Source: Helicobacter canis
GTDB taxonomy: Bacteria > Campylobacterota > Campylobacteria > Campylobacterales > Helicobacteraceae
Assembly (NCBI RefSeq): GCF_900451095.1
Contig: NZ_UGHV01000001.1
Span: 682,001-746,000, forward strand
Length of the DNA stretch: 64,000 nt
Direction: 5' to 3'
A program made the position numbers and the translations under genes. Position 1 is the stretch's first letter. Every line of letters begins with the position of its first letter. The notes under the pieces were generated by a model. It saw only the letters and a program-made list of their open reading frames with translations. It ran no database searches and was not told where the DNA came from. Shown in pieces: positions 1 through 64,000 of the stretch.

Positions 1-405
1 TATGCCACAGCAGATGGCGTGGTCGTGCTTGTGCAAAACAACGGCAAAACAGGGCTTGGTAATGTGATCAAGCTCACACACTCTTTTGGATTCTCATCAG
101 TCTATGCACACCTTGATACGCTCACGATCAATAAGGGTGATTTCGTGCAAAAGGGGCAAATCATCGGTTACAGCGGCAGTAGTGGTCGCTCTAATGGAGA
201 GAGGTTGTATTATGAAGTGGGATTTTTAGGGACATCGCTTAATCCCGCTACCTATGCGAGCTGGAATTTTGAGAATTTTGATGCGATTTTTCAAAAAGAA
301 GATGGCATTGATTGGAAAAATCTTGTATGGGCGATTGAAGATATTGCCAAGCTACAAACATTGCGCGTAAGCTCTAGCGAGAAGCTCAAAAAAGAGTCTT
401 TATGA
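1..405 (+). CDS. csd2: Csd2-like LytM (M23) cell-shape protein, 5' truncated by window edge
   Basis: The reading frame is open from base 1, so this is the C-terminal 134 residues of a longer protein. It is an M23/LytM fold: the stretches THSFGF, YAHLD and KGQIIGYSGSSG match the intact paralogue that follows. The second metal motif, normally HLHYE, reads RLYYE here, so both histidines are missing and the domain is probably not catalytic. In H. pylori, Csd2 is known as the inactive partner of Csd1, and the order csd2-csd1-ccmA-mfd is the same. The stop overlaps the csd1 start (ATGA), so the two are translationally coupled. The symbol rests on synteny and on the degenerate motif. Confidence 0.85.
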   Translation, partial: YATADGVVVLVQNNGKTGLGNVIKLTHSFGFSSVYAHLDTLTINKGDFVQKGQIIGYSGSSGRSNGERLYYEVGFLGTSLNPATYASWNFENFDAIFQKEDGIDWKNLVWAIEDIAKLQTLRVSSSEKLKKESL

Positions 406-1289
406 TATTTGACCAACGCCTTGTGCTTATGATCACCCATAAGGATGGGAGTAAGTATGTCAATGTCAATATGATTTTTCGCCAGATCACTTTATATGTC
501 TTGCTCTTTTTTCTTAGTGTGGTGTTTTTTATCGCGGTGGCAATTGGCGTGTTTCGATCTGAAATTGCTGATATTAACGCCAAAACTTCGCTCATTGAAG
601 AGCGCAATGAGACAATGCTACTTGGCAATGCGATTTTAAACGATGAGATCAATCAATGCTTGCAAGAAATCTCCATAGCAAGCGATAAAATCGACAACCT
701 TGAAAATGTCATTGGTGTGAATAATATGCCAAATGAGAATCTAGTCGATCGTGTGGATATAGCAAGTATCACAGGTGTGCAAAAAGCGTTTTTTATGAAG
801 TTTATCCCTAATGGCTATCCGCTTGAGTCTTTTTCTAGTATCACAGATCCTTATGGCACGCGTCTGCACCCGGTGCTAAAGGTCGTGCGTCAGCATACAG
901 GCACGGATTTTGGAGCAAGGATTGGCACTTCTGTGTATGCCACAGCTGATGGCGTGGTGGATTGGGCGGATTCTGGCTGGAATGGTGGATATGGAAAATT
1001 AGTCAAGATTACCCATTCATTTGGCTTTAAAACTTATTATGCTCATCTCAATGAGGTTTTAATCAAAGCAGGCTCATTTGTGAAAAAGGGGCAGCTCATA
1101 GCCAAAACGGGGAATTCTGGCGTTAGCACAGGTCCGCATTTGCACTATGAGGTGCGGTTTTTAGAAAAGCCTATCGATCCTATGAATTTTGCTAGGTGGG
1201 ATATGAAGAACTTTGATTCAATTTTTACAAAAGAAAGGAGTATTGCATGGCAATCTTTACTAGCGACGATAAACAACCTAATGGATTAG
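402..1289 (+). CDS. csd1: Csd1 D,D-endopeptidase (LytM/M23), cell shape
   Basis: 295 residues with one N-terminal membrane anchor (about 28-51), a helical, probably coiled-coil stretch (55-105) and a C-terminal M23 domain (about 140-265). The zinc and catalytic residues are all present: H165 and D169 in HTGTDFG, H205/H215, and HLH at 246-248 in GPHLHYEV. In H. pylori Csd1 trims peptidoglycan cross-links with Csd2 and CcmA to give the helical rod. It sits between csd2 (4-nt ATGA overlap) and ccmA (43-nt overlap), so the three are co-translated. Recognition is firm; the endopeptidase activity is taken from the family. Confidence 0.93.
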   Translation: MIFDQRLVLMITHKDGSKYVNVNMIFRQITLYVLLFFLSVVFFIAVAIGVFRSEIADINAKTSLIEERNETMLLGNAILNDEINQCLQEISIASDKIDNLENVIGVNNMPNENLVDRVDIASITGVQKAFFMKFIPNGYPLESFSSITDPYGTRLHPVLKVVRQHTGTDFGARIGTSVYATADGVVDWADSGWNGGYGKLVKITHSFGFKTYYAHLNEVLIKAGSFVKKGQLIAKTGNSGVSTGPHLHYEVRFLEKPIDPMNFARWDMKNFDSIFTKERSIAWQSLLATINNLMD

Positions 1290-1648
1290 GGCAAAAGCCC
1301 GGAGCTGCGACTATCATCGCACAAGGGACAAAAATAAAGGGCGAGATCGATACAGACTGCCACTTGCACATTGATGGCGAAATTGAGGGCAGTATCCGCT
1401 CAAAAAGCACGGTAATGATCGGTAAAAGCGGCTTTGTCAATGGCGAAGTCTATGCCAATAAGCTTATAGTAAGTGGCAAGCTTAAGGGCTTGACAGAGAG
1501 CGAGAGCGTGGAGATCGCTTCACTTGGGCGATTTGAGGGAGTGATAACTTCTACAGAGCTTGTGATCGAGAAAAAAGGCGTGTTCATAGGGGAAAGTAAA
1601 ATCAAAGGGCAAGCAGCCCCAAAGAATGCTCCAAGCAAATCTCTATAG
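1247..1648 (+). CDS. ccmA: Bactofilin CcmA, cell-shape scaffold
   Basis: 133 residues, almost all one bactofilin domain: short beta-strand repeats rich in Gly and Val/Ile (GTKIKGEID, LHIDGEIEGSI, VNGEVYANKLIVSG) that form the right-handed beta-helix of this family. Bactofilins polymerise without nucleotide and position cell-wall enzymes; in Helicobacter CcmA works with Csd1/Csd2. The start is supported by an AAGGAG ribosome site about 7 nt upstream, lying inside the csd1 3' end. Its own 3' end overlaps the mfd start by 23 nt. No unusual features. Confidence 0.93.
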   Translation: MAIFTSDDKQPNGLGQKPGAATIIAQGTKIKGEIDTDCHLHIDGEIEGSIRSKSTVMIGKSGFVNGEVYANKLIVSGKLKGLTESESVEIASLGRFEGVITSTELVIEKKGVFIGESKIKGQAAPKNAPSKSL

Positions 1649-4600
1649 AATCCTTATAGACACATCACCTGCACGGGTGATTTTGTGTAAGGATTATGAA
1701 GAAGCTTTAAGTGCTTATCAAGTCGCGCTCTATACATACAGCGCAAAGCTCTCTACTAAACGCCCGCTGCTTTGCAAGGAAATGCGCCTACGAGTGGGCG
1801 ATGATGTGCGAAGCTTTTTTATCGAATTTGTGGAGAATCTAGCCCAGCTTCGTGCATTTTACGCTGATGAAAACACACTTCTAATCACGCCCATCTCTTC
1901 ACTTATATATCCGCTGCCATCGCAGAAATACTGCCAGAATCTTAGGCTTGCAGTAGGGAAAGACTATCGACTTCAAGAGCTTAAAGACACATTGATCCGC
2001 TATGGATATGAGAGTGTTGATATGATAGAAATGGAGGGAGAGGTGAGCTTCCGCGGGGATATTGTTGATATTTATCCCCCACTTAGTAAGCCCTATCGCA
2101 TTAGCTTTTTTGGTGATGAGTGTGAAGAGATTAGTGTATTTAGCATAGAAACACAGCTTAAAGAGCAAGCTAGAGAAGATAGCCTTACTATACCGCCTGC
2201 TCTTTTTAGCTTGGATTGTGGTGAGTATGAGCGATTGTGCGAGGCGGTGGAGGAGAGTGATTATCAAGTGATGAGCAAAGATATGCTCTCTCTAGGGCTT
2301 TGGTATTTGCCACATAGAGAGCTACTCCCTGCTAGCTACCCTAGTATTTTGACTACAAATGCCGCTAGAGAGCTAGCAGAGATCGTATCTGTGGATCGCG
2401 GAGATGGACTAGAATCCACTTGTGCAGAGCTGGATTCTAGGGCGCAGGATTTTTGGCAGCAAGTGCTTGTGCATATCGCAGAATCTAGAGAGGATTCTAT
2501 GCAAATGCCTGCAATCTTACAAGAGCTAGAATCCTATCGCGATGTCGAGTTTCATTTAGAAGCATTAGAAGCACTGCTAGCCCACCACGCAAGCAAGCGC
2601 ACCACAATTATAGTGCGCAGCAAAAGTGAGCTAGCTGCCATAAGTGCAAAGATTGTGGATTCTAGCAATATTGTAGAATCTAGCGCGGTTGTGCATATTA
2701 GCACGCCTGATGAGCTGATATTAAGCCTAGAATCCACTTTTACACATAGTGCTGCTAAACGACCCAAACGCCCTAAATTTGCCCTAGATGAGCTAAATAT
2801 CGGTGAATATGTCGTGCATAGTGAGTATGGTATAGGGATTTTCAAAGGTATCGTGCAGAATACTATCCTAGGCGTTACGCGTGATTTTATCCATATCCAA
2901 TATTTTGGCGAGGATAAGCTCCTGCTCCCTGTGGAAAATCTCCACACAATTGATCGCTACATCGCTGCAAGTGGCTCTATCCCGGTGATTGATCGACTTG
3001 GTAAAGGAAGCTTTGCAAGACTTAAGGCAAAGGCTAGAGACAAGCTCTTTGCCATAGCGGATTCTATCATCAAGCTTGCTGCTACACGCAATTTGCTGCA
3101 AGGTAGCGTGATTGATACCAAAGCCCCGGAGCTAGCTGTATTCCAGCATAGTGCGGGCTTTGGGCTAACCCCTGATCAAAGCAAAGCCATAGAATCCATT
3201 TTTAGCGATCTTGCAAGTGGGCGTGTGATGGATAGGCTGCTAAGTGGCGATGTGGGCTTTGGCAAGACAGAAGTAGCGATGAATGCAATCTATGCTGTGT
3301 GTAGAAGCGGCTATCAATGCGTGCTTATCGTGCCTACAACACTTCTTAGCGCGCAGCATTTTGCCACACTATCCAAACGCTTTGCGCCCTTTGGGATACA
3401 AGTTGGTCGATATGATCGCTATCTTAGTGCCAAAGAGAAGCGCGAGGTCGCAGAGAGCTTGAAAAATGGCAAGATTTCTGTGGTGGTTGGCACGCATAGT
3501 CTCTTTGGCGCGGAGTTTAGCAAGCTTGGGTTGGTGGTCGTTGATGAAGAGCATAAATTTGGCGTGAAGCAAAAGGAGAGCTTAAAGCAGCTAAGCACAA
3601 ATGTCCATATCCTAAGTATGTCTGCTACACCAATCCCTCGCACACTCAATATGGCTCTATCTCACATAAAGGGTATGAGTCGCCTAGATACACCGCCCAC
3701 TTCGCGCAAGGATTCTCGCACATTTATCAAGCATAAAAGCGATGCCTTGCTCAAAGAAATTATCCAGCGAGAGCTGCGCCGTGGCGGGCAGGTGTTTTAT
3801 CTCTATAACAATATCGCATCTATGCCTGCTATCTATAAGCATTTGCAAGAGCTTTTTCCGGAGCTTGCCATAGCTATGTTGCATTCTCAAGTCAATGCTA
3901 GTGAGAGCGAGCAGATAATGTATGAGTTTGCCTGTGGAAAATATCAAATGCTACTTTGCACTGCCATTATTGAATCAGGCATTCACCTCCCCAATGCCAA
4001 TACCATTATCATCGATGGGGCAGATCGCTTTGGGCTAGCGGATTTACACCAGCTAAGAGGGCGAGTAGGGCGAGGCGATAAGGAGGGGTTTTGCTACTTT
4101 TTGATTGAATCAATGGAGAGTATCACAGAAGATGCGAGCAAAAGACTCCTTGCTTTAGAGCGAAACTCCTACCTAGGCTCTGGGGCTAGTATCGCTTATC
4201 ACGATTTAGAGATTAGAGGGGGTGGGAATCTCATCGGCGAGTCCCAAAGCGGGCATATTAAAAATATCGGCTTTAGCTTGTATTTGAAGCTTTTAGAAGA
4301 TGCGCTTGCTACTTTGAGTAATCAGCCAAGTGCCATAGAGCATAGCCTAGATTTGCGTTTAAATATCAGCGCGTATTTAAGCCCAGATCTCATCACCAGC
4401 GACTCCCTGCGCCTAGAGCTTTATCGCCGCTTATCGCTTGCTAAAGAAGTGCGTGAAGTCATAGATATAGAAGATGAAATCCGCGACCGATTTGGCGCAC
4501 TAGATACACTAAGCCAGAACTTTATCCAGCTTATTATCATAAAGATTCTAGCCACCAAAAAGCGCATTAAATCCATTTTGCATTTTGGGCAAAATATCCA

Positions 4601-4697
4601 AATCACCCTAGAATCCTTAGAAAAGCACAGCATAAAAGCTCCAACTACTGATGATGATTGTGTGCTTGAGAGCTTGCTTGCCTACTTGCGTAGCTAG
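1626..4697 (+). CDS. mfd: Transcription-repair coupling factor Mfd
   Basis: 1023 residues, in the range of epsilonproteobacterial Mfd. It removes RNA polymerase stalled at DNA damage and recruits UvrA (encoded at 54.9 kb in this window). The order is: UvrB-like N-terminal part, RNA-polymerase interaction domain (IGEYVVHSEYGIGIFKGI near 390-410), superfamily 2 translocase with Walker A GDVGFGKT (about 541-548) and DEEH (about 640-643), motif VI in HQLRGRVGRGDKEG, and a C-terminal TRCF domain. It starts inside ccmA, so it belongs to the cell-shape operon. Several copies of the 15-bp dispersed motif lie in the poorly conserved region around residues 260-375. Confidence 0.96.
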   Translation: MLQANLYRILIDTSPARVILCKDYEEALSAYQVALYTYSAKLSTKRPLLCKEMRLRVGDDVRSFFIEFVENLAQLRAFYADENTLLITPISSLIYPLPSQKYCQNLRLAVGKDYRLQELKDTLIRYGYESVDMIEMEGEVSFRGDIVDIYPPLSKPYRISFFGDECEEISVFSIETQLKEQAREDSLTIPPALFSLDCGEYERLCEAVEESDYQVMSKDMLSLGLWYLPHRELLPASYPSILTTNAARELAEIVSVDRGDGLESTCAELDSRAQDFWQQVLVHIAESREDSMQMPAILQELESYRDVEFHLEALEALLAHHASKRTTIIVRSKSELAAISAKIVDSSNIVESSAVVHISTPDELILSLESTFTHSAAKRPKRPKFALDELNIGEYVVHSEYGIGIFKGIVQNTILGVTRDFIHIQYFGEDKLLLPVENLHTIDRYIAASGSIPVIDRLGKGSFARLKAKARDKLFAIADSIIKLAATRNLLQGSVIDTKAPELAVFQHSAGFGLTPDQSKAIESIFSDLASGRVMDRLLSGDVGFGKTEVAMNAIYAVCRSGYQCVLIVPTTLLSAQHFATLSKRFAPFGIQVGRYDRYLSAKEKREVAESLKNGKISVVVGTHSLFGAEFSKLGLVVVDEEHKFGVKQKESLKQLSTNVHILSMSATPIPRTLNMALSHIKGMSRLDTPPTSRKDSRTFIKHKSDALLKEIIQRELRRGGQVFYLYNNIASMPAIYKHLQELFPELAIAMLHSQVNASESEQIMYEFACGKYQMLLCTAIIESGIHLPNANTIIIDGADRFGLADLHQLRGRVGRGDKEGFCYFLIESMESITEDASKRLLALERNSYLGSGASIAYHDLEIRGGGNLIGESQSGHIKNIGFSLYLKLLEDALATLSNQPSAIEHSLDLRLNISAYLSPDLITSDSLRLELYRRLSLAKEVREVIDIEDEIRDRFGALDTLSQNFIQLIIIKILATKKRIKSILHFGQNIQITLESLEKHSIKAPTTDDDCVLESLLAYLRS

Positions 4698-4725
4698 ATT
4701 TCACAATGCCTTTATCTAGACTCTC

Positions 4726-4731
4726 TATAAT
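4726..4731 (+). promoter_or_regulatory. -10 box TATAAT for the PepSY-type gene
   Basis: A perfect TATAAT lies 21 nt before the ATG at 4753, followed by an AAAAGGAG ribosome site. It separates this gene from the mfd operon. No clear -35 is seen, which is usual for Helicobacter vegetative promoters. Confidence 0.55.
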
Positions 4732-4752
4732 CACGCAAAAAGGAGTCGCCAA

Positions 4753-5352
4753 ATGACTAGCGCAACAAAGCCTACCAAGATGATTAGCAAAAAGACTTGG
4801 ATGAAAATCCACACATATTTAAGCTTATTTTTTTTGCCATTTGCACTGATTTATGCGATAACAGGTGTTGGATATATTTTTGATCTGCGGCAGGATTTTG
4901 GCGCGAAAGTCTTTGAGCTAGAGCTAGAATCTATGCCCAAAAAAGGCGAAGAGCAAAACTTGCTACTTGAGCTTTTAGCCAAACATCATCTAAAAATCCC
5001 ACCAAATACGGAAGTGAAGCTTATCAAGGGTAATCCTAGCATTGGCAATGTAGCATATAGCGCGACAATCAGTAGGGGCAAAGATGGGAAGCCTACCTTT
5101 AGGGTGGTGGAGAGAAGCTGGTATGGGGTTTTGCTGCTTATGCATAAATCTAGCGGAAGCAAGTTTGAGCTAGGGTCGTTTAAATTTTCTGCATTTGATA
5201 TATTGGCGATAGGCTTTGGCATATCGCTTTTACTATTTTATCTATCTGGCTTGATTGTCACTTCCTTTTGCAAGCGCGATAGAGTCGTGAGCTTTGCTAT
5301 TTTGGGAGGTGGGGTTATTGTGTGTGTTTGTGCGATTTATGTGAGCCTCTAG
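4753..5352 (+). CDS. PepSY-associated membrane protein
   Basis: 199 residues. TM1 spans about 20-44 (opening KIHTYLSLFFLPFALIYAIT, a PepSY_TM-type signature with a conserved His and Thr-Gly), followed by a roughly 100-residue soluble domain containing a second short motif (SWYGVLLLMHKSSG), then TM2 (about 149-172) and TM3 (about 178-198). This topology fits the short PepSY-associated TM proteins often found with iron or haem uptake systems, but there is no such neighbour here, so the role is open. It has its own promoter and a strong AAGGAG site. The family call is by pattern only. Confidence 0.6.
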   Translation: MTSATKPTKMISKKTWMKIHTYLSLFFLPFALIYAITGVGYIFDLRQDFGAKVFELELESMPKKGEEQNLLLELLAKHHLKIPPNTEVKLIKGNPSIGNVAYSATISRGKDGKPTFRVVERSWYGVLLLMHKSSGSKFELGSFKFSAFDILAIGFGISLLLFYLSGLIVTSFCKRDRVVSFAILGGGVIVCVCAIYVSL

Positions 5353-5367
5353 CCCACAGATAATCGC

Positions 5368-5910
5368 TTATTGTTTGGATAAAAAGACCGAGGGATCAAA
5401 TCGCTCAAAATCCACGCCCGTGTCTGTGTGCTTGGCTTTGCCAAATAAACTCTCATCACAAATTGCCTGCGACAATGTGCTTAGTGTCTGTGTGATCTCG
5501 CTAGATTTATCCTGGATATAGCCGATAAACCCAGCAAAATCTCCGCGCTCTAGCAGTGGCATAGGCGATGGATTTTCAAACTCTATACTCTGTGTGCCGA
5601 CTTTGGCACTAAGCATAGAGTCAAACAGCTCATTACCCATAAATTTACACTGCGCTACTTGCTCGTTGATTTGATAGATGATTAGGTGATCTTGCACCTC
5701 ATCATTGCCTAGCCCATTGGCAGAATCTAGCATTTTTTTGTAGGTATTTTTAAGCACTTGCAATGCACCTGTTAGCTCATTGGCACTTTTTATACTCTCG
5801 CCAAAGTTTTGGATCCTCTGCGTTTTGCACAAGGGGATTTGCATTTTTTGAGTTAGTCCAAACTCTCCTACATACTTTTTAAAGGTTTCTAATATGTCTT
5901 TTTGCTGCAT
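5368..5910 (-). CDS. Flagellar FliS export co-chaperone homologue (HP1076-like)
   Basis: 180 residues, predicted mainly helical, no signal peptide and no membrane segment. Three observations support the call: it is next to csd4 in divergent orientation (HP1076 and HP1075 are neighbours in H. pylori); the central part (GESIKSANELTGALQVLKNT) has the helical character of the HP1076 family; and a textbook sigma-54 promoter precedes it (5943-5956), as expected for a mid-class flagellar gene. HP1076 binds the flagellin chaperone FliS and helps flagellin export. The homology is from memory of the family, not from a search. The convergent neighbour ends 15 nt away. Confidence 0.6.
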   Translation of the reverse strand: MQQKDILETFKKYVGEFGLTQKMQIPLCKTQRIQNFGESIKSANELTGALQVLKNTYKKMLDSANGLGNDEVQDHLIIYQINEQVAQCKFMGNELFDSMLSAKVGTQSIEFENPSPMPLLERGDFAGFIGYIQDKSSEITQTLSTLSQAICDESLFGKAKHTDTGVDFERFDPSVFLSKQ

Positions 5911-5942
5911 AGCACACTCCTAAGTGGTTTAGGATAGGTGAA

Positions 5943-5956
5943 GCATTTTTTGTTCC
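5943..5956 (-). promoter_or_regulatory. Sigma-54 (RpoN) promoter, GG-N10-GC
   Basis: On the minus strand the sequence reads GGAACAAAAAATGC: GG, exactly ten bases, GC, with the AAC and T-GC positions of the Helicobacter/Campylobacter RpoN consensus and a TTTA lead-in. It lies 33 nt before the ATG of the HP1076-like gene, leaving room for a start site about 12 nt downstream of GC. RpoN controls hook, basal-body and minor flagellin genes in this group. Confidence 0.75.
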
Positions 5957-6002
5957 CTAAAGTGTTGTGGCGTATATGGGGCTTGGCTTTGTAAGATTTT
6001 GT

Positions 6003-6008
6003 TATAAT
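6003..6008 (+). promoter_or_regulatory. -10 box TATAAT for csd4
   Basis: TATAAT 28 nt upstream of the csd4 ATG, in the divergent spacer shared with the flagellar co-chaperone homologue. So a vegetative and a sigma-54 promoter face away from each other in about 120 bp. Confidence 0.65.
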
Positions 6009-6036
6009 CACAGCTATTTTTTTATCAAGGATAGCG

Positions 6037-7974
6037 ATGCGGTTTGTTTGGCTTTGGGTTTGTTTTACGGCGGTGCTTTGTGCAAAGACATTGCGCCCTA
6101 TTGATTTTGAGATTGTCAAAAAAGAGGTATCAAAATCCCCTACATTATTGATCATTGGAGGGATACAAGGCGATGAGCCCGGCGGCTTTAATGCGACAAA
6201 TATTTTTCTCAATCACTACACGATCAAAAATGGCAGCGTCTGGGTAGTCCCTGTGCTAAATCCACATTCTATGCTACTAAATCATCGTGGAATCTATGAT
6301 GATATGAATCGCAAGTTTGCACTCATCAACCCAAACGATCCTGAAAAGCCACTGATAGAGCATATCAAAAGCGTCATCAAAGAAGACCAAGTCCAAGCTG
6401 TGCTGCATTTACACGATGGGAGTGGGTATTATCGCCCAAGCTTTGAAAGCACACTTGCTAATCCAAATCGCTGGGGAAACTGCACGGTGATCGATCAAGT
6501 TACCTTAGAAGGCGTGAAATTTGGCGAGCTAGAATCTATCGCAAACGCAATGATCGCGCATATCAACGCACATTTACTAGCCCCAATCCACCGCTATCAT
6601 TTGCACAACACCCAAACCGCTGAAAAAGACAAAGAAATGCAAAAAGCCCTGACCTTTTATGCGATCAATCAAGGCAAGCCCGGCTATGCCAATGAAGCGA
6701 GCAAGGAGCTTAATGTCGCCCAGCGCGTGTATTATCATTTGCTAGCTATTGACGCGCTTTTGACACAAATGGGCATAGAGTTTGAGCGGGATTTCACGCT
6801 AAGCCCACAAAATGTGCAAAAAGCCATCAAAGATCGCTCCCAGACCTTTGCCCTTGAAAATCTCCCTGAAATGCCACTTTTTGGCTTGCGTCCTGTGCTT
6901 GCTAGCTTCCCTATCCCCAAAGGCAAAAAAGCTAGTGAAATCACCATTATTTCAAACAACAAGATTCTAGGGCTTTTGCCTAGGGATAATGCACTAGTGC
7001 TGAAATATGGCAATAATGTGATGACCAAAATCCTCCCCAAACGCGTGGAGCTTTATCAAGGATCAATCAAGCCCCTAGAATCCACAATCGACAAGCAAGC
7101 ACGAAAAATCTCTGTGGGCGAGCGCGTGCAAATAGCGCGTGAGATAAGCCTACCTAGCACAATAACACTTGATGATAAGCACACGATGCATTTGCGCGTG
7201 GTGGGGCTTGTAGGGAAGGATCCTAGCCACATCACAAAGGCTTCTCTCAACCAAAATGCGAGCCTTGATACAGCCGGCAAGCTCTATCGCGCAGAAATCT
7301 ATATCCAAGAGAAGCTAGAGCCTAGCAATACGCAAGAAAAAGTGGATTCTAGCAAAGATCATAAAGTGGATCTAGACTCTGCTGCTGCACTTCCGCGCGT
7401 GCGTGTAAATGTCAATCTAGCCAATATCCGCACGCAAGCAAAAGTGGATTCTAGTGTCGCTGGTATGGTGCGATGGGGGAGGGAGCTAGAGGTGCTTGAT
7501 AGCATAGAATCCACACAGGGCAAGTGGCTCAAGGTGCGCTATATTTATACAAATGGCACACAAGGGCGTGAGGTTGTAGGCTATATCCTTGCAAACCTTA
7601 CAAAGCCAAATGATAGCTCCAAGATCGCGCAAGTGCGTGTCAATCTAGCACATATCCGCCAAGAGCCAAGTATCAATGCCAATATCGTGGCAAAAGCACC
7701 GCGCGGGAGAGTGATGGAGGTGCGATCTACCACAACAGGGCTAGATTCTACGCAAAATGCCAATACAGAGCAATGGGCGCACATCCATTATGTTTATAGT
7801 GCTAATGGATTAAAGCGCGAGATCAATGGCTATATCCTTGCAAGCTTGCTTGAGCCATTAGAATCTAGTAAGCCACAAGCTCCTAGTGTGCCAAAGCCCA
7901 AAGCCCAAAGAGCCTATAAAGAATACTTTGGCGGTATGATATTGCTTGATTTTGCCAATAACAATGCGCAATGA
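6037..7974 (+). CDS. csd4: Csd4 D,L-carboxypeptidase with two extra C-terminal SH3-like domains
   Basis: 645 residues with an N-terminal signal peptide (1-16). The M14-like domain carries the unusual Csd4 zinc set: Q44 and E47 in GGIQGDEPG, H126 in LHLHDG, and general base E220 in YANEAS, each two residues before the published H. pylori positions Q46, E49, H128 and E222. Csd4 trims peptidoglycan tripeptides to dipeptides and so sets helical twist. H. pylori Csd4 is about 440 residues; here about 200 extra residues hold two bacterial SH3-type repeats (about 465-525 and 535-615, each with VRVN-LA-IR and GYILA-L). Linkers carry three copies of the dispersed 15-bp motif (KVDSS). The stop overlaps the next start (ATGA). 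Confidence 0.9.
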   Translation: MRFVWLWVCFTAVLCAKTLRPIDFEIVKKEVSKSPTLLIIGGIQGDEPGGFNATNIFLNHYTIKNGSVWVVPVLNPHSMLLNHRGIYDDMNRKFALINPNDPEKPLIEHIKSVIKEDQVQAVLHLHDGSGYYRPSFESTLANPNRWGNCTVIDQVTLEGVKFGELESIANAMIAHINAHLLAPIHRYHLHNTQTAEKDKEMQKALTFYAINQGKPGYANEASKELNVAQRVYYHLLAIDALLTQMGIEFERDFTLSPQNVQKAIKDRSQTFALENLPEMPLFGLRPVLASFPIPKGKKASEITIISNNKILGLLPRDNALVLKYGNNVMTKILPKRVELYQGSIKPLESTIDKQARKISVGERVQIAREISLPSTITLDDKHTMHLRVVGLVGKDPSHITKASLNQNASLDTAGKLYRAEIYIQEKLEPSNTQEKVDSSKDHKVDLDSAAALPRVRVNVNLANIRTQAKVDSSVAGMVRWGRELEVLDSIESTQGKWLKVRYIYTNGTQGREVVGYILANLTKPNDSSKIAQVRVNLAHIRQEPSINANIVAKAPRGRVMEVRSTTTGLDSTQNANTEQWAHIHYVYSANGLKREINGYILASLLEPLESSKPQAPSVPKPKAQRAYKEYFGGMILLDFANNNAQ

Positions 7975-8777
7975 TACTAGAATCCACAAAATCACCATTT
8001 AAAGTGCTAGAAAATGCGGAGTGGCACACATATAGAGCCTACATAATCCGCACCTTTGCAGGGGAATTTTGCTTGCGTGCAATTATGGATTTTGGAGAGA
8101 TGCCTAGTCTTGTTGGTATTGAGAGTCAAGCTAGGGTGCTGCAAGAAAATACCTCGGCGTTTTTAGCTGGGAAGCAGGCGTTGCACGCGCTGTTGTTTGG
8201 GGCTAGGGGCTGTGGCAAAAGCTCTTTAATCAAGGCGACCTTGCTACCCTATTTGCTAGATTCTAGCTCGCCTTTGCGTGTGCTAGAGCTTGATAGCAAG
8301 GATATTTGCTTGCTGCCTTTGGTGTTTGATAGCCTGCGTGATTTGCCATATCGCTTTATTGTCTTTTGCGATGATATAGCATTCAATCAAGGCGATCCAA
8401 GCTACAAAAGCCTAAAAAGCACTTTGCAAGGCTCGCTTGAAGCAAGGGCTAGCAATATCTTGCTCTATGCTACCTCTAATCTCCGCAGGCTACTAGAATC
8501 CACTTCCTTGCGTGCAGGCAGTAGCCTTCCCCCAAGCAATGAGCTAGTCCAAGAAGAGCTGGCTTTAAGCGAGCGATTTGGCTTGCAGATTGGATTCTAT
8601 GATATTGGCACACAAGAATATCTAGCACATATCGCACGGCTTTTAGATGATGAAACGATTTTGTTAGAAGCAAGCCCTGTGCGACAGAGCGCGCTTAATT
8701 TTGCTGCTAAAATCGGTGGCAGAAATGCGCGTATAGCTGAAGAGTTTGCCATAGCGTGGCGCAACAAAAGCCTATAA
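7971..8777 (+). CDS. DUF815-type AAA+ ATPase
   Basis: 268 residues. Walker A is GARGCGKSS (77-85); Walker B is FIVFCDDI with D134/D135; ATSNLRR near 165-171 is a sensor-1-type strand. The pattern (region before the P-loop with GIESQ and a short lid with EYL) fits the DUF815 family, whose function is not established. The start overlaps csd4 by 4 nt, so it is probably co-translated with it. The first codons (ILEST) are a copy of the dispersed motif, so translation could instead begin at a later ATG such as the one before DFGEMPS. Confidence 0.75.
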   Translation: MILESTKSPFKVLENAEWHTYRAYIIRTFAGEFCLRAIMDFGEMPSLVGIESQARVLQENTSAFLAGKQALHALLFGARGCGKSSLIKATLLPYLLDSSSPLRVLELDSKDICLLPLVFDSLRDLPYRFIVFCDDIAFNQGDPSYKSLKSTLQGSLEARASNILLYATSNLRRLLESTSLRAGSSLPPSNELVQEELALSERFGLQIGFYDIGTQEYLAHIARLLDDETILLEASPVRQSALNFAAKIGGRNARIAEEFAIAWRNKSL

Positions 8778-8858
8778 AACTAGAATCCAAAAAAGCAAGA
8801 GAAAAGCAAAAAGCAGGAAATACAAGAATACACAAGCAAGCCCCCCTCCATACTCCCC

Positions 8859-9569
8859 TTAATCTCTGTTAGATAAACCGATGAGAGAGAGCAGGCTCAT
8901 AAAGATATTGTAGAAGTCAAGATACAGGCTAATCGCCGCATCGACAGGGCTAGAGTAAAGCCCACGGATAATATTTTGCGTATCATACGCCACATACACG
9001 CTAAAGAGAATCACCACCGCACTTGAAATTATTACTTGGAACATAGAGCTTCCAAGAAATAGATTCACAAGTGAGCCGATAAATACGACAATCAACGCGA
9101 CAAAAAGCATTGTCCCCATACTTGCTAAATCTTTGCGTGTCCTAATACCAAAGATACTCATCGCGCCAAAGACAATTGTCGTCATTGCAAATGCCATCAC
9201 CACAGCCCCGGCTCCCGCTTTTGCCGCTACCATAGCCACAAGCGGAGTAGCCACCAAGCCTGTAAGTGTGGTAAAGATAAAGAGCATTGCGATATTAAGT
9301 CCGGGTTTTGAGCGAGAAAACATAAGCCCAAAGAGTGCTGCAATCTCAATGATGAAAAGTATCATACGATTTTCAAACACAAACTGAAGATTGTAAAAGC
9401 CAATTACCGCGCCAACAAAAGCGAAAAACAAGCTCGCCCCAAAGAAAATGTAAGTTATCCTTACAAACTTCACAAGCGCATTATCTTGTGCTGCTGCTTT
9501 TTCAGCAGAGATATTTACATTGCTTGTATCACTTGCATTGTTTGTATAGTTTCTATCATAAAGTCCCAT
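8859..9569 (-). CDS. Bax inhibitor-1 / YccA family membrane protein
   Basis: 236 residues: hydrophilic N-terminus of about 30 residues, then seven hydrophobic segments. Typical family features are FIFTTLTGL in TM3 and the C-terminal SLYLDFYNIFMSLLSLIG with its conserved aspartate. BI-1 proteins conduct or regulate Ca2+/H+ across membranes in the few cases studied; the bacterial role is unclear. An AAGGAG-like site (AAAAGGAGAT) precedes the ATG, and the gene stands alone with its own -10 box. Confidence 0.88.
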   Translation of the reverse strand: MGLYDRNYTNNASDTSNVNISAEKAAAQDNALVKFVRITYIFFGASLFFAFVGAVIGFYNLQFVFENRMILFIIEIAALFGLMFSRSKPGLNIAMLFIFTTLTGLVATPLVAMVAAKAGAGAVVMAFAMTTIVFGAMSIFGIRTRKDLASMGTMLFVALIVVFIGSLVNLFLGSSMFQVIISSAVVILFSVYVAYDTQNIIRGLYSSPVDAAISLYLDFYNIFMSLLSLIGLSNRD

Positions 9570-9599
9570 TAGTATCTCCTTTTGATGAAATGGACTAGG

Positions 9600-9605
9600 A
9601 TTATA
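9600..9605 (-). promoter_or_regulatory. -10 box TATAAT for the BI-1 gene
   Basis: TATAAT on the minus strand, 30 nt before the ATG at 9569, in the 68-nt spacer after lon. Confidence 0.5.
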
Positions 9606-9637
9606 TAGTATTTATCTAAATAATCACGCACGCGTTA

Positions 9638-12107
9638 CTAGCCGCGCTTAAAGACTTCCGCAAACACATCGTGTATGGTTTGCACAGGGATTATTGTGAG
9701 ATGATCAAGCACTTCCTTTGGGATTTCTTTTAGATCTCGTTCATAGTTTTTTGCCGGGATTAGGGCGCGTTTGATCCCAGCTTTGTGTGCGGCGATAAGC
9801 TTTTCTTTGAGTCCGCCAATTTGCAAGACATCGCCTGTGAGTGTTAGCTCACCTGTCATAGCGATCTCACCGCTTATAGGCTTCTCACAGAGGATTGATG
9901 CAATCACACACGCCATAGCGATCCCTGCACTTGGACCATCTTTGGGCGTAGCTCCCTCTGGCAAGTGGAGATGGATATTGTATTGATTATACATAGGACC
10001 TTTTGCTTTATCTTTAGATTTTATTTTAGATTCTAGCTCACCACTCTCAAGCAGCACCTTTACCACAGAGTGCGCGATTTGCGCGGATTCTTTCATCACA
10101 TCACCTAGACTTCCTGTAAGTCTAAGCTCGCCTGTGCCTTTTAGCTTTATGGCTTCGATTTTTAGGACATCGCCGCCTACGCTTGTCCAAGCAAGCCCAT
10201 TGATGATCCCTATACGCGCTTTTTTGTTTGACTGCTCGATCTCAAAGACAACTTTATCTAAGAAGTCTGGGATCTGCTTTGGCGTGAGCTTAATGGGCGT
10301 GAAATCTTCATCTTGCAGCACTTTAGTAGCGACTTTTCGCAAAATTGCAGAGATTTGCCGGCGCAAGTTTCGCACGCCTGCTTCGCGCGTGTATCGCTCG
10401 ATCAGCACACGCACGCTCTCTTTGCTAAATTGGATTTGCTTGTCGGTAAGCCCGTGCTTTTTCAGCTCTTGAGGGATTAGGTATTTATGCGCGATTTGCT
10501 CTTTTTCTTGCGGTGTGTAGCTAGAGATAGAGATAAATTCCATTCTATCGCGCAAGGGGGCTGGGATTTGGGCGATGTCATTTGCTGTGGCGATAAAAAT
10601 CACTTGCGATAAATCAATGCTGAAATTTGTGTAATAATCGCGGAATTCGACATTTTGCTCTGGGTCTAAAATCTCTAGTAGCACGCTTGTAGGATCGCCT
10701 CTCACACCACGCGCGATTTTATCGATCTCATCAAGCACGACTACGGGATTCATTTCTTTTGCTTCAATGAGTCCTTGCACAATGCGCCCGGGCATAGCCC
10801 CGATATAAGTGCGCCTATGTCCGCGCAGCTCATTGACATCTTCTAGCCCACCTAGCGCGATACGCACAAGCGGGCGGGATATGGCTTTGGCGATAGAGTT
10901 TGCAAGGCTTGTTTTCCCCACGCCCGGAGGTCCATAAAAGCACAAAATTGTGCCTTTGGACTTTTGACTCTCTGTGTCGCGGTTTTTTGTCTTTTTGGCA
11001 TTTGCTTTGGCATTTTTGGCGAGCAATTCACGCACCGCAAAATACTCGATAATGCGCTCTTTGGGCTTGGTTAAAGAGTAGTGATCTAGATCAAGTTGTT
11101 TAGCGACATTTTTGATAGATAGCTCGCCTTTAGCATAGCTACCAAAGGGGATTTCTAGCACCCACTCGACATAGTTTTGTAGCAAATTCGCATCAGCACT
11201 ATCTTGGTGCATTTTAGATAGGCGGTTGATTTGCTTTTTTATCTCTTTGTAGGCATCTTCATTGAGAAATTGCTTTATGGATTCTAGCTTTTTGGCAAAT
11301 TCATCAAGCTCTTCATCGCGCTGCTTATCGACTCCTAGCTCCTTTTGGATCTGGCGCATTTGCTCTTTTAAGAAATATTCGCGATTGGTTTGCTCAAGCT
11401 TATCATGCACGCGCGATTTGATTTCTTTTTGGAGTTTTGGGCTTGGATTTCTTGCGTTACAAAATCGATCAACATCATCATTCGCTCTTCGATATTATCG
11501 CTTGCAAAGAGTTTATACGCTTCTGCTGGTTTTAGGCGCAAGGTCGATGCGACAAGATCGATGACGCGATTTGGGTCATTGGTCTCTTCAAGCGTTTTTA
11601 GCATTTCTGGGGGGAAGTGGCTGATATTGGCGTAGTTTTGGACATTTTCTAGGAGAAATTTCATCATCGCTTCAACGCGCACTTGGTTGTAGTCTTGATA
11701 CTCGATAATCTCAACAATAGCTTCAATCACGCTATCGTCTTCTTCGCTAGTTTGTGGCTCTAGAGCGATCACTTTAGTGATAGCCATCCCTTGCAAGAGG
11801 ATCTTCACGCGCCCATCAGGCAAGGACACTTTGCGTAAAATCTTGCACACCACACCCACATCATAAATGGCATTGCACTAGAATCCACTTTTTCATCACT
11901 ATTGGATTCTGGGCTGGATTCTGCCTTTTGGCAGCACACTAGCACAAGGTCATTGCGCTCTAGTGCGACATTTGCTGCTGCGATATTTTTCTGCCCTTGT
12001 GTGAAAATAGGGGCAATCGCAAAGGGGTAGGTAAAATCCTCCTCTACAATCACAGGAAGAGTAGGGGGGACAGGAAGAGTAGGGGGGAAATGTTGCGGAT
12101 TTTGCAT
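9638..12107 (-). pseudogene. lon: ATP-dependent protease Lon, split by two single-base frameshifts
   Basis: Three consecutive frames together give a full Lon: N-terminal substrate domain (from 12107), middle (11859 to about 11440) and the AAA+ and protease part (about 11410 to 9638). The last part has Walker A GPPGVGKTS, Walker B VVVLDEID, catalytic Ser in DGPSAGIAMA and Lys in GGLKEKLIAA. One base appears lost in a T run at 11435-11438 (restoring it gives QKLQKEIKSRVHDKL) and one near 11869-11870 (restoring it gives SAMPIYDVGVV). An 18-bp tandem repeat at 12052-12087 doubles PPTLPV near the N-terminus. Start is supported by AAGGAG. It follows bamD by 21 nt. The breaks may be assembly errors. 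Confidence 0.88.
12052..12087 (-). repeat. 18-bp tandem duplication in the lon N-terminus
   Basis: Two perfect copies of ACAGGAAGAGTAGGGGGG lie head to tail, in frame (six codons each), giving a duplicated PPTLPV block before the conserved VEEDF of Lon. It is frame-neutral and outside conserved sequence. Confidence 0.85.
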
Positions 12108-12128
12108 TCTTGCTCCTTAAAGAGATAA

Positions 12129-12795
12129 TTACCAATTAAACATACGCACATATTCAGGTATGTAAGATGGCTTGGGCTTGGCGTTAGATTCTAGGTCATC
12201 ATCGATTCTATCAAGGTATTTTTGCACTGCTTCGGGCTTTTTTGCTTTTTATAGACATTGACAATCCCCCTATTAAGCTCATTTTGCCCTAGCACAAAGC
12301 GCACTTGCATTGTCTGCACGAAAGGCACATACCGACTTGTAGGATATTTATCTAAAAAATCATCAAAGGCAGAGAGAGAGTCAGAGAAAACTCCTGATCT
12401 TTACTAGAGTTCTTAATCCCATAGTAGCGACTTTGGAGTTTTAAGTAGGTGATATAATCAGCATTTTTTGCCGTGCCAAAACGCTTCAAATACTCATCAA
12501 AATAAAATTCTGCGAGCAAATACTCCTCTTTTCTTATGTGAGCCTGCCCTAAAATCAGCATAGCTTCTGGTAGCAAGGGGGAGTTGATATGCTCACTTTG
12601 CAATGACGCATAGAAATTATCCGCGCCTTCTAGATTCCCAAATTTTATTTCTTTGATGATGTTTTGATACCAATATATCGCTGGTTTATTAAACTCATTT
12701 TTGTCTTTTTTATCACAAGCACTAAAGACAACACAAATGGCAAGCGCACTACACTGCAATACACAAAAACGAAAAAGCCTTTTATCAAATCGCAT
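12129..12795 (-). pseudogene. bamD: Outer membrane assembly lipoprotein BamD (ComL-like), split by two single-base frameshifts
   Basis: The first frame (12795 to 12352) has a lipoprotein signal with lipobox FSAC (Cys27) and TPR-like repeats (YWYQNIIKEIKFGNLEGA, AEFYFDEYLKRFG). It then runs out of frame. Restoring one base at the A run 12387-12390 continues into SAFDDFLDKYPTSRYVP and on to NRGIVNVYKKQK; restoring a second at the T run 12238-12243 leads to a natural C-terminus (PSYIPEYVRMFNW, stop at 12129). The whole would be about 222 residues, as for Helicobacter BamD. BamD is essential for outer-membrane protein insertion in most Gram-negatives, so true loss is unlikely. It lies upstream of lon, as in H. 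pylori. Confidence 0.8.
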
Positions 12796-12824
12796 ACATT
12801 ACCTTAGAGAGTGAGAGTGTGCGC

Positions 12825-12830
12825 ATTATA
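12825..12830 (-). promoter_or_regulatory. -10 box TATAAT for bamD-lon
   Basis: Minus-strand TATAAT, 29 nt before the bamD ATG, in the 100-nt spacer after flgG. Confidence 0.55.
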
Positions 12831-12897
12831 CACTAGATTCAATAACCACCGCCTCGCGCTTAAATAGCTGCTTGGCTAGATTTGCTTAAGCAAGATT

Positions 12898-13686
12898 CTA
12901 GCGTTTGAGAGAATTAACCGTTTGGAGCATTGCATCGGCTGTTTGGATTGTTTTGGAGTTTGCCTCATAGGCTCTTTGTCCGGTGATGAGATCTGTCATC
13001 TCCTCTACAAGCTTGACATTACTTAGCTCTAAAAAGCCCTGCCTAAGTGCGCCAAAGCCCTCTGTGCTAGCCACGCCTACAATCGCATCGCCGGAAGCAT
13101 TGGTGTTTAGAAACAAATTATCCCCCAAAGAGTGCAGCCCTGCTGGGTTTATGAAATTTGCCACTTCGATTTGCCCTATCACATTGCTTACACCATTATT
13201 TGCCTGCACGACACTCACTGTGCCATCTGTGCCGATATTGATTTGCGTGGCATCTTGGGGGATAGTGATTTGGGGCTGGAGAAGATAGCCCTGCGCGGTT
13301 ACGATATTGCCATTATCATCAAGCTTAAACCCCCCATCTCTTGTATAGGCGATCGTGCCATCGGGCAGCTGGATTTGGAAAAAGCCCTTGCCCTCAATGG
13401 CTACATCAAGGTTGTTTTCTGTCTCTTTGGGGCTACCTTGAGAAAACATTTTTTGCACAGCACCCGGACGCACGCCAAGCCCCACTTCTATACCCGTGGG
13501 GGAGAGTGTCGTCTCGCTTGTGGCGGTGCCGGCGTATTGGAGCGTTTGGTAAAAGAGGTCATTAAACTCGGCTCTTTGCTTCTTATAGCCGGTGGTATTG
13601 ACATTGGCGATGTTGTTTGAGGTGGTATCAATCTGTAACTGCTGTCCTAGCATACCTGTGGTGGCGGTATAGAGTGAGCGCATCAT
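12898..13686 (-). CDS. flgG: Flagellar distal rod protein FlgG
   Basis: 262 residues, the exact usual FlgG length. The N-terminus has the rod/hook signature (MLGQQLQIDTTSNNIANVNT); the middle has the FlgG/FlgE-type domain (VAIEGKGFFQIQLPDG, AYTRDGGFKLD); the C-terminus ends with the amphipathic export helix (TIQTADAMLQTVNSLKR). It forms the distal rod joining the basal body to the hook. A sigma-54 promoter lies 45 nt upstream, matching the RpoN class of flagellar genes. Confidence 0.97.
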   Translation of the reverse strand: MMRSLYTATTGMLGQQLQIDTTSNNIANVNTTGYKKQRAEFNDLFYQTLQYAGTATSETTLSPTGIEVGLGVRPGAVQKMFSQGSPKETENNLDVAIEGKGFFQIQLPDGTIAYTRDGGFKLDDNGNIVTAQGYLLQPQITIPQDATQINIGTDGTVSVVQANNGVSNVIGQIEVANFINPAGLHSLGDNLFLNTNASGDAIVGVASTEGFGALRQGFLELSNVKLVEEMTDLITGQRAYEANSKTIQTADAMLQTVNSLKR

Positions 13687-13730
13687 TATGCAATCCTTTG
13701 GGCGCGAAGTTTAAACACCCAAAGGCTAAA

Positions 13731-13744
13731 GCAAAAAAAGTTCC
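13731..13744 (-). promoter_or_regulatory. Sigma-54 (RpoN) promoter of flgG
   Basis: Minus strand reads GGAACTTTTTTTGC: GG, ten bases, GC, with TTTA before and TTTA after. Same layout as the site at 5943-5956. Confidence 0.78.
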
Positions 13745-13812
13745 TAAATTTGTCGCCTAAATTTGCTCTATGTTTTGTGGCAGGAGTATCGGCAGTGATT
13801 TGGGGCTTTAGC

Positions 13813-14817
13813 CTAGCGCACAAGCAAGCGATAAGCAAGAATATAAGCAATGATAAATACTAGGCAAGTAAGCATAAGCGCAGAAGTGTTGGCATAAAAA
13901 AATGTCGCTAGGATAATAAAGGGCGCATTGGCACAGATGAGTATAAAAGAGGTTAAAGGATTGTTGCCTAGCTTTTTGAAAAGGAGTGTATGAAAATGCG
14001 CAGAATCAGGCTGCATTGCTTCTTTTTTATCAATCACTTTGCGCCTTAGTATTGAAAATAAGACTTCCCAAACTGGATAAATCATCACACAAAACCCATA
14101 CCAAGGGCTAACGATAGAAGATGGCTCTTGTGTGAGTAGCACAAGCATCACGGCTAAAAAAAATCCTATGAGGTATGCGCCACCATCGCCTAAAAATACC
14201 TTGCCCTTGGGAAAATTTAGCACCAAAAATCCCAGAATCGCACTTAGCAAAATCGCGCACCCAATGGCAATGGGAAGCATATCTACCTGCTTTGCTATGA
14301 TGATAATCGACACACACACACACGCCGCCACGCCGCCACTTAAGCCATTAAAGCCATCGATGATATTCATCGCATTACACACGCCAACAACTGCAAACAC
14401 CCCAAACGCCACGCCTAGCACATAAACAAACTCAAACCCAAGTCCCAAGTCCCTAAGCCACGCATTTTCCATAGCTACACACGCCACGCTTGCGCCAAAG
14501 CATTGGATAAGCAAGCGAAGCTTGGGGCTAAGAGATACCCCCATATCCTCCACAAATCCGCTAGCAAATATCACCAAACACGCCACGATAAAATACACCC
14601 ACGCACTAGAAAGTAGCCCAAATGAAGCAAACCCTACTAGCACGCCTACTAGCACGCCAAGACCACCAGCACGAGAAGTAGGGCGATAGTGGAATCTCTG
14701 TGGTTTAGAAGAGCTACTAGAATCCACAAAAAGCTGATATTTCTTGCTAATGAGTATCACCCCTTGTAACACTAAAAAAGAGAGAAAAAACACAAGCAAA
14801 TACAGCAAAATCCACAT
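13813..14817 (-). CDS. wecA: WecA/MraY-family undecaprenyl-phosphate sugar-1-phosphate transferase
   Basis: 334 residues, about ten membrane segments. Family motifs: NAMNIIDGFNGLSGG (148-162), GKVFLGDGGAYLIG (205-218) with the catalytic aspartates, and PDSAHFHTLL (270-279), the His motif that sets sugar choice; the early DD motif reads ED here (90-91). It starts lipid-linked glycan (O-antigen or N-glycan) assembly at the inner membrane. Odd points: a (GT)7 dinucleotide tract inside the gene at 14310-14323, and the last 83 codons have a nearly identical inverted copy at 14936-15202. WecA is favoured over MraY because no cell-wall genes are nearby and the His motif fits WecA. Confidence 0.85.
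   Translation of the reverse strand: MWILLYLLVFFLSFLVLQGVILISKKYQLFVDSSSSSKPQRFHYRPTSRAGGLGVLVGVLVGFASFGLLSSAWVYFIVACLVIFASGFVEDMGVSLSPKLRLLIQCFGASVACVAMENAWLRDLGLGFEFVYVLGVAFGVFAVVGVCNAMNIIDGFNGLSGGVAACVCVSIIIIAKQVDMLPIAIGCAILLSAILGFLVLNFPKGKVFLGDGGAYLIGFFLAVMLVLLTQEPSSIVSPWYGFCVMIYPVWEVLFSILRRKVIDKKEAMQPDSAHFHTLLFKKLGNNPLTSFILICANAPFIILATFFYANTSALMLTCLVFIIAYILAYRLLVR
13818..13986 (-). repeat. Left arm of a 169-bp inverted repeat (wecA 3' end)
   Basis: Aligned by eye to 15014-15182 on the plus strand: three mismatches in 169 bp, all third-base and synonymous in the shared frame (Ala, Ser and Ile codons). A further 21-bp identical block (14045-14065 against 14938-14958) lies on the inner side, separated by diverged sequence. 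Spacer between the cores is about 1.03 kb and holds the rest of wecA and its upstream region. Confidence 0.9.
14310..14323 (-). repeat. (GT)7 dinucleotide tract inside wecA
   Basis: Seven perfect GT units (AC on the plus strand) coding AACVCVS around residue 167 of WecA. Loss or gain of a unit would shift frame. It is the only long dinucleotide tract I saw in a coding region here. Confidence 0.85.
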
Positions 14818-14935
14818 ATCCTAGAGCCTTGAGTAATATAATCACAACACAAAGGCTGGATTCTAGCAAAGCCTTACTATATGCTCCCTTAAAGGCATAG
14901 AATCCAAACGCGGATTCTAGTAAATTTAGTTATGA

Positions 14936-15202
14936 AAAGTCTTATTTTCAATACTAAGAAAAAAACTCGCTGGGAAATCCCCTATGCAGCCAGACTCCAA
15001 ACACTTCCATATGCTCCTTTTCAAAAAGCTAGGCAACAATCCTTTAACCTCTTTTATACTCATCTGTGCCAATGCACCCTTTATTATCCTAGCGACATTT
15101 TTTTATGCCAACACTTCCGCGCTTATGCTTACTTGCCTAGTATTTATCATCGCTTATATTCTTGCTTATCGCTTGCTTGTGCAAAATAATCCACACAAAT
15201 AA
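14936..15202 (+). pseudogene. Orphan wecA 3' cassette, inverted relative to wecA
   Basis: The plus strand carries an open frame that lines up with the last part of WecA: VLFSILRKKLAGKSPMQPDS, then the HFHMLLFKK motif and three C-terminal membrane segments, ending VQNNPHK and stop. It has no start of its own in register with a full protein, so alone it is a fragment. The KSPMQPDSKHFH form is closer to the usual WecA His motif than the one in the intact gene. Between wecA and it lie about 115 bp with two dispersed-motif variants. It is either a relic of a second wecA or an alternative 3' end that DNA inversion could join to wecA. Confidence 0.8.
15014..15182 (+). repeat. Right arm of the 169-bp inverted repeat
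   Basis: Partner of 13818-13986; see that entry. The frame stays open through the arm and for seven codons beyond it. Confidence 0.9.
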
Positions 15203-15207
15203 TATGC

Positions 15208-15213
15208 TACAAT
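15208..15213 (+). promoter_or_regulatory. Possible -10 box TACAAT before the maf gene
   Basis: Extended TATGCTACAAT, 34 nt before the ATG at 15247, directly after the stop of the wecA fragment. Confidence 0.4.
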
Positions 15214-15246
15214 TCCCGCTATAACACCCACTTAATAAGGCTCTCT

Positions 15247-17231
15247 ATGCTACTTTCTCTCCTAAAAGCAGATGATACAAAAGCCCTAGAGCAAGAGATT
15301 TCTACGCGATTTGTGCGTAATATGGAGTATTTTCACAAAACTTCCCCAGAGCTTTTTGACGCGCTGAAAAATGACCCCACTGACTATAATCTCATCATCA
15401 ACACACAAGGCATAAATATCCTAAATCTTGCCAGCAATGAGCTTATCTACCCTGTGGAAGATGGCATCTCACAAATGGTAGCAATCAATGAAGCCCTAAG
15501 TCTATCGCCTTTGAAAAATGATAAATGGCATATCCACTCAAATGGTGCTTATCTTGACAAAATGGATACGCAAAAGCTCCCTATCACTGCTGAAGTGTGC
15601 AATGGCTTCATTGACCTGCTTTTTACGCACAATGGCGTGAAAGAGTATTTTTAAGCAAGGATTTCTTGCCTAGCACTACGATTTTTGGGCTACTTGGGGG
15701 AATGTTTGTAGAGTTTTTGCGTGAAAAGGGAGTGTTTTTCCACTCATTGCTAATCTTTGAAGAAAATCTCGATATGTTTCGCATTAGCTGCTATTTTGTG
15801 GATTATCCTAGGCTTTTTGAGAGCGTGAGCGATGGGGCGTGCTATTTGTTTGTCAAAGATTTGGTGAATCGCTTTTTTATCCGCAATTTTTTCGCACGCC
15901 AGAAAATCACTAATAACTTCTTGCGCCTAGAGCTTAATCTCTATGAGAGTCCTAAAATGGATTCTGCTATGCAAATTGTCAATGAAGAGCATTTGAGCAA
16001 TGCGCGTGGGTGGGGGAGCTTTGAAGATGAGATGATAGGCATACAAAATACTCTAGAAAATCTCCCAAGCAAGCATAAGCACAACTATTTTCTCCAGAAT
16101 CCAAAGCGCATTGATATGCCCATTTGTGTGGTGGGTAATGGCGCGAGCTTGGATTCTAGCTTAGAGTTTATCAAAGTAAATCAAGCAAATATGATCATCT
16201 TTAGCTGCGGGACAGCACTCGCCCCGCTAAAGCACGCAGGGATTGAGCCAGATTTCCACATAGAAATAGAGCGCATAGACTATCTAGCAGACTACTTGCG
16301 CCCAGTCCTTGGCAAAACGCCCTTGCTCTGTGGCAATATGATAAATCCTAGCGCGCTAGGGCTAGCAAATGAGCGGTATGTCTTTATGCGTGGGGGCAGT
16401 GCGAGTGGCTATATGTTTAAAAGCCCTTATGTAATGGAGTTTTGCGCACCATTTGTGGGGAATGCAGGCTTTGCCCTTGCGTGCCAGCTTGGGAGTGAGG
16501 TGCTGATGTGTGGGCTTGATTGTGGCTATATTTTAGGCTTTGGCAAGCACGCGAAAGACTCTGCCTATGGCAAAGAAGAAGCCTTTAGCCTAGAGAATCT
16601 CCCCAAAGGCACTATCCCCGTGCGCCCAAATTTTGACCACGAAAATCAAGCGATGCTAGAATCTATGCCGGAAAATTATGCTGTATATAGTGATTCTATC
16701 TTTTTGCTCTCCGCCCAAATGCTCTCTCAAGCCATTAAAACCTACAAGCCAAAGACCATCTTAAATCTCGGTATGGGGGCATATATAGAGGGTGCTCGCC
16801 CCACGCACTCAAGCGAATTTGCCTTGAAGAAAAACAAAAAATCCAAATATATTAAGCTACTCAAAAGCTACTTTACTAGCGATTTGCACGCCGTCTTTAG
16901 CGATTGCCGCAGTGATTTTTATCTCCAAGAGATACAAGACTTCAAGCAGCAGCTTTCTTCTATGCTTGCTTGCGATCTTGTGAGTAAGCAAGAGCTTTTT
17001 GTCTGGGTGGATCAGGTCTTTAATCTCTGTGCGAAAAAGAGCGCGAGCAGCCCGTATGTAGGCATTCTCTTTGAAGGCACGATCGCCCATATCTGCCAGA
17101 ATCTAATGCTTGCTGCCTTGCATCTCCCAAGCAATAATATCCAAGCATTTTTCAGCGATGCGCGTGCGCTTATCGCAAGCGCACTAGATAAAATGCTCTT
17201 GCGCTATAAAATGCTTATCTCGCGTTATTAG
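15247..17231 (+). pseudogene. Maf-type (DUF115) motility-associated glycosyltransferase, one frameshift
   Basis: Two abutting frames make one protein. The first (15247-15654, 135 codons) ends GVKEYF-stop; the second is open across 15651-17231 and continues SKDFLPSTTIFGLLGG. One base restored to the T run at 15648-15652 gives about 660 residues. The C-terminal part has the DUF115/MptE-like core (ICVVGNGASLDSS, FSCGTALAPLKHAGIEPDFHIEIER, EVLMCGLDCGY). Maf proteins of Helicobacter and Campylobacter transfer pseudaminic-type sugars to flagellin. Campylobacter maf genes can be phase-variable by long G tracts, but five T is too short for that, so an assembly error is more likely. It follows the wecA fragment. 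Confidence 0.82.
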
Positions 17232-17245
17232 ATATAGGGGCGTGT

Positions 17246-17788
17246 ATGGATATAGCGCATAATTTTCTAGGGCTTAAGACACTCATAGCAAGCGCATCTA
17301 TGCATATCAAAACGCCAGAGATGGCAGTGTTTGGGCTATTTTTCTTAGTATTTGTGCTGGTATTTTTCTTTTTATTGATTTTTTGGCGGTATCGCTTGGT
17401 GTTTATGCTGTGTGTTATGCTTGAGCTGTGTATTGTGTTTATCACGCCTTTTGGCGTGGCATTTGTGATGCGGCATTTTCTCTATCCTATCAAGGTCAGC
17501 TACACGCATTTCGCGCCCTTTGTCTATACAAGTGGCTTTAGCTTTGATCTAACTATCCGCAATCTTAGCAAGCTAGAAATGAAAGAATGTATGCTTACTA
17601 TCACGCCCTTGCGCGAGAATCCTAAGCAAAGCCTGCTTATCACTCTGCAAGATACGCTTCTACCGCTAAATGCCTACACACAAGTGCTAGCCCAGCCTAT
17701 CAAGCCTAAGCAAAGTGTGCGCTGGAGCGGGATAATTGATAATTATCGCTATGGGGAGCGATATAGCTCGGTGCTTGATTGCCATTAG
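17246..17788 (+). CDS. DUF2393-family membrane protein
   Basis: 180 residues with two adjacent hydrophobic stretches (about 28-50 and 52-75) and a soluble domain of about 100 residues beginning HFLYPIKVSYTHFAPFVY, predicted beta-rich, with ending WSGIIDNYRYGERYSS. The domain fits the Campylobacterota DUF2393 family. In H. pylori the corresponding gene (HP0292) is next to pabB (HP0293), as here. No function is known. It follows the maf gene by 14 nt and runs into pabBC. Confidence 0.65.
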   Translation: MDIAHNFLGLKTLIASASMHIKTPEMAVFGLFFLVFVLVFFFLLIFWRYRLVFMLCVMLELCIVFITPFGVAFVMRHFLYPIKVSYTHFAPFVYTSGFSFDLTIRNLSKLEMKECMLTITPLRENPKQSLLITLQDTLLPLNAYTQVLAQPIKPKQSVRWSGIIDNYRYGERYSSVLDCH

Positions 17789-17789
17789 T

Positions 17790-19595
17790 ATGGAGTCGTG
17801 TGTCTTTGGCAAATGGTGCTACTATGATTGTGTCGTGTCTCTCAAAGCCCACAATCAAAAGCAAAGCAAAGAGCTTTTTGCCTATATCGAGTCCCATAAG
17901 CACACATTGTTTTTTGTAGGGTTTGTGGAGTATGAGTTTTATCGCTATTTGCGTGATGAAAGCTATGAGAGCGCAAAGCCTTATTGCGTGTTTTATGGCT
18001 TTAGGAGTAGAAGAGCCTTTATCAAAGAGGGCATAGCACAAGAGCGTTTTGCTCCAAGTGTGCTGCGCCCTCTTGATAAAGCCCGCTATTTGCGCGATTT
18101 TGCCGCGGTTAAAGAGGCGATTGCTAGCGGCAGAAGCTATCAGGTCAATCTCACACAAGAGCTAGAGTGCAGCACGAAGCTGGATTCTAGCGCGCTGTTT
18201 GACTTGCTTTGTGCTAGGCAGGATACGCTGTATAAAGCCTTTATCCCAGAAGAAAATGGCGCGATCATCTCGCTTTCCCCAGAGCTATTTTTCAGCCTAA
18301 AGGGCAGAGAGATCACCGCAAAGCCGATGAAAGGCACAATGCCAAAAGGCAAGGGCAACAAGCGCAAGCTCGCTAAAGATTGGAAAAACAAAAGTGAAAA
18401 TCTAATGATCGTGGATTTGCTGCGAAATGATTTGTCTAAAATCAGCAAGCTACATAGCCTGCACACAAGGCTTTTTGACATAGAGTCCTACCCCACGCTC
18501 TATCAAATGACCTCTACTATCACAGCCACGCTAAAAAGGCGCGTGGGCTTGTATGAGATTTTTGAAGCACTCTTTCCTTGCGGCTCGATCACAGGTGCGC
18601 CAAAGCACGAGACAATCACGCTTATAGAGAGCCTAGAGCGGCGTGAGAGGGGGATTTACTGCGGGAGTATAGGCGTGGTGCATAAGAAGCGCGCGAGCTT
18701 TAGTGTGGCGATACGCACCTTGCGGCACAGGGGCGAGCGGTTTTGCTATGGTGTGGGGGGTGGTATCACTTGGGAGTCTCGTGCGCAAGATGAGTGGGAG
18801 GAGCTTGGGCTAAAGGCAGAGATTTTGCGAGCCAAAGAGTGCCATTTGTTTGAGACTATGCTGCTACAAAATGATCACATAGTGCTACTACAAGCCCATA
18901 AGCAAAGATTGCTAGATTCTGCTAGGAAGCTAGGCTTTGATACAGGGGGCATTGATGAATTTATGCGAGGGTTTAACGCCCTAGAATCCACTTTGAGCAG
19001 CGAGTTTTTGGGCATTGATAGAGAGCTGTTTCACAAAGTGGATTCTAGTCAAATGCCAATGGATTGCCACACACTGCAAGCGGTGCTGCCAATGACAGAA
19101 AAAAGCCTTGCTAGTCAAAAAGTGGATTCTAGCCCCCAAGCCAAAAGCGATCCTATCATCTTGCGACTTGTGCTACATAGAGATGGCAGCCTAGAATCCA
19201 CTTTTGCCCCCTTACGCCCCGCCACAAGCGATGTGCTGCTGCTTAGTCCTATCACGCTCCAAAGTGCCAGCGATCATCTCTATCATAAAAGCTCTTTGCG
19301 CGAAGTGTATGACTCACACAGCCATTTATGGCGGAAAAATCGCTGCTATGATGTGGCGTTTTGCAATGAAAGGGGCGAGCTATGCGAGGGAAGTAGGAGC
19401 AATATCGTGCTGCAACAAGGAGGGCGATTCTACACGCCGCCCCTGAGTAGCGGACTGCTTGGTGGCGTGTATCGGCAATTTTTGCTCCAAAAGGGTGCGA
19501 TAGAAGAGCGCGTGCTGTATGCCAGAGATTTGGAGAGTGCGAGCGCGATTTATTGTATCAACTCTGTGCGCGGGGCTAGGCGAGTGCGACTATGA
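17790..19595 (+). CDS. pabB: Aminodeoxychorismate synthase I / aminodeoxychorismate lyase fusion (PabB-PabC)
   Basis: About 601 residues making p-aminobenzoate for folate. PabB part: VNLTQELE, LSPELFF, PMKGTMPKG, IVDLLRNDLS and GSITGAPKHET, all chorismate-binding motifs. PabC part (from about 355): ETMLLQN early and RSNIVLQ, PLSSGLLGGVYR late, typical of the class IV PLP fold. I chose ATG 17790 (MESCVFGKW), 1 nt after the previous stop; the frame stays open 54 nt further upstream. A segment at 19035-19137 is an inserted piece of intergenic repeat: a 38-bp hairpin unit between two dispersed motifs, read in frame. pabA overlaps by 4 nt. Confidence 0.9.
   Translation: MESCVFGKWCYYDCVVSLKAHNQKQSKELFAYIESHKHTLFFVGFVEYEFYRYLRDESYESAKPYCVFYGFRSRRAFIKEGIAQERFAPSVLRPLDKARYLRDFAAVKEAIASGRSYQVNLTQELECSTKLDSSALFDLLCARQDTLYKAFIPEENGAIISLSPELFFSLKGREITAKPMKGTMPKGKGNKRKLAKDWKNKSENLMIVDLLRNDLSKISKLHSLHTRLFDIESYPTLYQMTSTITATLKRRVGLYEIFEALFPCGSITGAPKHETITLIESLERRERGIYCGSIGVVHKKRASFSVAIRTLRHRGERFCYGVGGGITWESRAQDEWEELGLKAEILRAKECHLFETMLLQNDHIVLLQAHKQRLLDSARKLGFDTGGIDEFMRGFNALESTLSSEFLGIDRELFHKVDSSQMPMDCHTLQAVLPMTEKSLASQKVDSSPQAKSDPIILRLVLHRDGSLESTFAPLRPATSDVLLLSPITLQSASDHLYHKSSLREVYDSHSHLWRKNRCYDVAFCNERGELCEGSRSNIVLQQGGRFYTPPLSSGLLGGVYRQFLLQKGAIEERVLYARDLESASAIYCINSVRGARRVRL
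19061..19098 (+). repeat. 38-bp hairpin repeat unit inside pabBC
   Basis: Matches the intergenic copy at 58364-58401 at 35 of 38 positions by eye, from GGATTGCCAC to CCAATGACAG. It is flanked at 19035-19048 and 19124-19137 by the motif AAAGTGGATTCTAG in direct orientation. Read in frame it gives MDCHTLQAVLPMT. Confidence 0.85.
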
Positions 19596-20161
19596 AGCGC
19601 GTGCTAATTATTGATAATTATGATTCTTTCACTTATACAATCGCGCTGTATTTTAGGGAGCTTGGCTATGCGTGCGAAGTGATCCAAAGTGCCAGCGTGG
19701 CACACCCTAGTGATTTGCGCTGCCTGCGCTTTTCTCATCTAGTGATTTCACCGGGTCCAAACTCCCCCAAGGAAGCTAGCTTTAGTGTCCAGGCGATACA
19801 GTATTATAAAAAACGCACGCCCATTCTAGGGATCTGCCTAGGACATCAGTGTATCGCTTATGCCTTTGGCGGAGAGATTTCTAGGCTAGAGTCCCCCACC
19901 CACGCCAAGCTCCACACGCTACACTACACAAAATCGCCTATTTTTAGAAAGCTCAAAAAGCAGCCTAGAATCTGCCTCTATCACTCACTTTTTGTCTCGC
20001 AATGCCCCAAATCCTGCAAGGTCATAGCCTATGACAATAGGGGCGTGATTATGGCTATCGCGCATAAAAGGCTGTCTATTTATGGGATACAATTTCACCC
20101 AGAGGCTGTGCTAAGTCAATGTGGGAAGCAGATATTGCAAAATTTTATGCGCCTAGCGTGA
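19592..20161 (+). CDS. pabA: Aminodeoxychorismate synthase glutamine amidotransferase PabA (TrpG-like)
   Basis: 189 residues, class I glutamine amidotransferase. Catalytic Cys82 in GICLGHQC and His169/Glu171 in IQFHPEA; oxyanion loop in SPGPNSPKEA. It supplies ammonia to PabB, whose gene it overlaps by 4 nt (ATGA). TrpG is the alternative, since the two are near-identical in fold, but the pabBC neighbour decides it. Confidence 0.9.
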   Translation: MKRVLIIDNYDSFTYTIALYFRELGYACEVIQSASVAHPSDLRCLRFSHLVISPGPNSPKEASFSVQAIQYYKKRTPILGICLGHQCIAYAFGGEISRLESPTHAKLHTLHYTKSPIFRKLKKQPRICLYHSLFVSQCPKSCKVIAYDNRGVIMAIAHKRLSIYGIQFHPEAVLSQCGKQILQNFMRLA

Positions 20162-20589
20162 TGGTCTTGCGTTTAAGCTATTTAGTCTTGGGCGAGCAAT
20201 GCGAGGGAAGTAATCCATTGTTTTTCTAGCCTTGCGAGTCGCTTTAGTGGTGTGGCGATCTAAATTTCAAAAGTGGATTCTAGTAGCAACGCTTTTTTCT
20301 GTCATTGCGAGACACTGCGCCAGCAGTGGTGTGGCAATCTATAAATTCTGCGCTAGCAGAATAATCATTACTAGAATCCACTTGCAAGGATTGTGGATCG
20401 CCACGACTTCCTTGCGGAAGTCTCGCGAGTGAGAGAAAAGCGGCATTAAGCCTAGAATCCACTTTTTCTAAAGAAGCTTCGCTTTGTGATTGTTGTGTTT
20501 ATTGCTTATGAATTGCCGCGCGGTGCAAGCGGTGCTTGCAAGAGAGCACAATAACCGCTAGTGAAAAGTGGATTCTAGGGGGATAAAGG
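20162..20589. repeat. Repeat cluster between pabA and efp, no gene seen
   Basis: 428 bp between convergent genes. Contains four copies of the dispersed 15-bp motif: 20271-20284 and 20563-20578 in one sense, 20371-20383 and 20450-20466 in the other, so they form two inverted pairs. Two hairpin repeat units of the GTCATTGCGAG...GGCAATC type lie at 20301-20340 and 20395-20432 (reverse), the latter with stem GACTTCC/GGAAGTC. At 20189-20207 is a piece (GTCTTGGGCGAGCAATGCG) like the ends of the 57.7-58.6 kb element. I see no tRNA or plausible coding frame. Confidence 0.8.
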
Positions 20590-21153
20590 CTATTTGACCT
20601 TTTCGACATATTCGCCGGTCTCGGTATTTACGCGTATGCATTCACCCTCTAGGATATGGAAAGGGATTTGCACCACTGCGCCTGTCTCTAGTGTGGCAGG
20701 CTTTTTGCCAGCAGAGGAAGTATCGCCCTTGAAGTTTGGAGGGGTTTCTATGATCTTTAGCTCGACAATTTGCGCCACACTCACAGAAATCGCCTTGTCA
20801 TTATGCAGCAGCACCTGCACGCTAGAGCCATCAAGCAGCCACTTTTTGGCATCGCCTACTTGATCCTCGCTAAGCGCGACTTGCTCATACGATTCTGTAT
20901 CCATAAATTGATAGTATTCGCCATCGTGGTAGAGGTATTGCATAGGCTTTTCTACGATATTTGGCTCCTCGCATTTATCGCCTGCGTGGAAGGTCTTTTC
21001 AATCACTTTGCCATCGAGAAATGACTTGATTTTCGCACGCACAAATGCCGCGCCTTTACCGGGCTTGACATGTTGATATTCTACGATCCTATATGGAATC
21101 CCTTCAATCTCGATTTTTAAGCCTTTTTTGAGTTCGCTCATACCGATTGCCAT
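20590..21153 (-). CDS. efp: Elongation factor P
   Basis: 187 residues, the standard length. Three beta-barrel domains: KOW-like N-terminal with the loop [12 protein letters not shown], where Lys33 corresponds to the modified residue Lys34 of E. coli; OB domain; and C-terminal domain with [23 protein letters not shown] relieves ribosomes stalled on proline stretches. Single gene with its own -10 box; convergent with pabA across the repeat cluster. Confidence 0.97.
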
Positions 21154-21189
21154 TGTGTATCCTTTGCGTATAAAATCTAGTGAGCGCGC

Positions 21190-21195
21190 ATTATA
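21190..21195 (-). promoter_or_regulatory. -10 box TATAAT for efp
   Basis: Minus-strand TATAAT, 36 nt before the efp ATG. Confidence 0.55.
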
Positions 21196-21237
21196 GCAGA
21201 TTTTGGCTCTAGCCCTTAGATCTTAGCTAGAATCTAG

Positions 21238-22062
21238 CTATATCACCACACCGCATAAAAGCACAAAGGGTAGGTATTCTTTCTCATAGAGATGATAGAT
21301 AGTTTCTTTAGGTGTATCAATGCTAGGGCGCAAATCAAGGGCAGAGCATAGCACACCTTGTGGGCGCACACCCATTTGCTTTGCGACATTTTGTATCATC
21401 TCTGCCACCTCATAAGGAATAGAATCTAGCTCATTCATATCCGGAGCTTGCTCTTTAGCACAATAGACATTGATAGAAAAAAGCGCGAGTTTAAAGCTAT
21501 CGTAATCCGCGAGTTTTCCTGCTTGCTGCAACTGCCCTATATCACGCACTTGCGTAATGGCTTCTTTAATGCGCTCTATACAGCTGCTATTAAACTCCCA
21601 CCTAGCCCTTTTGCCGACATTAAGCCATAAATGCTTAGATTCTATCCATATATCAAGCCCATTAGCCCCCTGTGTCGCACACCAAAAGTCAATCGTGCGT
21701 CTTTGCTTTTGATTTTGGCTTTTATCCTCTCGCAAATCTACACCCCTGCAATCCACACCATATTCACTCATCACATACGGCGTAAGGCAGGAGAGAGCCA
21801 TAGCGATAGTGGCAGAGTTGCTTCGCTCATTGTATGTGATAGGAAAGTCGCCGATTTGCTCAAGTAGGTTAAGGTTGATATCAAAAATATGCCGACAAAG
21901 CTCATCATAAAAGCCCTTTAGCTTCCTGCCACCTTTCGCCCCACTTCCTGTATTTGCCCCAGCACCTACGCTATCGCTTTTGTATAAAGAGTCTTCTAGG
22001 TAGCATTCATACCATTTCGCATTTTTCTCGCTAAATCGTTTTTGTATATCGTAGTCATACAT
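21238..22062 (-). CDS. Unknown protein, possible PD-(D/E)XK nuclease-like fold
   Basis: 274 residues; I do not recognise the family. No signal peptide or membrane segment. A Gly/Ala/Ser-rich stretch (31-46) separates an N-terminal part from the core. The segment TIDFWC (D125) followed by DIWIESKHLW (E141-x-K143) has the spacing and beta-strand character of a PD-(D/E)XK active site, with E80 a possible helix acid. That would make it a nuclease or an inactive relative; this is inference from a short motif. Its ATG overlaps the channel stop by 8 nt, so it is the last gene of a three-gene operon. Confidence 0.5.
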   Translation of the reverse strand: MYDYDIQKRFSEKNAKWYECYLEDSLYKSDSVGAGANTGSGAKGGRKLKGFYDELCRHIFDINLNLLEQIGDFPITYNERSNSATIAMALSCLTPYVMSEYGVDCRGVDLREDKSQNQKQRRTIDFWCATQGANGLDIWIESKHLWLNVGKRARWEFNSSCIERIKEAITQVRDIGQLQQAGKLADYDSFKLALFSINVYCAKEQAPDMNELDSIPYEVAEMIQNVAKQMGVRPQGVLCSALDLRPSIDTPKETIYHLYEKEYLPFVLLCGVVI

Positions 22063-22759
22063 TGTTATGCTCCTTTTCTAGTTTTTGGGCTTTTATCTCA
22101 CTAATGCTATCCACAATCACGCCTATGACCATATTTAGCACGATAAAGCTTACAATGATCATATAGCTTATAAAATATATCCACGCATAAGGATATATTT
22201 GCATAATAGGTCGTGCTATCGCTCCGCTCCAGCTCTCCCCTGTCATCACTTGAAAAAGTGTGAAAAAGCTCTTGCCCAAATCGCCAAAATACTCTGGCGC
22301 AGCTGTGGCAAAAAGCTGTGTGCCAAGCACCGCATAGATATAATACACAAGCAAGAGCAAAACACCTATGGATACAACACTAGGGATACTCCTTGTGATA
22401 ACTGCGATGACAAACCGAAGCTGTGGCACAGATGAAGAGAGTCGCGCGGCTCTAAGCACCCTAAACAATCGTAGGATAGCAATATTGCCTATGATTGTCG
22501 TCGGTAAGACAGATAAAACCACTACAAACAAATCAAAGAGATTCCACTTTGAGAGAAAAAACTCTTTGCGTAGCACAAGGATTTTCACGCACATTTCAAT
22601 GCAAAAAAACAACAAACACATTCTATCAATAGCGATAAGGATAGAATTGTTTTTCAAAAATGAAAATGTCAATGCTCCCAAGATTATAGAATCTAAAATG
22701 ATAATGCCTATAATCAGGTTTTGAAATGCTGGGGATTTTATACTGCCTTTAAGATTCAT
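22055..22759 (-). CDS. Single-domain voltage-gated cation channel (BacNav type)
   Basis: 234 residues with six membrane helices: S1 13-32, S2 40-62, S3 72-86, S4 93-110 with arginines at 97, 100, 103 and 106 every third position, S5 126-150, pore loop 158-182 and S6 192-218. The selectivity filter is TGESWS (173-178); the common sodium-channel form is TLESWS, so a Leu is Gly here. The short C-terminal tail (KAQKLEKEHNNV) could start a four-helix bundle. It would assemble as a tetramer in the inner membrane. Ion choice (Na+ or Ca2+) cannot be read from sequence alone. Middle gene of the operon, 12 nt after the small beta-repeat gene. Confidence 0.85.
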   Translation of the reverse strand: MNLKGSIKSPAFQNLIIGIIILDSIILGALTFSFLKNNSILIAIDRMCLLFFCIEMCVKILVLRKEFFLSKWNLFDLFVVVLSVLPTTIIGNIAILRLFRVLRAARLSSSVPQLRFVIAVITRSIPSVVSIGVLLLLVYYIYAVLGTQLFATAAPEYFGDLGKSFFTLFQVMTGESWSGAIARPIMQIYPYAWIYFISYMIIVSFIVLNMVIGVIVDSISEIKAQKLEKEHNNV

Positions 22760-22771
22760 TACACAAAACTC

Positions 22772-23068
22772 CTAACAACTCCTAACAAAACTACCACTAG
22801 AAGCTTTATACTCTTTAGCTCTGCCATTAGCATAGGAAATAACTATAGAATCTCCATTGATCTGCGCTGATACCGCGTTTGAGTCTCCTATTGAGCGTTT
22901 GAAGCTTCCTGTCTTTGTGTTATATTGTTTCGCTTTCCCATTTTCTATACAAATTGTCCATTCATCATCGCAGCTCGCACTAGAAACATTACTTCCTACA
23001 CTGCGCCTGAAAGAGCCATTTTCATACAATTTTGCCTTATTACTTTCTACCTTAACGATATAAGCCAT
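22772..23068 (-). CDS. Small beta-repeat (propeller-blade-like) protein
   Basis: 98 residues consisting of about three copies of a 30-35-residue unit: NKAKLYE-GSFRRSVGSN, NGKAKQYNTKTGSFKRSIGDSN, NGRAKEYKASSGSFVRSC. Each ends with a GSF-RS motif and starts with a short beta pair, as in propeller blades. Three blades are too few to close a propeller, so it would need to oligomerise. No signal peptide. AAAGGAG site upstream and a TATAAT at 23098-23103. First gene of the channel operon; function unknown. Confidence 0.7.
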   Translation of the reverse strand: MAYIVKVESNKAKLYENGSFRRSVGSNVSSASCDDEWTICIENGKAKQYNTKTGSFKRSIGDSNAVSAQINGDSIVISYANGRAKEYKASSGSFVRSC

Positions 23069-23097
23069 TTTGAACTCCTTTTTTTGATTGAGTGATG

Positions 23098-23113
23098 ATT
23101 ATAGATAATTATC
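23098..23113 (-). promoter_or_regulatory. -10 box TATAAT and palindrome GATAATTATC before the channel operon
   Basis: The minus-strand TATAAT is 23098-23103, 30 nt before the ATG at 23068. The perfect 10-bp palindrome GATAATTATC (23104-23113) abuts it upstream, in the AT-rich spacer shared with the divergent HTH gene. The position is right for an operator that this regulator could bind; that is inference. Confidence 0.5.
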
Positions 23114-23214
23114 GTTAAACAATACTTAAATTACTCTTTTTAAATAATTTACTCATTAAAATCAATACCAAATATCCATAATCAATAAGTAAGTAGATGA
23201 TGAGGTTGAAGTCG

Positions 23215-23622
23215 ATGAAAGTCGTTGATCGCATAAACGAGATTCTAAAAGCAAAAAACCTAAGCAAAAAAGAGCTAGCAAGTAGGCTTATAGACTTAGG
23301 CTTGCGTGCGCACAAAACGGGCGAGACGCCCACAATCTCTAGCATTTATGCTTATCTTAATGGGAATATTGAGCTAAAAGCGGATATGATTCCATTTATT
23401 GCTGATGCTTTGGGCGTGTATGAGCAGGAGCTTTTCTCCCAAAGCTCACCGCACAAAATGCTTCAACGATTCTGCTTACAAGACCCAAATCTTGCTAAAT
23501 ATAGCCATATTGTAGAACTCCTAGAATACATAAGCCCAAAGTCTCTAGAAACGCTTGAAAAGACATTGCTTAGTCAAAAAGAAAAGACCATAGAGCTTAA
23601 TAAAATTCTTCAAAATCTATAG
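23215..23622 (+). CDS. HTH (XRE-like) transcriptional regulator
   Basis: 135 residues from the ATG at 23215 (MKVVDRINEIL), chosen because GAGG lies 10-13 nt upstream; an ATG at 23197 is in frame. Residues 1-70 form an XRE-type helix-turn-helix (NLSKKELASRL, PTISSIYAYLNGN, IPFIADALGVYEQELF) with an insert between the helices. The C-terminal 60 residues are helical and may dimerise. It is divergent from the channel operon across 146 bp and probably controls it. Confidence 0.75.
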   Translation: MKVVDRINEILKAKNLSKKELASRLIDLGLRAHKTGETPTISSIYAYLNGNIELKADMIPFIADALGVYEQELFSQSSPHKMLQRFCLQDPNLAKYSHIVELLEYISPKSLETLEKTLLSQKEKTIELNKILQNL

Positions 23623-23664
23623 CGTATGTCTTATATGTGGTAGTAGCTTCAAATAAGCCTAGAT

Positions 23665-23781
23665 CTAGGGATCTAGGTGTTTTTCTCTGTTGTTTAGCTC
23701 TGTGATATTTAAGCAGATAAATTTGTAGCACAGAAAGATCACTAGGGGCCACAGCAGTATCAAAAATAGTGTATATAGCAT
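23665..23781 (-). CDS. 38-codon membrane ORF after cydB, CydX-like candidate
   Basis: Begins MLYTLFLILLWPLVIFLCYK, one membrane helix, followed by a polar tail NITELNNREKHLDP. The ATG is 9 nt after the cydB stop, with AAGGAG overlapping that stop, so it is set up for coupled translation. Length, topology and place match the small third subunit CydX (37 residues in E. coli) of cytochrome bd, but the sequence itself is not obviously similar. No other gene is seen in 23623-23790. Confidence 0.6.
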   Translation of the reverse strand: MLYTLFLILLWPLVIFLCYKFICLNITELNNREKHLDP

Positions 23782-23790
23782 AACAACTCC

Positions 23791-24906
23791 TTAGTAAGAA
23801 TGCTCATCTAAATCGCTTGGGCTAAACTTCCTGCTATCCATACGCCGCCATACATACGCGATATAGCCTAGCACAAAAGGCACAAGCAAGCTCACATAGC
23901 CCATAACAGAGAGTGTATAGTAGCTAGAGCTTGCATTAGCTATGGTAAGTGAGCTTTGCAAATCTGTGCTTGATGGGTAGAATGCACTCTCCCCAAGCCC
24001 GACATTGAGCAGCACCGCCATAACGGCACACACCGCCCCAGCCCCAAGCGCAAATATGCCCTTTTTATCCACAAGGCTAAGGTAGATTCCAGCTAGCACA
24101 AGCACGACCCCCACAAGCAGCAAAACAAGCACATAAGGCTTATGCAAAAATGTCAAGCCATACAAATATGCCTGCATACTCACCGCGCCACTCTCATCGA
24201 CATAGAATCCATCTTTTAGACAAATCCACACCAAAAAGCCCAAGAAAAATGGCAAAAATAGCGCAGTATTTAGCAGGAGATCCTTTTTCGCTCTTTGGAC
24301 AATGGCACTAGAATCCAGCGCATTGATAAAGTAGCTATCTGCTAGCATTCTGCTTAGAAACACCAGCGCAAAACCTAGGAGATAATTAAGCGGATTTCCC
24401 AGCTGCTCTAATCCTCTTAGGCTATGCTCCCAGCGCACAAAGCGCATATCATCAAGCACAAAGGCACTCCCGGCAAAAAATGTGCTAACTGCCACACCGA
24501 TGAGAAATACCCCCAAAAGCCCATTGATCTTCAAAAATGTCTCATAGGTTTTTGCGCCTAGGAGATTGCCCTGCTTTTTGCGGTATTCATAGCTTACAGC
24601 TTGGATAATAAAGCAAAGCAAAATCGCTAGCCACACCCAATACGCCCCGCCAAAGCTCGTGCTATAAAAGAGCGGAAACGCCGCGAAGCACGCCCCGCCA
24701 AATAGCACCAAAGTCGTAAATCCAAGCTCCCATTTGCGCCCAAGCACATTGATAAGCAGGGATTTTTCTTCCTCTGTTTTGGCTAGCCTATCCATAAGCC
24801 CCTGCCCCCCTTGCACAAAAAACATCAACACCAAAAGCCCACCAAGCAGACTTACAATCACCCACCAATATACCTGCAACTGCGCTAAATCAAGTCCAAA
24901 AAACAT
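23791..24906 (-). CDS. cydB: Cytochrome bd-type quinol oxidase subunit II
   Basis: 371 residues, eight to nine membrane helices, first residues FFGLDLAQLQVYWWV. It pairs with CydA; it carries no haem in the E. coli-type enzyme. Gap to cydA is 3 nt with an AAGGAG site, so the two are one unit. H. pylori lacks this oxidase, while Campylobacter and some other Helicobacter carry it as a high-affinity or cyanide-tolerant terminal oxidase. Confidence 0.92.
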   Translation of the reverse strand: MFFGLDLAQLQVYWWVIVSLLGGLLVLMFFVQGGQGLMDRLAKTEEEKSLLINVLGRKWELGFTTLVLFGGACFAAFPLFYSTSFGGAYWVWLAILLCFIIQAVSYEYRKKQGNLLGAKTYETFLKINGLLGVFLIGVAVSTFFAGSAFVLDDMRFVRWEHSLRGLEQLGNPLNYLLGFALVFLSRMLADSYFINALDSSAIVQRAKKDLLLNTALFLPFFLGFLVWICLKDGFYVDESGAVSMQAYLYGLTFLHKPYVLVLLLVGVVLVLAGIYLSLVDKKGIFALGAGAVCAVMAVLLNVGLGESAFYPSSTDLQSSLTIANASSSYYTLSVMGYVSLLVPFVLGYIAYVWRRMDSRKFSPSDLDEHSY

Positions 24907-24909
24907 CGC

Positions 24910-26445
24910 CTACTCCTTCTCGCTTCTTGCGTGTGTGGCAAAGCCCTTTTTAATCTGCTTTGCCATAATCCCAAGCTCCGCGCATAAAAGCAGTGTAAAG
25001 AGTCCTAAGAAAATGAAAAATGAAATCTGCACATTTGTATGCGCGAGATTTGTCGCAGCAATATGCACAGGCATTAGATCTTGGATCGCCCACGGCTGCC
25101 GCCCCACCTCTGCCACGATCCAGCCCGCTTCTGCGGCGATATAGCCAAATGGCACAGCAATCACACAAAGCCATAGGATCTTGCGGAATTTGTTGATGTT
25201 GTTTGCCATACAGAGATATAGCACGATGATAAAGAGCAAGAAAAACAAGCTCCCAAGAGCCACCATAAGATGAAAGCTATAAAAGGTCATAGCAATGGGC
25301 GGCACAGCTTGCTCTCTAGACTCCAAATAGCCATAGCCAAAATTTGACATATTTGCCTGTAAGATCTGCTGGGATCTTTCCATTGCCGCGCTATCGCCAC
25401 GCTTTTTAGCCGCGGTAAAATCACTTAGAGCTTGCACTGCCTTTTTCCCGCTCTCTATCCTAGAATCCATACTTGCAATGCCCTTTTCCTCATTGCCAAA
25501 GAGCAGGTCATTGATCCCGGGGATAAAGCCTTGCGTGTCTCTTTGCCCTAGGATTGAGAGCGCGTAGGGGATTGTAAAGTCAAACAAAAATGTCGGCTCG
25601 CTATCGCCGGGCTTTTTAGCAGGGTTTAAAATCCCAAATGCCACAAGCCCAGCCCTATGCTCGCCATCATAGATTCCCTCCATTGCCGCTAGCTTCATCG
25701 GCTGCTTTTGCGTAACTTGATACGCACTCTCATCACCGCTGAAAAACAAAAATACAGAAGTAAGCAGTCCAAAGCTAGCCCCCACAACTAGACTACGCCT
25801 TGCTAAAAGGATATGCCTACCTTGTAGCAAATACCACGCGCTAATCCCCATCACAAAAAGAGCAGAAATCACATAGCCAGAAGCGATTGTGTGGAGAAAC
25901 TTTGAGACTGCCACAGGGGAGAGCGCGACTTCTAGGAAGCTTGTCATTTCATTTCTAGCCGTAGCGGGATTAAATATCGTGCCTATGGGATACTGCATCC
26001 AGCCATTTGCTACGAGAATCCAAAAGGCTGAAAGATTGCTGCCAATTGCCACAAGCCAAGTAGAGAGCAGGTGGAAGCGCGGTGAGACTCTATCCCAGCC
26101 AAAGAACATCACCGCAAAAAATGTCGCCTCTAAGAAAAACGCCACAATACCTTCAACCGCTAGCGGTGCGCCAAAAATATCGCCTACAAACCAGCTATAA
26201 TTCGCCCAATTTGTCCCAAACTCAAACTCCATAATAATGCCTGTCGCCACGCCGATAGCAAAATTTATCGCAAAAAGAGTGAGCCAAAACTTCGTGATAG
26301 CTTTCCACCGCTCATCTTTGGTCTTTAGATAGATACTCTCCATAATCGCTACGATAAATGATAGCCCCAAGGTCAAAGGCACAAACAAAAAGTGATAAAT
26401 CGCCGTTAGCCCAAACTGCGCTCTGCTCCAATCAATATGATCCAT
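24910..26445 (-). CDS. cydA: Cytochrome bd-type quinol oxidase subunit I
   Basis: 511 residues. Hallmarks: early RAQFGLTAIYHFLFVPLTLG with the haem b595 histidine, WILVANGWMQYPIG, the quinol-binding loop around residues 245-300 (KLAAMEG) and the conserved GRQPWAIQ in the C-terminal third. Reduces oxygen to water with quinol electrons at the inner membrane. AAAGGAG precedes the ATG. Preceded by a DUF4492 gene. Confidence 0.95.
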   Translation of the reverse strand: MDHIDWSRAQFGLTAIYHFLFVPLTLGLSFIVAIMESIYLKTKDERWKAITKFWLTLFAINFAIGVATGIIMEFEFGTNWANYSWFVGDIFGAPLAVEGIVAFFLEATFFAVMFFGWDRVSPRFHLLSTWLVAIGSNLSAFWILVANGWMQYPIGTIFNPATARNEMTSFLEVALSPVAVSKFLHTIASGYVISALFVMGISAWYLLQGRHILLARRSLVVGASFGLLTSVFLFFSGDESAYQVTQKQPMKLAAMEGIYDGEHRAGLVAFGILNPAKKPGDSEPTFLFDFTIPYALSILGQRDTQGFIPGINDLLFGNEEKGIASMDSRIESGKKAVQALSDFTAAKKRGDSAAMERSQQILQANMSNFGYGYLESREQAVPPIAMTFYSFHLMVALGSLFFLLFIIVLYLCMANNINKFRKILWLCVIAVPFGYIAAEAGWIVAEVGRQPWAIQDLMPVHIAATNLAHTNVQISFFIFLGLFTLLLCAELGIMAKQIKKGFATHARSEKE

Positions 26446-26460
26446 TACTACTCCTTTGCT

Positions 26461-26697
26461 CTAAAGTGGGGTTGAAGTATCTTTGTGGGTAAAAGTGGAT
26501 TCTAGGGGGGCAAGATTATCTAGGACAAAATCTCTCCTCTCATCTACCCCTAGATCGCGGATAGAATCGCCATAGATGAAAAACTTCAGCACGATAAAAA
26601 TCACAAGAAGCTTTATGATGATGATTTTCCACAATGTCCTGCCAAGCGTCATATTTGCAAAGCCTTGTGCATAAAAACGCATAATGTTTTTCAGCAT
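26461..26697 (-). CDS. DUF4492 small membrane protein upstream of cydA
   Basis: 78 residues from the ATG at 26697, chosen for AAGGA 6 nt upstream (the frame is open further back). One membrane helix (about 20-40) after MRFYAQGFANMTLGRTLW, then YGDSIRDLGVDERRDFV; this fits DUF4492, a short family commonly next to cydAB in Campylobacterota. The C-terminal LESTF is a copy of the dispersed motif near the 3' end. It is 15 nt upstream of cydA and probably in the same operon. Confidence 0.75.
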   Translation of the reverse strand: MLKNIMRFYAQGFANMTLGRTLWKIIIIKLLVIFIVLKFFIYGDSIRDLGVDERRDFVLDNLAPLESTFTHKDTSTPL

Positions 26698-26826
26698 TGA
26701 TGTCCTTAGTGGCAAGTGGATTCTAGGCGTGGAAGTGTGGATTGTAAGAGAATGCAGCTTATGCAAAGTTGAAAACACGCCTAAAGCCTAGAATCTACAT
26801 AAAATCACTAAAAAAAGTAAAATATC

Positions 26827-27795
26827 TTATAACCTTGCAGTGTTTGTGGCAAGGGCTTGTTTGGTTATGGACTCTATGATTGTGATGGCTTGCTGCTGCT
26901 GGGCTAGATCAAAGCCCCTGCCTTGCAAAATTTCCTTATAGCTTGCGGTGTGGAGATCCTCAAAGCCGCTAGAAAAATCCACGCTCAAAGCAGCGCGATC
27001 GCACGGAGGATGGCTTGTCTCCTCTAAAATCCGCAGAGCGCGGCTTGTCTTTGTCCCTAGCTCAATAGAATCCATATCATCTCTGTCGATAGAGAGCAGC
27101 CATTTCACTTGCGCGTGGGCAAAGCTTGCCACACCACTTGCGCGTTTATCATCATAGTAAGTAAGAGTATTGCCCATAAAATCCCCAAACACAAACGCCA
27201 GCATATCAAACAAATGCACGCCGATATTGCACACAATCCCGCCGCTTTTTTGCATATCGCCCTTCCACGATGTGTGATACCACTTCCCCCTAGCACTAAT
27301 ATAGCGCAAAGATAGAGCATAGCAGTGCGCAGGATTTAGGGCTAGCTCATCGTGGATTTGCTGCTTTAGGGCTAGGATTTGTGGGTGCAATCGTAGCTGC
27401 AAGATCCCATAAACACGCGCGAAATGAGCCTGTGTGCTTAAAGTGGATTCTAGGCTTTGCAATGTGGCTAGCTCGCTTGTGTGCAAGACTAGAGGCTTCT
27501 CACATATCGCACTTGCCCCAAGCTCTAAGGCTAGGGCAATATGGGAGAAATGCAAGAAATTAGGCGTGCAAATGCTAAGAAAATCTAAGCGATTTGCTTG
27601 TGCATAGCGGATAAAATCTGCTTGCTTGGTGAAAAACTCTGCATTAGGGAAGTAGCGATCTAGCACGCCTACGCAGTCGTGCAAATCAAATGCGCACACA
27701 AGCTCGCCACCATTGTCATAAATCGCGCGTAAATGTCTAGGGGCGACATAGCCGCCCACACCGATAATGCCAAAACGCTTGCTTATCTCTGTCAT
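26827..27795 (-). CDS. Gfo/Idh/MocA-family NAD-dependent sugar oxidoreductase (WbpB/WlbA-like)
   Basis: 322 residues. N-terminal Rossmann fold with GIIGVGGYVAPRHLRAI, EKPL near 117-120 carrying the catalytic Lys, and C-terminal substrate motif RYISARGKWYHTSWKG with SGGIVCNIGVHLFDML. The last features are typical of UDP-N-acetylglucosaminuronate 3-dehydrogenases (WbpB/WlbA) used for surface sugars. No other gene of that pathway is adjacent, so the substrate is tentative. It abuts the PAS gene. Confidence 0.8.
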   Translation of the reverse strand: MTEISKRFGIIGVGGYVAPRHLRAIYDNGGELVCAFDLHDCVGVLDRYFPNAEFFTKQADFIRYAQANRLDFLSICTPNFLHFSHIALALELGASAICEKPLVLHTSELATLQSLESTLSTQAHFARVYGILQLRLHPQILALKQQIHDELALNPAHCYALSLRYISARGKWYHTSWKGDMQKSGGIVCNIGVHLFDMLAFVFGDFMGNTLTYYDDKRASGVASFAHAQVKWLLSIDRDDMDSIELGTKTSRALRILEETSHPPCDRAALSVDFSSGFEDLHTASYKEILQGRGFDLAQQQQAITIIESITKQALATNTARL

Positions 27796-28319
27796 TATTT
27801 GGATTCTTGAAGCTCGCAGATGATGTGATTGTAGGATTTGTTTTGGGATTTTACAAACTCTTGCAGGGCTTTTAGGCTTTGGTCATAGCCGTTAGATTCT
27901 AGGGATCGCAGGTCTTTATAGAGGGCTTCTATCGTTGGGATCACGGCGAGATTTGGCGCACGCCGCACAGAGTAGTAGCCTATGATCTTGCCATTATCAT
28001 CAAATGATGGCGTGATGTTGGTAAAAACCCAATAATGCTCTTTGTATTTAGTGAGATTTTTCACAAACGCAAAAATCTCGCGCCCATCTTGTATATAGTC
28101 CCATAGTAGCTTGAAAACACAAGCAGGCATATCTTGATGGCGGATAATGTTATGCGGCTTACCGATAAGCTCATTTTCAGCATATCCGCTATAAGTCAAA
28201 AAGTCGTGATTGCAGTAGGTGATGATGCCTTTTAGGTCTGTTTTGGAAGTGATTAGCGTATCTGGCTCTACTAGTAGCCCGAAGTGTTCATCTCTTTTGA
28301 CATTATGTTGTCTAGACAT
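27795..28319 (-). CDS. PAS-domain protein (CetB/Aer-type energy sensor)
   Basis: 174 residues from the ATG at 28319 (MSRQHNVKRDE); a GTG 9 nt earlier is also possible. One PAS domain, about 20-125, with GIITYCNHDFLTYSGYAENELIGKP split over the core and NIIRHQDMP, the FAD-binding Aer pattern. The last 45 residues are helical. It resembles Campylobacter CetB, which senses redox through FAD and signals to a membrane partner; no partner gene is adjacent. Confidence 0.75.
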   Translation of the reverse strand: MSRQHNVKRDEHFGLLVEPDTLITSKTDLKGIITYCNHDFLTYSGYAENELIGKPHNIIRHQDMPACVFKLLWDYIQDGREIFAFVKNLTKYKEHYWVFTNITPSFDDNGKIIGYYSVRRAPNLAVIPTIEALYKDLRSLESNGYDQSLKALQEFVKSQNKSYNHIICELQESK

Positions 28320-28382
28320 AAGTAGCACCCCTTACAAATGAAAATTCTAATCATTTTACCCAAGTTTTGCATAAAGGGTTGA

Positions 28383-29381
28383 TTAAAGATAGCGTAATGC
28401 CTTTTTGGTGAGATTGGCGATAGGGGGGAGGGCGTTTAGGGGGTAGTAGGTGGCATTTGCTAGCTTGGGGGCTTGATAGACATAGGCGGTGATGGTGTAT
28501 TTGGTATAGGCGTGGGTGAAAGAGCCTAGTAGATGGTGCGTAGGTAGGGGGCTTTGGTGGCTTGCTTGCTTGGCGAGTAGGGGGAGATTGTAGAGGTCTT
28601 TGTAGAGCTTATCTTGTGATTTGCACAAAGCGATAGAATCTCGCTTTTGGCTTAGGGCTAGGTGGAGGGTTAGGGGGACTCTAGGGGCTTTTGGCTTAAG
28701 GGCTATGGGCTTAAAGGCACTAGCGCAGTGGCTTGCTATGGGGCAGCTCGCGCATTTGGGGGATTTGGTGCAAATAAGCGCGCCTAGATCGATTAAGGCT
28801 TGATGGTAGTCAAAAACTTTGTCCGCTTGCGGGAGCAAAGACTCTGCTAGGGCTAGTAGCTGGCTTTGTGTCAAGGGCTTGCCTACAAGTCTTTGCAAAA
28901 CACGCGCGATATTACTATCAGCAAAGGACGCCTTTTGCCCAAAGCCAAAGCACAAAATCGCCCCAGCTGTATAAGCCCCAATCCCGGGCAACGCCTGCAA
29001 AGCACGCAGGCTATCAGGTAGCGTAGAGTTATGCTGCTTTACACAAAGCTTGGCACAGGCGTGGAGATGCCTAGCGCGTGAGTAGTAGCCAAGCCCCTGC
29101 CACAAATGCAGCACTTCTTGCTGGCTAGAATCTGCTAGCGCGGATAGAGTGGGGAAGCGAGCAAGAAAGGGGAAAAAGTAGGATTCTAGCACGCGAGAAA
29201 CTTGCGTTTGCTGGAGCATTATCTCGCTAATGTAGATGTGATATGCATAGCTGCCATCGCGCGGTAAATTGCGCCAAGGAAGATTAGCTCGCCCATAGGC
29301 GTGATACCACGATAATAATGCACTATGCAGAGAATCTAGCTCTAGGATTTTGGCTATTTGCACCCACAAAGTCCCTTGCAC
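28383..29381 (-). CDS. mutY: Adenine DNA glycosylase MutY
   Basis: 332 residues. HhH-GPD fold with SEIMLQQTQVSRV (catalytic Glu), LPGIGAYTAGAI and catalytic Asp in ADSNIARVLQRL. Iron-sulfur cluster ligands CTKSPKCASCPIASHC. The C-terminal part is a NUDIX-like domain for 8-oxoG recognition. It removes adenine opposite 8-oxoguanine. The GTG start overlaps the upstream gene by 28 nt; a later GTG at 29363 is also possible. Confidence 0.93.
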   Translation of the reverse strand: MQGTLWVQIAKILELDSLHSALLSWYHAYGRANLPWRNLPRDGSYAYHIYISEIMLQQTQVSRVLESYFFPFLARFPTLSALADSSQQEVLHLWQGLGYYSRARHLHACAKLCVKQHNSTLPDSLRALQALPGIGAYTAGAILCFGFGQKASFADSNIARVLQRLVGKPLTQSQLLALAESLLPQADKVFDYHQALIDLGALICTKSPKCASCPIASHCASAFKPIALKPKAPRVPLTLHLALSQKRDSIALCKSQDKLYKDLYNLPLLAKQASHQSPLPTHHLLGSFTHAYTKYTITAYVYQAPKLANATYYPLNALPPIANLTKKALRYL

Positions 29382-30061
29382 TCGCTAGGTCGCGGCTCAC
29401 TGCTATAATGGCAGATCTTCCAATATGCCATAATGTAAAGCAGCGATGAGACAAATAAAGAAACAAGCATAATAAGAGCTATGGCGCAATAGGCTAGCAT
29501 AAGTGGATTTTGCTGCCAAAAGTGCTTAAGATTATCGGCGTTGTTTAGGGCTGCTATTGATGATTGCAGCTCAAGCCCAGTCCCTATGCTAAAAGCTATG
29601 ATCAAGCAAATACCCACAAAAAGCGCGACAAATACCAAGCGCACTCTAAAGCCTAGCACAAAATACCTTACCTCCGTCCTAGCATATAGCTCTAGGGCGA
29701 TCTTGCGCTCTAGGAGCAAAAACACCACGCTAAAAATCGCGCAACTAAGACAGATAATAATCAAGCCAAACATATCATCATTAAAGATTTCTGTAAGCAC
29801 ACTAAGCAAGATGATAAACACAAGCAAGGCAAAAAACCGCGCACAATTAAGCATAAAAAGCGATGAGCGTGTAGCTTTGGCAAACAGATATGCCCCGCTC
29901 ATATAGCAAAGCAGCGCACACACATAGCCACCAAGTGAGACAAATAGGAGCATATCAAGATCGGATACAGCGATGAAAGCAAGCAGTGCGCAAATAGGCA
30001 TACCCAGCACGCCCCAGCGCATCAAAATCCTTGCATTTTCAAAAGTGGATTCTAGCTTCAT
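29354..30061 (-). CDS. Unrecognised multi-span membrane protein
   Basis: 235 residues with seven hydrophobic segments (about 13-30, 35-60, 68-90, 96-118, 135-160, 185-205, 208-222). Ends in a Cys/Pro-rich tail (PRPSECKGLCGCK). I do not recognise a family. The N-terminus MKLESTF is a copy of the dispersed motif directly at the start codon. It is 8 nt after folE and overlaps mutY, so it lies in the htpX-folE-mutY run. Confidence 0.65.
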   Translation of the reverse strand: MKLESTFENARILMRWGVLGMPICALLAFIAVSDLDMLLFVSLGGYVCALLCYMSGAYLFAKATRSSLFMLNCARFFALLVFIILLSVLTEIFNDDMFGLIIICLSCAIFSVVFLLLERKIALELYARTEVRYFVLGFRVRLVFVALFVGICLIIAFSIGTGLELQSSIAALNNADNLKHFWQQNPLMLAYCAIALIMLVSLFVSSLLYIMAYWKICHYSSEPRPSECKGLCGCK

Positions 30062-30069
30062 AGTAGTCC

Positions 30070-30624
30070 TTAGGATAAAAGCTCTAAAAATTCCGCGCGT
30101 GTTTTGGGATCGCTTCTAAATAATCCGCGCAAGGCACTTGTTTTGATAAGTGGATTCTGGTTGCTAGCGCGCATACTCATACACAAATGTCGTGCCTCAC
30201 ATACGACCATAACACCCTTTGGCTTAAGGAGGCGGGAGAGCTCATCAGCGATTTGATTGGTGAGATTCTCTTGGATTTGTAGTCGCTTGGCAAAGGCTTC
30301 TACTAAGCGCACGATCCCGCTAAATCCAGCGAGTGTATCTCTAGGCACATAGCCGATATGGATAGCCCCAAAAAATGGCAAGAGATGATGCTCACACATT
30401 GAGTAAAATTCTATATCTTTGACTAGCACCATTTGATCCATACTATCATTGCTAAAAAGTGCTCCTAAAGCGTCTTTGGGGCTTGTGGTATAGCCTCTGT
30501 ATAAAGTGGATTCTAGCTCTTGGAGGCGTTTGGGGGTGTTGGATAAGCCTGCGCGATTGGGGTCCTCGCCTATACGCGCACAAAATGCGCGGAATGCCTG
30601 CTCTACTTGTGTTGTATCGCTCAT
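30070..30624 (-). CDS. folE: GTP cyclohydrolase I
   Basis: 184 residues. Zinc ligands Cys77 and His80 in EFYSMCEHHLLPF and Cys148 in CEARHLCMSMRA; C-terminal LRGLFRSD. It opens GTP to 7,8-dihydroneopterin 3'-triphosphate, first step of folate synthesis, with the pab genes elsewhere in the window. It follows htpX directly, the same order as HP0927-HP0928. Confidence 0.95.
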   Translation of the reverse strand: MSDTTQVEQAFRAFCARIGEDPNRAGLSNTPKRLQELESTLYRGYTTSPKDALGALFSNDSMDQMVLVKDIEFYSMCEHHLLPFFGAIHIGYVPRDTLAGFSGIVRLVEAFAKRLQIQENLTNQIADELSRLLKPKGVMVVCEARHLCMSMRASNQNPLIKTSALRGLFRSDPKTRAEFLELLS

Positions 30625-31550
30625 TATCGTCCTTGCAAAGATTGTATGCGGTTTTCTATGCTTGGGTGGGTGCTAAAGGCTTCGCTAATGCTAAAGATAT
30701 AGGCGGCTTGGCGCGTTGGATTTGTGTCAAGCTGGGAGAAGTCGTTGCGCTTATAGCTTGCTTCTATCTTTTGCAATGCGCTTATGAGAGGGGTGGGATT
30801 ATGCATAAGATAGGCACTGCCTGCATCTGCCATATACTCTCTACTGCGGCTTAGAAACATCTGCAGCCAAAGGGTTAGGATTGGCAGGATAAATTGCAGC
30901 ACAAGCAAGATGGTGCGAGCTTTATTCGCACCATCACTGCGATTGCCCCCTAGGAAAAGATACACCGCGCTATTGCACAGCAGCAGCAAAATATTGCTCA
31001 AAATCCCCACGCACATTGTCAGCCGCACATCGCCGTGCCGTATGTGGCTTAGCTCGTGGGCTAGCACAGCCTTTAGCTCTTGGTCATCTAGGCTAAGGGC
31101 TAGGGCTTTGGTAATGGCTATAAGAGAGTTTGACCCGCTCCAGCCACTTGCAAAGGCATTCATATAAGGTGCTTGGATAAGGTAAAGTCTAGGGGAAGTC
31201 GCGCTAGAAGAGCGGCGCAGCACATCATCAAGCGCGTTGCGCACGCGTGCTTGGAGTGGCTCTAGCCGCACACCTTGGGGCAGCTCTTCATACTCATCAC
31301 CAGAGAGCATAATGGCATCAAAGTGCGAGATACTATACCAAATGATACATACTGCCACAAGGCTTGTAAGAGCGGTGATAAGGGGGAATTCTCTTAGACT
31401 TAGGAGCAAGTAGAATCCATACTCAAGGCTTGGGGCGTTGATACGCACAATATCGACCAAAAGCCCTATAAGCAAAAAGATAAGCACATAGATCGCTAGC
31501 ACGGCATAGGTCTTTAGCGCGTTTTTTTGCAAGATTGCTTGAAAATCCAT
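30624..31550 (-). CDS. htpX: HtpX-like M48 membrane metalloprotease
   Basis: 308 residues. Two N-terminal membrane helices (about 15-35, 55-75), zinc motif HELSH (165-169) with the third ligand Glu in SREYMADAGSA, and two further hydrophobic segments (178-200, 212-230). HtpX degrades damaged inner-membrane proteins. Downstream of truD and upstream of folE as in H. pylori. AAGGAG precedes the ATG. Confidence 0.92.
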   Translation of the reverse strand: MDFQAILQKNALKTYAVLAIYVLIFLLIGLLVDIVRINAPSLEYGFYLLLSLREFPLITALTSLVAVCIIWYSISHFDAIMLSGDEYEELPQGVRLEPLQARVRNALDDVLRRSSSATSPRLYLIQAPYMNAFASGWSGSNSLIAITKALALSLDDQELKAVLAHELSHIRHGDVRLTMCVGILSNILLLLCNSAVYLFLGGNRSDGANKARTILLVLQFILPILTLWLQMFLSRSREYMADAGSAYLMHNPTPLISALQKIEASYKRNDFSQLDTNPTRQAAYIFSISEAFSTHPSIENRIQSLQGR

Positions 31551-31591
31551 CGCTTTCTCCTTGATTTTTGCGTATTGTAGCGTGTTTTGGT

Positions 31592-32917
31592 TTATTGTTT
31601 GGGGGGATTTGGGGCTAGGGATCGCTTTAGCACCTGCTCTAAAAAGCTTGTGGCATACGCCCCACTTGGCAGGCTGAAGTGTAGCTCTGCTTGGGCGAGC
31701 TTAGGCTTGTAGAGATACTCTACATCGCTTGCCCACACCCACGCATATCGCCTAGAGCTAGGAGCGGGGATTGGAGCTAGGAAGCTCTGCTCTAGCTGCC
31801 CTGCAAGTGTGCTTGGGGCTTTTAGATTCTGCCCGCTTAGCGCGCCTGTGGGGGAGAAGCCCTGCTGGCTAAATCGCTCGCACTCTGCTTGTGTAGCAGA
31901 ATCTAGGGTAAAAAGCTTGCCATAAGGATAGTGGCAGCATAGATCGCCATCTAAAAGCGTGAAAGCTTGGGGCTGGGCGCATAAGGATTCTAGGGCGACT
32001 TTGGGGAGAGATTGTAAAAACCGCGCACAAAGTGTGGCGATACACGCATTTTGCGCACTTTGAAGGGAGGTTTCAAGTGATGGCGCAAAAGTGGATTCTA
32101 GGTTTGTGGGGGATTTTAGGGGGTCTTGGGATTCTAGCTTGCCATAGTGTTGCGCAAGTTGTTGTAGCTCTTTGGGGCTAAACTCTCTCGCCCACGCGCT
32201 TAGCTGGATTCTAGCTTGTAGCCAGCCATTAAACAAAAAGCTTTGATAGCTTGAGATGAAAAACTCCTGCATAGCGCGGCTATATCGCTTGGTGTGAAAA
32301 AGTGGATTCTGGGGGTTAGCAAGGCTTGGGTGTAGCTGTGCTAGTAGGGACAGATAGGGGCTTATCTGGGCGTTTTTGCGCTGGCTAAGGGATAGCCCTA
32401 GGAGATAATTATCGCCATTTATGCCAAATCGCTGGAAGCCAAAGAAGTTTGGGAAGCCATTGTGGGCGATATGTGCAAAAGTGGATTCTAGCTTTGTGGC
32501 ATTGGTGGGATTAAGCTTTTTTAGTCGCACAAAAAAGCGATTGCCTTTCAAATGCCCTAGGCGCAGCTTGTTGCTATGCAGCGTGCTATCAAGCAGCTTT
32601 ATCTCATAGTCTTTGGCTAGGCGTTCAAAAATGGCGTGAAAGTTTTGCGTGCTTTTTGCTGGGATTGATAGGTATTGCGTGGTGGTGGCGTGCTTGTCCT
32701 TTAAGCCGGCGTAGCCTATGGATTTTGGGGGGAGATTAAAGGCTTTGGCGATAATGCTAAGTAGCTCAAAGGTGCTTAAGGATTTTTTCCTTACCTTTAG
32801 GATTCTATGCTCGCCACTGCCGCTAAAGGCATAGAGCGGGATCTCTTGCACGACAAAATCCCTAGCACTATGGGCAAAATAGCACGAAATAGGCTCGTGT
32901 GAGTAGGCGAAATACAT
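31592..32917 (-). CDS. truD: tRNA pseudouridine(13) synthase TruD
   Basis: About 441 residues, longer than E. coli TruD (349). Catalytic Asp74 lies in GYAGLKDKHATT; FFGFQRFGINGDN and NRFFVRLK are also typical. Makes pseudouridine at position 13 of tRNA(Glu). The extra length is in a mid-C-terminal region (32100-32300 and below) rich in LEST segments from the dispersed motif. The ATG at 32917 overlaps the alr stop by 1 nt (TGATG). Confidence 0.93.
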   Translation of the reverse strand: MYFAYSHEPISCYFAHSARDFVVQEIPLYAFSGSGEHRILKVRKKSLSTFELLSIIAKAFNLPPKSIGYAGLKDKHATTTQYLSIPAKSTQNFHAIFERLAKDYEIKLLDSTLHSNKLRLGHLKGNRFFVRLKKLNPTNATKLESTFAHIAHNGFPNFFGFQRFGINGDNYLLGLSLSQRKNAQISPYLSLLAQLHPSLANPQNPLFHTKRYSRAMQEFFISSYQSFLFNGWLQARIQLSAWAREFSPKELQQLAQHYGKLESQDPLKSPTNLESTFAPSLETSLQSAQNACIATLCARFLQSLPKVALESLCAQPQAFTLLDGDLCCHYPYGKLFTLDSATQAECERFSQQGFSPTGALSGQNLKAPSTLAGQLEQSFLAPIPAPSSRRYAWVWASDVEYLYKPKLAQAELHFSLPSGAYATSFLEQVLKRSLAPNPPKQ

Positions 32918-33987
32918 CACACCACCACGCGTTTTAGAGTGGGGGAGAGATGGGTTAAGATCACATAGGGGATCGTGTGAAACGCCCTAGCCCACGCACT
33001 CACATCGCTAAAGACGCAAATTTCTTCTCTCTCACTCTGGCAAGAAAAGCAGTCCATACTCATAACAGGCAGGATTTGCTCCCCGCTAGCACAGCATAGA
33101 CTCTGCTCTGCGCCCACGCGGAATAATCCATCGCCATAGCCCACATCATAGGTGCTAAAGACCCCATCTTTTTCCACGACACTAACTCCACCATAGCCGA
33201 TCCTATCACCCTTTTTGAGAGCTAGGCTAGAGATTTTGTGCGCCCAAAGGCTAGCGATGGGCTTTAGCGCGATATGTAGCGGCAGCTCGCTTGTGTGATA
33301 CCCATACGCGCCGATACCGATACGCACGACATCGCCTAGATCATCGCTCCTAGCATTATGCAAGCCAAGGCGCAGAGCTCCGCTGGTGCTAAGAGAGTGG
33401 AATCTAGGCATAGGGTAGTTGTGCGCTTCACACCATTTGCGCACCTTATTTGTAATCTCCCTAAAAGCCTGCACTGATGTGAAGAAGCTTTCATCATCAT
33501 TATCTCCATAGCCATTATGCCCAAGCACGCCTGCAAGCCTGATATGCCGCGAGTTTTCAAGCAGTGATAATGCGCGATCTAGCTCATTTATAGCAATGCC
33601 ATTTCTATGCATACCGATATTGACCTTTAGCTCGATATGGCGCATTTGGTGGGCGTTTTTGTGTGCGGTGGCGCAGGATTGTAGGGCTTGAAGTGATGGG
33701 ATAGAAGCCCAGATATTGCTAGGGGCATTTGGCGGGACCTCGCCATAGAGCGCGGTGATCGTGTCAAAAAGCTGGGCTATGCTGATAGCCTCTTCATAGT
33801 TTTTGACAAACACAGATTCTATGCCTGCTTGCTTGGCTAGGTGTGCGATTTGCTCTAGTCCGTGTCCATAGGCGTTATCCTTTAGCACGAGGGCGAGTTT
33901 GGGGGGGTGTGGAGTGTGAGAGAGTGTATTTTGGATAGCGGTGAGATTGTGGAAAAATGCTTGAGAATCAAGGCGGATATATGCCAT
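32917..33987 (-). CDS. alr: Alanine racemase
   Basis: 356 residues from the ATG at 33987 (MAYIRLDSQ), preferred over an upstream GTG because the -10 box overlaps that GTG and AAGG precedes this ATG. PLP-binding Lys36 in ALVLKDNAYGHG and the second-face catalytic Tyr in RIGYGGVSV. Makes D-alanine for peptidoglycan. Confidence 0.95.
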   Translation of the reverse strand: MAYIRLDSQAFFHNLTAIQNTLSHTPHPPKLALVLKDNAYGHGLEQIAHLAKQAGIESVFVKNYEEAISIAQLFDTITALYGEVPPNAPSNIWASIPSLQALQSCATAHKNAHQMRHIELKVNIGMHRNGIAINELDRALSLLENSRHIRLAGVLGHNGYGDNDDESFFTSVQAFREITNKVRKWCEAHNYPMPRFHSLSTSGALRLGLHNARSDDLGDVVRIGIGAYGYHTSELPLHIALKPIASLWAHKISSLALKKGDRIGYGGVSVVEKDGVFSTYDVGYGDGLFRVGAEQSLCCASGEQILPVMSMDCFSCQSEREEICVFSDVSAWARAFHTIPYVILTHLSPTLKRVVV

Positions 33988-34014
33988 AGAGAGCCTTTGG
34001 GTAGGAAGTGGGGT

Positions 34015-34020
34015 ATTATA
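34015..34020 (-). promoter_or_regulatory. -10 box TATAAT for alr-truD
   Basis: Minus-strand TATAAT 27 nt before the chosen alr ATG. Confidence 0.6.
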
Positions 34021-34033
34021 CACAAACGCAGCT

Positions 34034-34375
34034 TTATGGTTGTGGTGTATCTATGACTTTGTGTGGGGCTTTGGGGAGATTAGAAATATATTTTGCTAAG
34101 GCTTGTATCTCTGCATCGCTTAAATTCTGTGCTTGTATATACATAATGCTTTTAGCTCCGCCATTATCGGTTAGCCCAGCGCGATAGCCTTTAAGGTCTG
34201 CGATGATTTTTGCTTGGCTTAAGCCGGCTATGCTAGTGCCACCTTTTGCCCCGGGGGCGATTGCTTGCCCATTTGTGCCGTGGCAAGCGATACACTTCGC
34301 AAAGATTTTAGGAGCAGGATCGGCTAGGGCTAGAGTGCAAGCAAGCCCCAAGCCACACAACAAGCGATAGAGCAT
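34034..34375 (-). CDS. Periplasmic c-type cytochrome (c-553)
   Basis: 113 residues, signal peptide 1-18, haem site CIACH (28-32) and likely axial Met78. Single small class I cytochrome, like H. pylori HP1227, an electron donor to the cbb3 oxidase. It follows the META lipoprotein by 4 nt. Confidence 0.9.
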   Translation of the reverse strand: MLYRLLCGLGLACTLALADPAPKIFAKCIACHGTNGQAIAPGAKGGTSIAGLSQAKIIADLKGYRAGLTDNGGAKSIMYIQAQNLSDAEIQALAKYISNLPKAPHKVIDTPQP

Positions 34376-34379
34376 TGAT

Positions 34380-35015
34380 CTAGGCTTGCGGGCTTGAGAG
34401 ATCGCGGTAGAGATAGATTGTCATCTCTTTGCCCTCTAGGATAAGATGGTCTTTGGACTTTTGGATCACTTTAAAGCTGCCTTCTAGATCGCGGATAAAG
34501 CGGAATTCAAAGCGCACAATCTCTCCGGGAGAGCAGAGCTTGCGTGTGGAGCTTCCATTAGATAGCTCGATATGCTCTCTATCGCTCCACGCATAGCTTG
34601 AGAAATATGACCCGCACCCGCTTTGTCCAGAGATTCTGCCTTGTTGGGTATCAAAGTTTAGTGTCGCTACTTCGTCAATTTGGGCGATTTCTTTAAGGCG
34701 GGATTTTTCATCATAGCTAGAGTTAGAGTCAATCGCTGCTAGGCGTTGTTTGGCATTAGCAGCTAGGACTTGCGGGGCATAAAAGGTCTCTTTATTATCG
34801 ATTACAATCTTTTGCACATACCAATTATCGCCGTTAATGTTGCCCTGCGTGGCTTTGCGCTGGATATATTCAAACAGCGAGCAACCGCTGCTTGTAAGTA
34901 GCACTACACCAATCACACAGAGCCAGAGAAAAGCCCAAAGTATTTTCACAAATAGTGTGCGATTTGTGCTTGTGTGCAAGCTTATGGGACTGCTATGATT
35001 GTGTCTGCTGTGCAT
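34380..35015 (-). CDS. META-domain lipoprotein
   Basis: 211 residues. Membrane segment 23-42 ending in lipobox LTSSGC; the C-terminal half (about 85-205) is a META/HslJ-type domain (ISGQSGCGSYFSSYAW, RKLCSPGEIVRFEFRF, LILEGKEMTIYLYR). Function of this domain is unsettled; some are heat- or envelope-stress proteins. The N-terminus is longer than usual, with 22 polar residues before the hydrophobic stretch; an internal start is possible. Confidence 0.75.
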   Translation of the reverse strand: MHSRHNHSSPISLHTSTNRTLFVKILWAFLWLCVIGVVLLTSSGCSLFEYIQRKATQGNINGDNWYVQKIVIDNKETFYAPQVLAANAKQRLAAIDSNSSYDEKSRLKEIAQIDEVATLNFDTQQGRISGQSGCGSYFSSYAWSDREHIELSNGSSTRKLCSPGEIVRFEFRFIRDLEGSFKVIQKSKDHLILEGKEMTIYLYRDLSSPQA

Positions 35016-35111
35016 ATTTACCCTTACTTTACAATGATGTAGAATCTAGTTTCTATGAATAAGCAAAAATCAATCCAACTCATAGCTACTTGTCAAATCT
35101 GCTCATCACTA

Positions 35112-36323
35112 CTAGATAAAATCCCTAAACAACGCCCCTAGATCAAGTCCGCATATTTGCGTGTCCTTGCGCTTTTCTAAAATCCCTTGCGCACCTTGCA
35201 CTAAATCGTGGCTAGAAATGCCGTGCGCGATGGAGATTCTCGCTTCTAAAAACGCACTTAAATGATCGCATACTTTCAAAAATTCACCGCACACAGGATT
35301 ATACTCATCGCTATTGTAGTGGGCAAAAAGCTCGCTAGAATCTTTCGTATAATGCGTAAAATCCTCGATTCTATATCGATTGGCAAATTCATTTTGCGTG
35401 AAATACACAATATCGGCGCGGATAGATTCTGGGAGGTGGGCTAAGATTTTTTCTTCTACGGCGCGCTCTTCGATCTGCTTAATCTGCTCATCTAGCCCTG
35501 CTATGGAGCTTTTGATAGGGGAGATAATATCGCGTGTCAAAATCTCTGGCAAATCGTGAAAAAGCCCGCCTAAAAAGTGATTGATACGCATTTGTTTGCA
35601 AGAGGGCATATCAAGGCTTAAAAGATACGCACAAAGGGCTACCACAAGCGTATGCCCTAGCACAGAAGTCGCCGGCACGCGCGGTGTTTGACTCCATCGC
35701 TTCTGGAATCTAAGCTGCCCAAACATCGTGATAATCTCATTGATCTGCTTAAATAGCACAACTTGTTTCATACCTTGCAAGTCATAGTGCTTTTCTACTT
35801 CTTTATCAATGATAGCCTTGATATTGCCCACATCAAACATCGTGGGGTTAAAGTGATAAATAATATCAAACTCCCATTTTGAGGCATAGTAGTGGGCGGC
35901 TTGTAGAATCCGCTTTTCGATATTATGCGGTGGGTGTTTGAAGTAATGCTCTAGTGATGAGAAAAATTTATACCCACAAAGATCGCTCGCAAGCTCGCTT
36001 GTAACAAAGCTCGCAAGCTCCTTTCTATGAAGCTTTTGTAGCTCGTGAAATACCGGGGGCTTAATATCTGTAAGCACCACACGCTCAAAAAAATCAAAGC
36101 AAAAATACTCTATAAGCCGCTCCCAATCAATCTCTTTGCCTGACATTTCTTCATATTTGGCAAAGATATAGGCGATGACCATTTTATGTGCTTGTTTATC
36201 TAGCTCGACAAACTCCACCGGACAGGCTTGGTCATTCCACCTGCGGATAGAAGCAGCGACAAAAATCCTGCGCAAAAGGCTCGCGCTTAGGCGGGGGGTT
36301 TGTAAAGAGCTTGGGGTTTGCAT
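35112..36323 (-). CDS. HD-domain phosphohydrolase
   Basis: 403 residues from the ATG at 36323 (MQTPSS), chosen for AAGGAG about 6 nt upstream. The metal motif runs H (VLGHTLVVALCAYLL), HD (FLGGLFHDLPEILTRDI) and a distal D (LKVCDHLSAFLEA). This layout fits the YfbR-like/HD_3 group of nucleotide phosphohydrolases; the substrate is not known. The N-terminal 150 residues are helical without a known domain. It sits after the Mla lipoprotein by 26 nt. Confidence 0.78.
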   Translation of the reverse strand: MQTPSSLQTPRLSASLLRRIFVAASIRRWNDQACPVEFVELDKQAHKMVIAYIFAKYEEMSGKEIDWERLIEYFCFDFFERVVLTDIKPPVFHELQKLHRKELASFVTSELASDLCGYKFFSSLEHYFKHPPHNIEKRILQAAHYYASKWEFDIIYHFNPTMFDVGNIKAIIDKEVEKHYDLQGMKQVVLFKQINEIITMFGQLRFQKRWSQTPRVPATSVLGHTLVVALCAYLLSLDMPSCKQMRINHFLGGLFHDLPEILTRDIISPIKSSIAGLDEQIKQIEERAVEEKILAHLPESIRADIVYFTQNEFANRYRIEDFTHYTKDSSELFAHYNSDEYNPVCGEFLKVCDHLSAFLEARISIAHGISSHDLVQGAQGILEKRKDTQICGLDLGALFRDFI

Positions 36324-36349
36324 AATATCTCCTTGCATAATGAGGTAGC

Positions 36350-36973
36350 TTAGTGTGGTGTGGCTTTAGGAGATGTGCATAGCTTGGTATCATCACAAAG
36401 TGCGTTTTGGATCTTTTTTGCAGCAGAATCTAGTGCGCTTTGTAGGGCATTGATCATTGCTTGCTCGCTGGAGTTTTGGACATTTTCTACGCTTAGTAGT
36501 GTGCGGACTTTAGAGATACTCTGCCCTTGCAATAAAGTGTAATCTAGTGCGACAATTGCTTGTTTGCTTTCTTCATAAATAGCCAATTTACGCACTTTGA
36601 TATGAAGCTTTATAGGATGCGCACCTAGTGTGCTTAGGATTACACCTTGTGCTCTGGCGTTAGATTCTAGTGTGTTTTGCAGCAGTAGCGAGGGAAGAGT
36701 GATCCACTTTGTCGTAGTAAGGGCTTGTGCTTTGGCTTGTGGGGAGATACGCATAATGCGCTGGGTATTGAGATATGGCAGGACTTCAAGCTCAAGGGCT
36801 ATTGTGCTAAAGGTGGTGTGGTTGTATCCTTGTGTCTCTGTGGATTCTAGGGTGTAGTAGCTATATGCTGGCAAGCTTGCTTTGATATTGACACAGCCCT
36901 GAAAGCTTACTAGGACTAGTGTAATGATGAATCCATAGCGGTAAAAGCGCGTTATATAGGAAAACATTGTCAT
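36350..36973 (-). CDS. ABC-type transport auxiliary lipoprotein (Mla/Pqi system)
   Basis: 207 residues with signal and lipobox SFQGC. The core (YTLES early, then ALELEVLPYLNTQRIMRIS, ITLPSLLLQNTLES) fits the PqiC/ABC_trans_aux lipoprotein family. Expected role: outer-membrane end of a phospholipid transport bridge. The start overlaps the mlaD stop (ATGA), so it is the fourth gene of the operon. Confidence 0.8.
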   Translation of the reverse strand: MTMFSYITRFYRYGFIITLVLVSFQGCVNIKASLPAYSYYTLESTETQGYNHTTFSTIALELEVLPYLNTQRIMRISPQAKAQALTTTKWITLPSLLLQNTLESNARAQGVILSTLGAHPIKLHIKVRKLAIYEESKQAIVALDYTLLQGQSISKVRTLLSVENVQNSSEQAMINALQSALDSAAKKIQNALCDDTKLCTSPKATPH

Positions 36974-37728
36974 TTTTTCTCTCCAAAAATCGTAGGATAG
37001 GGATTATCATCAAATTTATCTAAGAGATTTGATGTTTTTTGCAAAAGGATATCGAGATTTTGCAGGCTTTTTTGCGTTTGGTAGAGTGTGGGGGCGATCA
37101 TCGCGCCTGCACCATTTTCTAGCTCTCCATTGATAGATTCTAGCGCGCGATTGATGTTGCTACTAAGTGCGGGTAGGTTTTGGGAGAATTGATCAAGCGA
37201 GGTGAGTGTGCTGCTAATGTGCCTGACATTTTTCTCGCTAAGGAGCTTTTCTACACTGCCAAGCACGCCAAGCATTTCTTCTAATGCAGAATCTGCTTTA
37301 TCACTAAGCTTGCCCAAGAAGCTTTGATCAAGGGTCAAGACTGCATCATCATCATTGAGAATGATTTCGCCCTTTGGATTCTGGCGCAAGGCGAGATAGC
37401 TAAGTCCAGCTAGCCCTTGAGAGTCGATAAGCACGCTAGAGCCTTTGGCTATGGGGATAGATCGCTGGATAAGTAGGGTGATTTTGACCACACCTAGTTG
37501 TGTTGTATCAAAGCCTATGTGCTTGATATGTCCAATGGTAATGCCCTTATATTTAATGGGCGTTTTTACCGCAATGCCAGAGATGTCATAGCTTGTCGTG
37601 ATCGTATAAATGCGGAATTTATCTTCATTAAAACTGATCCTGCCAAACCACAAGATAAAGACAATAAGCCCAATAAGTATGGCAAAAAATATCCCCCCTA
37701 TAAGCACATAATTTACATTTCTCTCCAT
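36970..37728 (-). CDS. mlaD: MlaD-type MCE domain protein
   Basis: 252 residues: N-terminal anchor (7-28), one MCE domain (about 38-118, with ISGIAVKTPIKYKGITIGHI) and a helical C-terminal part. MCE proteins form hexameric rings that carry lipids across the periplasm. It overlaps mlaF by 16 nt. Confidence 0.9.
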   Translation of the reverse strand: MERNVNYVLIGGIFFAILIGLIVFILWFGRISFNEDKFRIYTITTSYDISGIAVKTPIKYKGITIGHIKHIGFDTTQLGVVKITLLIQRSIPIAKGSSVLIDSQGLAGLSYLALRQNPKGEIILNDDDAVLTLDQSFLGKLSDKADSALEEMLGVLGSVEKLLSEKNVRHISSTLTSLDQFSQNLPALSSNINRALESINGELENGAGAMIAPTLYQTQKSLQNLDILLQKTSNLLDKFDDNPYPTIFGEKK

Positions 37729-38471
37729 AGTCTCTCTCCTCGTTTGCTGAAAAATATATTGCTAGAATCTAGCGTATGTGCATTTTGCGCAAGTTCGCTA
37801 AGATTGCCCAAAAATTCTATCTTCCCATCTTTTAGCATTAAAAACCTATCAGTAGTGTCTTTGATAGAATCTAAATCGTGCGTGATCATCACAATCGTCA
37901 TTGTAAATTCTAGCCGCAAAGCGCAAATAAGCTCATCAAGCTGCTGCGCACTACTTGGATCAAGCCCGCTGCTAGGCTCATCTAAAAAGAGGATTCTAGG
38001 ATTTAGGGCTAGAGCTCGCGCTAATCCCACGCGCTTTTTCATACCACCACTTAGCTCGTGCGGGTAGAGATGATAGGATCTTGGGCTTAATCCTACGCGA
38101 TCAAGCAGGTATTTTGCCACTTCGGTAATGCTTGATTGCGGATATGCGCTGTATTCTTCAAGGAGTATGCCGACATTCTCTAGCACATTTAATGAGCTAA
38201 AAAGTGCGCCAAACTGAAAGAGCACACCACAGCGCGTAAGCAGAGTGCTGGGGTCTTTAAGCTGCCAAATATCTTCATCAAAGATTAGGATTCTGCCACT
38301 TTTGGGGCGATTAAGCAGGATCATTGAGCGAAGTAGGGTGGATTTCCCACTGCCACTACCCCCTAAGATCCCAAAAATCTCGCCTTCATACACATCAAAA
38401 CTAATGTGATCGTGGATAAGATGATTGCCATAAGCGGTGCAGAGATTTTGGACTTGGATAATGGGCTTCAT
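37713..38471 (-). CDS. mlaF: MlaF-type ABC ATPase of the lipid transport system
   Basis: 252 residues from the ATG at 38471, which overlaps the permease stop by 4 nt. Walker A GGSGSGKST, signature LSGGMKKRVGLARAL, Walker B ILFLDEPSSGLDP and switch His in ITHDLD. Energises the MlaE permease. Confidence 0.93.
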   Translation of the reverse strand: MKPIIQVQNLCTAYGNHLIHDHISFDVYEGEIFGILGGSGSGKSTLLRSMILLNRPKSGRILIFDEDIWQLKDPSTLLTRCGVLFQFGALFSSLNVLENVGILLEEYSAYPQSSITEVAKYLLDRVGLSPRSYHLYPHELSGGMKKRVGLARALALNPRILFLDEPSSGLDPSSAQQLDELICALRLEFTMTIVMITHDLDSIKDTTDRFLMLKDGKIEFLGNLSELAQNAHTLDSSNIFFSKRGERLWREM

Positions 38472-39553
38472 ATCCCAAGCCTTGAAGTGATGAAAGAAAA
38501 CACCGCATTGATAGCGATGATCCAAAAAAGTGCATTAACCACGCTAATAGTTGTAATGCGCCCTAGCTCTTGGGTGTTTTCCTTGATACAAAATCCACGG
38601 AAGCAGCCCACAAGCGCAATCGCCGCGCCAAAAAAGGGGGCTTTCACAAGCCCGATGAAAAAGTGCGACCAGCTCACACTCTCATACACGCGATCAATAT
38701 AGGTCCCCATATCAATCCCTAGCTGCACATACACAGCAAGCATACCGCCTAACAGGCTAAAAGCATCGGCTAAAAACACTAGAAGCGGCATAACGACAAT
38801 GAGCGCGAAAAGCCTTGGAATCACAAGAAATGTAATGGGGTGGAAATTCATCGTTTTCATCGCATCAATTTCATCAGTTAGGCGCATTACGCCAATTTGT
38901 GCAGTAAAGCTTGAGGCACTGCGCCCAGCGATGACAAGAGCTAGGATAAAAGGACCCATCTCGCGCAAAGAAAGCTTTGCTGTCATCTCAATACTTAGCA
39001 TTGGCGCGCCCATAAGCTCTAGCTGCACTGCTCCTTGTAATGCTATGGCAAAGCCCACAATAAAAGCGGTAAGCAAGCTTACAGGCAGGGCTTTAAAGCC
39101 AGATTCATTGATGTGATAGAGCAGGGGGGTCAAGCGGACATCGCGTCTCCATAAAGATAGTGCTAGATAGTAAAAGCTCATACCCACAAAGTTTAAAAAA
39201 TCTAAAAAGCTTTGATAAAAGCTATAAACCCACTTGCCAAGTGAAGTAAGCAGTGTGCGGAATAAGTGTCGCTTAGGCGTAAGCGGGATCGTGCTAACTA
39301 AGCATTGATCAAGCACGGCGCGTATATGCTCGCTCGCTTGGATCTCTGGGGCTTTGTGTAAATGCGTTTTTAGAAAAATCCCAAAGGCTAGATCAATGAT
39401 CGCATCTTGCTCAAAGACAATGCGCGTGATGGCGGGGTGTTTGGATTCTAGAGCGTGCTTTAGGGCAAAAAGCGTGCATCTAGGCACACGGAAATCCCAC
39501 ACACCACCAATAGTCATTGTGCTTGTATCTATGCGAAAATATGGTGTCTGCAC
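38468..39553 (-). CDS. mlaE: MlaE-type permease with N-terminal STAS-like domain
   Basis: 361 residues. The first 95 residues look like a STAS domain (TIGGVWDFRV, RIVFEQDAIIDLAFG), the role played by separate MlaB in E. coli; the rest is the MlaE permease (AFIVGFAIALQGAVQLELMG, ELGPF replaced by EMGPFILALVIAGRSAS, and LVVMPLL). So B and E are fused. The start codon is GTG at 39553; an ATG at 39517 is an alternative. First gene of the operon. Confidence 0.88.
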   Translation of the reverse strand: MQTPYFRIDTSTMTIGGVWDFRVPRCTLFALKHALESKHPAITRIVFEQDAIIDLAFGIFLKTHLHKAPEIQASEHIRAVLDQCLVSTIPLTPKRHLFRTLLTSLGKWVYSFYQSFLDFLNFVGMSFYYLALSLWRRDVRLTPLLYHINESGFKALPVSLLTAFIVGFAIALQGAVQLELMGAPMLSIEMTAKLSLREMGPFILALVIAGRSASSFTAQIGVMRLTDEIDAMKTMNFHPITFLVIPRLFALIVVMPLLVFLADAFSLLGGMLAVYVQLGIDMGTYIDRVYESVSWSHFFIGLVKAPFFGAAIALVGCFRGFCIKENTQELGRITTISVVNALFWIIAINAVFSFITSRLGI

Positions 39554-39621
39554 TTCTTGCGCGCCTTTAAGTAAAATATCGCTTTATCAATGCCCATAAC
39601 AACGCCCACGCTAAGCAGAGC

Positions 39622-40929
39622 TTATACCAGCTCTCCAAAGAGCGAGCCACCTTCATTGCGCGTGATTTTCACTCGGGCAAATGTGCCTAGATCTAGCGCG
39701 ACATTTTCTATATGGATAAGCTTGTTGCTATCACTGCGCCCTTCGCTAAAGCAGCCTTGCTCATCTTGTAAGGTATTTTCCACAAGCACGATGTATTGCT
39801 TGCCTATTTCTGCTTGTGCTTTCTCGCGTAAAATCTCCCTATGCCGCTCTTGCAAAGTGCTTAGTCTCGCTTGGGCAATGTCTTTGGGGATATGCTTGGC
39901 TGGATCAAGTGAGTAGGCAAGTGTGTGTGGGCGCGGCGAGTAGATAAAGCTATAAAGTGTATCAAAGCGCACTTGCTCTAGCACATCAAGCGTATGGGCG
40001 AAGTCTTCTTCACTCTCATCTACAAAGCCTACGATAATATCTGTGCTAATGGTAACTTCTGGCACAAGCTCTTTAAGCCTTTGCACGCGGTCTAAAAACC
40101 ACTCCTTGCTATACCCTCTGCGCATAGCTTTGAGAATCCTGCTTGAGCCGCTTTGCAAGGGCATATGGATAGATTTGCACACTTTAGGATTGTGGGCAAA
40201 CTCTTGGAGAAACTCATCATCCATATGTAGTGGGTGAGGTGAGGTAAAGCGGATCCTTTCTATCCCTTTAATCTCTGCTAGCTCTGCGAGTAGCCCAGAG
40301 AAGTTGATAGGCTTATGCGCACTAGAAAAACGCACGCCATAGTTATTGACATTCTGCCCTAGTAGCAGCAGCTCTTTTATGCCATTTTGCGCGAGCTTGC
40401 GTGCTTCAGTTAGGATCAAATCAAGTGGGATAGAGATTTCCTTGCCCCTTGTGTGTGGGACTATGCAGTAAGCACAGGATTTATCACAGCCTATGGAGAT
40501 ATTTAGCAAAGCCTTCACGCCACTAGATCGCACGCCTTCAAAGGCATAGAGACTATCATCATAGCTAAGATCGACTTCTACGGCTTTTGGTTTGTGGATT
40601 ATCTGCGTGATTTTAGAGATGTTGCGCGCGCCTAGGACAAAATCTACTGCGGAAGATTTTTTCAAAATTTCCGCACCCATATGGCTTGCGGTGCAGCCAC
40701 ATACGCCGATTTTCGCGCCCTTTTTCTTCTGCTGAGCGTATTGACCGATTTCTGAAAAAAGCCTGCGCTCTGGCTTTTCACGCACGGAGCAGGTATTGAT
40801 AAGGATAAGATCTGCTTGCGTGGCATCATCGGTGAGCGTGTAGCCCTCCTTGCGCTCTAGCTCGGCGATCATATGCTCGCTATCGCGCTCATTCATCGCG
40901 CAGCCAAGTGTCTGGACAAAGAGCTTCAT
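39622..40929 (-). CDS. miaB: tRNA-2-methylthio-N6-dimethylallyladenosine synthase MiaB
   Basis: 435 residues. UPF0004 domain with Cys10, Cys47 and Cys79 for the auxiliary cluster; radical SAM cysteines 148, 152 and 155 in [10 protein letters not shown]-terminal TRAM domain. Methylthiolates i6A37 of tRNA. It is 6 nt after the HP0268-like gene, the same neighbours as HP0269/HP0268. Confidence 0.95.
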
Positions 40930-40935
40930 AATGGC

Positions 40936-41175
40936 TTATAGAATCCTAAATTCATAGATAAAGTCTTTTGCATCAAGCCCATAGCGCACTTCGCCCATAT
41001 AGACAATTTTGCCTTTGGATTCTAGTAGGCTTTTTGCTTTTTGTAGGTCTTTTTGCGTGTTTTGCTTGTCAAAATATACCACTTGTAGTGAAGAAGTGGA
41101 TTCTAGTAGGCTTTCTACTTTGATTGTTTGTGGGGTGGTATTTCCCAAATCCATAGGGGCAAGTTTTAATTCCAT
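40936..41175 (-). CDS. HP0268-like small protein (Smr-like nuclease family)
   Basis: 79 residues from the ATG at 41175 (MELKLAPMDLGN), chosen for GGAG upstream. The C-terminal half (VVYFDKQNTQKDLQKAKSLLESKGKIVYMGEVRYGLDAKDF) has the alternating helix-strand pattern of HP0268, a small H. pylori nuclease, and it has the same miaB neighbour. Identity is by synteny and general pattern. It carries a dispersed motif (LESTS) in the middle. Confidence 0.65.
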   Translation of the reverse strand: MELKLAPMDLGNTTPQTIKVESLLESTSSLQVVYFDKQNTQKDLQKAKSLLESKGKIVYMGEVRYGLDAKDFIYEFRIL

Positions 41176-41233
41176 AACATAAACTCCAAGAAAGATTTGT
41201 GGCATTGTAGCTAGAATTGGCTTAAAAATTTGC

Positions 41234-41239
41234 TATAAT
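41234..41239 (+). promoter_or_regulatory. Extended -10 TGCTATAAT for nusA
   Basis: TATAAT with TGC before it, 78 nt upstream of the nusA ATG, leaving a leader of about 70 nt. Confidence 0.6.
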
Positions 41240-41317
41240 GCCGCCACTTTCAAAGACTCTCTTAACTAAGACAATCCCTAGCCAAATCTAAGAAAGACTT
41301 AAGCCTAAAGGAGCATT

Positions 41318-42454
41318 ATGGAGAAGATTGTAGATATTATCGAGCTTATTGCTTGTGAGAAAGGGCTAGAGCCTAAAGTCGTCGCACAAGTGGTCAAAGA
41401 CACGATCATCAAAGTCGCTAAAAAGCAATTTGGCGAAGAGCTAAACTACATCATAGAAGAAGATGAGAAACACCGCACTTTTAGACTGATCCACTCTGTG
41501 CTTGTGTGTGCTGATGATGATGAGAGGATCACAAGCGATCCGCATAATTTCATCGCACTCTCAAAGGCGAAAGAAGAATCAGGGAGCGATGTGAGCATAA
41601 ATGATGAAATCCACCACGAAATAAGCCTAGAAAATATGAGTAGAAATGCTGTCAATATGCTTTTTAGCGATCTTGAATACCATATCCAGCGCACTATAGA
41701 AAACCAGCTTTTTGTAAGCTTTAAAGAAATGCTAGGCAAGCTTGTAAGTGGGCAAGTCATTGCCATTGATGAGCAAGAAAACACCTTTGTAGAGATCCAA
41801 GATATACGCGCAGTTTTGCCGCTAAAAAACCGCATTAAGGGTGAGAAGTTTAAGGTCAATGACACGATTAGCTGTATTGTAAAATTTGTGCGCTTCCAAA
41901 AAGATGGGCTGTATGTCGAGCTATCACGCACCACGCCCAAAATGCTTGAAGCTCTGCTAGAGCAAGAAGTCCCAGAGATTAAAGATGGCGAAGTGATTAT
42001 CCAAAAGTGCGCTAGGATCCCGGGCGATCGTGCTAAGGTCGCTCTTTTTTCCACAAGTCCAAGGATTGACCCTATCGGCTCAAGTGTGGGGACAAGGGGC
42101 GTTAGGATCAATGCTGTAAGCCGCAAGCTTAATGGTGAGAATATCGATTGCATTGAGTATGCAGAAATCCCAGAGATTTTTATCAGCAAAGCCCTAGCTC
42201 CAGCACAAATCATCTCTGTAAAAATCCTAAGCAACACCGAAGAAGAGAAAAAAGCCCAAGTGCATATAATGAGCGATCAAAAAAGTAAGGCGATTGGCAA
42301 AAATGGTGTAAATATCCGTCTAGCGTGTATGCTTACAGGATTTGAAATCGAGCTTGTAGAGCTTATCAAAGACAAGCCACAAGATAGCGGAGAATCCACG
42401 CCTAAAGAGCAAAAGGTAGGAATTGATGCGCTAGAATCACTCTTTAAGGCATAG
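41318..42454 (+). CDS. nusA: Transcription factor NusA
   Basis: 378 residues: N-terminal RNA-polymerase-binding domain (1-130), S1 domain (about 140-205), two KH domains (210-355, with IGSSVGTRGVRINAVSR and KAIGKNGVNIRLACML). It lacks the acidic C-terminal repeats of E. coli NusA, as usual in this group. Acts in pausing, termination and antitermination. AAAGGAG before the ATG. Confidence 0.96.
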   Translation: MEKIVDIIELIACEKGLEPKVVAQVVKDTIIKVAKKQFGEELNYIIEEDEKHRTFRLIHSVLVCADDDERITSDPHNFIALSKAKEESGSDVSINDEIHHEISLENMSRNAVNMLFSDLEYHIQRTIENQLFVSFKEMLGKLVSGQVIAIDEQENTFVEIQDIRAVLPLKNRIKGEKFKVNDTISCIVKFVRFQKDGLYVELSRTTPKMLEALLEQEVPEIKDGEVIIQKCARIPGDRAKVALFSTSPRIDPIGSSVGTRGVRINAVSRKLNGENIDCIEYAEIPEIFISKALAPAQIISVKILSNTEEEKKAQVHIMSDQKSKAIGKNGVNIRLACMLTGFEIELVELIKDKPQDSGESTPKEQKVGIDALESLFKA

Positions 42455-42505
42455 TCCCAAATAGCCCCAAGCGTGCGTGATTAAAGAATTTTTACAAAGT
42501 TGCAT

Positions 42506-42511
42506 TATAAT
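42506..42511 (+). promoter_or_regulatory. -10 box TATAAT for secA
   Basis: TATAAT 30 nt before the secA start at 42541, in the 86-nt spacer after nusA. Confidence 0.6.
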
Positions 42512-42540
42512 TTCAATCATTTTTTTACAAGGCTTTATGA

Positions 42541-45138
42541 ATGGTAAAAACGATGTTTAGCTCTATTTTTGGCAGTAGAAACGACAAGCTTATCCGCGCT
42601 TATCAAAAGCGTGTAAATGCTATCAATGCCCTAGAATCCACTTTTGAGACATTAAGCGATGTAGAGCTGCAAGAGCGATTTAGCGCGTTAAAAACGCGTG
42701 TGCAAGACAATGGAGAAAGCCTAGAATCTGTGCTAAATGAGAGCTTTGCTATCACCAGAGAAGCAGCCAAGCGCACGCTTAATATGCGGCATTTTGATGT
42801 GCAGCTTATCGGTGCTATGGCGTTGCACGATGGGCGCATTGCCGAGATGAAAACAGGCGAGGGGAAAACCCTTGTCGCCACGCTTGCAAGCGCGCTTAAT
42901 GCGCTAATGGGTGAGAGCGTGCATATCGTAACGGTCAATGACTATCTAGCCAATCGCGATGCGAACGAAATGCGTCCGTTGTATGAGTTTTTAGGATATA
43001 GCGTGGGGGTAATCACAGCTAGCGTTAGCGAAGAGGAGCGGCTAGCGATGTATGCGTGCGATATAGTCTATGGCACGAATAATGAATTTGGCTTTGACTA
43101 TCTGCGCGATAATATGAAATACGATCTTGCCCAAAAGGTGCAGAAATCCCACTCTTACGCGATTGTCGATGAGGTGGATTCTATTTTAATCGATGAGGCA
43201 AGGACACCACTTATCATCTCTGGTCCGGTTAATCGCAAAATGGAGCATTACACTACGGCGGATTCTGTGGCAAAGCAGATGAAAGTCGAAGAAGATTTTA
43301 CAATCGATGAAAAAAATCGCGTGATTTTAATCACAGAAGATGGCATTAAAAAGGCGGAAAAGCTCTTCAAAATCGAGAATCTATACAGCATAGAAAATGC
43401 CAGCTTATCACACCACCTAGATCAAGCCTTGAAAGCGAATTTTCTCTTTTTCAAAGATCAAGATTATGTGATCCAAGAAGGCGAAGTGGTGATTGTCGAT
43501 GAATTTACGGGGAGATTATCGCAAGGCAGGCGATTTAGCGAGGGGCTGCACCAAGCCCTAGAGGCGAAAGAAAAAGTCGCCATTAAAGAAGAGAGCCAAA
43601 CGCTAGCAGATATTACTTTCCAAAATTACTTCCGCTTGTATAGCAAGCTCTCTGGTATGACAGGCACAGCCCAGACAGAAGCAAGCGAATTTCTACAAAT
43701 CTACAATCTCGAAGTTGTCTCAATCCCCACAAATCTCCCCGTGCAGCGCAAAGATCTCAACGATCTAATCTACAAAAGCGAGCGCGAGAAGTTTAATGCC
43801 GTGCTTGCTAAAATCACAGAGCTTTATGCCAAGGGGCAGCCTGTGCTTGTGGGCACAGCAAGCATTGAAAAAAGCGAGCTTTTGCACAATCTCCTAAAGC
43901 AAGCCAAAATCCCCCACACCGTGCTAAATGCCAAGCAGCATACAAAGGAGTCTGAAATCATCAAAGATGCAGGGCTTAAGGGGTCAGTTACCATCGCGAC
44001 AAATATGGCAGGGCGAGGCGTGGATATTAAGATTGATGATGAAGTGCGCGATCTTGGGGGGCTTTATATCATCGGCACAGAGCGGCACGAGAGCAGGCGG
44101 ATCGATAATCAGCTGCGCGGGCGATCGGGGCGGCAGGGCGATCCGGGGGTGAGTCAATTCTACTTAAGCTTAGAAGATGGCTTGCTAAGGATTTTTGGTA
44201 GTGATAAGCTTAAAGGCATTATGGAGCGACTTGGGCTAAAAGAAGGCGAGCATATAGAATCTGGACTTGTTACTCGCTCTGTGCAAAATGCGCAAAAAAA
44301 GGTCGAGAATCTGCATTTTGAATCCCGCAAGCACTTACTAGAATACGATGATGTCGCTAATGAGCAGCGCAAAAGTGTCTATAAATTCCGCGATGAATTG
44401 CTGGATTCTAGCTTTGATATGAGCGAACGAGTGGAGCAAAATCGCTTAAGTGCCTTGCAAGAGTGCCTAGATCAAGCCCAGATCAACGCCCAAGGCGATA
44501 TGCAAGCGACTTTACAAGCACTTGAGCAGATTCTACAAGAAGAGTTTGGCTACCAGAATCTACGCCAAGAGCTAGGCGATGATATTGATGAAAGTAGCTT
44601 GCTTGATAGGGTTAATGCGCTTTTGCAAGTGCATTATGAAGAGAAAATGGCGGTAGCAGGAGAGAGCCGCAATGAGATTGAGCGCATTATTTATCTGCAA
44701 ACGCTTGATACGCTCTGGCGTGAGCATCTCTACTCAATGGATACGCTAAAGACAGGGATCTCTCTGCGAGGCTATAACCAAAAAGATCCGCTTGTGGAGT
44801 ATAAAAAGGAGAGTTACAGCCTTTTTATGGAGTTTATTGATCAGGTGAAGACCCAGGCGATAAAGACTCTGCACATTATCCAAATCAAAGAGCCAGAATC
44901 CACCAAAGCCCAAACACAAGAGGTTTTAAGCGATCTAGCCCAAACAAGCGATGAGCTACACTACAATAATCAAGCCATTGAGCAGAATTTGACCCAAGAG
45001 AATTTGGGGGGAGAATTTGGAGGAGGCTTTGGAGCAAAAAAGATCGCACGCAATGATCCTTGCCCTTGCGGCAGTGGGAAAAAATACAAGCTCTGCCACG
45101 GCAAAAGCGGACCAAAAAAGGGAATGCTAGCGCGATAA
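42541..45138 (+). CDS. secA: Preprotein translocase ATPase SecA
   Basis: 865 residues. Walker A MKTGEGKT (103-110), [15 protein letters not shown], helicase motif [13 protein letters not shown] and the C-terminal zinc motif [14 protein letters not shown]. Drives export through SecYEG. Start could also be ATG 42553. One dispersed motif near the N-terminus (LESTF at 31-35) sits in a variable loop. The lolC-type gene begins at its stop (TAATG). Confidence 0.97.
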
Positions 45139-46514
45139 TGGACACTTCTAACCAGAATCCACTTTTGAATCCTACCAATACTGCTGCTAGCCCTGCTGAT
45201 ACAAGCCGCGCTGCTGCCCAAACCGCCCAAGCTCCACACATTACCCAAACTGCCCAAACTACCTCCAAAACCCCTACCCACGCTCCCACGCTATCCATTG
45301 TCAAATTTCTGCATAAGAAATTTTTGCGTTTTGATAAAAGCCAGCCCTTTATCTCTATCACAGCGATTTTGGCGTTTTTGGGCATTGGGGTTGGCGTGAT
45401 GGTGCTAATTGTGGCTATGGCGATTATGAATGGTATGAGCAAGGAGTTTGAGAAGCGACTCTTTGTGATGAGCTATCCGCTTACGATATTTTCACTAAAG
45501 CAGCAGGGCATTTCGCAAGAGCTGGTGCAAGAGCTTGAACAGCAGTTTCCTGCGCTACACTTTAGCCCCTATCTTTACACTCAAGCAGTTGCTAGGGTCA
45601 ATGGCTCGATGGAGGCAGCGGTGCTTTTTGGCGTGTATCCAGACAAAGAAGCTAGGATAAATCCAGTGTTTGATGTGGCGTTGCCACTAGAATCTAGACA
45701 GGAGTTTGCAAAAGATAAATTTTCGCTTATCATTGGCAAATCTATAAGCGATGCGCATTTGCTATCATCAGGGGATAAAATCACGCTTTTTTTCACAAAT
45801 CTTGAGCCAGCGGGGCTTATCCTTAGCCCTACTATGAAGCGATTTAGTGTAGCAGGTGTGTTTAGCTCTGGGATTAGCGGGTATGATTCTGCCTATATGT
45901 ATGCCAATCTCTCTGCTCTTGCCGCTATTAAAAAGCTCCCACAAGGCTTATATGATGGTGTGCATATTTACTCTAAAACACCTATGCAAGATAAGCCAAA
46001 ACTGCGTGAGTATTTGGAGCAAAGAGAGCTTTATCACATTGGTATAGAGGGATGGTGGGAGCGTAATAGCAATTTGTTTGCCGCGATGGATTTGGAGAAA
46101 AATGTTTTATTTATCGTGCTTATGCTTATTATTCTTATGGCAAGTTTAAATATCATTAGCTCGTTGCTTATGGTGGTGATGAATCGTAGGAAAGAAATCG
46201 CCTTGCTTTTAAGCCTAGGGGCTAGTGCTGCTGAAGTGCGCAAAAGCTTTTTTTTGCTTGGGATAACTATCGGGCTTGGTGGGATTGTGTTTGGCGTGGT
46301 GCTAAGTGGCGTGGTGTTGTTTGTGCTAGATACTTTTCCCATTATCACGCTGCCAGCAGATGTTTATGGGGTCAGCAAACTTCCTCTAGATGTGAGTGTG
46401 TTTGATTTTTGCGCGACTTTGGTGGGGGCGGTGTGTATTGTGTGCTTTTCATCGTATTATCCAGCCAAAAAGGCAGCCCAAATTGATGCGCTTAGCGTTT
46501 TGCGCAATGAATGA
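45138..46514 (+). CDS. lolC: LolC/E-type lipoprotein-releasing ABC permease
   Basis: 458 residues from the ATG at 45138, sharing one base with the secA stop. The first 50 residues are low-complexity (Ala, Thr, Pro, Gln) and probably disordered. Then TM1 (about 75-100), a large periplasmic domain and three C-terminal membrane helices (FtsX-type). Moves lipoproteins from the inner membrane to LolA. secA-lolC order as in H. pylori (HP0786-HP0787). Confidence 0.88.
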   Translation: MDTSNQNPLLNPTNTAASPADTSRAAAQTAQAPHITQTAQTTSKTPTHAPTLSIVKFLHKKFLRFDKSQPFISITAILAFLGIGVGVMVLIVAMAIMNGMSKEFEKRLFVMSYPLTIFSLKQQGISQELVQELEQQFPALHFSPYLYTQAVARVNGSMEAAVLFGVYPDKEARINPVFDVALPLESRQEFAKDKFSLIIGKSISDAHLLSSGDKITLFFTNLEPAGLILSPTMKRFSVAGVFSSGISGYDSAYMYANLSALAAIKKLPQGLYDGVHIYSKTPMQDKPKLREYLEQRELYHIGIEGWWERNSNLFAAMDLEKNVLFIVLMLIILMASLNIISSLLMVVMNRRKEIALLLSLGASAAEVRKSFFLLGITIGLGGIVFGVVLSGVVLFVLDTFPIITLPADVYGVSKLPLDVSVFDFCATLVGAVCIVCFSSYYPAKKAAQIDALSVLRNE

Positions 46515-46661
46515 GAATGTTTAAGGTCTTTTACTAAACTTTAAGCACAAAAAGCATACCATACGCGCACTTCTAATTTACATTTGAGTGGTCTTTTCTG
46601 GATTCTTGTGAGAGTTTGTAAGCCATCATTGCAGTTAGAGAATCTACTTTCTGGAGATAAA

Positions 46662-46910
46662 ATGAAAAGTATCTATGTCGGCAATCTCCCTTACTCTACG
46701 ACAAATGAGCAGATGATCGAACTATTTGGGCAATTTGGTGCTGTAAGCTCTGTGAAGCTTATCAATGATAGAGAGACCGGTAGGGCAAAGGGCTTTGGCT
46801 TTGTAGAAATGGAAGATGAAGAAGCTCTAAAGGCTATTAGTGCGCTTGATAACACGGAGTTTATGGGCAGAAAACTTCGTGTCAATGAAGCTAATCCACG
46901 CCGACCATAA
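46662..46910 (+). CDS. RRM-type RNA-binding protein
   Basis: 82 residues from the ATG at 46662 with GGAG upstream. One RRM: RNP2 IYVGNL (4-9) and RNP1 RAKGFGFVEM (about 43-52). Same size as H. pylori HP0827, a single-stranded nucleic-acid binder. The leader of about 145 nt upstream may be regulated, but I see no clear structure. Confidence 0.9.
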   Translation: MKSIYVGNLPYSTTNEQMIELFGQFGAVSSVKLINDRETGRAKGFGFVEMEDEEALKAISALDNTEFMGRKLRVNEANPRRP

Positions 46911-47523
46911 CTTATCCACTACTTTTACCAGCGGGCATAGCGTGGGGGCTAGAATCTACATTATCCACGGCTTTGACTCGAATCCCAATAAGAATTGGTT
47001 CCAATGGCTAGTTGGAGAGCTTGTTGGGCGTGATATTTATGCTAAGGTGCTGTGCCTACCTACTCCAGAAAATCCAAATCCTAGCGAATGGACACGGGCT
47101 ATTTCCGCGCAGGTGCGTGGTGATGGGGAGCTTGATGAGCGTGTTTATTTTGTCGCTCATAGTTTGGGTTGTATAGCTACTTTGCGCTTTATTGAGAGTT
47201 TGGATTCTAGTGTGCGTGTTGGTGGCGTGGTGCTTGTCTCTGGATTTTGTGAAGAGCTGCCGACTTTACCAGAACTCTCATCATTTGTAGAATCCCCTTT
47301 GCAGAGCGAGAAAATCAAGCAAATCGTGCGGCATAGAGTTGTGATTAGTGCGCGTGATGATGTGATTGTGCCTTTTAGCTTGAGTGAGAATCTAGCAGAG
47401 CTAATTAGCGCGGACTTCATCGCTAGAGATCAGGGCGGGCATTTTATGGATATTGATGGATTTAGAGAGCTGCCTTTAGTATATGAGACATTGCTTGAGC
47501 AAATTCGCGCTAATAATGATTGA
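46885..47523 (+). CDS. RBBP9/YdeN-family serine hydrolase
   Basis: 212 residues from the ATG at 46885, overlapping the RRM gene by 26 nt; earlier in-frame starts are possible. Alpha/beta hydrolase: IYIIHGFDSNPNKNWFQWL, nucleophile Ser93 in AHSLG, Asp158/159 in SARDDVIVPF and His186 in GGHF. Substrate unknown. Confidence 0.82.
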   Translation: MKLIHADHNLSTTFTSGHSVGARIYIIHGFDSNPNKNWFQWLVGELVGRDIYAKVLCLPTPENPNPSEWTRAISAQVRGDGELDERVYFVAHSLGCIATLRFIESLDSSVRVGGVVLVSGFCEELPTLPELSSFVESPLQSEKIKQIVRHRVVISARDDVIVPFSLSENLAELISADFIARDQGGHFMDIDGFRELPLVYETLLEQIRANND

Positions 47524-47524
47524 G

Positions 47525-48073
47525 CTATTTGTTGTAAATTAGTGTTTCTAGGGCTTGTTGCGTGCTGATTGTGTGTAGCTCTTGCTGCTTGACTTGCGCA
47601 CTACTGAGTCGCTTCCATACAAAGCTTTTGCCAAGGATATGGTAGCTATCTAGGGCAAAATCCAAGTGTAAATCGCCATTTGGCAGGATCCTGCCTTTTG
47701 TGTAGTAGGTCGAACCATTTTGGAAATTATATGAAGTGCCGCTGTGGAGATCTGTGCCATCTATGGCGAGATCTTGCAGAAAAATCACTTCTTTATCAAG
47801 CCGTTGTCGCAAAGTCTTATCTGGGTTATACACATCGTGTTTGGCTGGGCTGTTGTCGAGATTTTTTACGCCATAGGCAAATAGCTTGCCATTGTGAGCA
47901 AATACATACACATACCCTCCTCTAAAGTTAAGAAAATCAGGCACTTGATAGAATCCTTCTAGGCAAGATGTCAAGATCTGCTTATAAGCACACTGGCTAA
48001 AAGTGGATTCTGTGGAGGGCTGCGTAGCTATTGCATTGACACACAACAGACAAATACAAAACCACAATCGCAC
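47525..48073 (-). CDS. DUF2147 exported protein
   Basis: 182 residues with signal peptide 1-18. The mature part follows the DUF2147 pattern: GGYVYVFAHNGKLFAYGV, DVYNPDKTLRQRLDKEVIFLQDL and a C-terminal GKSFVWKRL, a small lipocalin-like beta-barrel. Function unknown. Dispersed motif (ESTF) just after the signal peptide. Convergent with the hydrolase, 1 nt apart. Confidence 0.75.
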   Translation of the reverse strand: MRLWFCICLLCVNAIATQPSTESTFSQCAYKQILTSCLEGFYQVPDFLNFRGGYVYVFAHNGKLFAYGVKNLDNSPAKHDVYNPDKTLRQRLDKEVIFLQDLAIDGTDLHSGTSYNFQNGSTYYTKGRILPNGDLHLDFALDSYHILGKSFVWKRLSSAQVKQQELHTISTQQALETLIYNK

Positions 48074-48078
48074 GCTAA

Positions 48079-48588
48079 TTACAGCCTAGGATCTAGTAGA
48101 TCAATGGGGACTTTTACCACGCTTTTATAGACAGATTTTGCCCCTATGGATTCTGCTCCAAGCCCACCAGAATGCACATCATAAGGGAAAAACACTGCAA
48201 GCATTCCAGCACTAAGATGAAGGGTTGAGCTGTGCTTTGGTGGGTGGTAGGTGATAAGATCTTTTTCTGCATTGTAGGGGTCTTTTATCACACAATCACT
48301 AGCCACAGCTATGGAAAATATCTCTTCGCCTTTGATGACTAGCTGCACATCGACATAGCGTTTATGTGTCTCGTAAAATGCTTGGGAAGAGTGTTTTAGG
48401 CAGTAGGATTGCTCGATCGCAAATGCTCCAGAATCTAAATCAACTTTATGCTCACCTGTGGTAGCAAGGATACGATCAAACTCACAACTTCCCTCTTTGC
48501 TTGCTGCAAGTAAATATGCGTAGATACCTTGCAGATCTTTGGCGGCAAACATCGCGCACATATCACTAAGCTTGCCGATGATTGCCAT
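48079..48588 (-). CDS. YhcH/YjgK/YiaL family protein
   Basis: 169 residues, single DUF386 beta-barrel: ETHKRYVDVQLVIKGEE and MLAVFFPYDVHSGGL with the metal-binding His residues. Relatives act in sialic acid or other sugar catabolism. It is 9 nt after lctP and 5 nt before the DUF2147 gene. Confidence 0.88.
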   Translation of the reverse strand: MAIIGKLSDMCAMFAAKDLQGIYAYLLAASKEGSCEFDRILATTGEHKVDLDSGAFAIEQSYCLKHSSQAFYETHKRYVDVQLVIKGEEIFSIAVASDCVIKDPYNAEKDLITYHPPKHSSTLHLSAGMLAVFFPYDVHSGGLGAESIGAKSVYKSVVKVPIDLLDPRL

Positions 48589-48597
48589 TATCCACCT

Positions 48598-50277
48598 TTA
48601 TGGGATAAGCCACTGCATATAAAAAGCAATAGCGTAAGTGAAAAGCCCAATACCAATCACAAGTAAAATGGAGTATTTCACCGTGAAGCGGAAGAGCTCG
48701 GATTCTTTCCCAGCTAGCCCCACTGCCGCACAAGCGATAGCGATACTTTGTGGGCTTATCATTTTCCCTACAACACCACCCACAGAGTTTGCTGCAAGGA
48801 ATAGGACTTCGCTGATACCAAGCTGCTGGGCGGTTAGCTGCTGCAATGTGCCAAAGAGTAGGTTAGAGCTTGTATCGCTTCCTGTTAGGAAGACCCCTAT
48901 CCAGCCAACAATAGGCGAGAAGAATGCGAAAGCATTGCCTGTTTGCGCGAGAGCTAGGGCAAGTGTAGCAGAGATCCCGCTGTAATTAGATACAAACGCA
49001 AAGCCCACGACCAAAGCGATAGTGAAAATCGCCCATTTCATCTCATTAAGCGTCTCACCAAAGGTCGCCACCGCTGTGCTAAGTTTAATGCGCAAAAGCG
49101 GGATAGTGATAAGAGCTACGATTAGGATCGATGTCCCCGTGGCGTTGATGATAGGAAGCTCAAAGAGTGATTTCACCGCCTTTGCTTCTTTGACAGCTGG
49201 CTCAACTTGGATCACTTCTTTTAGACTTGCGAAGTCAAATTTCAGCACGCTAGCAGCTAGGATTCCAGCTTCTTGTGCGATTTCACCTGTGGAGAGCTTG
49301 CCTCCTGCACCGACAAATAAGTCTTTAAACCACCCAGCTGTCCAGATCAAAATCACGCCAATAAGTAGCACAAATGGCAGCCACGCAAGCACGATGTCTT
49401 TGGTGCTGTGTTTTTTCACCTCTAGCGTAGAGCTACTGCCCACGGATTCATCAAATTTGAAGATATTTTTAGGCTGCCAGAATCGCAAAAACACCGCCAC
49501 ACAGATGATAGAAACAACTGCTGAAGCAATATCTGGCAACTCTGGTCCGCTATGCACCGCTGTCAAATACTGCACGATAGCAAAGCTTCCCCCAGCCACC
49601 AAAGCTACGGGCCAAGTCTCTTTCACGCCCTTAAAGCCATTCATCAAAAATACTAAGAAAAATGGCACAAAAAGTGAGAGCGGTGGGAGCATATGCCCAG
49701 CCATCGCAGAAATCTCAATAGCAGGCACATTGACTGCCCCAGCCATCGCAGTGATTGGCACACCCACGGCACCAAATGCCACAGGCGCAGTGTTGGCAAT
49801 CAGGCATAGCCCCGCGGCATAGAGCGGGCGAAGCCCAAGTCCCACAAGCAGGGCAGCGGTAATTGCCACAGGTCCGCCAAAGCCAATCGCCCCTTCCAAA
49901 AACGCGCCAAAGCAAAATCCTATCAAAATCACTTGGATTCTTTGATCTGGCGTGATAGCGATGATAGATTCTCGCAAAATATCAAAATACCCAGATTTCA
50001 CCGTGAGCTTGTAGAGAAAAATGGCAGCAATAATGATCCAAGCAATGGGCCACAACCCATAAAACGCTCCATAGCCGAAGCTCCACAGAGCCTTATCCAT
50101 AGGCATTTCATAGACAAAGACTGCGATGATAATCGCACTTAGCACGGTTAAGAGCCCAGCCCACTGCCCTTTAAGCTTTAGCACAAGCAGTGAGATGAAA
50201 AATACAGCGATAGGTATAAGCGCGACAAGCGCACTTAGCCAAGGATTTCCTAGTGGGTCATAGATTTGATTCCACAT
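48598..50277 (-). CDS. lctP: L-lactate permease
   Basis: 559 residues from the ATG at 50277, with a strong AAGGAGG 6 nt upstream. Around 12-14 membrane helices; FGAFLEGAIGFGGPVAITAAL and the C-terminal GSDTSSNLLFGTLQQLTA are family hallmarks. Imports lactate with protons, a main carbon source for Helicobacter. The leader holds an inverted repeat GTCCCA/TGGGAC (50304-50309 and 50333-50338). Confidence 0.95.
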   Translation of the reverse strand: MWNQIYDPLGNPWLSALVALIPIAVFFISLLVLKLKGQWAGLLTVLSAIIIAVFVYEMPMDKALWSFGYGAFYGLWPIAWIIIAAIFLYKLTVKSGYFDILRESIIAITPDQRIQVILIGFCFGAFLEGAIGFGGPVAITAALLVGLGLRPLYAAGLCLIANTAPVAFGAVGVPITAMAGAVNVPAIEISAMAGHMLPPLSLFVPFFLVFLMNGFKGVKETWPVALVAGGSFAIVQYLTAVHSGPELPDIASAVVSIICVAVFLRFWQPKNIFKFDESVGSSSTLEVKKHSTKDIVLAWLPFVLLIGVILIWTAGWFKDLFVGAGGKLSTGEIAQEAGILAASVLKFDFASLKEVIQVEPAVKEAKAVKSLFELPIINATGTSILIVALITIPLLRIKLSTAVATFGETLNEMKWAIFTIALVVGFAFVSNYSGISATLALALAQTGNAFAFFSPIVGWIGVFLTGSDTSSNLLFGTLQQLTAQQLGISEVLFLAANSVGGVVGKMISPQSIAIACAAVGLAGKESELFRFTVKYSILLVIGIGLFTYAIAFYMQWLIP

Positions 50278-50367
50278 ACTTACCTCCTTAATGATTTGAA
50301 AATGTCCCAAACTTTAGCATATTTCACAAGGTGGGACAACGCTTTAGTGTATAAAAATGTGTAGAAT

Positions 50368-50384
50368 CTTCCACAATGTGGAAG
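50368..50384 (-). terminator. Short perfect hairpin after the TraF-like gene
   Basis: CTTCCACATTGTGGAAG on the minus strand, 7-bp stem, 3-nt loop, 39 nt past the TraF-like stop. The T-rich stretch begins about 9 nt later, so it is a weak terminator candidate; it could instead be an operator for lctP, which starts 91 nt further on. Confidence 0.35.
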
Positions 50385-50422
50385 AAACTTAACACTTTGT
50401 CAAAAGTGGATTCTAGTGGATT

Positions 50423-52174
50423 CTACCAGCTAAAGCCCCCACCGACTTTCACAAGCAAGTAGCTAGGCACAGAAATCCCAGAGCCAGCGATCTCTTGGCT
50501 TAGGTGGAGATTGCTCTGCACGGCTATATCTAAGAATCCAAGCAGATTGATCCCACCGGTTAAAATCATACCTTCATCGCTATTGTTGCGGAAGTCATAC
50601 ATCGCTCCAAGGCGCAAATCAAAATATTTAAGATCAATTAGCACCCCGCCGCCTGCCATTTGCGATTTAGGGCGCGCGAGTGAAATAGTGTCATTAGGCA
50701 TTAGGTCAATATCCCCTGCTAGCACGATTTTGTCATTAAGCCAGCCATAGCTCACCCCTGCGCGTAGCTGGGTGTTGAGCTTTGTCATCGCACCGCTTTT
50801 CACATCGGTTTTAATTTTTGGCATATTGAGATTTTTTGCCACAAAGCCTAGAGTAAGATTTTTGGCAAATCGAGGGGCGTATGCTAGCCCCGCATCAATC
50901 CCAAAGGTGTGGGTCTGTGCGATTCCATCAAAAGTTGGCGTGATATTTTGGCTAATGCTATTAAAGTCCCCTTCTTTATGATACAAATACCCTGTCCCAA
51001 AGATATATTTCGCTGCTAAGCCCACAGCAATATCGCCAAGTGGTGTTTCAAACAAATGCCCATAGCCTAAAGGCACTTCTACGATCCCCACACTTCCAGC
51101 ACTTAGCTGGTGTTTTGCCTGAGCACTTAGGACAGAAGATTTATCAAAGTCTCCTTTATTTGCCGTGCCCAAGATGATATTGCCATCGCCAAATTCAACT
51201 TTAAGCTCACTGCTTCCGTTTTGGATAATGATTTGATTATGCGTAGGGTCGATTCTAGCGGTAGCACTCATATACGCACTAGGCATAAGCCCAAAACTTA
51301 TCGTCCCACGCGATTTTTTGGAGCCGATGTTGATCACTACGCCATTTTGTGTGCTTAGAGAAAAGTCATTTTTATTGATCATTTCATTAAGCGTGGTCAT
51401 ATCTTTGACAAAGCGATTAAGTGAAGGGTCATTGCTTGTCATAAGTGTGAAGCCGCCCATATTTTGCAAGAGAGAATCTAAACTCATATCCCCCTTTTGC
51501 GCAGAGTCCAAAAGCCCGCCGATATTCTCTGGCGTAAGCCCATCGACAAGCCCTTCTAGCAGCCCCAAAGAGCCGGATTGATCAGGGTGCTTTTGCGCAG
51601 TGTCTTTAATGGATTCTTGCAAGTCGTGCTTAATGTCCTCAAGGGCTTCTGGGTGCTTTTGTAGCTCTTGTAGAATCTGCTCGGTGGTTTGTCCGCTTCC
51701 GGGTGTGATGGTTATGCCGTTTTGGGTAGCGACACCTTCAAGGTAGTCTTTCATAGAATTTTCATCTTTCATACCCATACCCTCTAGCACTTCGCCAAAA
51801 ATCCCTAGATTGCCCGGGTCAAACTTCTTCGCTCCTGCTGCACGGAATCCTGTCCCTGCTTGTATCGTTACTGCGCCGCTAAAGAGATCTGCTAGCTTGT
51901 TTGGCATATTTTGGAGATTTTCTACATCAATAGAAGCGGCACGCGAGAGATTGGTCTCTTTATAGCCTAGCCCAAAGCTATAGGCAAAGCCGGATTTTTT
52001 GTTCATCGCAAGGAGAGCTGGGTTGTAATACAAAGCCCATTGTGAGTTTTTGAGTGCGACACCAGCTCCACCAATCCCAGCAGAGATATTGCCCATTTGT
52101 CCAAACTCTAGCGCACTAAGAGTGCTAGAGCCTAGCAGAAGTGATGTGATAAGTGATAAGTTAGAGAGCTTCAT
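50423..52174 (-). CDS. TraF-like outer-membrane beta-barrel protein
   Basis: 583 residues with signal peptide 1-21. The start (GQMGNISAGIGGAGVALKNSQWALYYNPALLA) and end fit the TraF_2/FadL-like barrel family; the last residues end in Phe-Ser-Trp, an outer-membrane sorting signal. A central insert (about 150-260) is polar and Gln/Lys/Asp-rich and lacks barrel strands. Despite the family name there is no conjugation system here. Substrate unknown. Confidence 0.72.
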   Translation of the reverse strand: MKLSNLSLITSLLLGSSTLSALEFGQMGNISAGIGGAGVALKNSQWALYYNPALLAMNKKSGFAYSFGLGYKETNLSRAASIDVENLQNMPNKLADLFSGAVTIQAGTGFRAAGAKKFDPGNLGIFGEVLEGMGMKDENSMKDYLEGVATQNGITITPGSGQTTEQILQELQKHPEALEDIKHDLQESIKDTAQKHPDQSGSLGLLEGLVDGLTPENIGGLLDSAQKGDMSLDSLLQNMGGFTLMTSNDPSLNRFVKDMTTLNEMINKNDFSLSTQNGVVINIGSKKSRGTISFGLMPSAYMSATARIDPTHNQIIIQNGSSELKVEFGDGNIILGTANKGDFDKSSVLSAQAKHQLSAGSVGIVEVPLGYGHLFETPLGDIAVGLAAKYIFGTGYLYHKEGDFNSISQNITPTFDGIAQTHTFGIDAGLAYAPRFAKNLTLGFVAKNLNMPKIKTDVKSGAMTKLNTQLRAGVSYGWLNDKIVLAGDIDLMPNDTISLARPKSQMAGGGVLIDLKYFDLRLGAMYDFRNNSDEGMILTGGINLLGFLDIAVQSNLHLSQEIAGSGISVPSYLLVKVGGGFSW

Positions 52175-52231
52175 TCTATCTCCTTAGATTCTAGGGGTGG
52201 ATTTGTCAAATCGTTCATTTAGCGCAAAGTT

Positions 52232-53626
52232 TTAAGCAATAAATGAGCCACTATCGACATTGCGCTCTTTTAGGATCTCGGCGACCAAAAATGCAAGCTC
52301 GATTGCCTGCGTGGCATTGAGTCTAGGATCGCATTGTGTAGAGTAGCAAGTCGCTAGATTTGCTTCAGTGATAGCTTGTGAGCCACCTACGCATTCTGTA
52401 ACATCTGCGCCGGTCATTTCTAGGTGGATTCCGCCTGCGATACTACCGCAAGCCTTATGGATAGCAAAAAAGCTTTTAACCTCGCTTAGGATTTTATCAA
52501 ACGCGCGTGTTTTGTAGCCATTGCTAGCTTTGATTGTGTTGCCATGCATTGGGTCGCAGCTCCACAAAATCGCGCGCCCCTCTTTATGCACACTCTCCAA
52601 AAGCTTGGGGAAGTTTTTTTCTATCAAATTTGCTCCCATACGCACGATGAGGTTGAGTCTGCCTTGCTCATTGCGTGGGTTTAGAATATCACAGATCCCT
52701 AAGATCTCATCTTTTGTCGCATTGGGACCGATTTTTACGCCCACAGGGTTCTCCACACCACGCAAAAACTCCAAATGCGCTCCGTGAAGATCGCGCGTGC
52801 GCTCACCTATCCATAGCATATGCGCGCTGCAGTCATACCATTTGCCACTTAGACTATCTTGCCGCACAAGCTGTTCTTCGTAGTTTAGCAGCAGGGCTTC
52901 GTGGCTTGTGTAGAACTCTGTGGTTTTCAGTGTGGGGGTGTTGCTAGAGTTGATCCCGCAAGCATTCATAAAGCCTAGGGCTTGGGTTATGGACTCTGCT
53001 AGCTCTTCATATTTCTGCCCTAGCGGATTAGACTTGACAAAGTCGAGATTCCAGCGATGCACTTCATTAAGATCTGCTAGCCCACCGCTAGCAAAAGCGC
53101 GCAGGAGATTGAGTGTGGCAGAGCTTTGGTGATAGGCTTGTAGCATTCTTTGTGGGCTTGGCTCTCTGGCATTATCATCAAAGGTTAGGGCATTGATAAT
53201 ATCGCCGCGGTAGCTTGGCAGACTCTCGCCATTAACCTCTTCAAAATCCGCGCTTCTAGGCTTGGCAAACTGCCCTGCCATACGACCGACTTTGATGATA
53301 GGGCAGCTCCCTGCAAATGTCAAAATCGCGCCCATTTGGATAATGAGCTTAAACAAATCGCGTATCCCAGAGCCGCTAAACTGCGAGAAGCTCTCCGCGC
53401 AATCGCCCCCTTGCAGCAAAAATGCCTTGCCTTGCTGGGCTTGGGCGAAGCGGGCTTTGAGCATTCTTGCTTCTCCGGCAAAGACTAGCGGCGGGTAGGA
53501 TGCTAGCTCTTTTTCAGTGGATTCTAGTGCGGCAGTGTCTTTATAGATAGGCACTTGCTTAATGGGAAAGCTACGCCAAGAGCGTCTGTCCCAAGCTTTT
53601 GTGTGAGACTGTGTTTGCTGCGCCAT
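52232..53626 (-). CDS. aroG: 3-deoxy-7-phosphoheptulonate synthase, class II
   Basis: 464 residues, plant/Mycobacterium-type DAHP synthase: [68 protein letters not shown] and the C-terminal TECVGG. First step of the shikimate route, feeding chorismate to the pab genes. Single gene. Confidence 0.95.
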
Positions 53627-53688
53627 TTCATAACCTTAGATTCTAAAAGTGGATTCTAGTGCTAAAAGTGAGTGTGTATTGTAGCACA

Positions 53689-54474
53689 CTAGAATCTATA
53701 CTGCACAAGTAGTGAGATAAACATCAGCACAAAGACTACCACTACCATAAGCCGCACGAGTTTTGCACCTTTTTGTAATGCGAGCTTTGAGCCTAGATAG
53801 CCACCAAGCATATTACACGCGATAAGCGGGAGAGCGAGCAGGTAGATCACACTGCCTCCTAGGATAAAGGCGATTAAGCTGCCAAGCCCAGAGCCTAGGT
53901 TGATAAGCTTCGCGCAGCCACTTGCATAGAGCAGATCCATACGCAATATCGCGTAAAATCCCAGTATGAGAAAGCTCCCCGTCCCCGGACCAAAGTAGCC
54001 ATCATAAAAGCCTATGCCAAGTGATAAAAGCGGCGTGATGAGAAAAATGTCTTTTGAGCAAAAGTGGATTCTACCTTGATGAAACCTTTTAGGCATAAGC
54101 GCGAGCAGTGCGGCTAGGGGGAGCAGAAGCAAAATGATGTTTTTAAGCGTGCTGTCGCTTGTGAGTAGCACGACTTTTGAGCCGATATACGCGCCAAGAG
54201 TGGAAAAGACAATGCCCACTAGCACGATACGCCATAAAACTTTCTTGTGCGTGATGAAATTCCAGCTTGCAATCGCGGTGCCAAAGACTACGATAAATTT
54301 ATTTGTCCCAAGTGCTAGGTGAGGTGGGATCCCTGCTAGAAGCAAGCTAGGCGTGGAGATGAAGCCCCCACCCCCAGCGATAGAATCCACAAAGCCAGAG
54401 ATGAAAAATGCCACGCAAAGTCCAAGCAGCACCCACTCCCACTGCGCTCCAAGATATAGGCTAAAATCTAGCAT
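53689..54474 (-). CDS. TSUP-family (TauE/SafE) permease
   Basis: 261 residues from the ATG at 54474 with AGGAG 5 nt before it. Eight hydrophobic segments; SIAGGGGFISTPSLLLAG and GYFGPGTGSFL are the paired TSUP motifs. Moves sulfur-containing anions or similar; the substrate cannot be told. Confidence 0.85.
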   Translation of the reverse strand: MLDFSLYLGAQWEWVLLGLCVAFFISGFVDSIAGGGGFISTPSLLLAGIPPHLALGTNKFIVVFGTAIASWNFITHKKVLWRIVLVGIVFSTLGAYIGSKVVLLTSDSTLKNIILLLLPLAALLALMPKRFHQGRIHFCSKDIFLITPLLSLGIGFYDGYFGPGTGSFLILGFYAILRMDLLYASGCAKLINLGSGLGSLIAFILGGSVIYLLALPLIACNMLGGYLGSKLALQKGAKLVRLMVVVVFVLMFISLLVQYRF

Positions 54475-54537
54475 CAACACTCCTAGAATCCATTATGTTA
54501 GCTTGTAATTTGCGATAGAGATTGTCATAGACTTTGC

Positions 54538-54543
54538 TATAAT
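54538..54543 (+). promoter_or_regulatory. Extended -10 TGCTATAAT for gatC-uvrA
   Basis: TATAAT with TGC before it, 59 nt upstream of the gatC ATG, same form as at nusA. Confidence 0.6.
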
Positions 54544-54602
54544 CGCGATTTTGGATTCTAGCCTATTTTAGCTGAATGGGCGTTTATTATAAGGAGTGTG
54601 TG

Positions 54603-54878
54603 ATGATGATTGATGAGTTGCTTTTAGAGAAGTTGCAGAAGCTTGCGATGATTGATTTAAGCCAAGAAGAAGCCGCAGAGGTGGCGAGCAATCTTAATGA
54701 GATTTTAGGCTTTATCGATAATCTCTCAAGTATCAATACTGATGATATAGCTTTAAGCACCAATGCCAAGACCCCCTTGCGCGATGATGTGCCTAAAGAT
54801 TCTAATGTCGCTTTAAATGTGCTAGAAAATGCCCCTAAAGCTCAAGATGGGTTTTTCATCGTGCCAAAGATTATCTAG
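54603..54878 (+). CDS. gatC: Asp/Glu-tRNA amidotransferase subunit C
   Basis: 91 residues from the ATG at 54603, AAGGAG 6-8 nt upstream. LLLEKLQKLAMIDLSQEE, LNEILGFIDNL and TPLRDD are typical. GatCAB makes Gln-tRNA and Asn-tRNA by transamidation, needed in Helicobacter. It is separate from gatA/gatB, and uvrA follows after 31 nt that contain a dispersed motif. Confidence 0.93.
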   Translation: MMIDELLLEKLQKLAMIDLSQEEAAEVASNLNEILGFIDNLSSINTDDIALSTNAKTPLRDDVPKDSNVALNVLENAPKAQDGFFIVPKII

Positions 54879-54909
54879 TAGCCTAGAATCCACTTTTGTA
54901 GAGAATACT

Positions 54910-57723
54910 ATGCAAGATTACATAGAAATCATCGGCGCAAGAGAGCATAATCTCAAAAATATCCACCTAAAAATCCCCAAAAATAAGCTTGTAGTCTTTA
55001 CCGGGCTTAGCGGCAGCGGCAAAAGCACTCTTGCCTTTGATACGCTCTATGCTGAAGGGCAGCGGCGGTATATCGAGTCGCTATCCAGCTATGCTAGGCA
55101 GTTTTTAGACCGCGTGGGCAAGCCTAGTGTGGATAAGATTAACGGGCTAACGCCAGCTATTGCAATTGATCAAAAAACCACGAGCAAAAACCCTCGCTCC
55201 ACCGTTGGCACGATCACAGAGATTTATGACTATCTGCGCTTGCTCTATGCGCGAGTAGGCACGCAGCACTGCCATTTGTGCGATAAGCCTATATCCTCTA
55301 TGACTTCTAGCGATATTATCGCCCAAGTCCTAGCTCTGCCAAGCGAGGCTAAAATGCTGATTTTAGCCCCAATCGTGCGAGAGAAGAAGGGCAGCTTTGC
55401 AGATAAGATTCAAGAATTGCGGCAAAAGGGCTTTGTGCGTGCGTATATCGATGGCGTGATGGTGCGACTTGATGAGGAGATCACCCTTGCTAAGACCAAA
55501 AAGCATAGTATAAAAATCATCATCGATAGAGCCCAAAACTCCCAAGAAAACGCCCCGCGCATAGCCCAAGCCGTGGAGAAAGCCCTGCAAGAGTCCTTTG
55601 GCGAGGTGGAGATAGAATACACCCTTGATGATAAGCATCACTTAATCCACTATTCCGAGCATTTTGCTTGTTTTGATTGTAAGGTGAGCTTTGAGCCGCT
55701 TGAGCCTTTGAGCTTTTCTTTCAACTCGCCTAAGGGGGCGTGTGAGAGCTGCTCGGGGCTAGGGAGTAAATATAGCATTGATTTGAAAAAGATTTTAAAC
55801 ACTTCTTTGCCGCTCAATGATGGCGGGATAAAGGTCATCTTTGGCTTTAATCGCAACTACTATGCCGAGCTATTTAAGGCATTTTGCAAGCAATATGGCA
55901 TAGATAGCACAAAAAGCTTTGATGAGCTAGATAAAACCAAGCAAAACACCCTGCTCTATGGCGGTAGTGAAGAAGTGGAGGTTATTTGGCGTAATAGCAC
56001 GCTAAAACGCCCGTGGAAAGGGATTTTGCAAATCGCGTATGATATGTTTAAAGATGAGCGAGATTTACACGACTATATGAGTGAAAAGCCCTGTGATGCG
56101 TGCGGGGCAAACCGCTTGAAGCGCGAGTCTCTTAGCGTGAAAATCGCAGATAAAGGCATAGGCGATGTGATCACTATGCCCATTGAAGAGAGCTATGCAT
56201 TTTTTGCCAATGAAAAAAACTTCGCCTATTTAAGCAAGCAGCAGAGCTTCATCGCCGCGCCGATTTTGCGCGAGATTATAGAACGGCTGTTTTTCTTAGT
56301 CGATGTGGGGCTAGGCTATCTTACCTTGCGCCGCGATGCACGCACAATAAGCGGAGGGGAAAGCCAGCGCATACGCATAGCCAGCCAGATAGGAAGCGGA
56401 CTTACAGGCGTGCTGTATGTGCTAGATGAGCCAAGCATAGGACTCCACGAGCGCGATACGCTAAAGCTGATTAAAACACTGCGCAACTTGCAAGAAAAGG
56501 GCAATTCTGTCATCGTTGTAGAGCACGATAGAGAGACGATTTTGCACGCGGATTTTATTGTCGATATTGGTCCGGGGGCTGGGGCTTTAGGCGGAGAGGT
56601 GATTTATAGCGGGGATTTAGCCGGTATGCTAGAGTCTAGCACGCTTACCGCCGAGTTTATCAACCGCAAGCGCGACATCTCCTACCAAACTAATCGCAAA
56701 AAAGAGCAGTGGCTCTCTATCAACAATGTCTCCATTAACAATATCAAAAACCTTAGCACCAAAATCCCACTGCAAAACTTCGTATGTGTTACAGGTGTGA
56801 GCGGTAGTGGGAAGAGCTCTTTGATCTTGCAAACCCTACTGCCCGTAGCCCAAGAGATGTTAAACAATGCGAGAAAAATCAAAAAATGCGATGGCGTGGA
56901 GATTGTAGGGCTAGAGCATTTGGATAAAGTGATTTATCTAGATCAAAGCCCCATAGGTCGCACCCCAAGGAGCAATCCAGCCACCTACACAGGCACGATG
57001 GACGAGATCCGTGCGATTTTTGCCCAGACAAAAGAGGCAAAAATCCTAGGCTTTGGGGTATCGCGCTTTAGCTTCAATGTGCGAGGAGGGCGGTGCGAAA
57101 AATGCCAAGGAGAAGGGGAAATCACCATAGAAATGCACTTCTTGCCAGATGTGCTAGTCAAGTGCGATCTCTGCCAAGGCAGCAAATACAACGCCCAAAC
57201 CCTGCAAGTCAAATACAAAGGCAAGTCCATAGCCGATGTGCTAGCAATGAGTGTAGATAGCGCGTGTGAGTTTTTCGCCAAGATCCCTAGAATCCACCAA
57301 AAGCTAAAGACCTTGCAAGATGTGGGGCTAGGCTATATCACCCTAGGGCAGAATGCCACGACACTAAGCGGCGGCGAGGCGCAGCGGATCAAGCTTGCTA
57401 AAGAGCTAAGTCGCAAAGACACTGGACGCACACTCTATGTGCTAGATGAGCCAACTACCGGGCTGCATTTTGGCGATGTGGATCGGCTCACAAAAGTGCT
57501 GCATCATCTCGTAGAGCTGGGCAATAGCGTGATTGTAGTCGAGCATAATTTGGATTTGATAAAAAACGCGGATTATATCATCGATATGGGACCTGAAGGC
57601 GGCGATAGGGGCGGAGAAGTGATCCTAGCAGGCGATGTCCCAAGCATTGTCAAAGCTGCGCCAAAATCACGCAGCTACACGGCAAAATTTTTAGCCAAAG
57701 AGCTAAAAGAGAGCAAGAAGTAA
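54910..57723 (+). CDS. uvrA: Excinuclease ABC subunit A
   Basis: 937 residues from the ATG at 54910 ([17 protein letters not shown]). Two ABC ATPase halves: Walker [10 protein letters not shown] (about 32-40) and GVSGSGKSS, signatures [13 protein letters not shown] and [13 protein letters not shown]; zinc fingers CHLCDKP, CESCSG and CEKCQGEGE. Damage recognition in nucleotide excision repair; partner of Mfd above. Confidence 0.97.
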
Positions 57724-57741
57724 AAGTGGATTCTAGGGGGT

Positions 57742-57767
57742 GCGATTCAGTCTTGGGTGAGCAATGC
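57742..57767 (+). repeat. Left 26-bp end of the inverted-repeat element
   Basis: GCGATTCAG then CTTGGGTGAGCAATGC; pairs with 58557-58582 at 24 of 26 positions. Further in, ACCACAGTCCCCACC (57839-57853) pairs with GGTGGGGCTGTGG (58467-58479). Confidence 0.8.
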
Positions 57768-57994
57768 GATTGATTGCGCTATTTTTAGGACAACCGCAGA
57801 CCTCTAGTCTTGCTCTGCCCTAAAAATAGCGTAAAACAACCACAGTCCCCACCACAAAGCGCAGCTTCTTTAGAAAACAAGCGAAGCGGTGCAAGGCGAA
57901 GCCGCAGCAGGTTTCTTTAGTAATCCTTAGAATCGTGTTTTTCCAAAAGGGACTTCGCTCCTAGAATCCACTTTTACACTAGCAGCGTTTTATC

Positions 57995-58036
57995 GTCATT
58001 GCGAGCCGCTGCGGTAGCGGCGGCGTGGCAATCCAT
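57995..58036 (+). repeat. Hairpin repeat unit GTCATTGCGAG...GGCAATCC
   Basis: Ends GTCATTGCGAG and GTGGCAATCC, centre a GC-rich hairpin (CCGCTGC/GCGGCGG region). Related copies in the window: 20301-20340, 20395-20432 (reverse), 58167-58206 (reverse), 58364-58401 (reverse) and inside pabBC at 19061-19098 (reverse). Similar palindromic units are known in many unrelated bacteria. Confidence 0.8.
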
Positions 58037-58046
58037 TGGCATTCCA

Positions 58047-58112
58047 CTAGAATCCACTTTTGATAATCCACCGCTAAGGCACAAACACAAAGATACAAAA
58101 AGTGGATTCTAG
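58047..58112. repeat. Inverted pair of the 15-bp motif forming a hairpin
   Basis: CTAGAATCCACTTTT at 58047-58061 and AAAAGTGGATTCTAG ending at 58112, 35-nt loop: a perfect 15-bp stem. Could terminate transcription from either side. Confidence 0.75.
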
Positions 58113-58304
58113 CTTTTAGCCTTGCTTCAGTCCCTAGAATCCGCTTTTGTGTTTTTTTTGTGTTATGGATCGCCACGCTTTGCTAGCGCAAAGCTCGCGA
58201 TGACAGAAAAAAGCAGTGGATTGCTTTGGTCGCTTTGCTCCCTCGCAATGACAGGGGATATATGACAAGAAAAAGGGGCGTTTTCACAAAAGTCGGCGTT
58301 TTTC

Positions 58305-58358
58305 AAAAAGTGGATTCTAGGGATTAGGCAAGAATGGTAAAAGCTAGAATCCACTTTT
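58305..58358. repeat. Second inverted pair of the 15-bp motif
   Basis: AAAAAGTGGATTCTAG at 58305-58320 and CTAGAATCCACTTTT at 58344-58358, 23-nt loop, perfect 15-bp stem. Opposite order to the pair at 58047-58112. Confidence 0.75.
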
Positions 58359-58556
58359 GAAATGGATTGCCACGCGGTGCAAGCGGTGCTGCCAATGACA
58401 GAAAAGAGCTTTTTTAAAAAGCTTGTTTTATTTCACAAAGCTTGCTTTACTTCCGCGCGATTCTAAGGGTTGCGGTGGGGCTGTGGTAGCTTTGCGGCTT
58501 ATGGTAAAGGTTAGCGACTTAGCGTTCGTGCCTTTGCCATAAGCCGCAACACTGCC

Positions 58557-58582
58557 GCATTGCTCACCCAAAGCTGAATCGC
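58557..58582 (-). repeat. Right 26-bp end of the inverted-repeat element
   Basis: Partner of 57742-57767. Between this end and 58467 lies a 13-bp stem (TTGCGGCTTATGG/CCATAAGCCGCAA) of a different sequence from the left stem (CGCTATTTTTAGG/CCTAAAAATAGCG). Confidence 0.8.
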
Positions 58583-58613
58583 TTTAGAAAAAGTGGATTC
58601 TAGGGGCTAGGAT

Positions 58614-61325
58614 CTACTTGAGATCTGCCCAGCTATCACCTAGTGAAATAGTGGATTCTAGCGGGATAGCTAAGGGATAGATAGTATCCATAATATGCGC
58701 GATTTCTTTGGCGGATTCTAAGGCGTTTTGTTTGGGTAGCTCGAAAATTAGCTCATCATGCACTTGCAAAAGCATAGCGATATTTGAGCCTTGTATATGG
58801 CTATGGATTTGTAGCATAGCCATTTTGATAAGATCCGCCGCACTGCCTTGGAAGATCGTATTGACTCCTTCGCGCAGATAATTTGCACGCATAAAATCTG
58901 TGGCATAGCTAAAGTCAAAATACCGCCTATGCCCTAGCAGCGTCTGCGCATAGCCATTGTGCAAGATCTCTTGCTCTTTGGATTGTAAAAAGGCTTTGAC
59001 CGAGGGGAAAAAGTCAAAATAGCTTTGGATATAGGATTTTGCTTCGCTAAAGCTTATATCTAGCGTTTGGGATAATTTCCGCGCACCCATACCATAGATA
59101 AGCCCAAAATTTATGCTCTTAGCAATATGCCGCTTCTCTTGCGCTTGCTCTGGGGAAAACAAAATGCTAGCAGTTTGCAAATGTATATCTAGCCCCTTGC
59201 AAAACGCCTCTATCAGCGCAGAGTCCTGTGAAAAATGCGCGAGCAATCGCAGCTCAATTTGCGAGTAGTCAATTGAAAGCAGCGTGTAGTCATCACTCTT
59301 AGCACGGAATCCCGCGCGGATCAGCCTGCCTTGCTCGCTACGCACGGGGATATTTTGGAGATTGGGATTTTTAGAGCTTAGGCGTCCTGTGGCGGTGCCA
59401 CTTTGCAAAAATGAAGTATAAATCCTGCCATTATCATTATGCTTTAAAAGCGGCTCTACATAGGTGTTTTTCAGCTTGCTTATCTCTCTATATTCTAGGA
59501 TTTTAGGGATCACAGGGTGGGCATTTAGCAGGGCTTGCAAGGTCTTTTCATCAGTGCTATATCCGCCTTTAATCTGCCTTTGAGCCTTTAGCCCAAGCTT
59601 GTCAAAAAGCATAGATCCTAGCTGCTTGGGGGAGTTGAGATTAAAGACATCATTGCAAAGGGTGAAAATCTCTTGCTCTAGGGCTAGAAGCTCCTTGCTA
59701 AAGCGGGCTAAAAGTGCCTGAAAATACTCCGTGTCAATGCTAATCCCACAGCCCTCCATTTCCATAAGCACTTGGATAAAGGGAAATTCTAAGTCGTGAG
59801 CTAGGGCGTTTAGGTGGCTTAGATTTTTGGATTCTAGGGCGTGAGTGATGACATAAAAGAGCCTAAAGCTAGCAGCCGCATCTTCTGCGGCATACTCTGT
59901 GGCAGATTCTATGGAGACTTGGGAGAAGTCTTGCTTACCGCCTAGCGCATCGCTAAAGCTAATCATTGTGTGATTAAACCACTTGTGCATTTGCTCATCT
60001 AAGCCTACCTTGCTCGCACTATCATAGAGCCACGCCAAAATCATAGAGTCATAAATCTCGCGCTTTGGGCTTATGCCTAGCTTTTTGGCGATCTGCAAGT
60101 CGTATTTGAGATTATGCCCGATAAGTGGGTAAGAGAAAAGTAGCTCTAAAGCCGCCTTTGTATCTGCTAGAGAGAGCTGGCTTGGTGCGCCTAAGTAGGT
60201 GTGTGCCACAGGGACATAGTAGGCATTTTCTCCATCAAAGCAAAAGCTAAAGCCCACAAGCTCTGCCTTTCTTGTATCAAGCCCTGTGCTTTCGCAATCA
60301 TAGGCGATTTTGGTGTCTTTGGGCAGGGGGGCTAGCAGGGCTTGGATCTCTTCTAGTCTCCACAATGTATGGGCGGTGTAGTGGAATTGTGCAGAAGTGG
60401 ATTCTAGGGGCTGTGTGGGCTGGGCTTTGGGCTTTGAAGCGGCTTCGTGTTTGACATTCATCGGCTCGCCCGAGAGTCGCTGGATTATTTTGGTAAATTC
60501 ATAGCGAGTTAGCTCATCGAGGATTAAAAGTAGCGGGTTTTTCTCCGGCATAGCAAGAGCTTGGAAATCCACATCTAAGGGCAGATCTTTGACAAGGCTT
60601 ACAAGCTTTCTGCTAAGAAGTGCGCTAGGCTTTTGCTCTTTTATCGTGTGGGCTAGTCGCTTGCCAATGACTGCTTCTAGCTCATCTTCTCTAGCATACA
60701 TCGCATCAAGTGAGCCAAAATGCTCTAGTAGCTTGCACGCACTCTTTGCGCCTATGCCCTTAATGCCCGGGACATTATCGCTTGTATCGCCAACTAGGCT
60801 TTGATAGTCGATAAACAAATGCGGTGGCACGCCAAATTTCTGCTGGCACTGCTCTTGTCTAATTTCTACTTGCCGCACCGGATCAATTAGTGATACTTCA
60901 TCATCAATAAGCTGGTAGAGATCTTTATCGTGGCTGATGATATGCGTGCGTATGCCTTTTGCCTTTGCTATGTGGGCTAAAGAGGCGATCACATCATCGG
61001 CTTCATAGCCCTCTTTTGCAATTTTTATGAGCTGCATTTTCTCAATCCACTCAATGGCAATAGGCAGCTGCAAAAGCAGCTCTTGGGGCGTTTCTTGGCG
61101 ATTTGCCTTGTAGTCTTTATAAATGTCCTTGCGGATATTTCGCCCCCCACTCTCTAGGGCAAAGACAATATAGTCGTGTGGATTACTTTTATAAAGCTTC
61201 ATAATGAGATTGGCAAAGCCGGTAAGCAGCCCCGTGGGGAAGCCTTGGGAGTTTTGCAAGGGCGGGAGCGCGTAAAAACTACGGAAGAAAAATCCAAATG
61301 TATCAACAATAATGAGCTTTTGCAT
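58614..61325 (-). CDS. polA: DNA polymerase I
   Basis: 903 residues from the ATG at 61325 (MQKLIIVDTFGFF). Three domains: 5' nuclease (1-290, with GYEADDVIASLA and SLVGDTSDNVPGIKGIG), 3'-5' exonuclease (about 325-500) whose acidic residues are present (YDCESTG, NLKYDLQ, YAAEDAA), and polymerase (LLSIDYSQIELRLLAHFS, KSINFGLIYGMG, LQVHDELIFE). Gap repair and Okazaki fragment processing. Linker at about 311-316 contains a dispersed motif (LESTS). Convergent with uvrA. Confidence 0.96.
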   Translation of the reverse strand: MQKLIIVDTFGFFFRSFYALPPLQNSQGFPTGLLTGFANLIMKLYKSNPHDYIVFALESGGRNIRKDIYKDYKANRQETPQELLLQLPIAIEWIEKMQLIKIAKEGYEADDVIASLAHIAKAKGIRTHIISHDKDLYQLIDDEVSLIDPVRQVEIRQEQCQQKFGVPPHLFIDYQSLVGDTSDNVPGIKGIGAKSACKLLEHFGSLDAMYAREDELEAVIGKRLAHTIKEQKPSALLSRKLVSLVKDLPLDVDFQALAMPEKNPLLLILDELTRYEFTKIIQRLSGEPMNVKHEAASKPKAQPTQPLESTSAQFHYTAHTLWRLEEIQALLAPLPKDTKIAYDCESTGLDTRKAELVGFSFCFDGENAYYVPVAHTYLGAPSQLSLADTKAALELLFSYPLIGHNLKYDLQIAKKLGISPKREIYDSMILAWLYDSASKVGLDEQMHKWFNHTMISFSDALGGKQDFSQVSIESATEYAAEDAAASFRLFYVITHALESKNLSHLNALAHDLEFPFIQVLMEMEGCGISIDTEYFQALLARFSKELLALEQEIFTLCNDVFNLNSPKQLGSMLFDKLGLKAQRQIKGGYSTDEKTLQALLNAHPVIPKILEYREISKLKNTYVEPLLKHNDNGRIYTSFLQSGTATGRLSSKNPNLQNIPVRSEQGRLIRAGFRAKSDDYTLLSIDYSQIELRLLAHFSQDSALIEAFCKGLDIHLQTASILFSPEQAQEKRHIAKSINFGLIYGMGARKLSQTLDISFSEAKSYIQSYFDFFPSVKAFLQSKEQEILHNGYAQTLLGHRRYFDFSYATDFMRANYLREGVNTIFQGSAADLIKMAMLQIHSHIQGSNIAMLLQVHDELIFELPKQNALESAKEIAHIMDTIYPLAIPLESTISLGDSWADLK

Positions 61326-61505
61326 AATGAGCCTTTGTGCGATAGTCAAAGCAAAAGTATAACTAATTTGCGTATGGGTATCTAAGCTGCAATGATGAGC
61401 ATTTACTAGAATCCACTTTTGATATAGCGCAAATCTAAACTAATCCTAATGCCAAACTAGCTAGAATCCAGCGGAGTTTATAAATAGCAAAGAAGGAGTA
61501 AAAAT

Positions 61506-64000
61506 ATGGGCTACACACATCTACATCTTCATACAGAATACTCTATGCTTGATGGTGCTAATAAGCTAGAGGTGCTTGCCAAACGCTTAAAAAGCCTTGG
61601 TATGACAAGTGTCGCTATGACTGATCACGGCAATATGTTTGGCGCGATTGACTTTTATACCAAGATGAAAAAGCAGGGCATACTGCCAATCATAGGGCTT
61701 GAAGCCTATTTGCACAATGCCGATGAGCTAGGGGATAAAAGCTCCAAATCCCGCTACCACTTATGTCTGTATGCCAAAAATGAGCAAGGCTATAAGAATC
61801 TAATGTATCTTAGCTCCCAAGCTTTTATCCACGGATTCTACTATCACCCACGCATTACAAAAAAGCTCCTAAGAGAGCATAGTCAAGGGCTGATCTGCTC
61901 ATCTGCCTGCCTTGCAGGGGAGGTGAATTTCCACTTAAACTTAAGCGAGAGAAACTTGAAATACGGCGCAGGGGGCTATGAAGCGGCTAAAAGAGTCGCT
62001 CTAGAGTATAAAGAGATTTTTGGCGATGATTTTTACCTAGAGCTTATGCGCCACGGGATCCCCGAGCAAGTAGCCATAGATTCTCATATATTGCGCTTAA
62101 GCAAAGAATGCGGGATCAAGATCATCGCTACTAATGATGCCCACTATCCTACGCGCGATGATGCGGAGTTCCAAGAGGTGGCGATGTGTATCGGTATGGG
62201 GCGCACTCTACAGGATAAAGGTCGCTTGCGCCATAGTGTGAAAGAATTTTATGTCAAAAGCGAGCAAGAAATGGCAAGGCTTTTTGCCGATGTGCCACAA
62301 GCCTTAGAAAACACCCAAGAGATCGCGCGAAAATGCGCGGATTTTAGCATTGATCTAAAAGATGAGAAAAGCAACCCCCCAACTCCACCGACTTTCAAAT
62401 TTACCCAAGAATACGCCAAAGCTGAAGGGCTAGACTTTGAAAACGATGAAGAATACTTCATCTACAAATCCAAGCAAGGGCTAGAAAAACGCTTGCAAAA
62501 TATCCCAGAAGAGAAGCACCAAGAGTATCGCGAGAGGCTTGAGTATGAAATGGAGATTATCGCAAAGATGAAATTCCCCGGCTATATGCTCATTGTGTGG
62601 GATTTCATCAATCAAGCTAAGAAAATGGGCATACCCGTAGGTCCGGGGCGTGGGAGTGCGGCAGGGAGTCTTGTGGCGTTTTGCTTGGGGATTACAGATA
62701 TTGATCCTTTGCGCTATGACTTGCTCTTTGAGCGATTCTTAAACCCAGAGCGCGTGAGTATGCCTGATATTGATACAGACTTTTGTCAGCGCAGGCGCGG
62801 TGAGATTCTAAACTATATGATTGAGCGATATGGCAAATACAATGTAGCCCAAGTCATCACCTTTGGTAAAATGCTCGCAAAAGGCGTGATACGCGATGTC
62901 GCGCGCGTGCTAGATATGCCTATAAAAGATGCCGATAGCTTTGCCAAGCTTATCCCAGAAAAGCTAGGGATCACCTTGAAAGGCTATGAGAAAAATGGCG
63001 AGTTTATCGAAGGCGCGTGGGAGCTAGAGCCAAAGATCCAAGAGCTTGTAGCAAGCGATCCGCTAGCGGCGAAGGTATGGGAGTTTGCCCTAAAGCTAGA
63101 GGGCTTTAATCGCAATGCCGGTAAGCACGCAGCAGCTCTTGTGCTAGATAGTGAGAGAGAGCTATGGCATAAAACACCCCTATATGCTGGCACCGATGGG
63201 ATTATACTCACGCAGTATTCTATGAAATACCTTGAAGCAGTGGATTTGATCAAGTTTGACTTCTTGGGGCTAAAGACGCTGACAGTGATTGATGATGCGC
63301 TAAAAATCATCGCCGATCGCTATGGCAAGCAGATAGACTTCTTGCAAGTTGATGTCAATGATCCAAAAGTTTATGAAATCCTCCAAAGTGGCGACACAAT
63401 GGGGGTCTTCCAAGTGGAATCTGGTATGTTCCAGCGGCTTAATCGCAGACTAAAGCCCACAAACTTTGAAGATATTATTGCTATCATCGCACTTGGTCGC
63501 CCCGGACCTATGGATTCTGGTATGGTAGATGACTTTATCAATCGCAAGCACGGCTTAGAGCCTATCACATATATGTTCCCAGAGCTTGAGCCAATCCTCA
63601 AACACACCTATGGAACAATCGTTTATCAAGAGCAGATTATGCAAATTGTGCAGGTGATTGCTGGATTCTCACTAGGGGAGGCTGACCTTATCCGCCGTGC
63701 TATGGGGAAAAAAGATGAGCAGATTATGGCAGATAATAAGCAGAAATTTACCCTTGGTGCGGAAAATAATGGATTTGACAAACAAAAGGCAGCTGAATTA
63801 TGGGAGCTAATCGTGCAGTTCGCAGGCTATGGGTTTAACAAATCGCATTCTGCTGCCTATGCGATGATCACCTTTGAGACAGCGTATCTTAAGACTTACT
63901 ATGAGCACGAGTTTATGGCGGCATTGCTCACAAGCGAGTCAAACAAAATCGATAAAGTCGCAGAGTATGTCGAGGAGGCAAAGCGGCGCGGTATGGAGAC
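61506..64000 (+). CDS. dnaE: DNA polymerase III alpha subunit, 3' part outside the window
   Basis: 831 complete codons, open to the window end. AAGGAG about 7 nt before ATG 61506. N-terminal PHP domain (YTHLHLHTEYSMLDG, MTDHGNMFG, NDAHYPT), then the C-family polymerase core with catalytic acids in MPDIDTDF, GPGRGSAAGSLVAF and GYGFNKSHSAAYA. Main replicative polymerase. The rest (about 350 residues: C-terminal part of the finger region, beta-binding, OB) should follow beyond 64000. Confidence 0.96.
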   Translation, partial: MGYTHLHLHTEYSMLDGANKLEVLAKRLKSLGMTSVAMTDHGNMFGAIDFYTKMKKQGILPIIGLEAYLHNADELGDKSSKSRYHLCLYAKNEQGYKNLMYLSSQAFIHGFYYHPRITKKLLREHSQGLICSSACLAGEVNFHLNLSERNLKYGAGGYEAAKRVALEYKEIFGDDFYLELMRHGIPEQVAIDSHILRLSKECGIKIIATNDAHYPTRDDAEFQEVAMCIGMGRTLQDKGRLRHSVKEFYVKSEQEMARLFADVPQALENTQEIARKCADFSIDLKDEKSNPPTPPTFKFTQEYAKAEGLDFENDEEYFIYKSKQGLEKRLQNIPEEKHQEYRERLEYEMEIIAKMKFPGYMLIVWDFINQAKKMGIPVGPGRGSAAGSLVAFCLGITDIDPLRYDLLFERFLNPERVSMPDIDTDFCQRRRGEILNYMIERYGKYNVAQVITFGKMLAKGVIRDVARVLDMPIKDADSFAKLIPEKLGITLKGYEKNGEFIEGAWELEPKIQELVASDPLAAKVWEFALKLEGFNRNAGKHAAALVLDSERELWHKTPLYAGTDGIILTQYSMKYLEAVDLIKFDFLGLKTLTVIDDALKIIADRYGKQIDFLQVDVNDPKVYEILQSGDTMGVFQVESGMFQRLNRRLKPTNFEDIIAIIALGRPGPMDSGMVDDFINRKHGLEPITYMFPELEPILKHTYGTIVYQEQIMQIVQVIAGFSLGEADLIRRAMGKKDEQIMADNKQKFTLGAENNGFDKQKAAELWELIVQFAGYGFNKSHSAAYAMITFETAYLKTYYEHEFMAALLTSESNKIDKVAEYVEEAKRRGME

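Follow-up and report, generated by a model that had tools for sequence, protein, structure and literature searches.

A probable XerH-driven inversion switch that exchanges the C-terminal module of WecA in Helicobacter

We report that the body of a Helicobacter wecA gene lies on an 870-bp segment that occurs in two orientations, each of which joins it to a different C-terminal module, termed T or M. As far as can be judged from assembled sequence, both orientations, the position of the crossover, the integrity of the two isoforms, the selection acting on the modules and the pairing of T and M in relatives are all supported. We interpret the locus as a two-state site-specific inversion switch of wecA driven by XerH, and give this reading a probability of roughly 80%. 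The window referred to below is the whole 64-kb stretch of DNA that was analysed; it belongs to the main contig (C1) of its assembly.

Organization of the wecA locus

The features of the locus, in window coordinates, are the following.

12898..13686, minus strand: flgG, 3′ of wecA in the main orientation (PF22692, PF06429, PF00460)
13813..14817, minus strand: wecA, T form, 334 aa, polyprenyl-phosphate sugar-1-phosphate transferase (PF00953, E 2.3e-31)
13813..14064, minus strand: T-class C-terminal module, RRKVIDKKEAMQPDSAHFHT...YRLLVR (dN/dS 0.095 vs H. canis)
13825..13986, minus strand: distal T module, apparently homogenised with the M module (3/162 nt differ from the M copy)
14045..14066, minus strand: 22-bp core, flgG side, perfect repeat with the C5 crossover inside
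14046..14074, plus strand: difH-like site S2, TTAGTATTGAAAA-TAAGAC-TTCCCAAACT, 26.8 bits, rank 1 in the window
14067..14936: invertible segment, 870 bp, wecA body (codons 1 to ~250) plus a 119-bp leader, inverted in C5 and H. canis
14929..14957, minus strand: difH-like site S1, TTAGTATTGAAAA-TAAGAC-TTTTCATAAC, 24.1 bits, rank 2 in the window
14937..14958, plus strand: 22-bp core, maf side, perfect repeat with the C5 crossover inside
14937-15202, plus strand: inverted copy of the wecA 3′ end, reading in frame from VLFSILR up to a stop of its own at 15202 (...VQNNPHK)
14939..15202, plus strand: M-class C-terminal module, RKKLAGKSPMQPDSKHFHM...VQNNPHK, fused to wecA in C5 but idle on the main contig
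15014..15175, plus strand: distal M module, apparently homogenised with the T module (3/162 nt differ from the T copy)
15247..17231, plus strand: maf-like glycosyltransferase gene, 3′ of wecA in the inverted orientation (PF01973, PF20157)

The wecA product has the PF00953 domain that defines the WecA/PNPT family (E 2.3e-31) and matches MraY chains in the PDB at E about 1e-6. The first-pass annotation had noticed that the 3′ end of wecA recurs in inverted orientation with three mismatches, all synonymous, and that the copy runs in frame through VLFSILR to its own stop and a VQNNPHK end; both observations hold, with 3/162 nt differing and the stop at 15202. A repeat search of the window places the inverted arms at 13818-14016 and 14984-15182 (199 nt, 93% identity). 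Separate from these arms, the homology opens with a 22-bp core of sequence AAGTCTTATTTTCAATACTAAG. Allowing up to three mismatches, this 22-mer is found on the chromosome solely at these two places, in addition to two in contig C5; as it is otherwise absent from the chromosome, the repeat pair is not due to chance. A promoter scan near the invertible segment returned 6 sites against 3.4 expected, too small an excess to be informative.

The maf-like gene is split in the main contig at a T tract around 15647 into two ORFs, 15247-15654 and 15666-17231. C5 has one extra T in this tract and H. canis one extra base, either of which would fuse the two ORFs; the split is either a real frameshift or a consensus error.

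Two orientations of the invertible segment

The inverted form, whose search had been recommended, is present in the window's own assembly, where contig C5 (13.7 kb, corresponding to window positions 6830-20553) contains the locus once more. Both flanks of C5 have the same orientation as in the window and the middle, 14067-14936, is reversed. After an in-silico flip of this segment C5 is identical at 1900/1900 aligned bases around the junctions, whereas flips set elsewhere in the arms leave mismatches. Over its whole length C5 has 93 differences to the window, mostly single-base indels; none falls between C5 positions 5544 and 8804, a central stretch of 3.2 kb with 0 differences. We take C5 to be a long-read haplotig that was poorly polished, a judgement that rests on the assembly. 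Since no reads were inspected, the evidence stays at the assembly level and gives no proportion of each orientation; the flip rate and the reversibility of the inversion are inferred.

In C5, wecA is an intact 338-aa M form that ends at 15202 in window terms. The earlier idea that inversion would rebuild a full gene up to this stop is thus borne out, but the crossover lies in the 22-bp core and not, as had been assumed, between 169-bp arms. It was also right about the new 3′ neighbour: with the flip, flgG (126 bp away) is exchanged for maf, which starts at 15247, 44 bp from the 15202 stop. The strain comparison that had been advised gives the same picture: in H. canis CCUG 32756T the locus is flanked as in the window, neither 22-bp core has changed, and wecA lies in the C5 orientation. 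Two properties that define an inverton are met, namely the occurrence of both orientations within a single genome or population (here C1 and C5 of the same assembly) and a crossover at a short inverted repeat rather than at long homology (the 22-bp core in C5). On the available assemblies, the inversion of wecA and its two orientations can be considered confirmed.

Crossover position and candidate recombinase

The T-type proximal segment keeps the flgG flank, and the M-type segment the maf flank, in C5 as well as in H. canis. The distal arms share an identical run of 62 bp, yet each C5 arm variant stays with its own flank. The conservation of this module-flank linkage places the exchange inside the 22-bp core.

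Both ends of the segment resemble difH. Sites were scored with a matrix derived from 24 difH sites in the literature (PMC3325230, Table 2), using their arms and leaving the spacer unscored, and the published sites used for comparison were those of PMC3325230 and PMC2731167. S2, which overlaps the wecA codons VWEVLFSILR, and S1, where the invertible segment ends on the leader side, score 26.8 and 24.1 bits and outrank every other site in the 64-kb window; the third is one of these ends read backwards, and the next independent site has 8.2 bits. In 2 Mb of simulated sequence the best score was 16.2 bits, and published difH sites range from 20 to 40. The wecA sites therefore have the difH arms around a 6-bp centre expected of XerH targets, but not the conserved C at position 23, which is T in both; for this reason we call them difH-like and not difH. 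In H. pylori, recombination by XerH at difH depends on FtsK and is strongly impaired when the C at position 23 is replaced by G (PMC3325230); cleavage in vitro is tolerant of changes at this position (PMC5241119). In S2, the inner arm resembles a right arm and is constrained by coding, which counts against the XerH reading. The spacer of both S1 and S2 is TAAGAC, and that of the genome's own difH-like site at C1:1610028 is CTATAA. Tyrosine recombinases require matching spacers; the wecA switch and the genome's own difH would therefore stay apart.

A recombinase gene elsewhere in the genome, which the first-pass annotation had proposed to look for, was found in xerH (L043, matching PDB 5jjv at E 2e-112). 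The genome has three more PF00589 genes, two of them identical copies (phage-type integrases L044/L045, and L046), while a profile search of the genome found no serine recombinase of PF00239. Of the tyrosine recombinases, XerH alone has an orthologue in each of the five genus members. In other genus groups, the arms at invertons look like the difH arms of the group concerned. We regard housekeeping XerH, rather than a dedicated invertase, as the probable recombinase, although both the identity of the enzyme and its dependence on FtsK are inferred.

Selection and gene conversion between the modules

Differences restricted to synonymous positions had been taken to fit either gene conversion or selection on both copies, and the comparison with H. 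canis supports both. The dN/dS values are 0.095 for the T module, 0.028 for the M module and 0.075 for the wecA body; judged by these ratios, both modules are under purifying selection and the idle tail is not decaying, contrary to the decay in relatives that a relic would have predicted. The 3 nt that differ between the two copies within the distal 54 codons (162 nt) are all synonymous, while the distal T and M parts are 19 and 21 nt, respectively, from their H. canis orthologues. Distal synonymous divergence amounts to 0.08 within the window genome and 0.31 within H. canis, but to 0.58-0.71 between the species. Low divergence within and high divergence between genomes indicates that gene conversion between the copies homogenises the distal arms. 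The proximal T and M segments escape it: over the ~25 codons that follow the core, the two differ in sequence as well as in length.

T and M modules in other Helicobacteraceae

A family search revealed that further genomes, too, contain partial copies of wecA in inverted orientation. Eleven Helicobacteraceae genomes from three genus groups (the window genome, H. canis, G053, G055, G059, G060, G083, G084, G085, G086 and G088) each contain one T and one M module, inverted to each other. The T class is defined by RRK...HxHT (R first) and the M class by RKx...HxHM (K first). The intact gene ends in T in C1, G055, G059, G085 and G086, and in M in C5, H. canis, G053, G060, G083, G084 and G088. In a tree, T and M group by class within genus group g4 and largely within g6. 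Exceptions are G063 (g4), whose idle T module is frameshifted, G057 and G087, where only M was seen, and G002, in which no second module was found.

In g4 (G053, G059, G060 and G063) the wecA repeats are 372-429 bp long, 98-100% identical and tail to tail, and no difH-like sites were found at the repeat in these four genomes. XerH sites are thus not required for such a wecA switch. The repeat of G055 is 39 bp. The loci L172-L176 (G053, G059, G063, G060 and G055, in this order) all have tail-to-tail inverted repeats with the alternative C-termini inside, and apparently represent a homologous-recombination version of the same switch. In g6, 4/5 genomes examined show the divergent layout of the window. 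Their core spans 20-22 bp and falls on the same codons, and on the promoter side they have a palindromic Xer-like site near AGATTGAAAA-GTGCTC or GTACTC-TTTTCAATCT; the fifth, G088, has an interruption close to the end of the core. The g6 sites score low on the difH matrix, 13.4 bits at most, so that their Xer nature is a resemblance only.

Other difH-like loci

A second cluster of difH-like sites lies at a TupA-like ATP-grasp gene (PF14305; G000:C1:338510-343182, L067 7510-12182). Five sites with the spacer TCGTCA are clustered at C1:339362-343182 around the 3′ end of the gene, together with four silent C-terminal cassettes, and the order of the segments on contig C6 (L017) differs from that on C1. 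By its arrangement, this cluster is a putative shufflon of the TupA-like gene, assembled in two arrangements. A single site of 31.4 bits with the spacer TTAGAC, found beside ParA-like and replication-like genes on a 26-kb contig (L016:16689, G000:C4), is probably a plasmid resolution site.

Further cases were seen in other genomes. An inverton of ~460 bp with difH-like sites is located between GT2-like and UDP-galactopyranose-mutase-like genes in another genus group (L114, G069, 1501-1994; L118, G078, 1501-1987); the two genomes have it in opposite orientations, 92.7% identical when reversed. A short inverted pair of difH-like sites with the spacer TTTGAC, between divergent NTP-transferase-like and DegT-aminotransferase-like genes (L092, G053:C49, 1372-1529; also G057:C5:62480-62633), could be an invertible promoter. 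Another inverted difH-like pair (L116, G074:C27, 74-1192; spacer TGAGAC) is just upstream of a wecB-like epimerase gene. As a control, the reversed pattern matched 0/121 genomes with zero mismatches, and some genomes when one mismatch was allowed.

Proposed mechanism and alternative explanations

In E. coli WecA, the last cytosolic loop contains an HIHH motif whose His279 is required for function, and this loop is presumed to be where the donor sugar is recognised (PMC5222938). With the loop placed according to that work, the modules begin just before the HxH cytosolic loop and include the last membrane helices; the HxH motif expected of PNPT enzymes in this loop is present in both forms (HFHT and HFHM). 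The suggestion that a motif changes with the flip was therefore correct (HxHT vs HxHM), but its description as a sugar-acceptor motif was not, since the cytosolic HxH loop is linked to donor-sugar recognition in E. coli WecA. AlphaFold2 models of the window and H. canis WecA had a mean pLDDT of 41.6 and were not used.

We propose that two inverted difH-like sites with an identical private 6-bp spacer flank the 870-bp segment, and that a tyrosine recombinase, most likely chromosomal XerH, would swap strands inside the 22-bp core. With the core in frame in the codons VLFSILR, each flip would provide an unchanged WecA body with either T, from the flgG side, or M, from the maf side, exchanging the last ~80 residues from the HxH loop on. 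Cells would alternate between two intact WecA isoforms, and the downstream neighbour of wecA would change too (flgG or maf). The most likely consequence would be a shift of the transferase in sugar-donor or pathway preference, leading to changes in the surface glycan. A change of donor preference is the leading idea because the modules start just before the donor-sugar loop; there are no enzyme data, so that enzyme activity, specificity change and phenotype are inferred, and the substrates of the T and M forms are undetermined.

The main alternative to a donor switch is the change of neighbour gene. The inversion might matter mainly for expression, on the flgG or the maf side, with a neutral tail difference, and the shift from flgG (126 bp) to maf (44 bp) as well as the identity of most of the distal tail in the two forms would agree with this. 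We find it unlikely, as the leader moves together with wecA so that the 5′ region is kept, and T and M remain distinct at the HxH loop in three genus groups despite different layouts and flanks, a distinction that is maintained although gene conversion acts on the remainder of the arm.

With regard to how the segment inverts, the distal arms are near-identical within species and evolve in concert, which means that they do recombine, and the long g4 repeats lack difH-like sites. RecA-dependent recombination between the 169-199-bp arms, with only an incidental resemblance to difH, is nevertheless improbable: no other difH-like sites in the window score as high as the segment ends, in H. canis the flanks of the proximal T and M segments are unchanged, and the C5 crossover is confined to the 22-bp core despite the 62-bp identical run. 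A crossover within the 169-bp arms was rejected, as the C5 arm variants stay with their own flanks. The presence of three further PF00589 genes, and of a 70% identical relative of L044 in H. canis, leaves some room for inversion by one of the phage-type integrases (L044/L045 or L046), but only little, given that none of these genes has an orthologue in all genus members, that the sites match difH, the target of XerH, and that the inverton arms of other groups resemble their own difH arms. Finally, the copy could be an ordinary relic of a second wecA and C5 an assembly artefact, in line with its many indels outside the centre and the absence of inspected reads. This is hardly credible and was rejected: the flanks of C5 are on the same strand, which is not expected of a fold-back read, its junctions are error-free, H. 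canis holds the other orientation, and the idle modules are under purifying selection.

Relation to known systems and significance

XerH-driven inversion of wecA has features in common with several known systems. In the R64 pilV shufflon, the Mu G segment and inverting hsdS loci, a constant part is fused to alternative C-terminal parts. The wecA flip likewise joins a constant part to alternative C-termini, as in shufflons, tail-fibre inversions and hsdS; in contrast to these, the constant part moves and the variable parts stay. It also differs from shufflons and hsdS in its recombinase and sites, and in that wecA encodes a membrane-bound initiating sugar-phosphate transferase. With dimer resolution by XerH/difH in Helicobacter and Campylobacter it shares sites of the arm-6-bp spacer-arm type (TGAAAA...TTTTCA) and the presence of xerH, but the wecA sites are inverted, away from the genome's own difH, equipped with another spacer and located in or beside a coding gene, and the outcome is inversion instead of dimer resolution. 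The protein itself is like the WecA/polyprenyl-phosphate N-acetylhexosamine-1-phosphate transferases, with a PF00953 core and HxH cytosolic loop, and differs from them in having two switchable C-terminal modules in one locus. Inversion of surface-related loci by a Xer-family tyrosine recombinase recalls vpma switching by Mycoplasma Xer1/XerC-type enzymes (PMC11868660). However, vpma inversion selects the expressed lipoprotein gene, whereas that of wecA swaps the 3′ end of an enzyme gene and, unlike vpma, probably uses the housekeeping recombinase.

A literature search of partial coverage, and hence a weak negative, returned no description of XerH inversion, invertible wecA or difH invertons. 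A wider hypothesis, for which we see even chances of being right or wrong, is that Helicobacteraceae co-opted XerH as a general inversion engine for surface-glycan genes, with private spacers insulating the loci from difH and from each other; the wecA T/M specificity switch would be the most conserved target, and other lineages would use homologous-recombination inversions. WecA catalyses the first step of O-antigen-type glycan synthesis, and a switch in its donor loop, if true, would alter every chain that WecA starts. Phase variation in Helicobacter has been described mostly for simple repeats; inversion by a dimer-resolution recombinase, if true, would be a separate mechanism and would explain the scattered difH-like sites.
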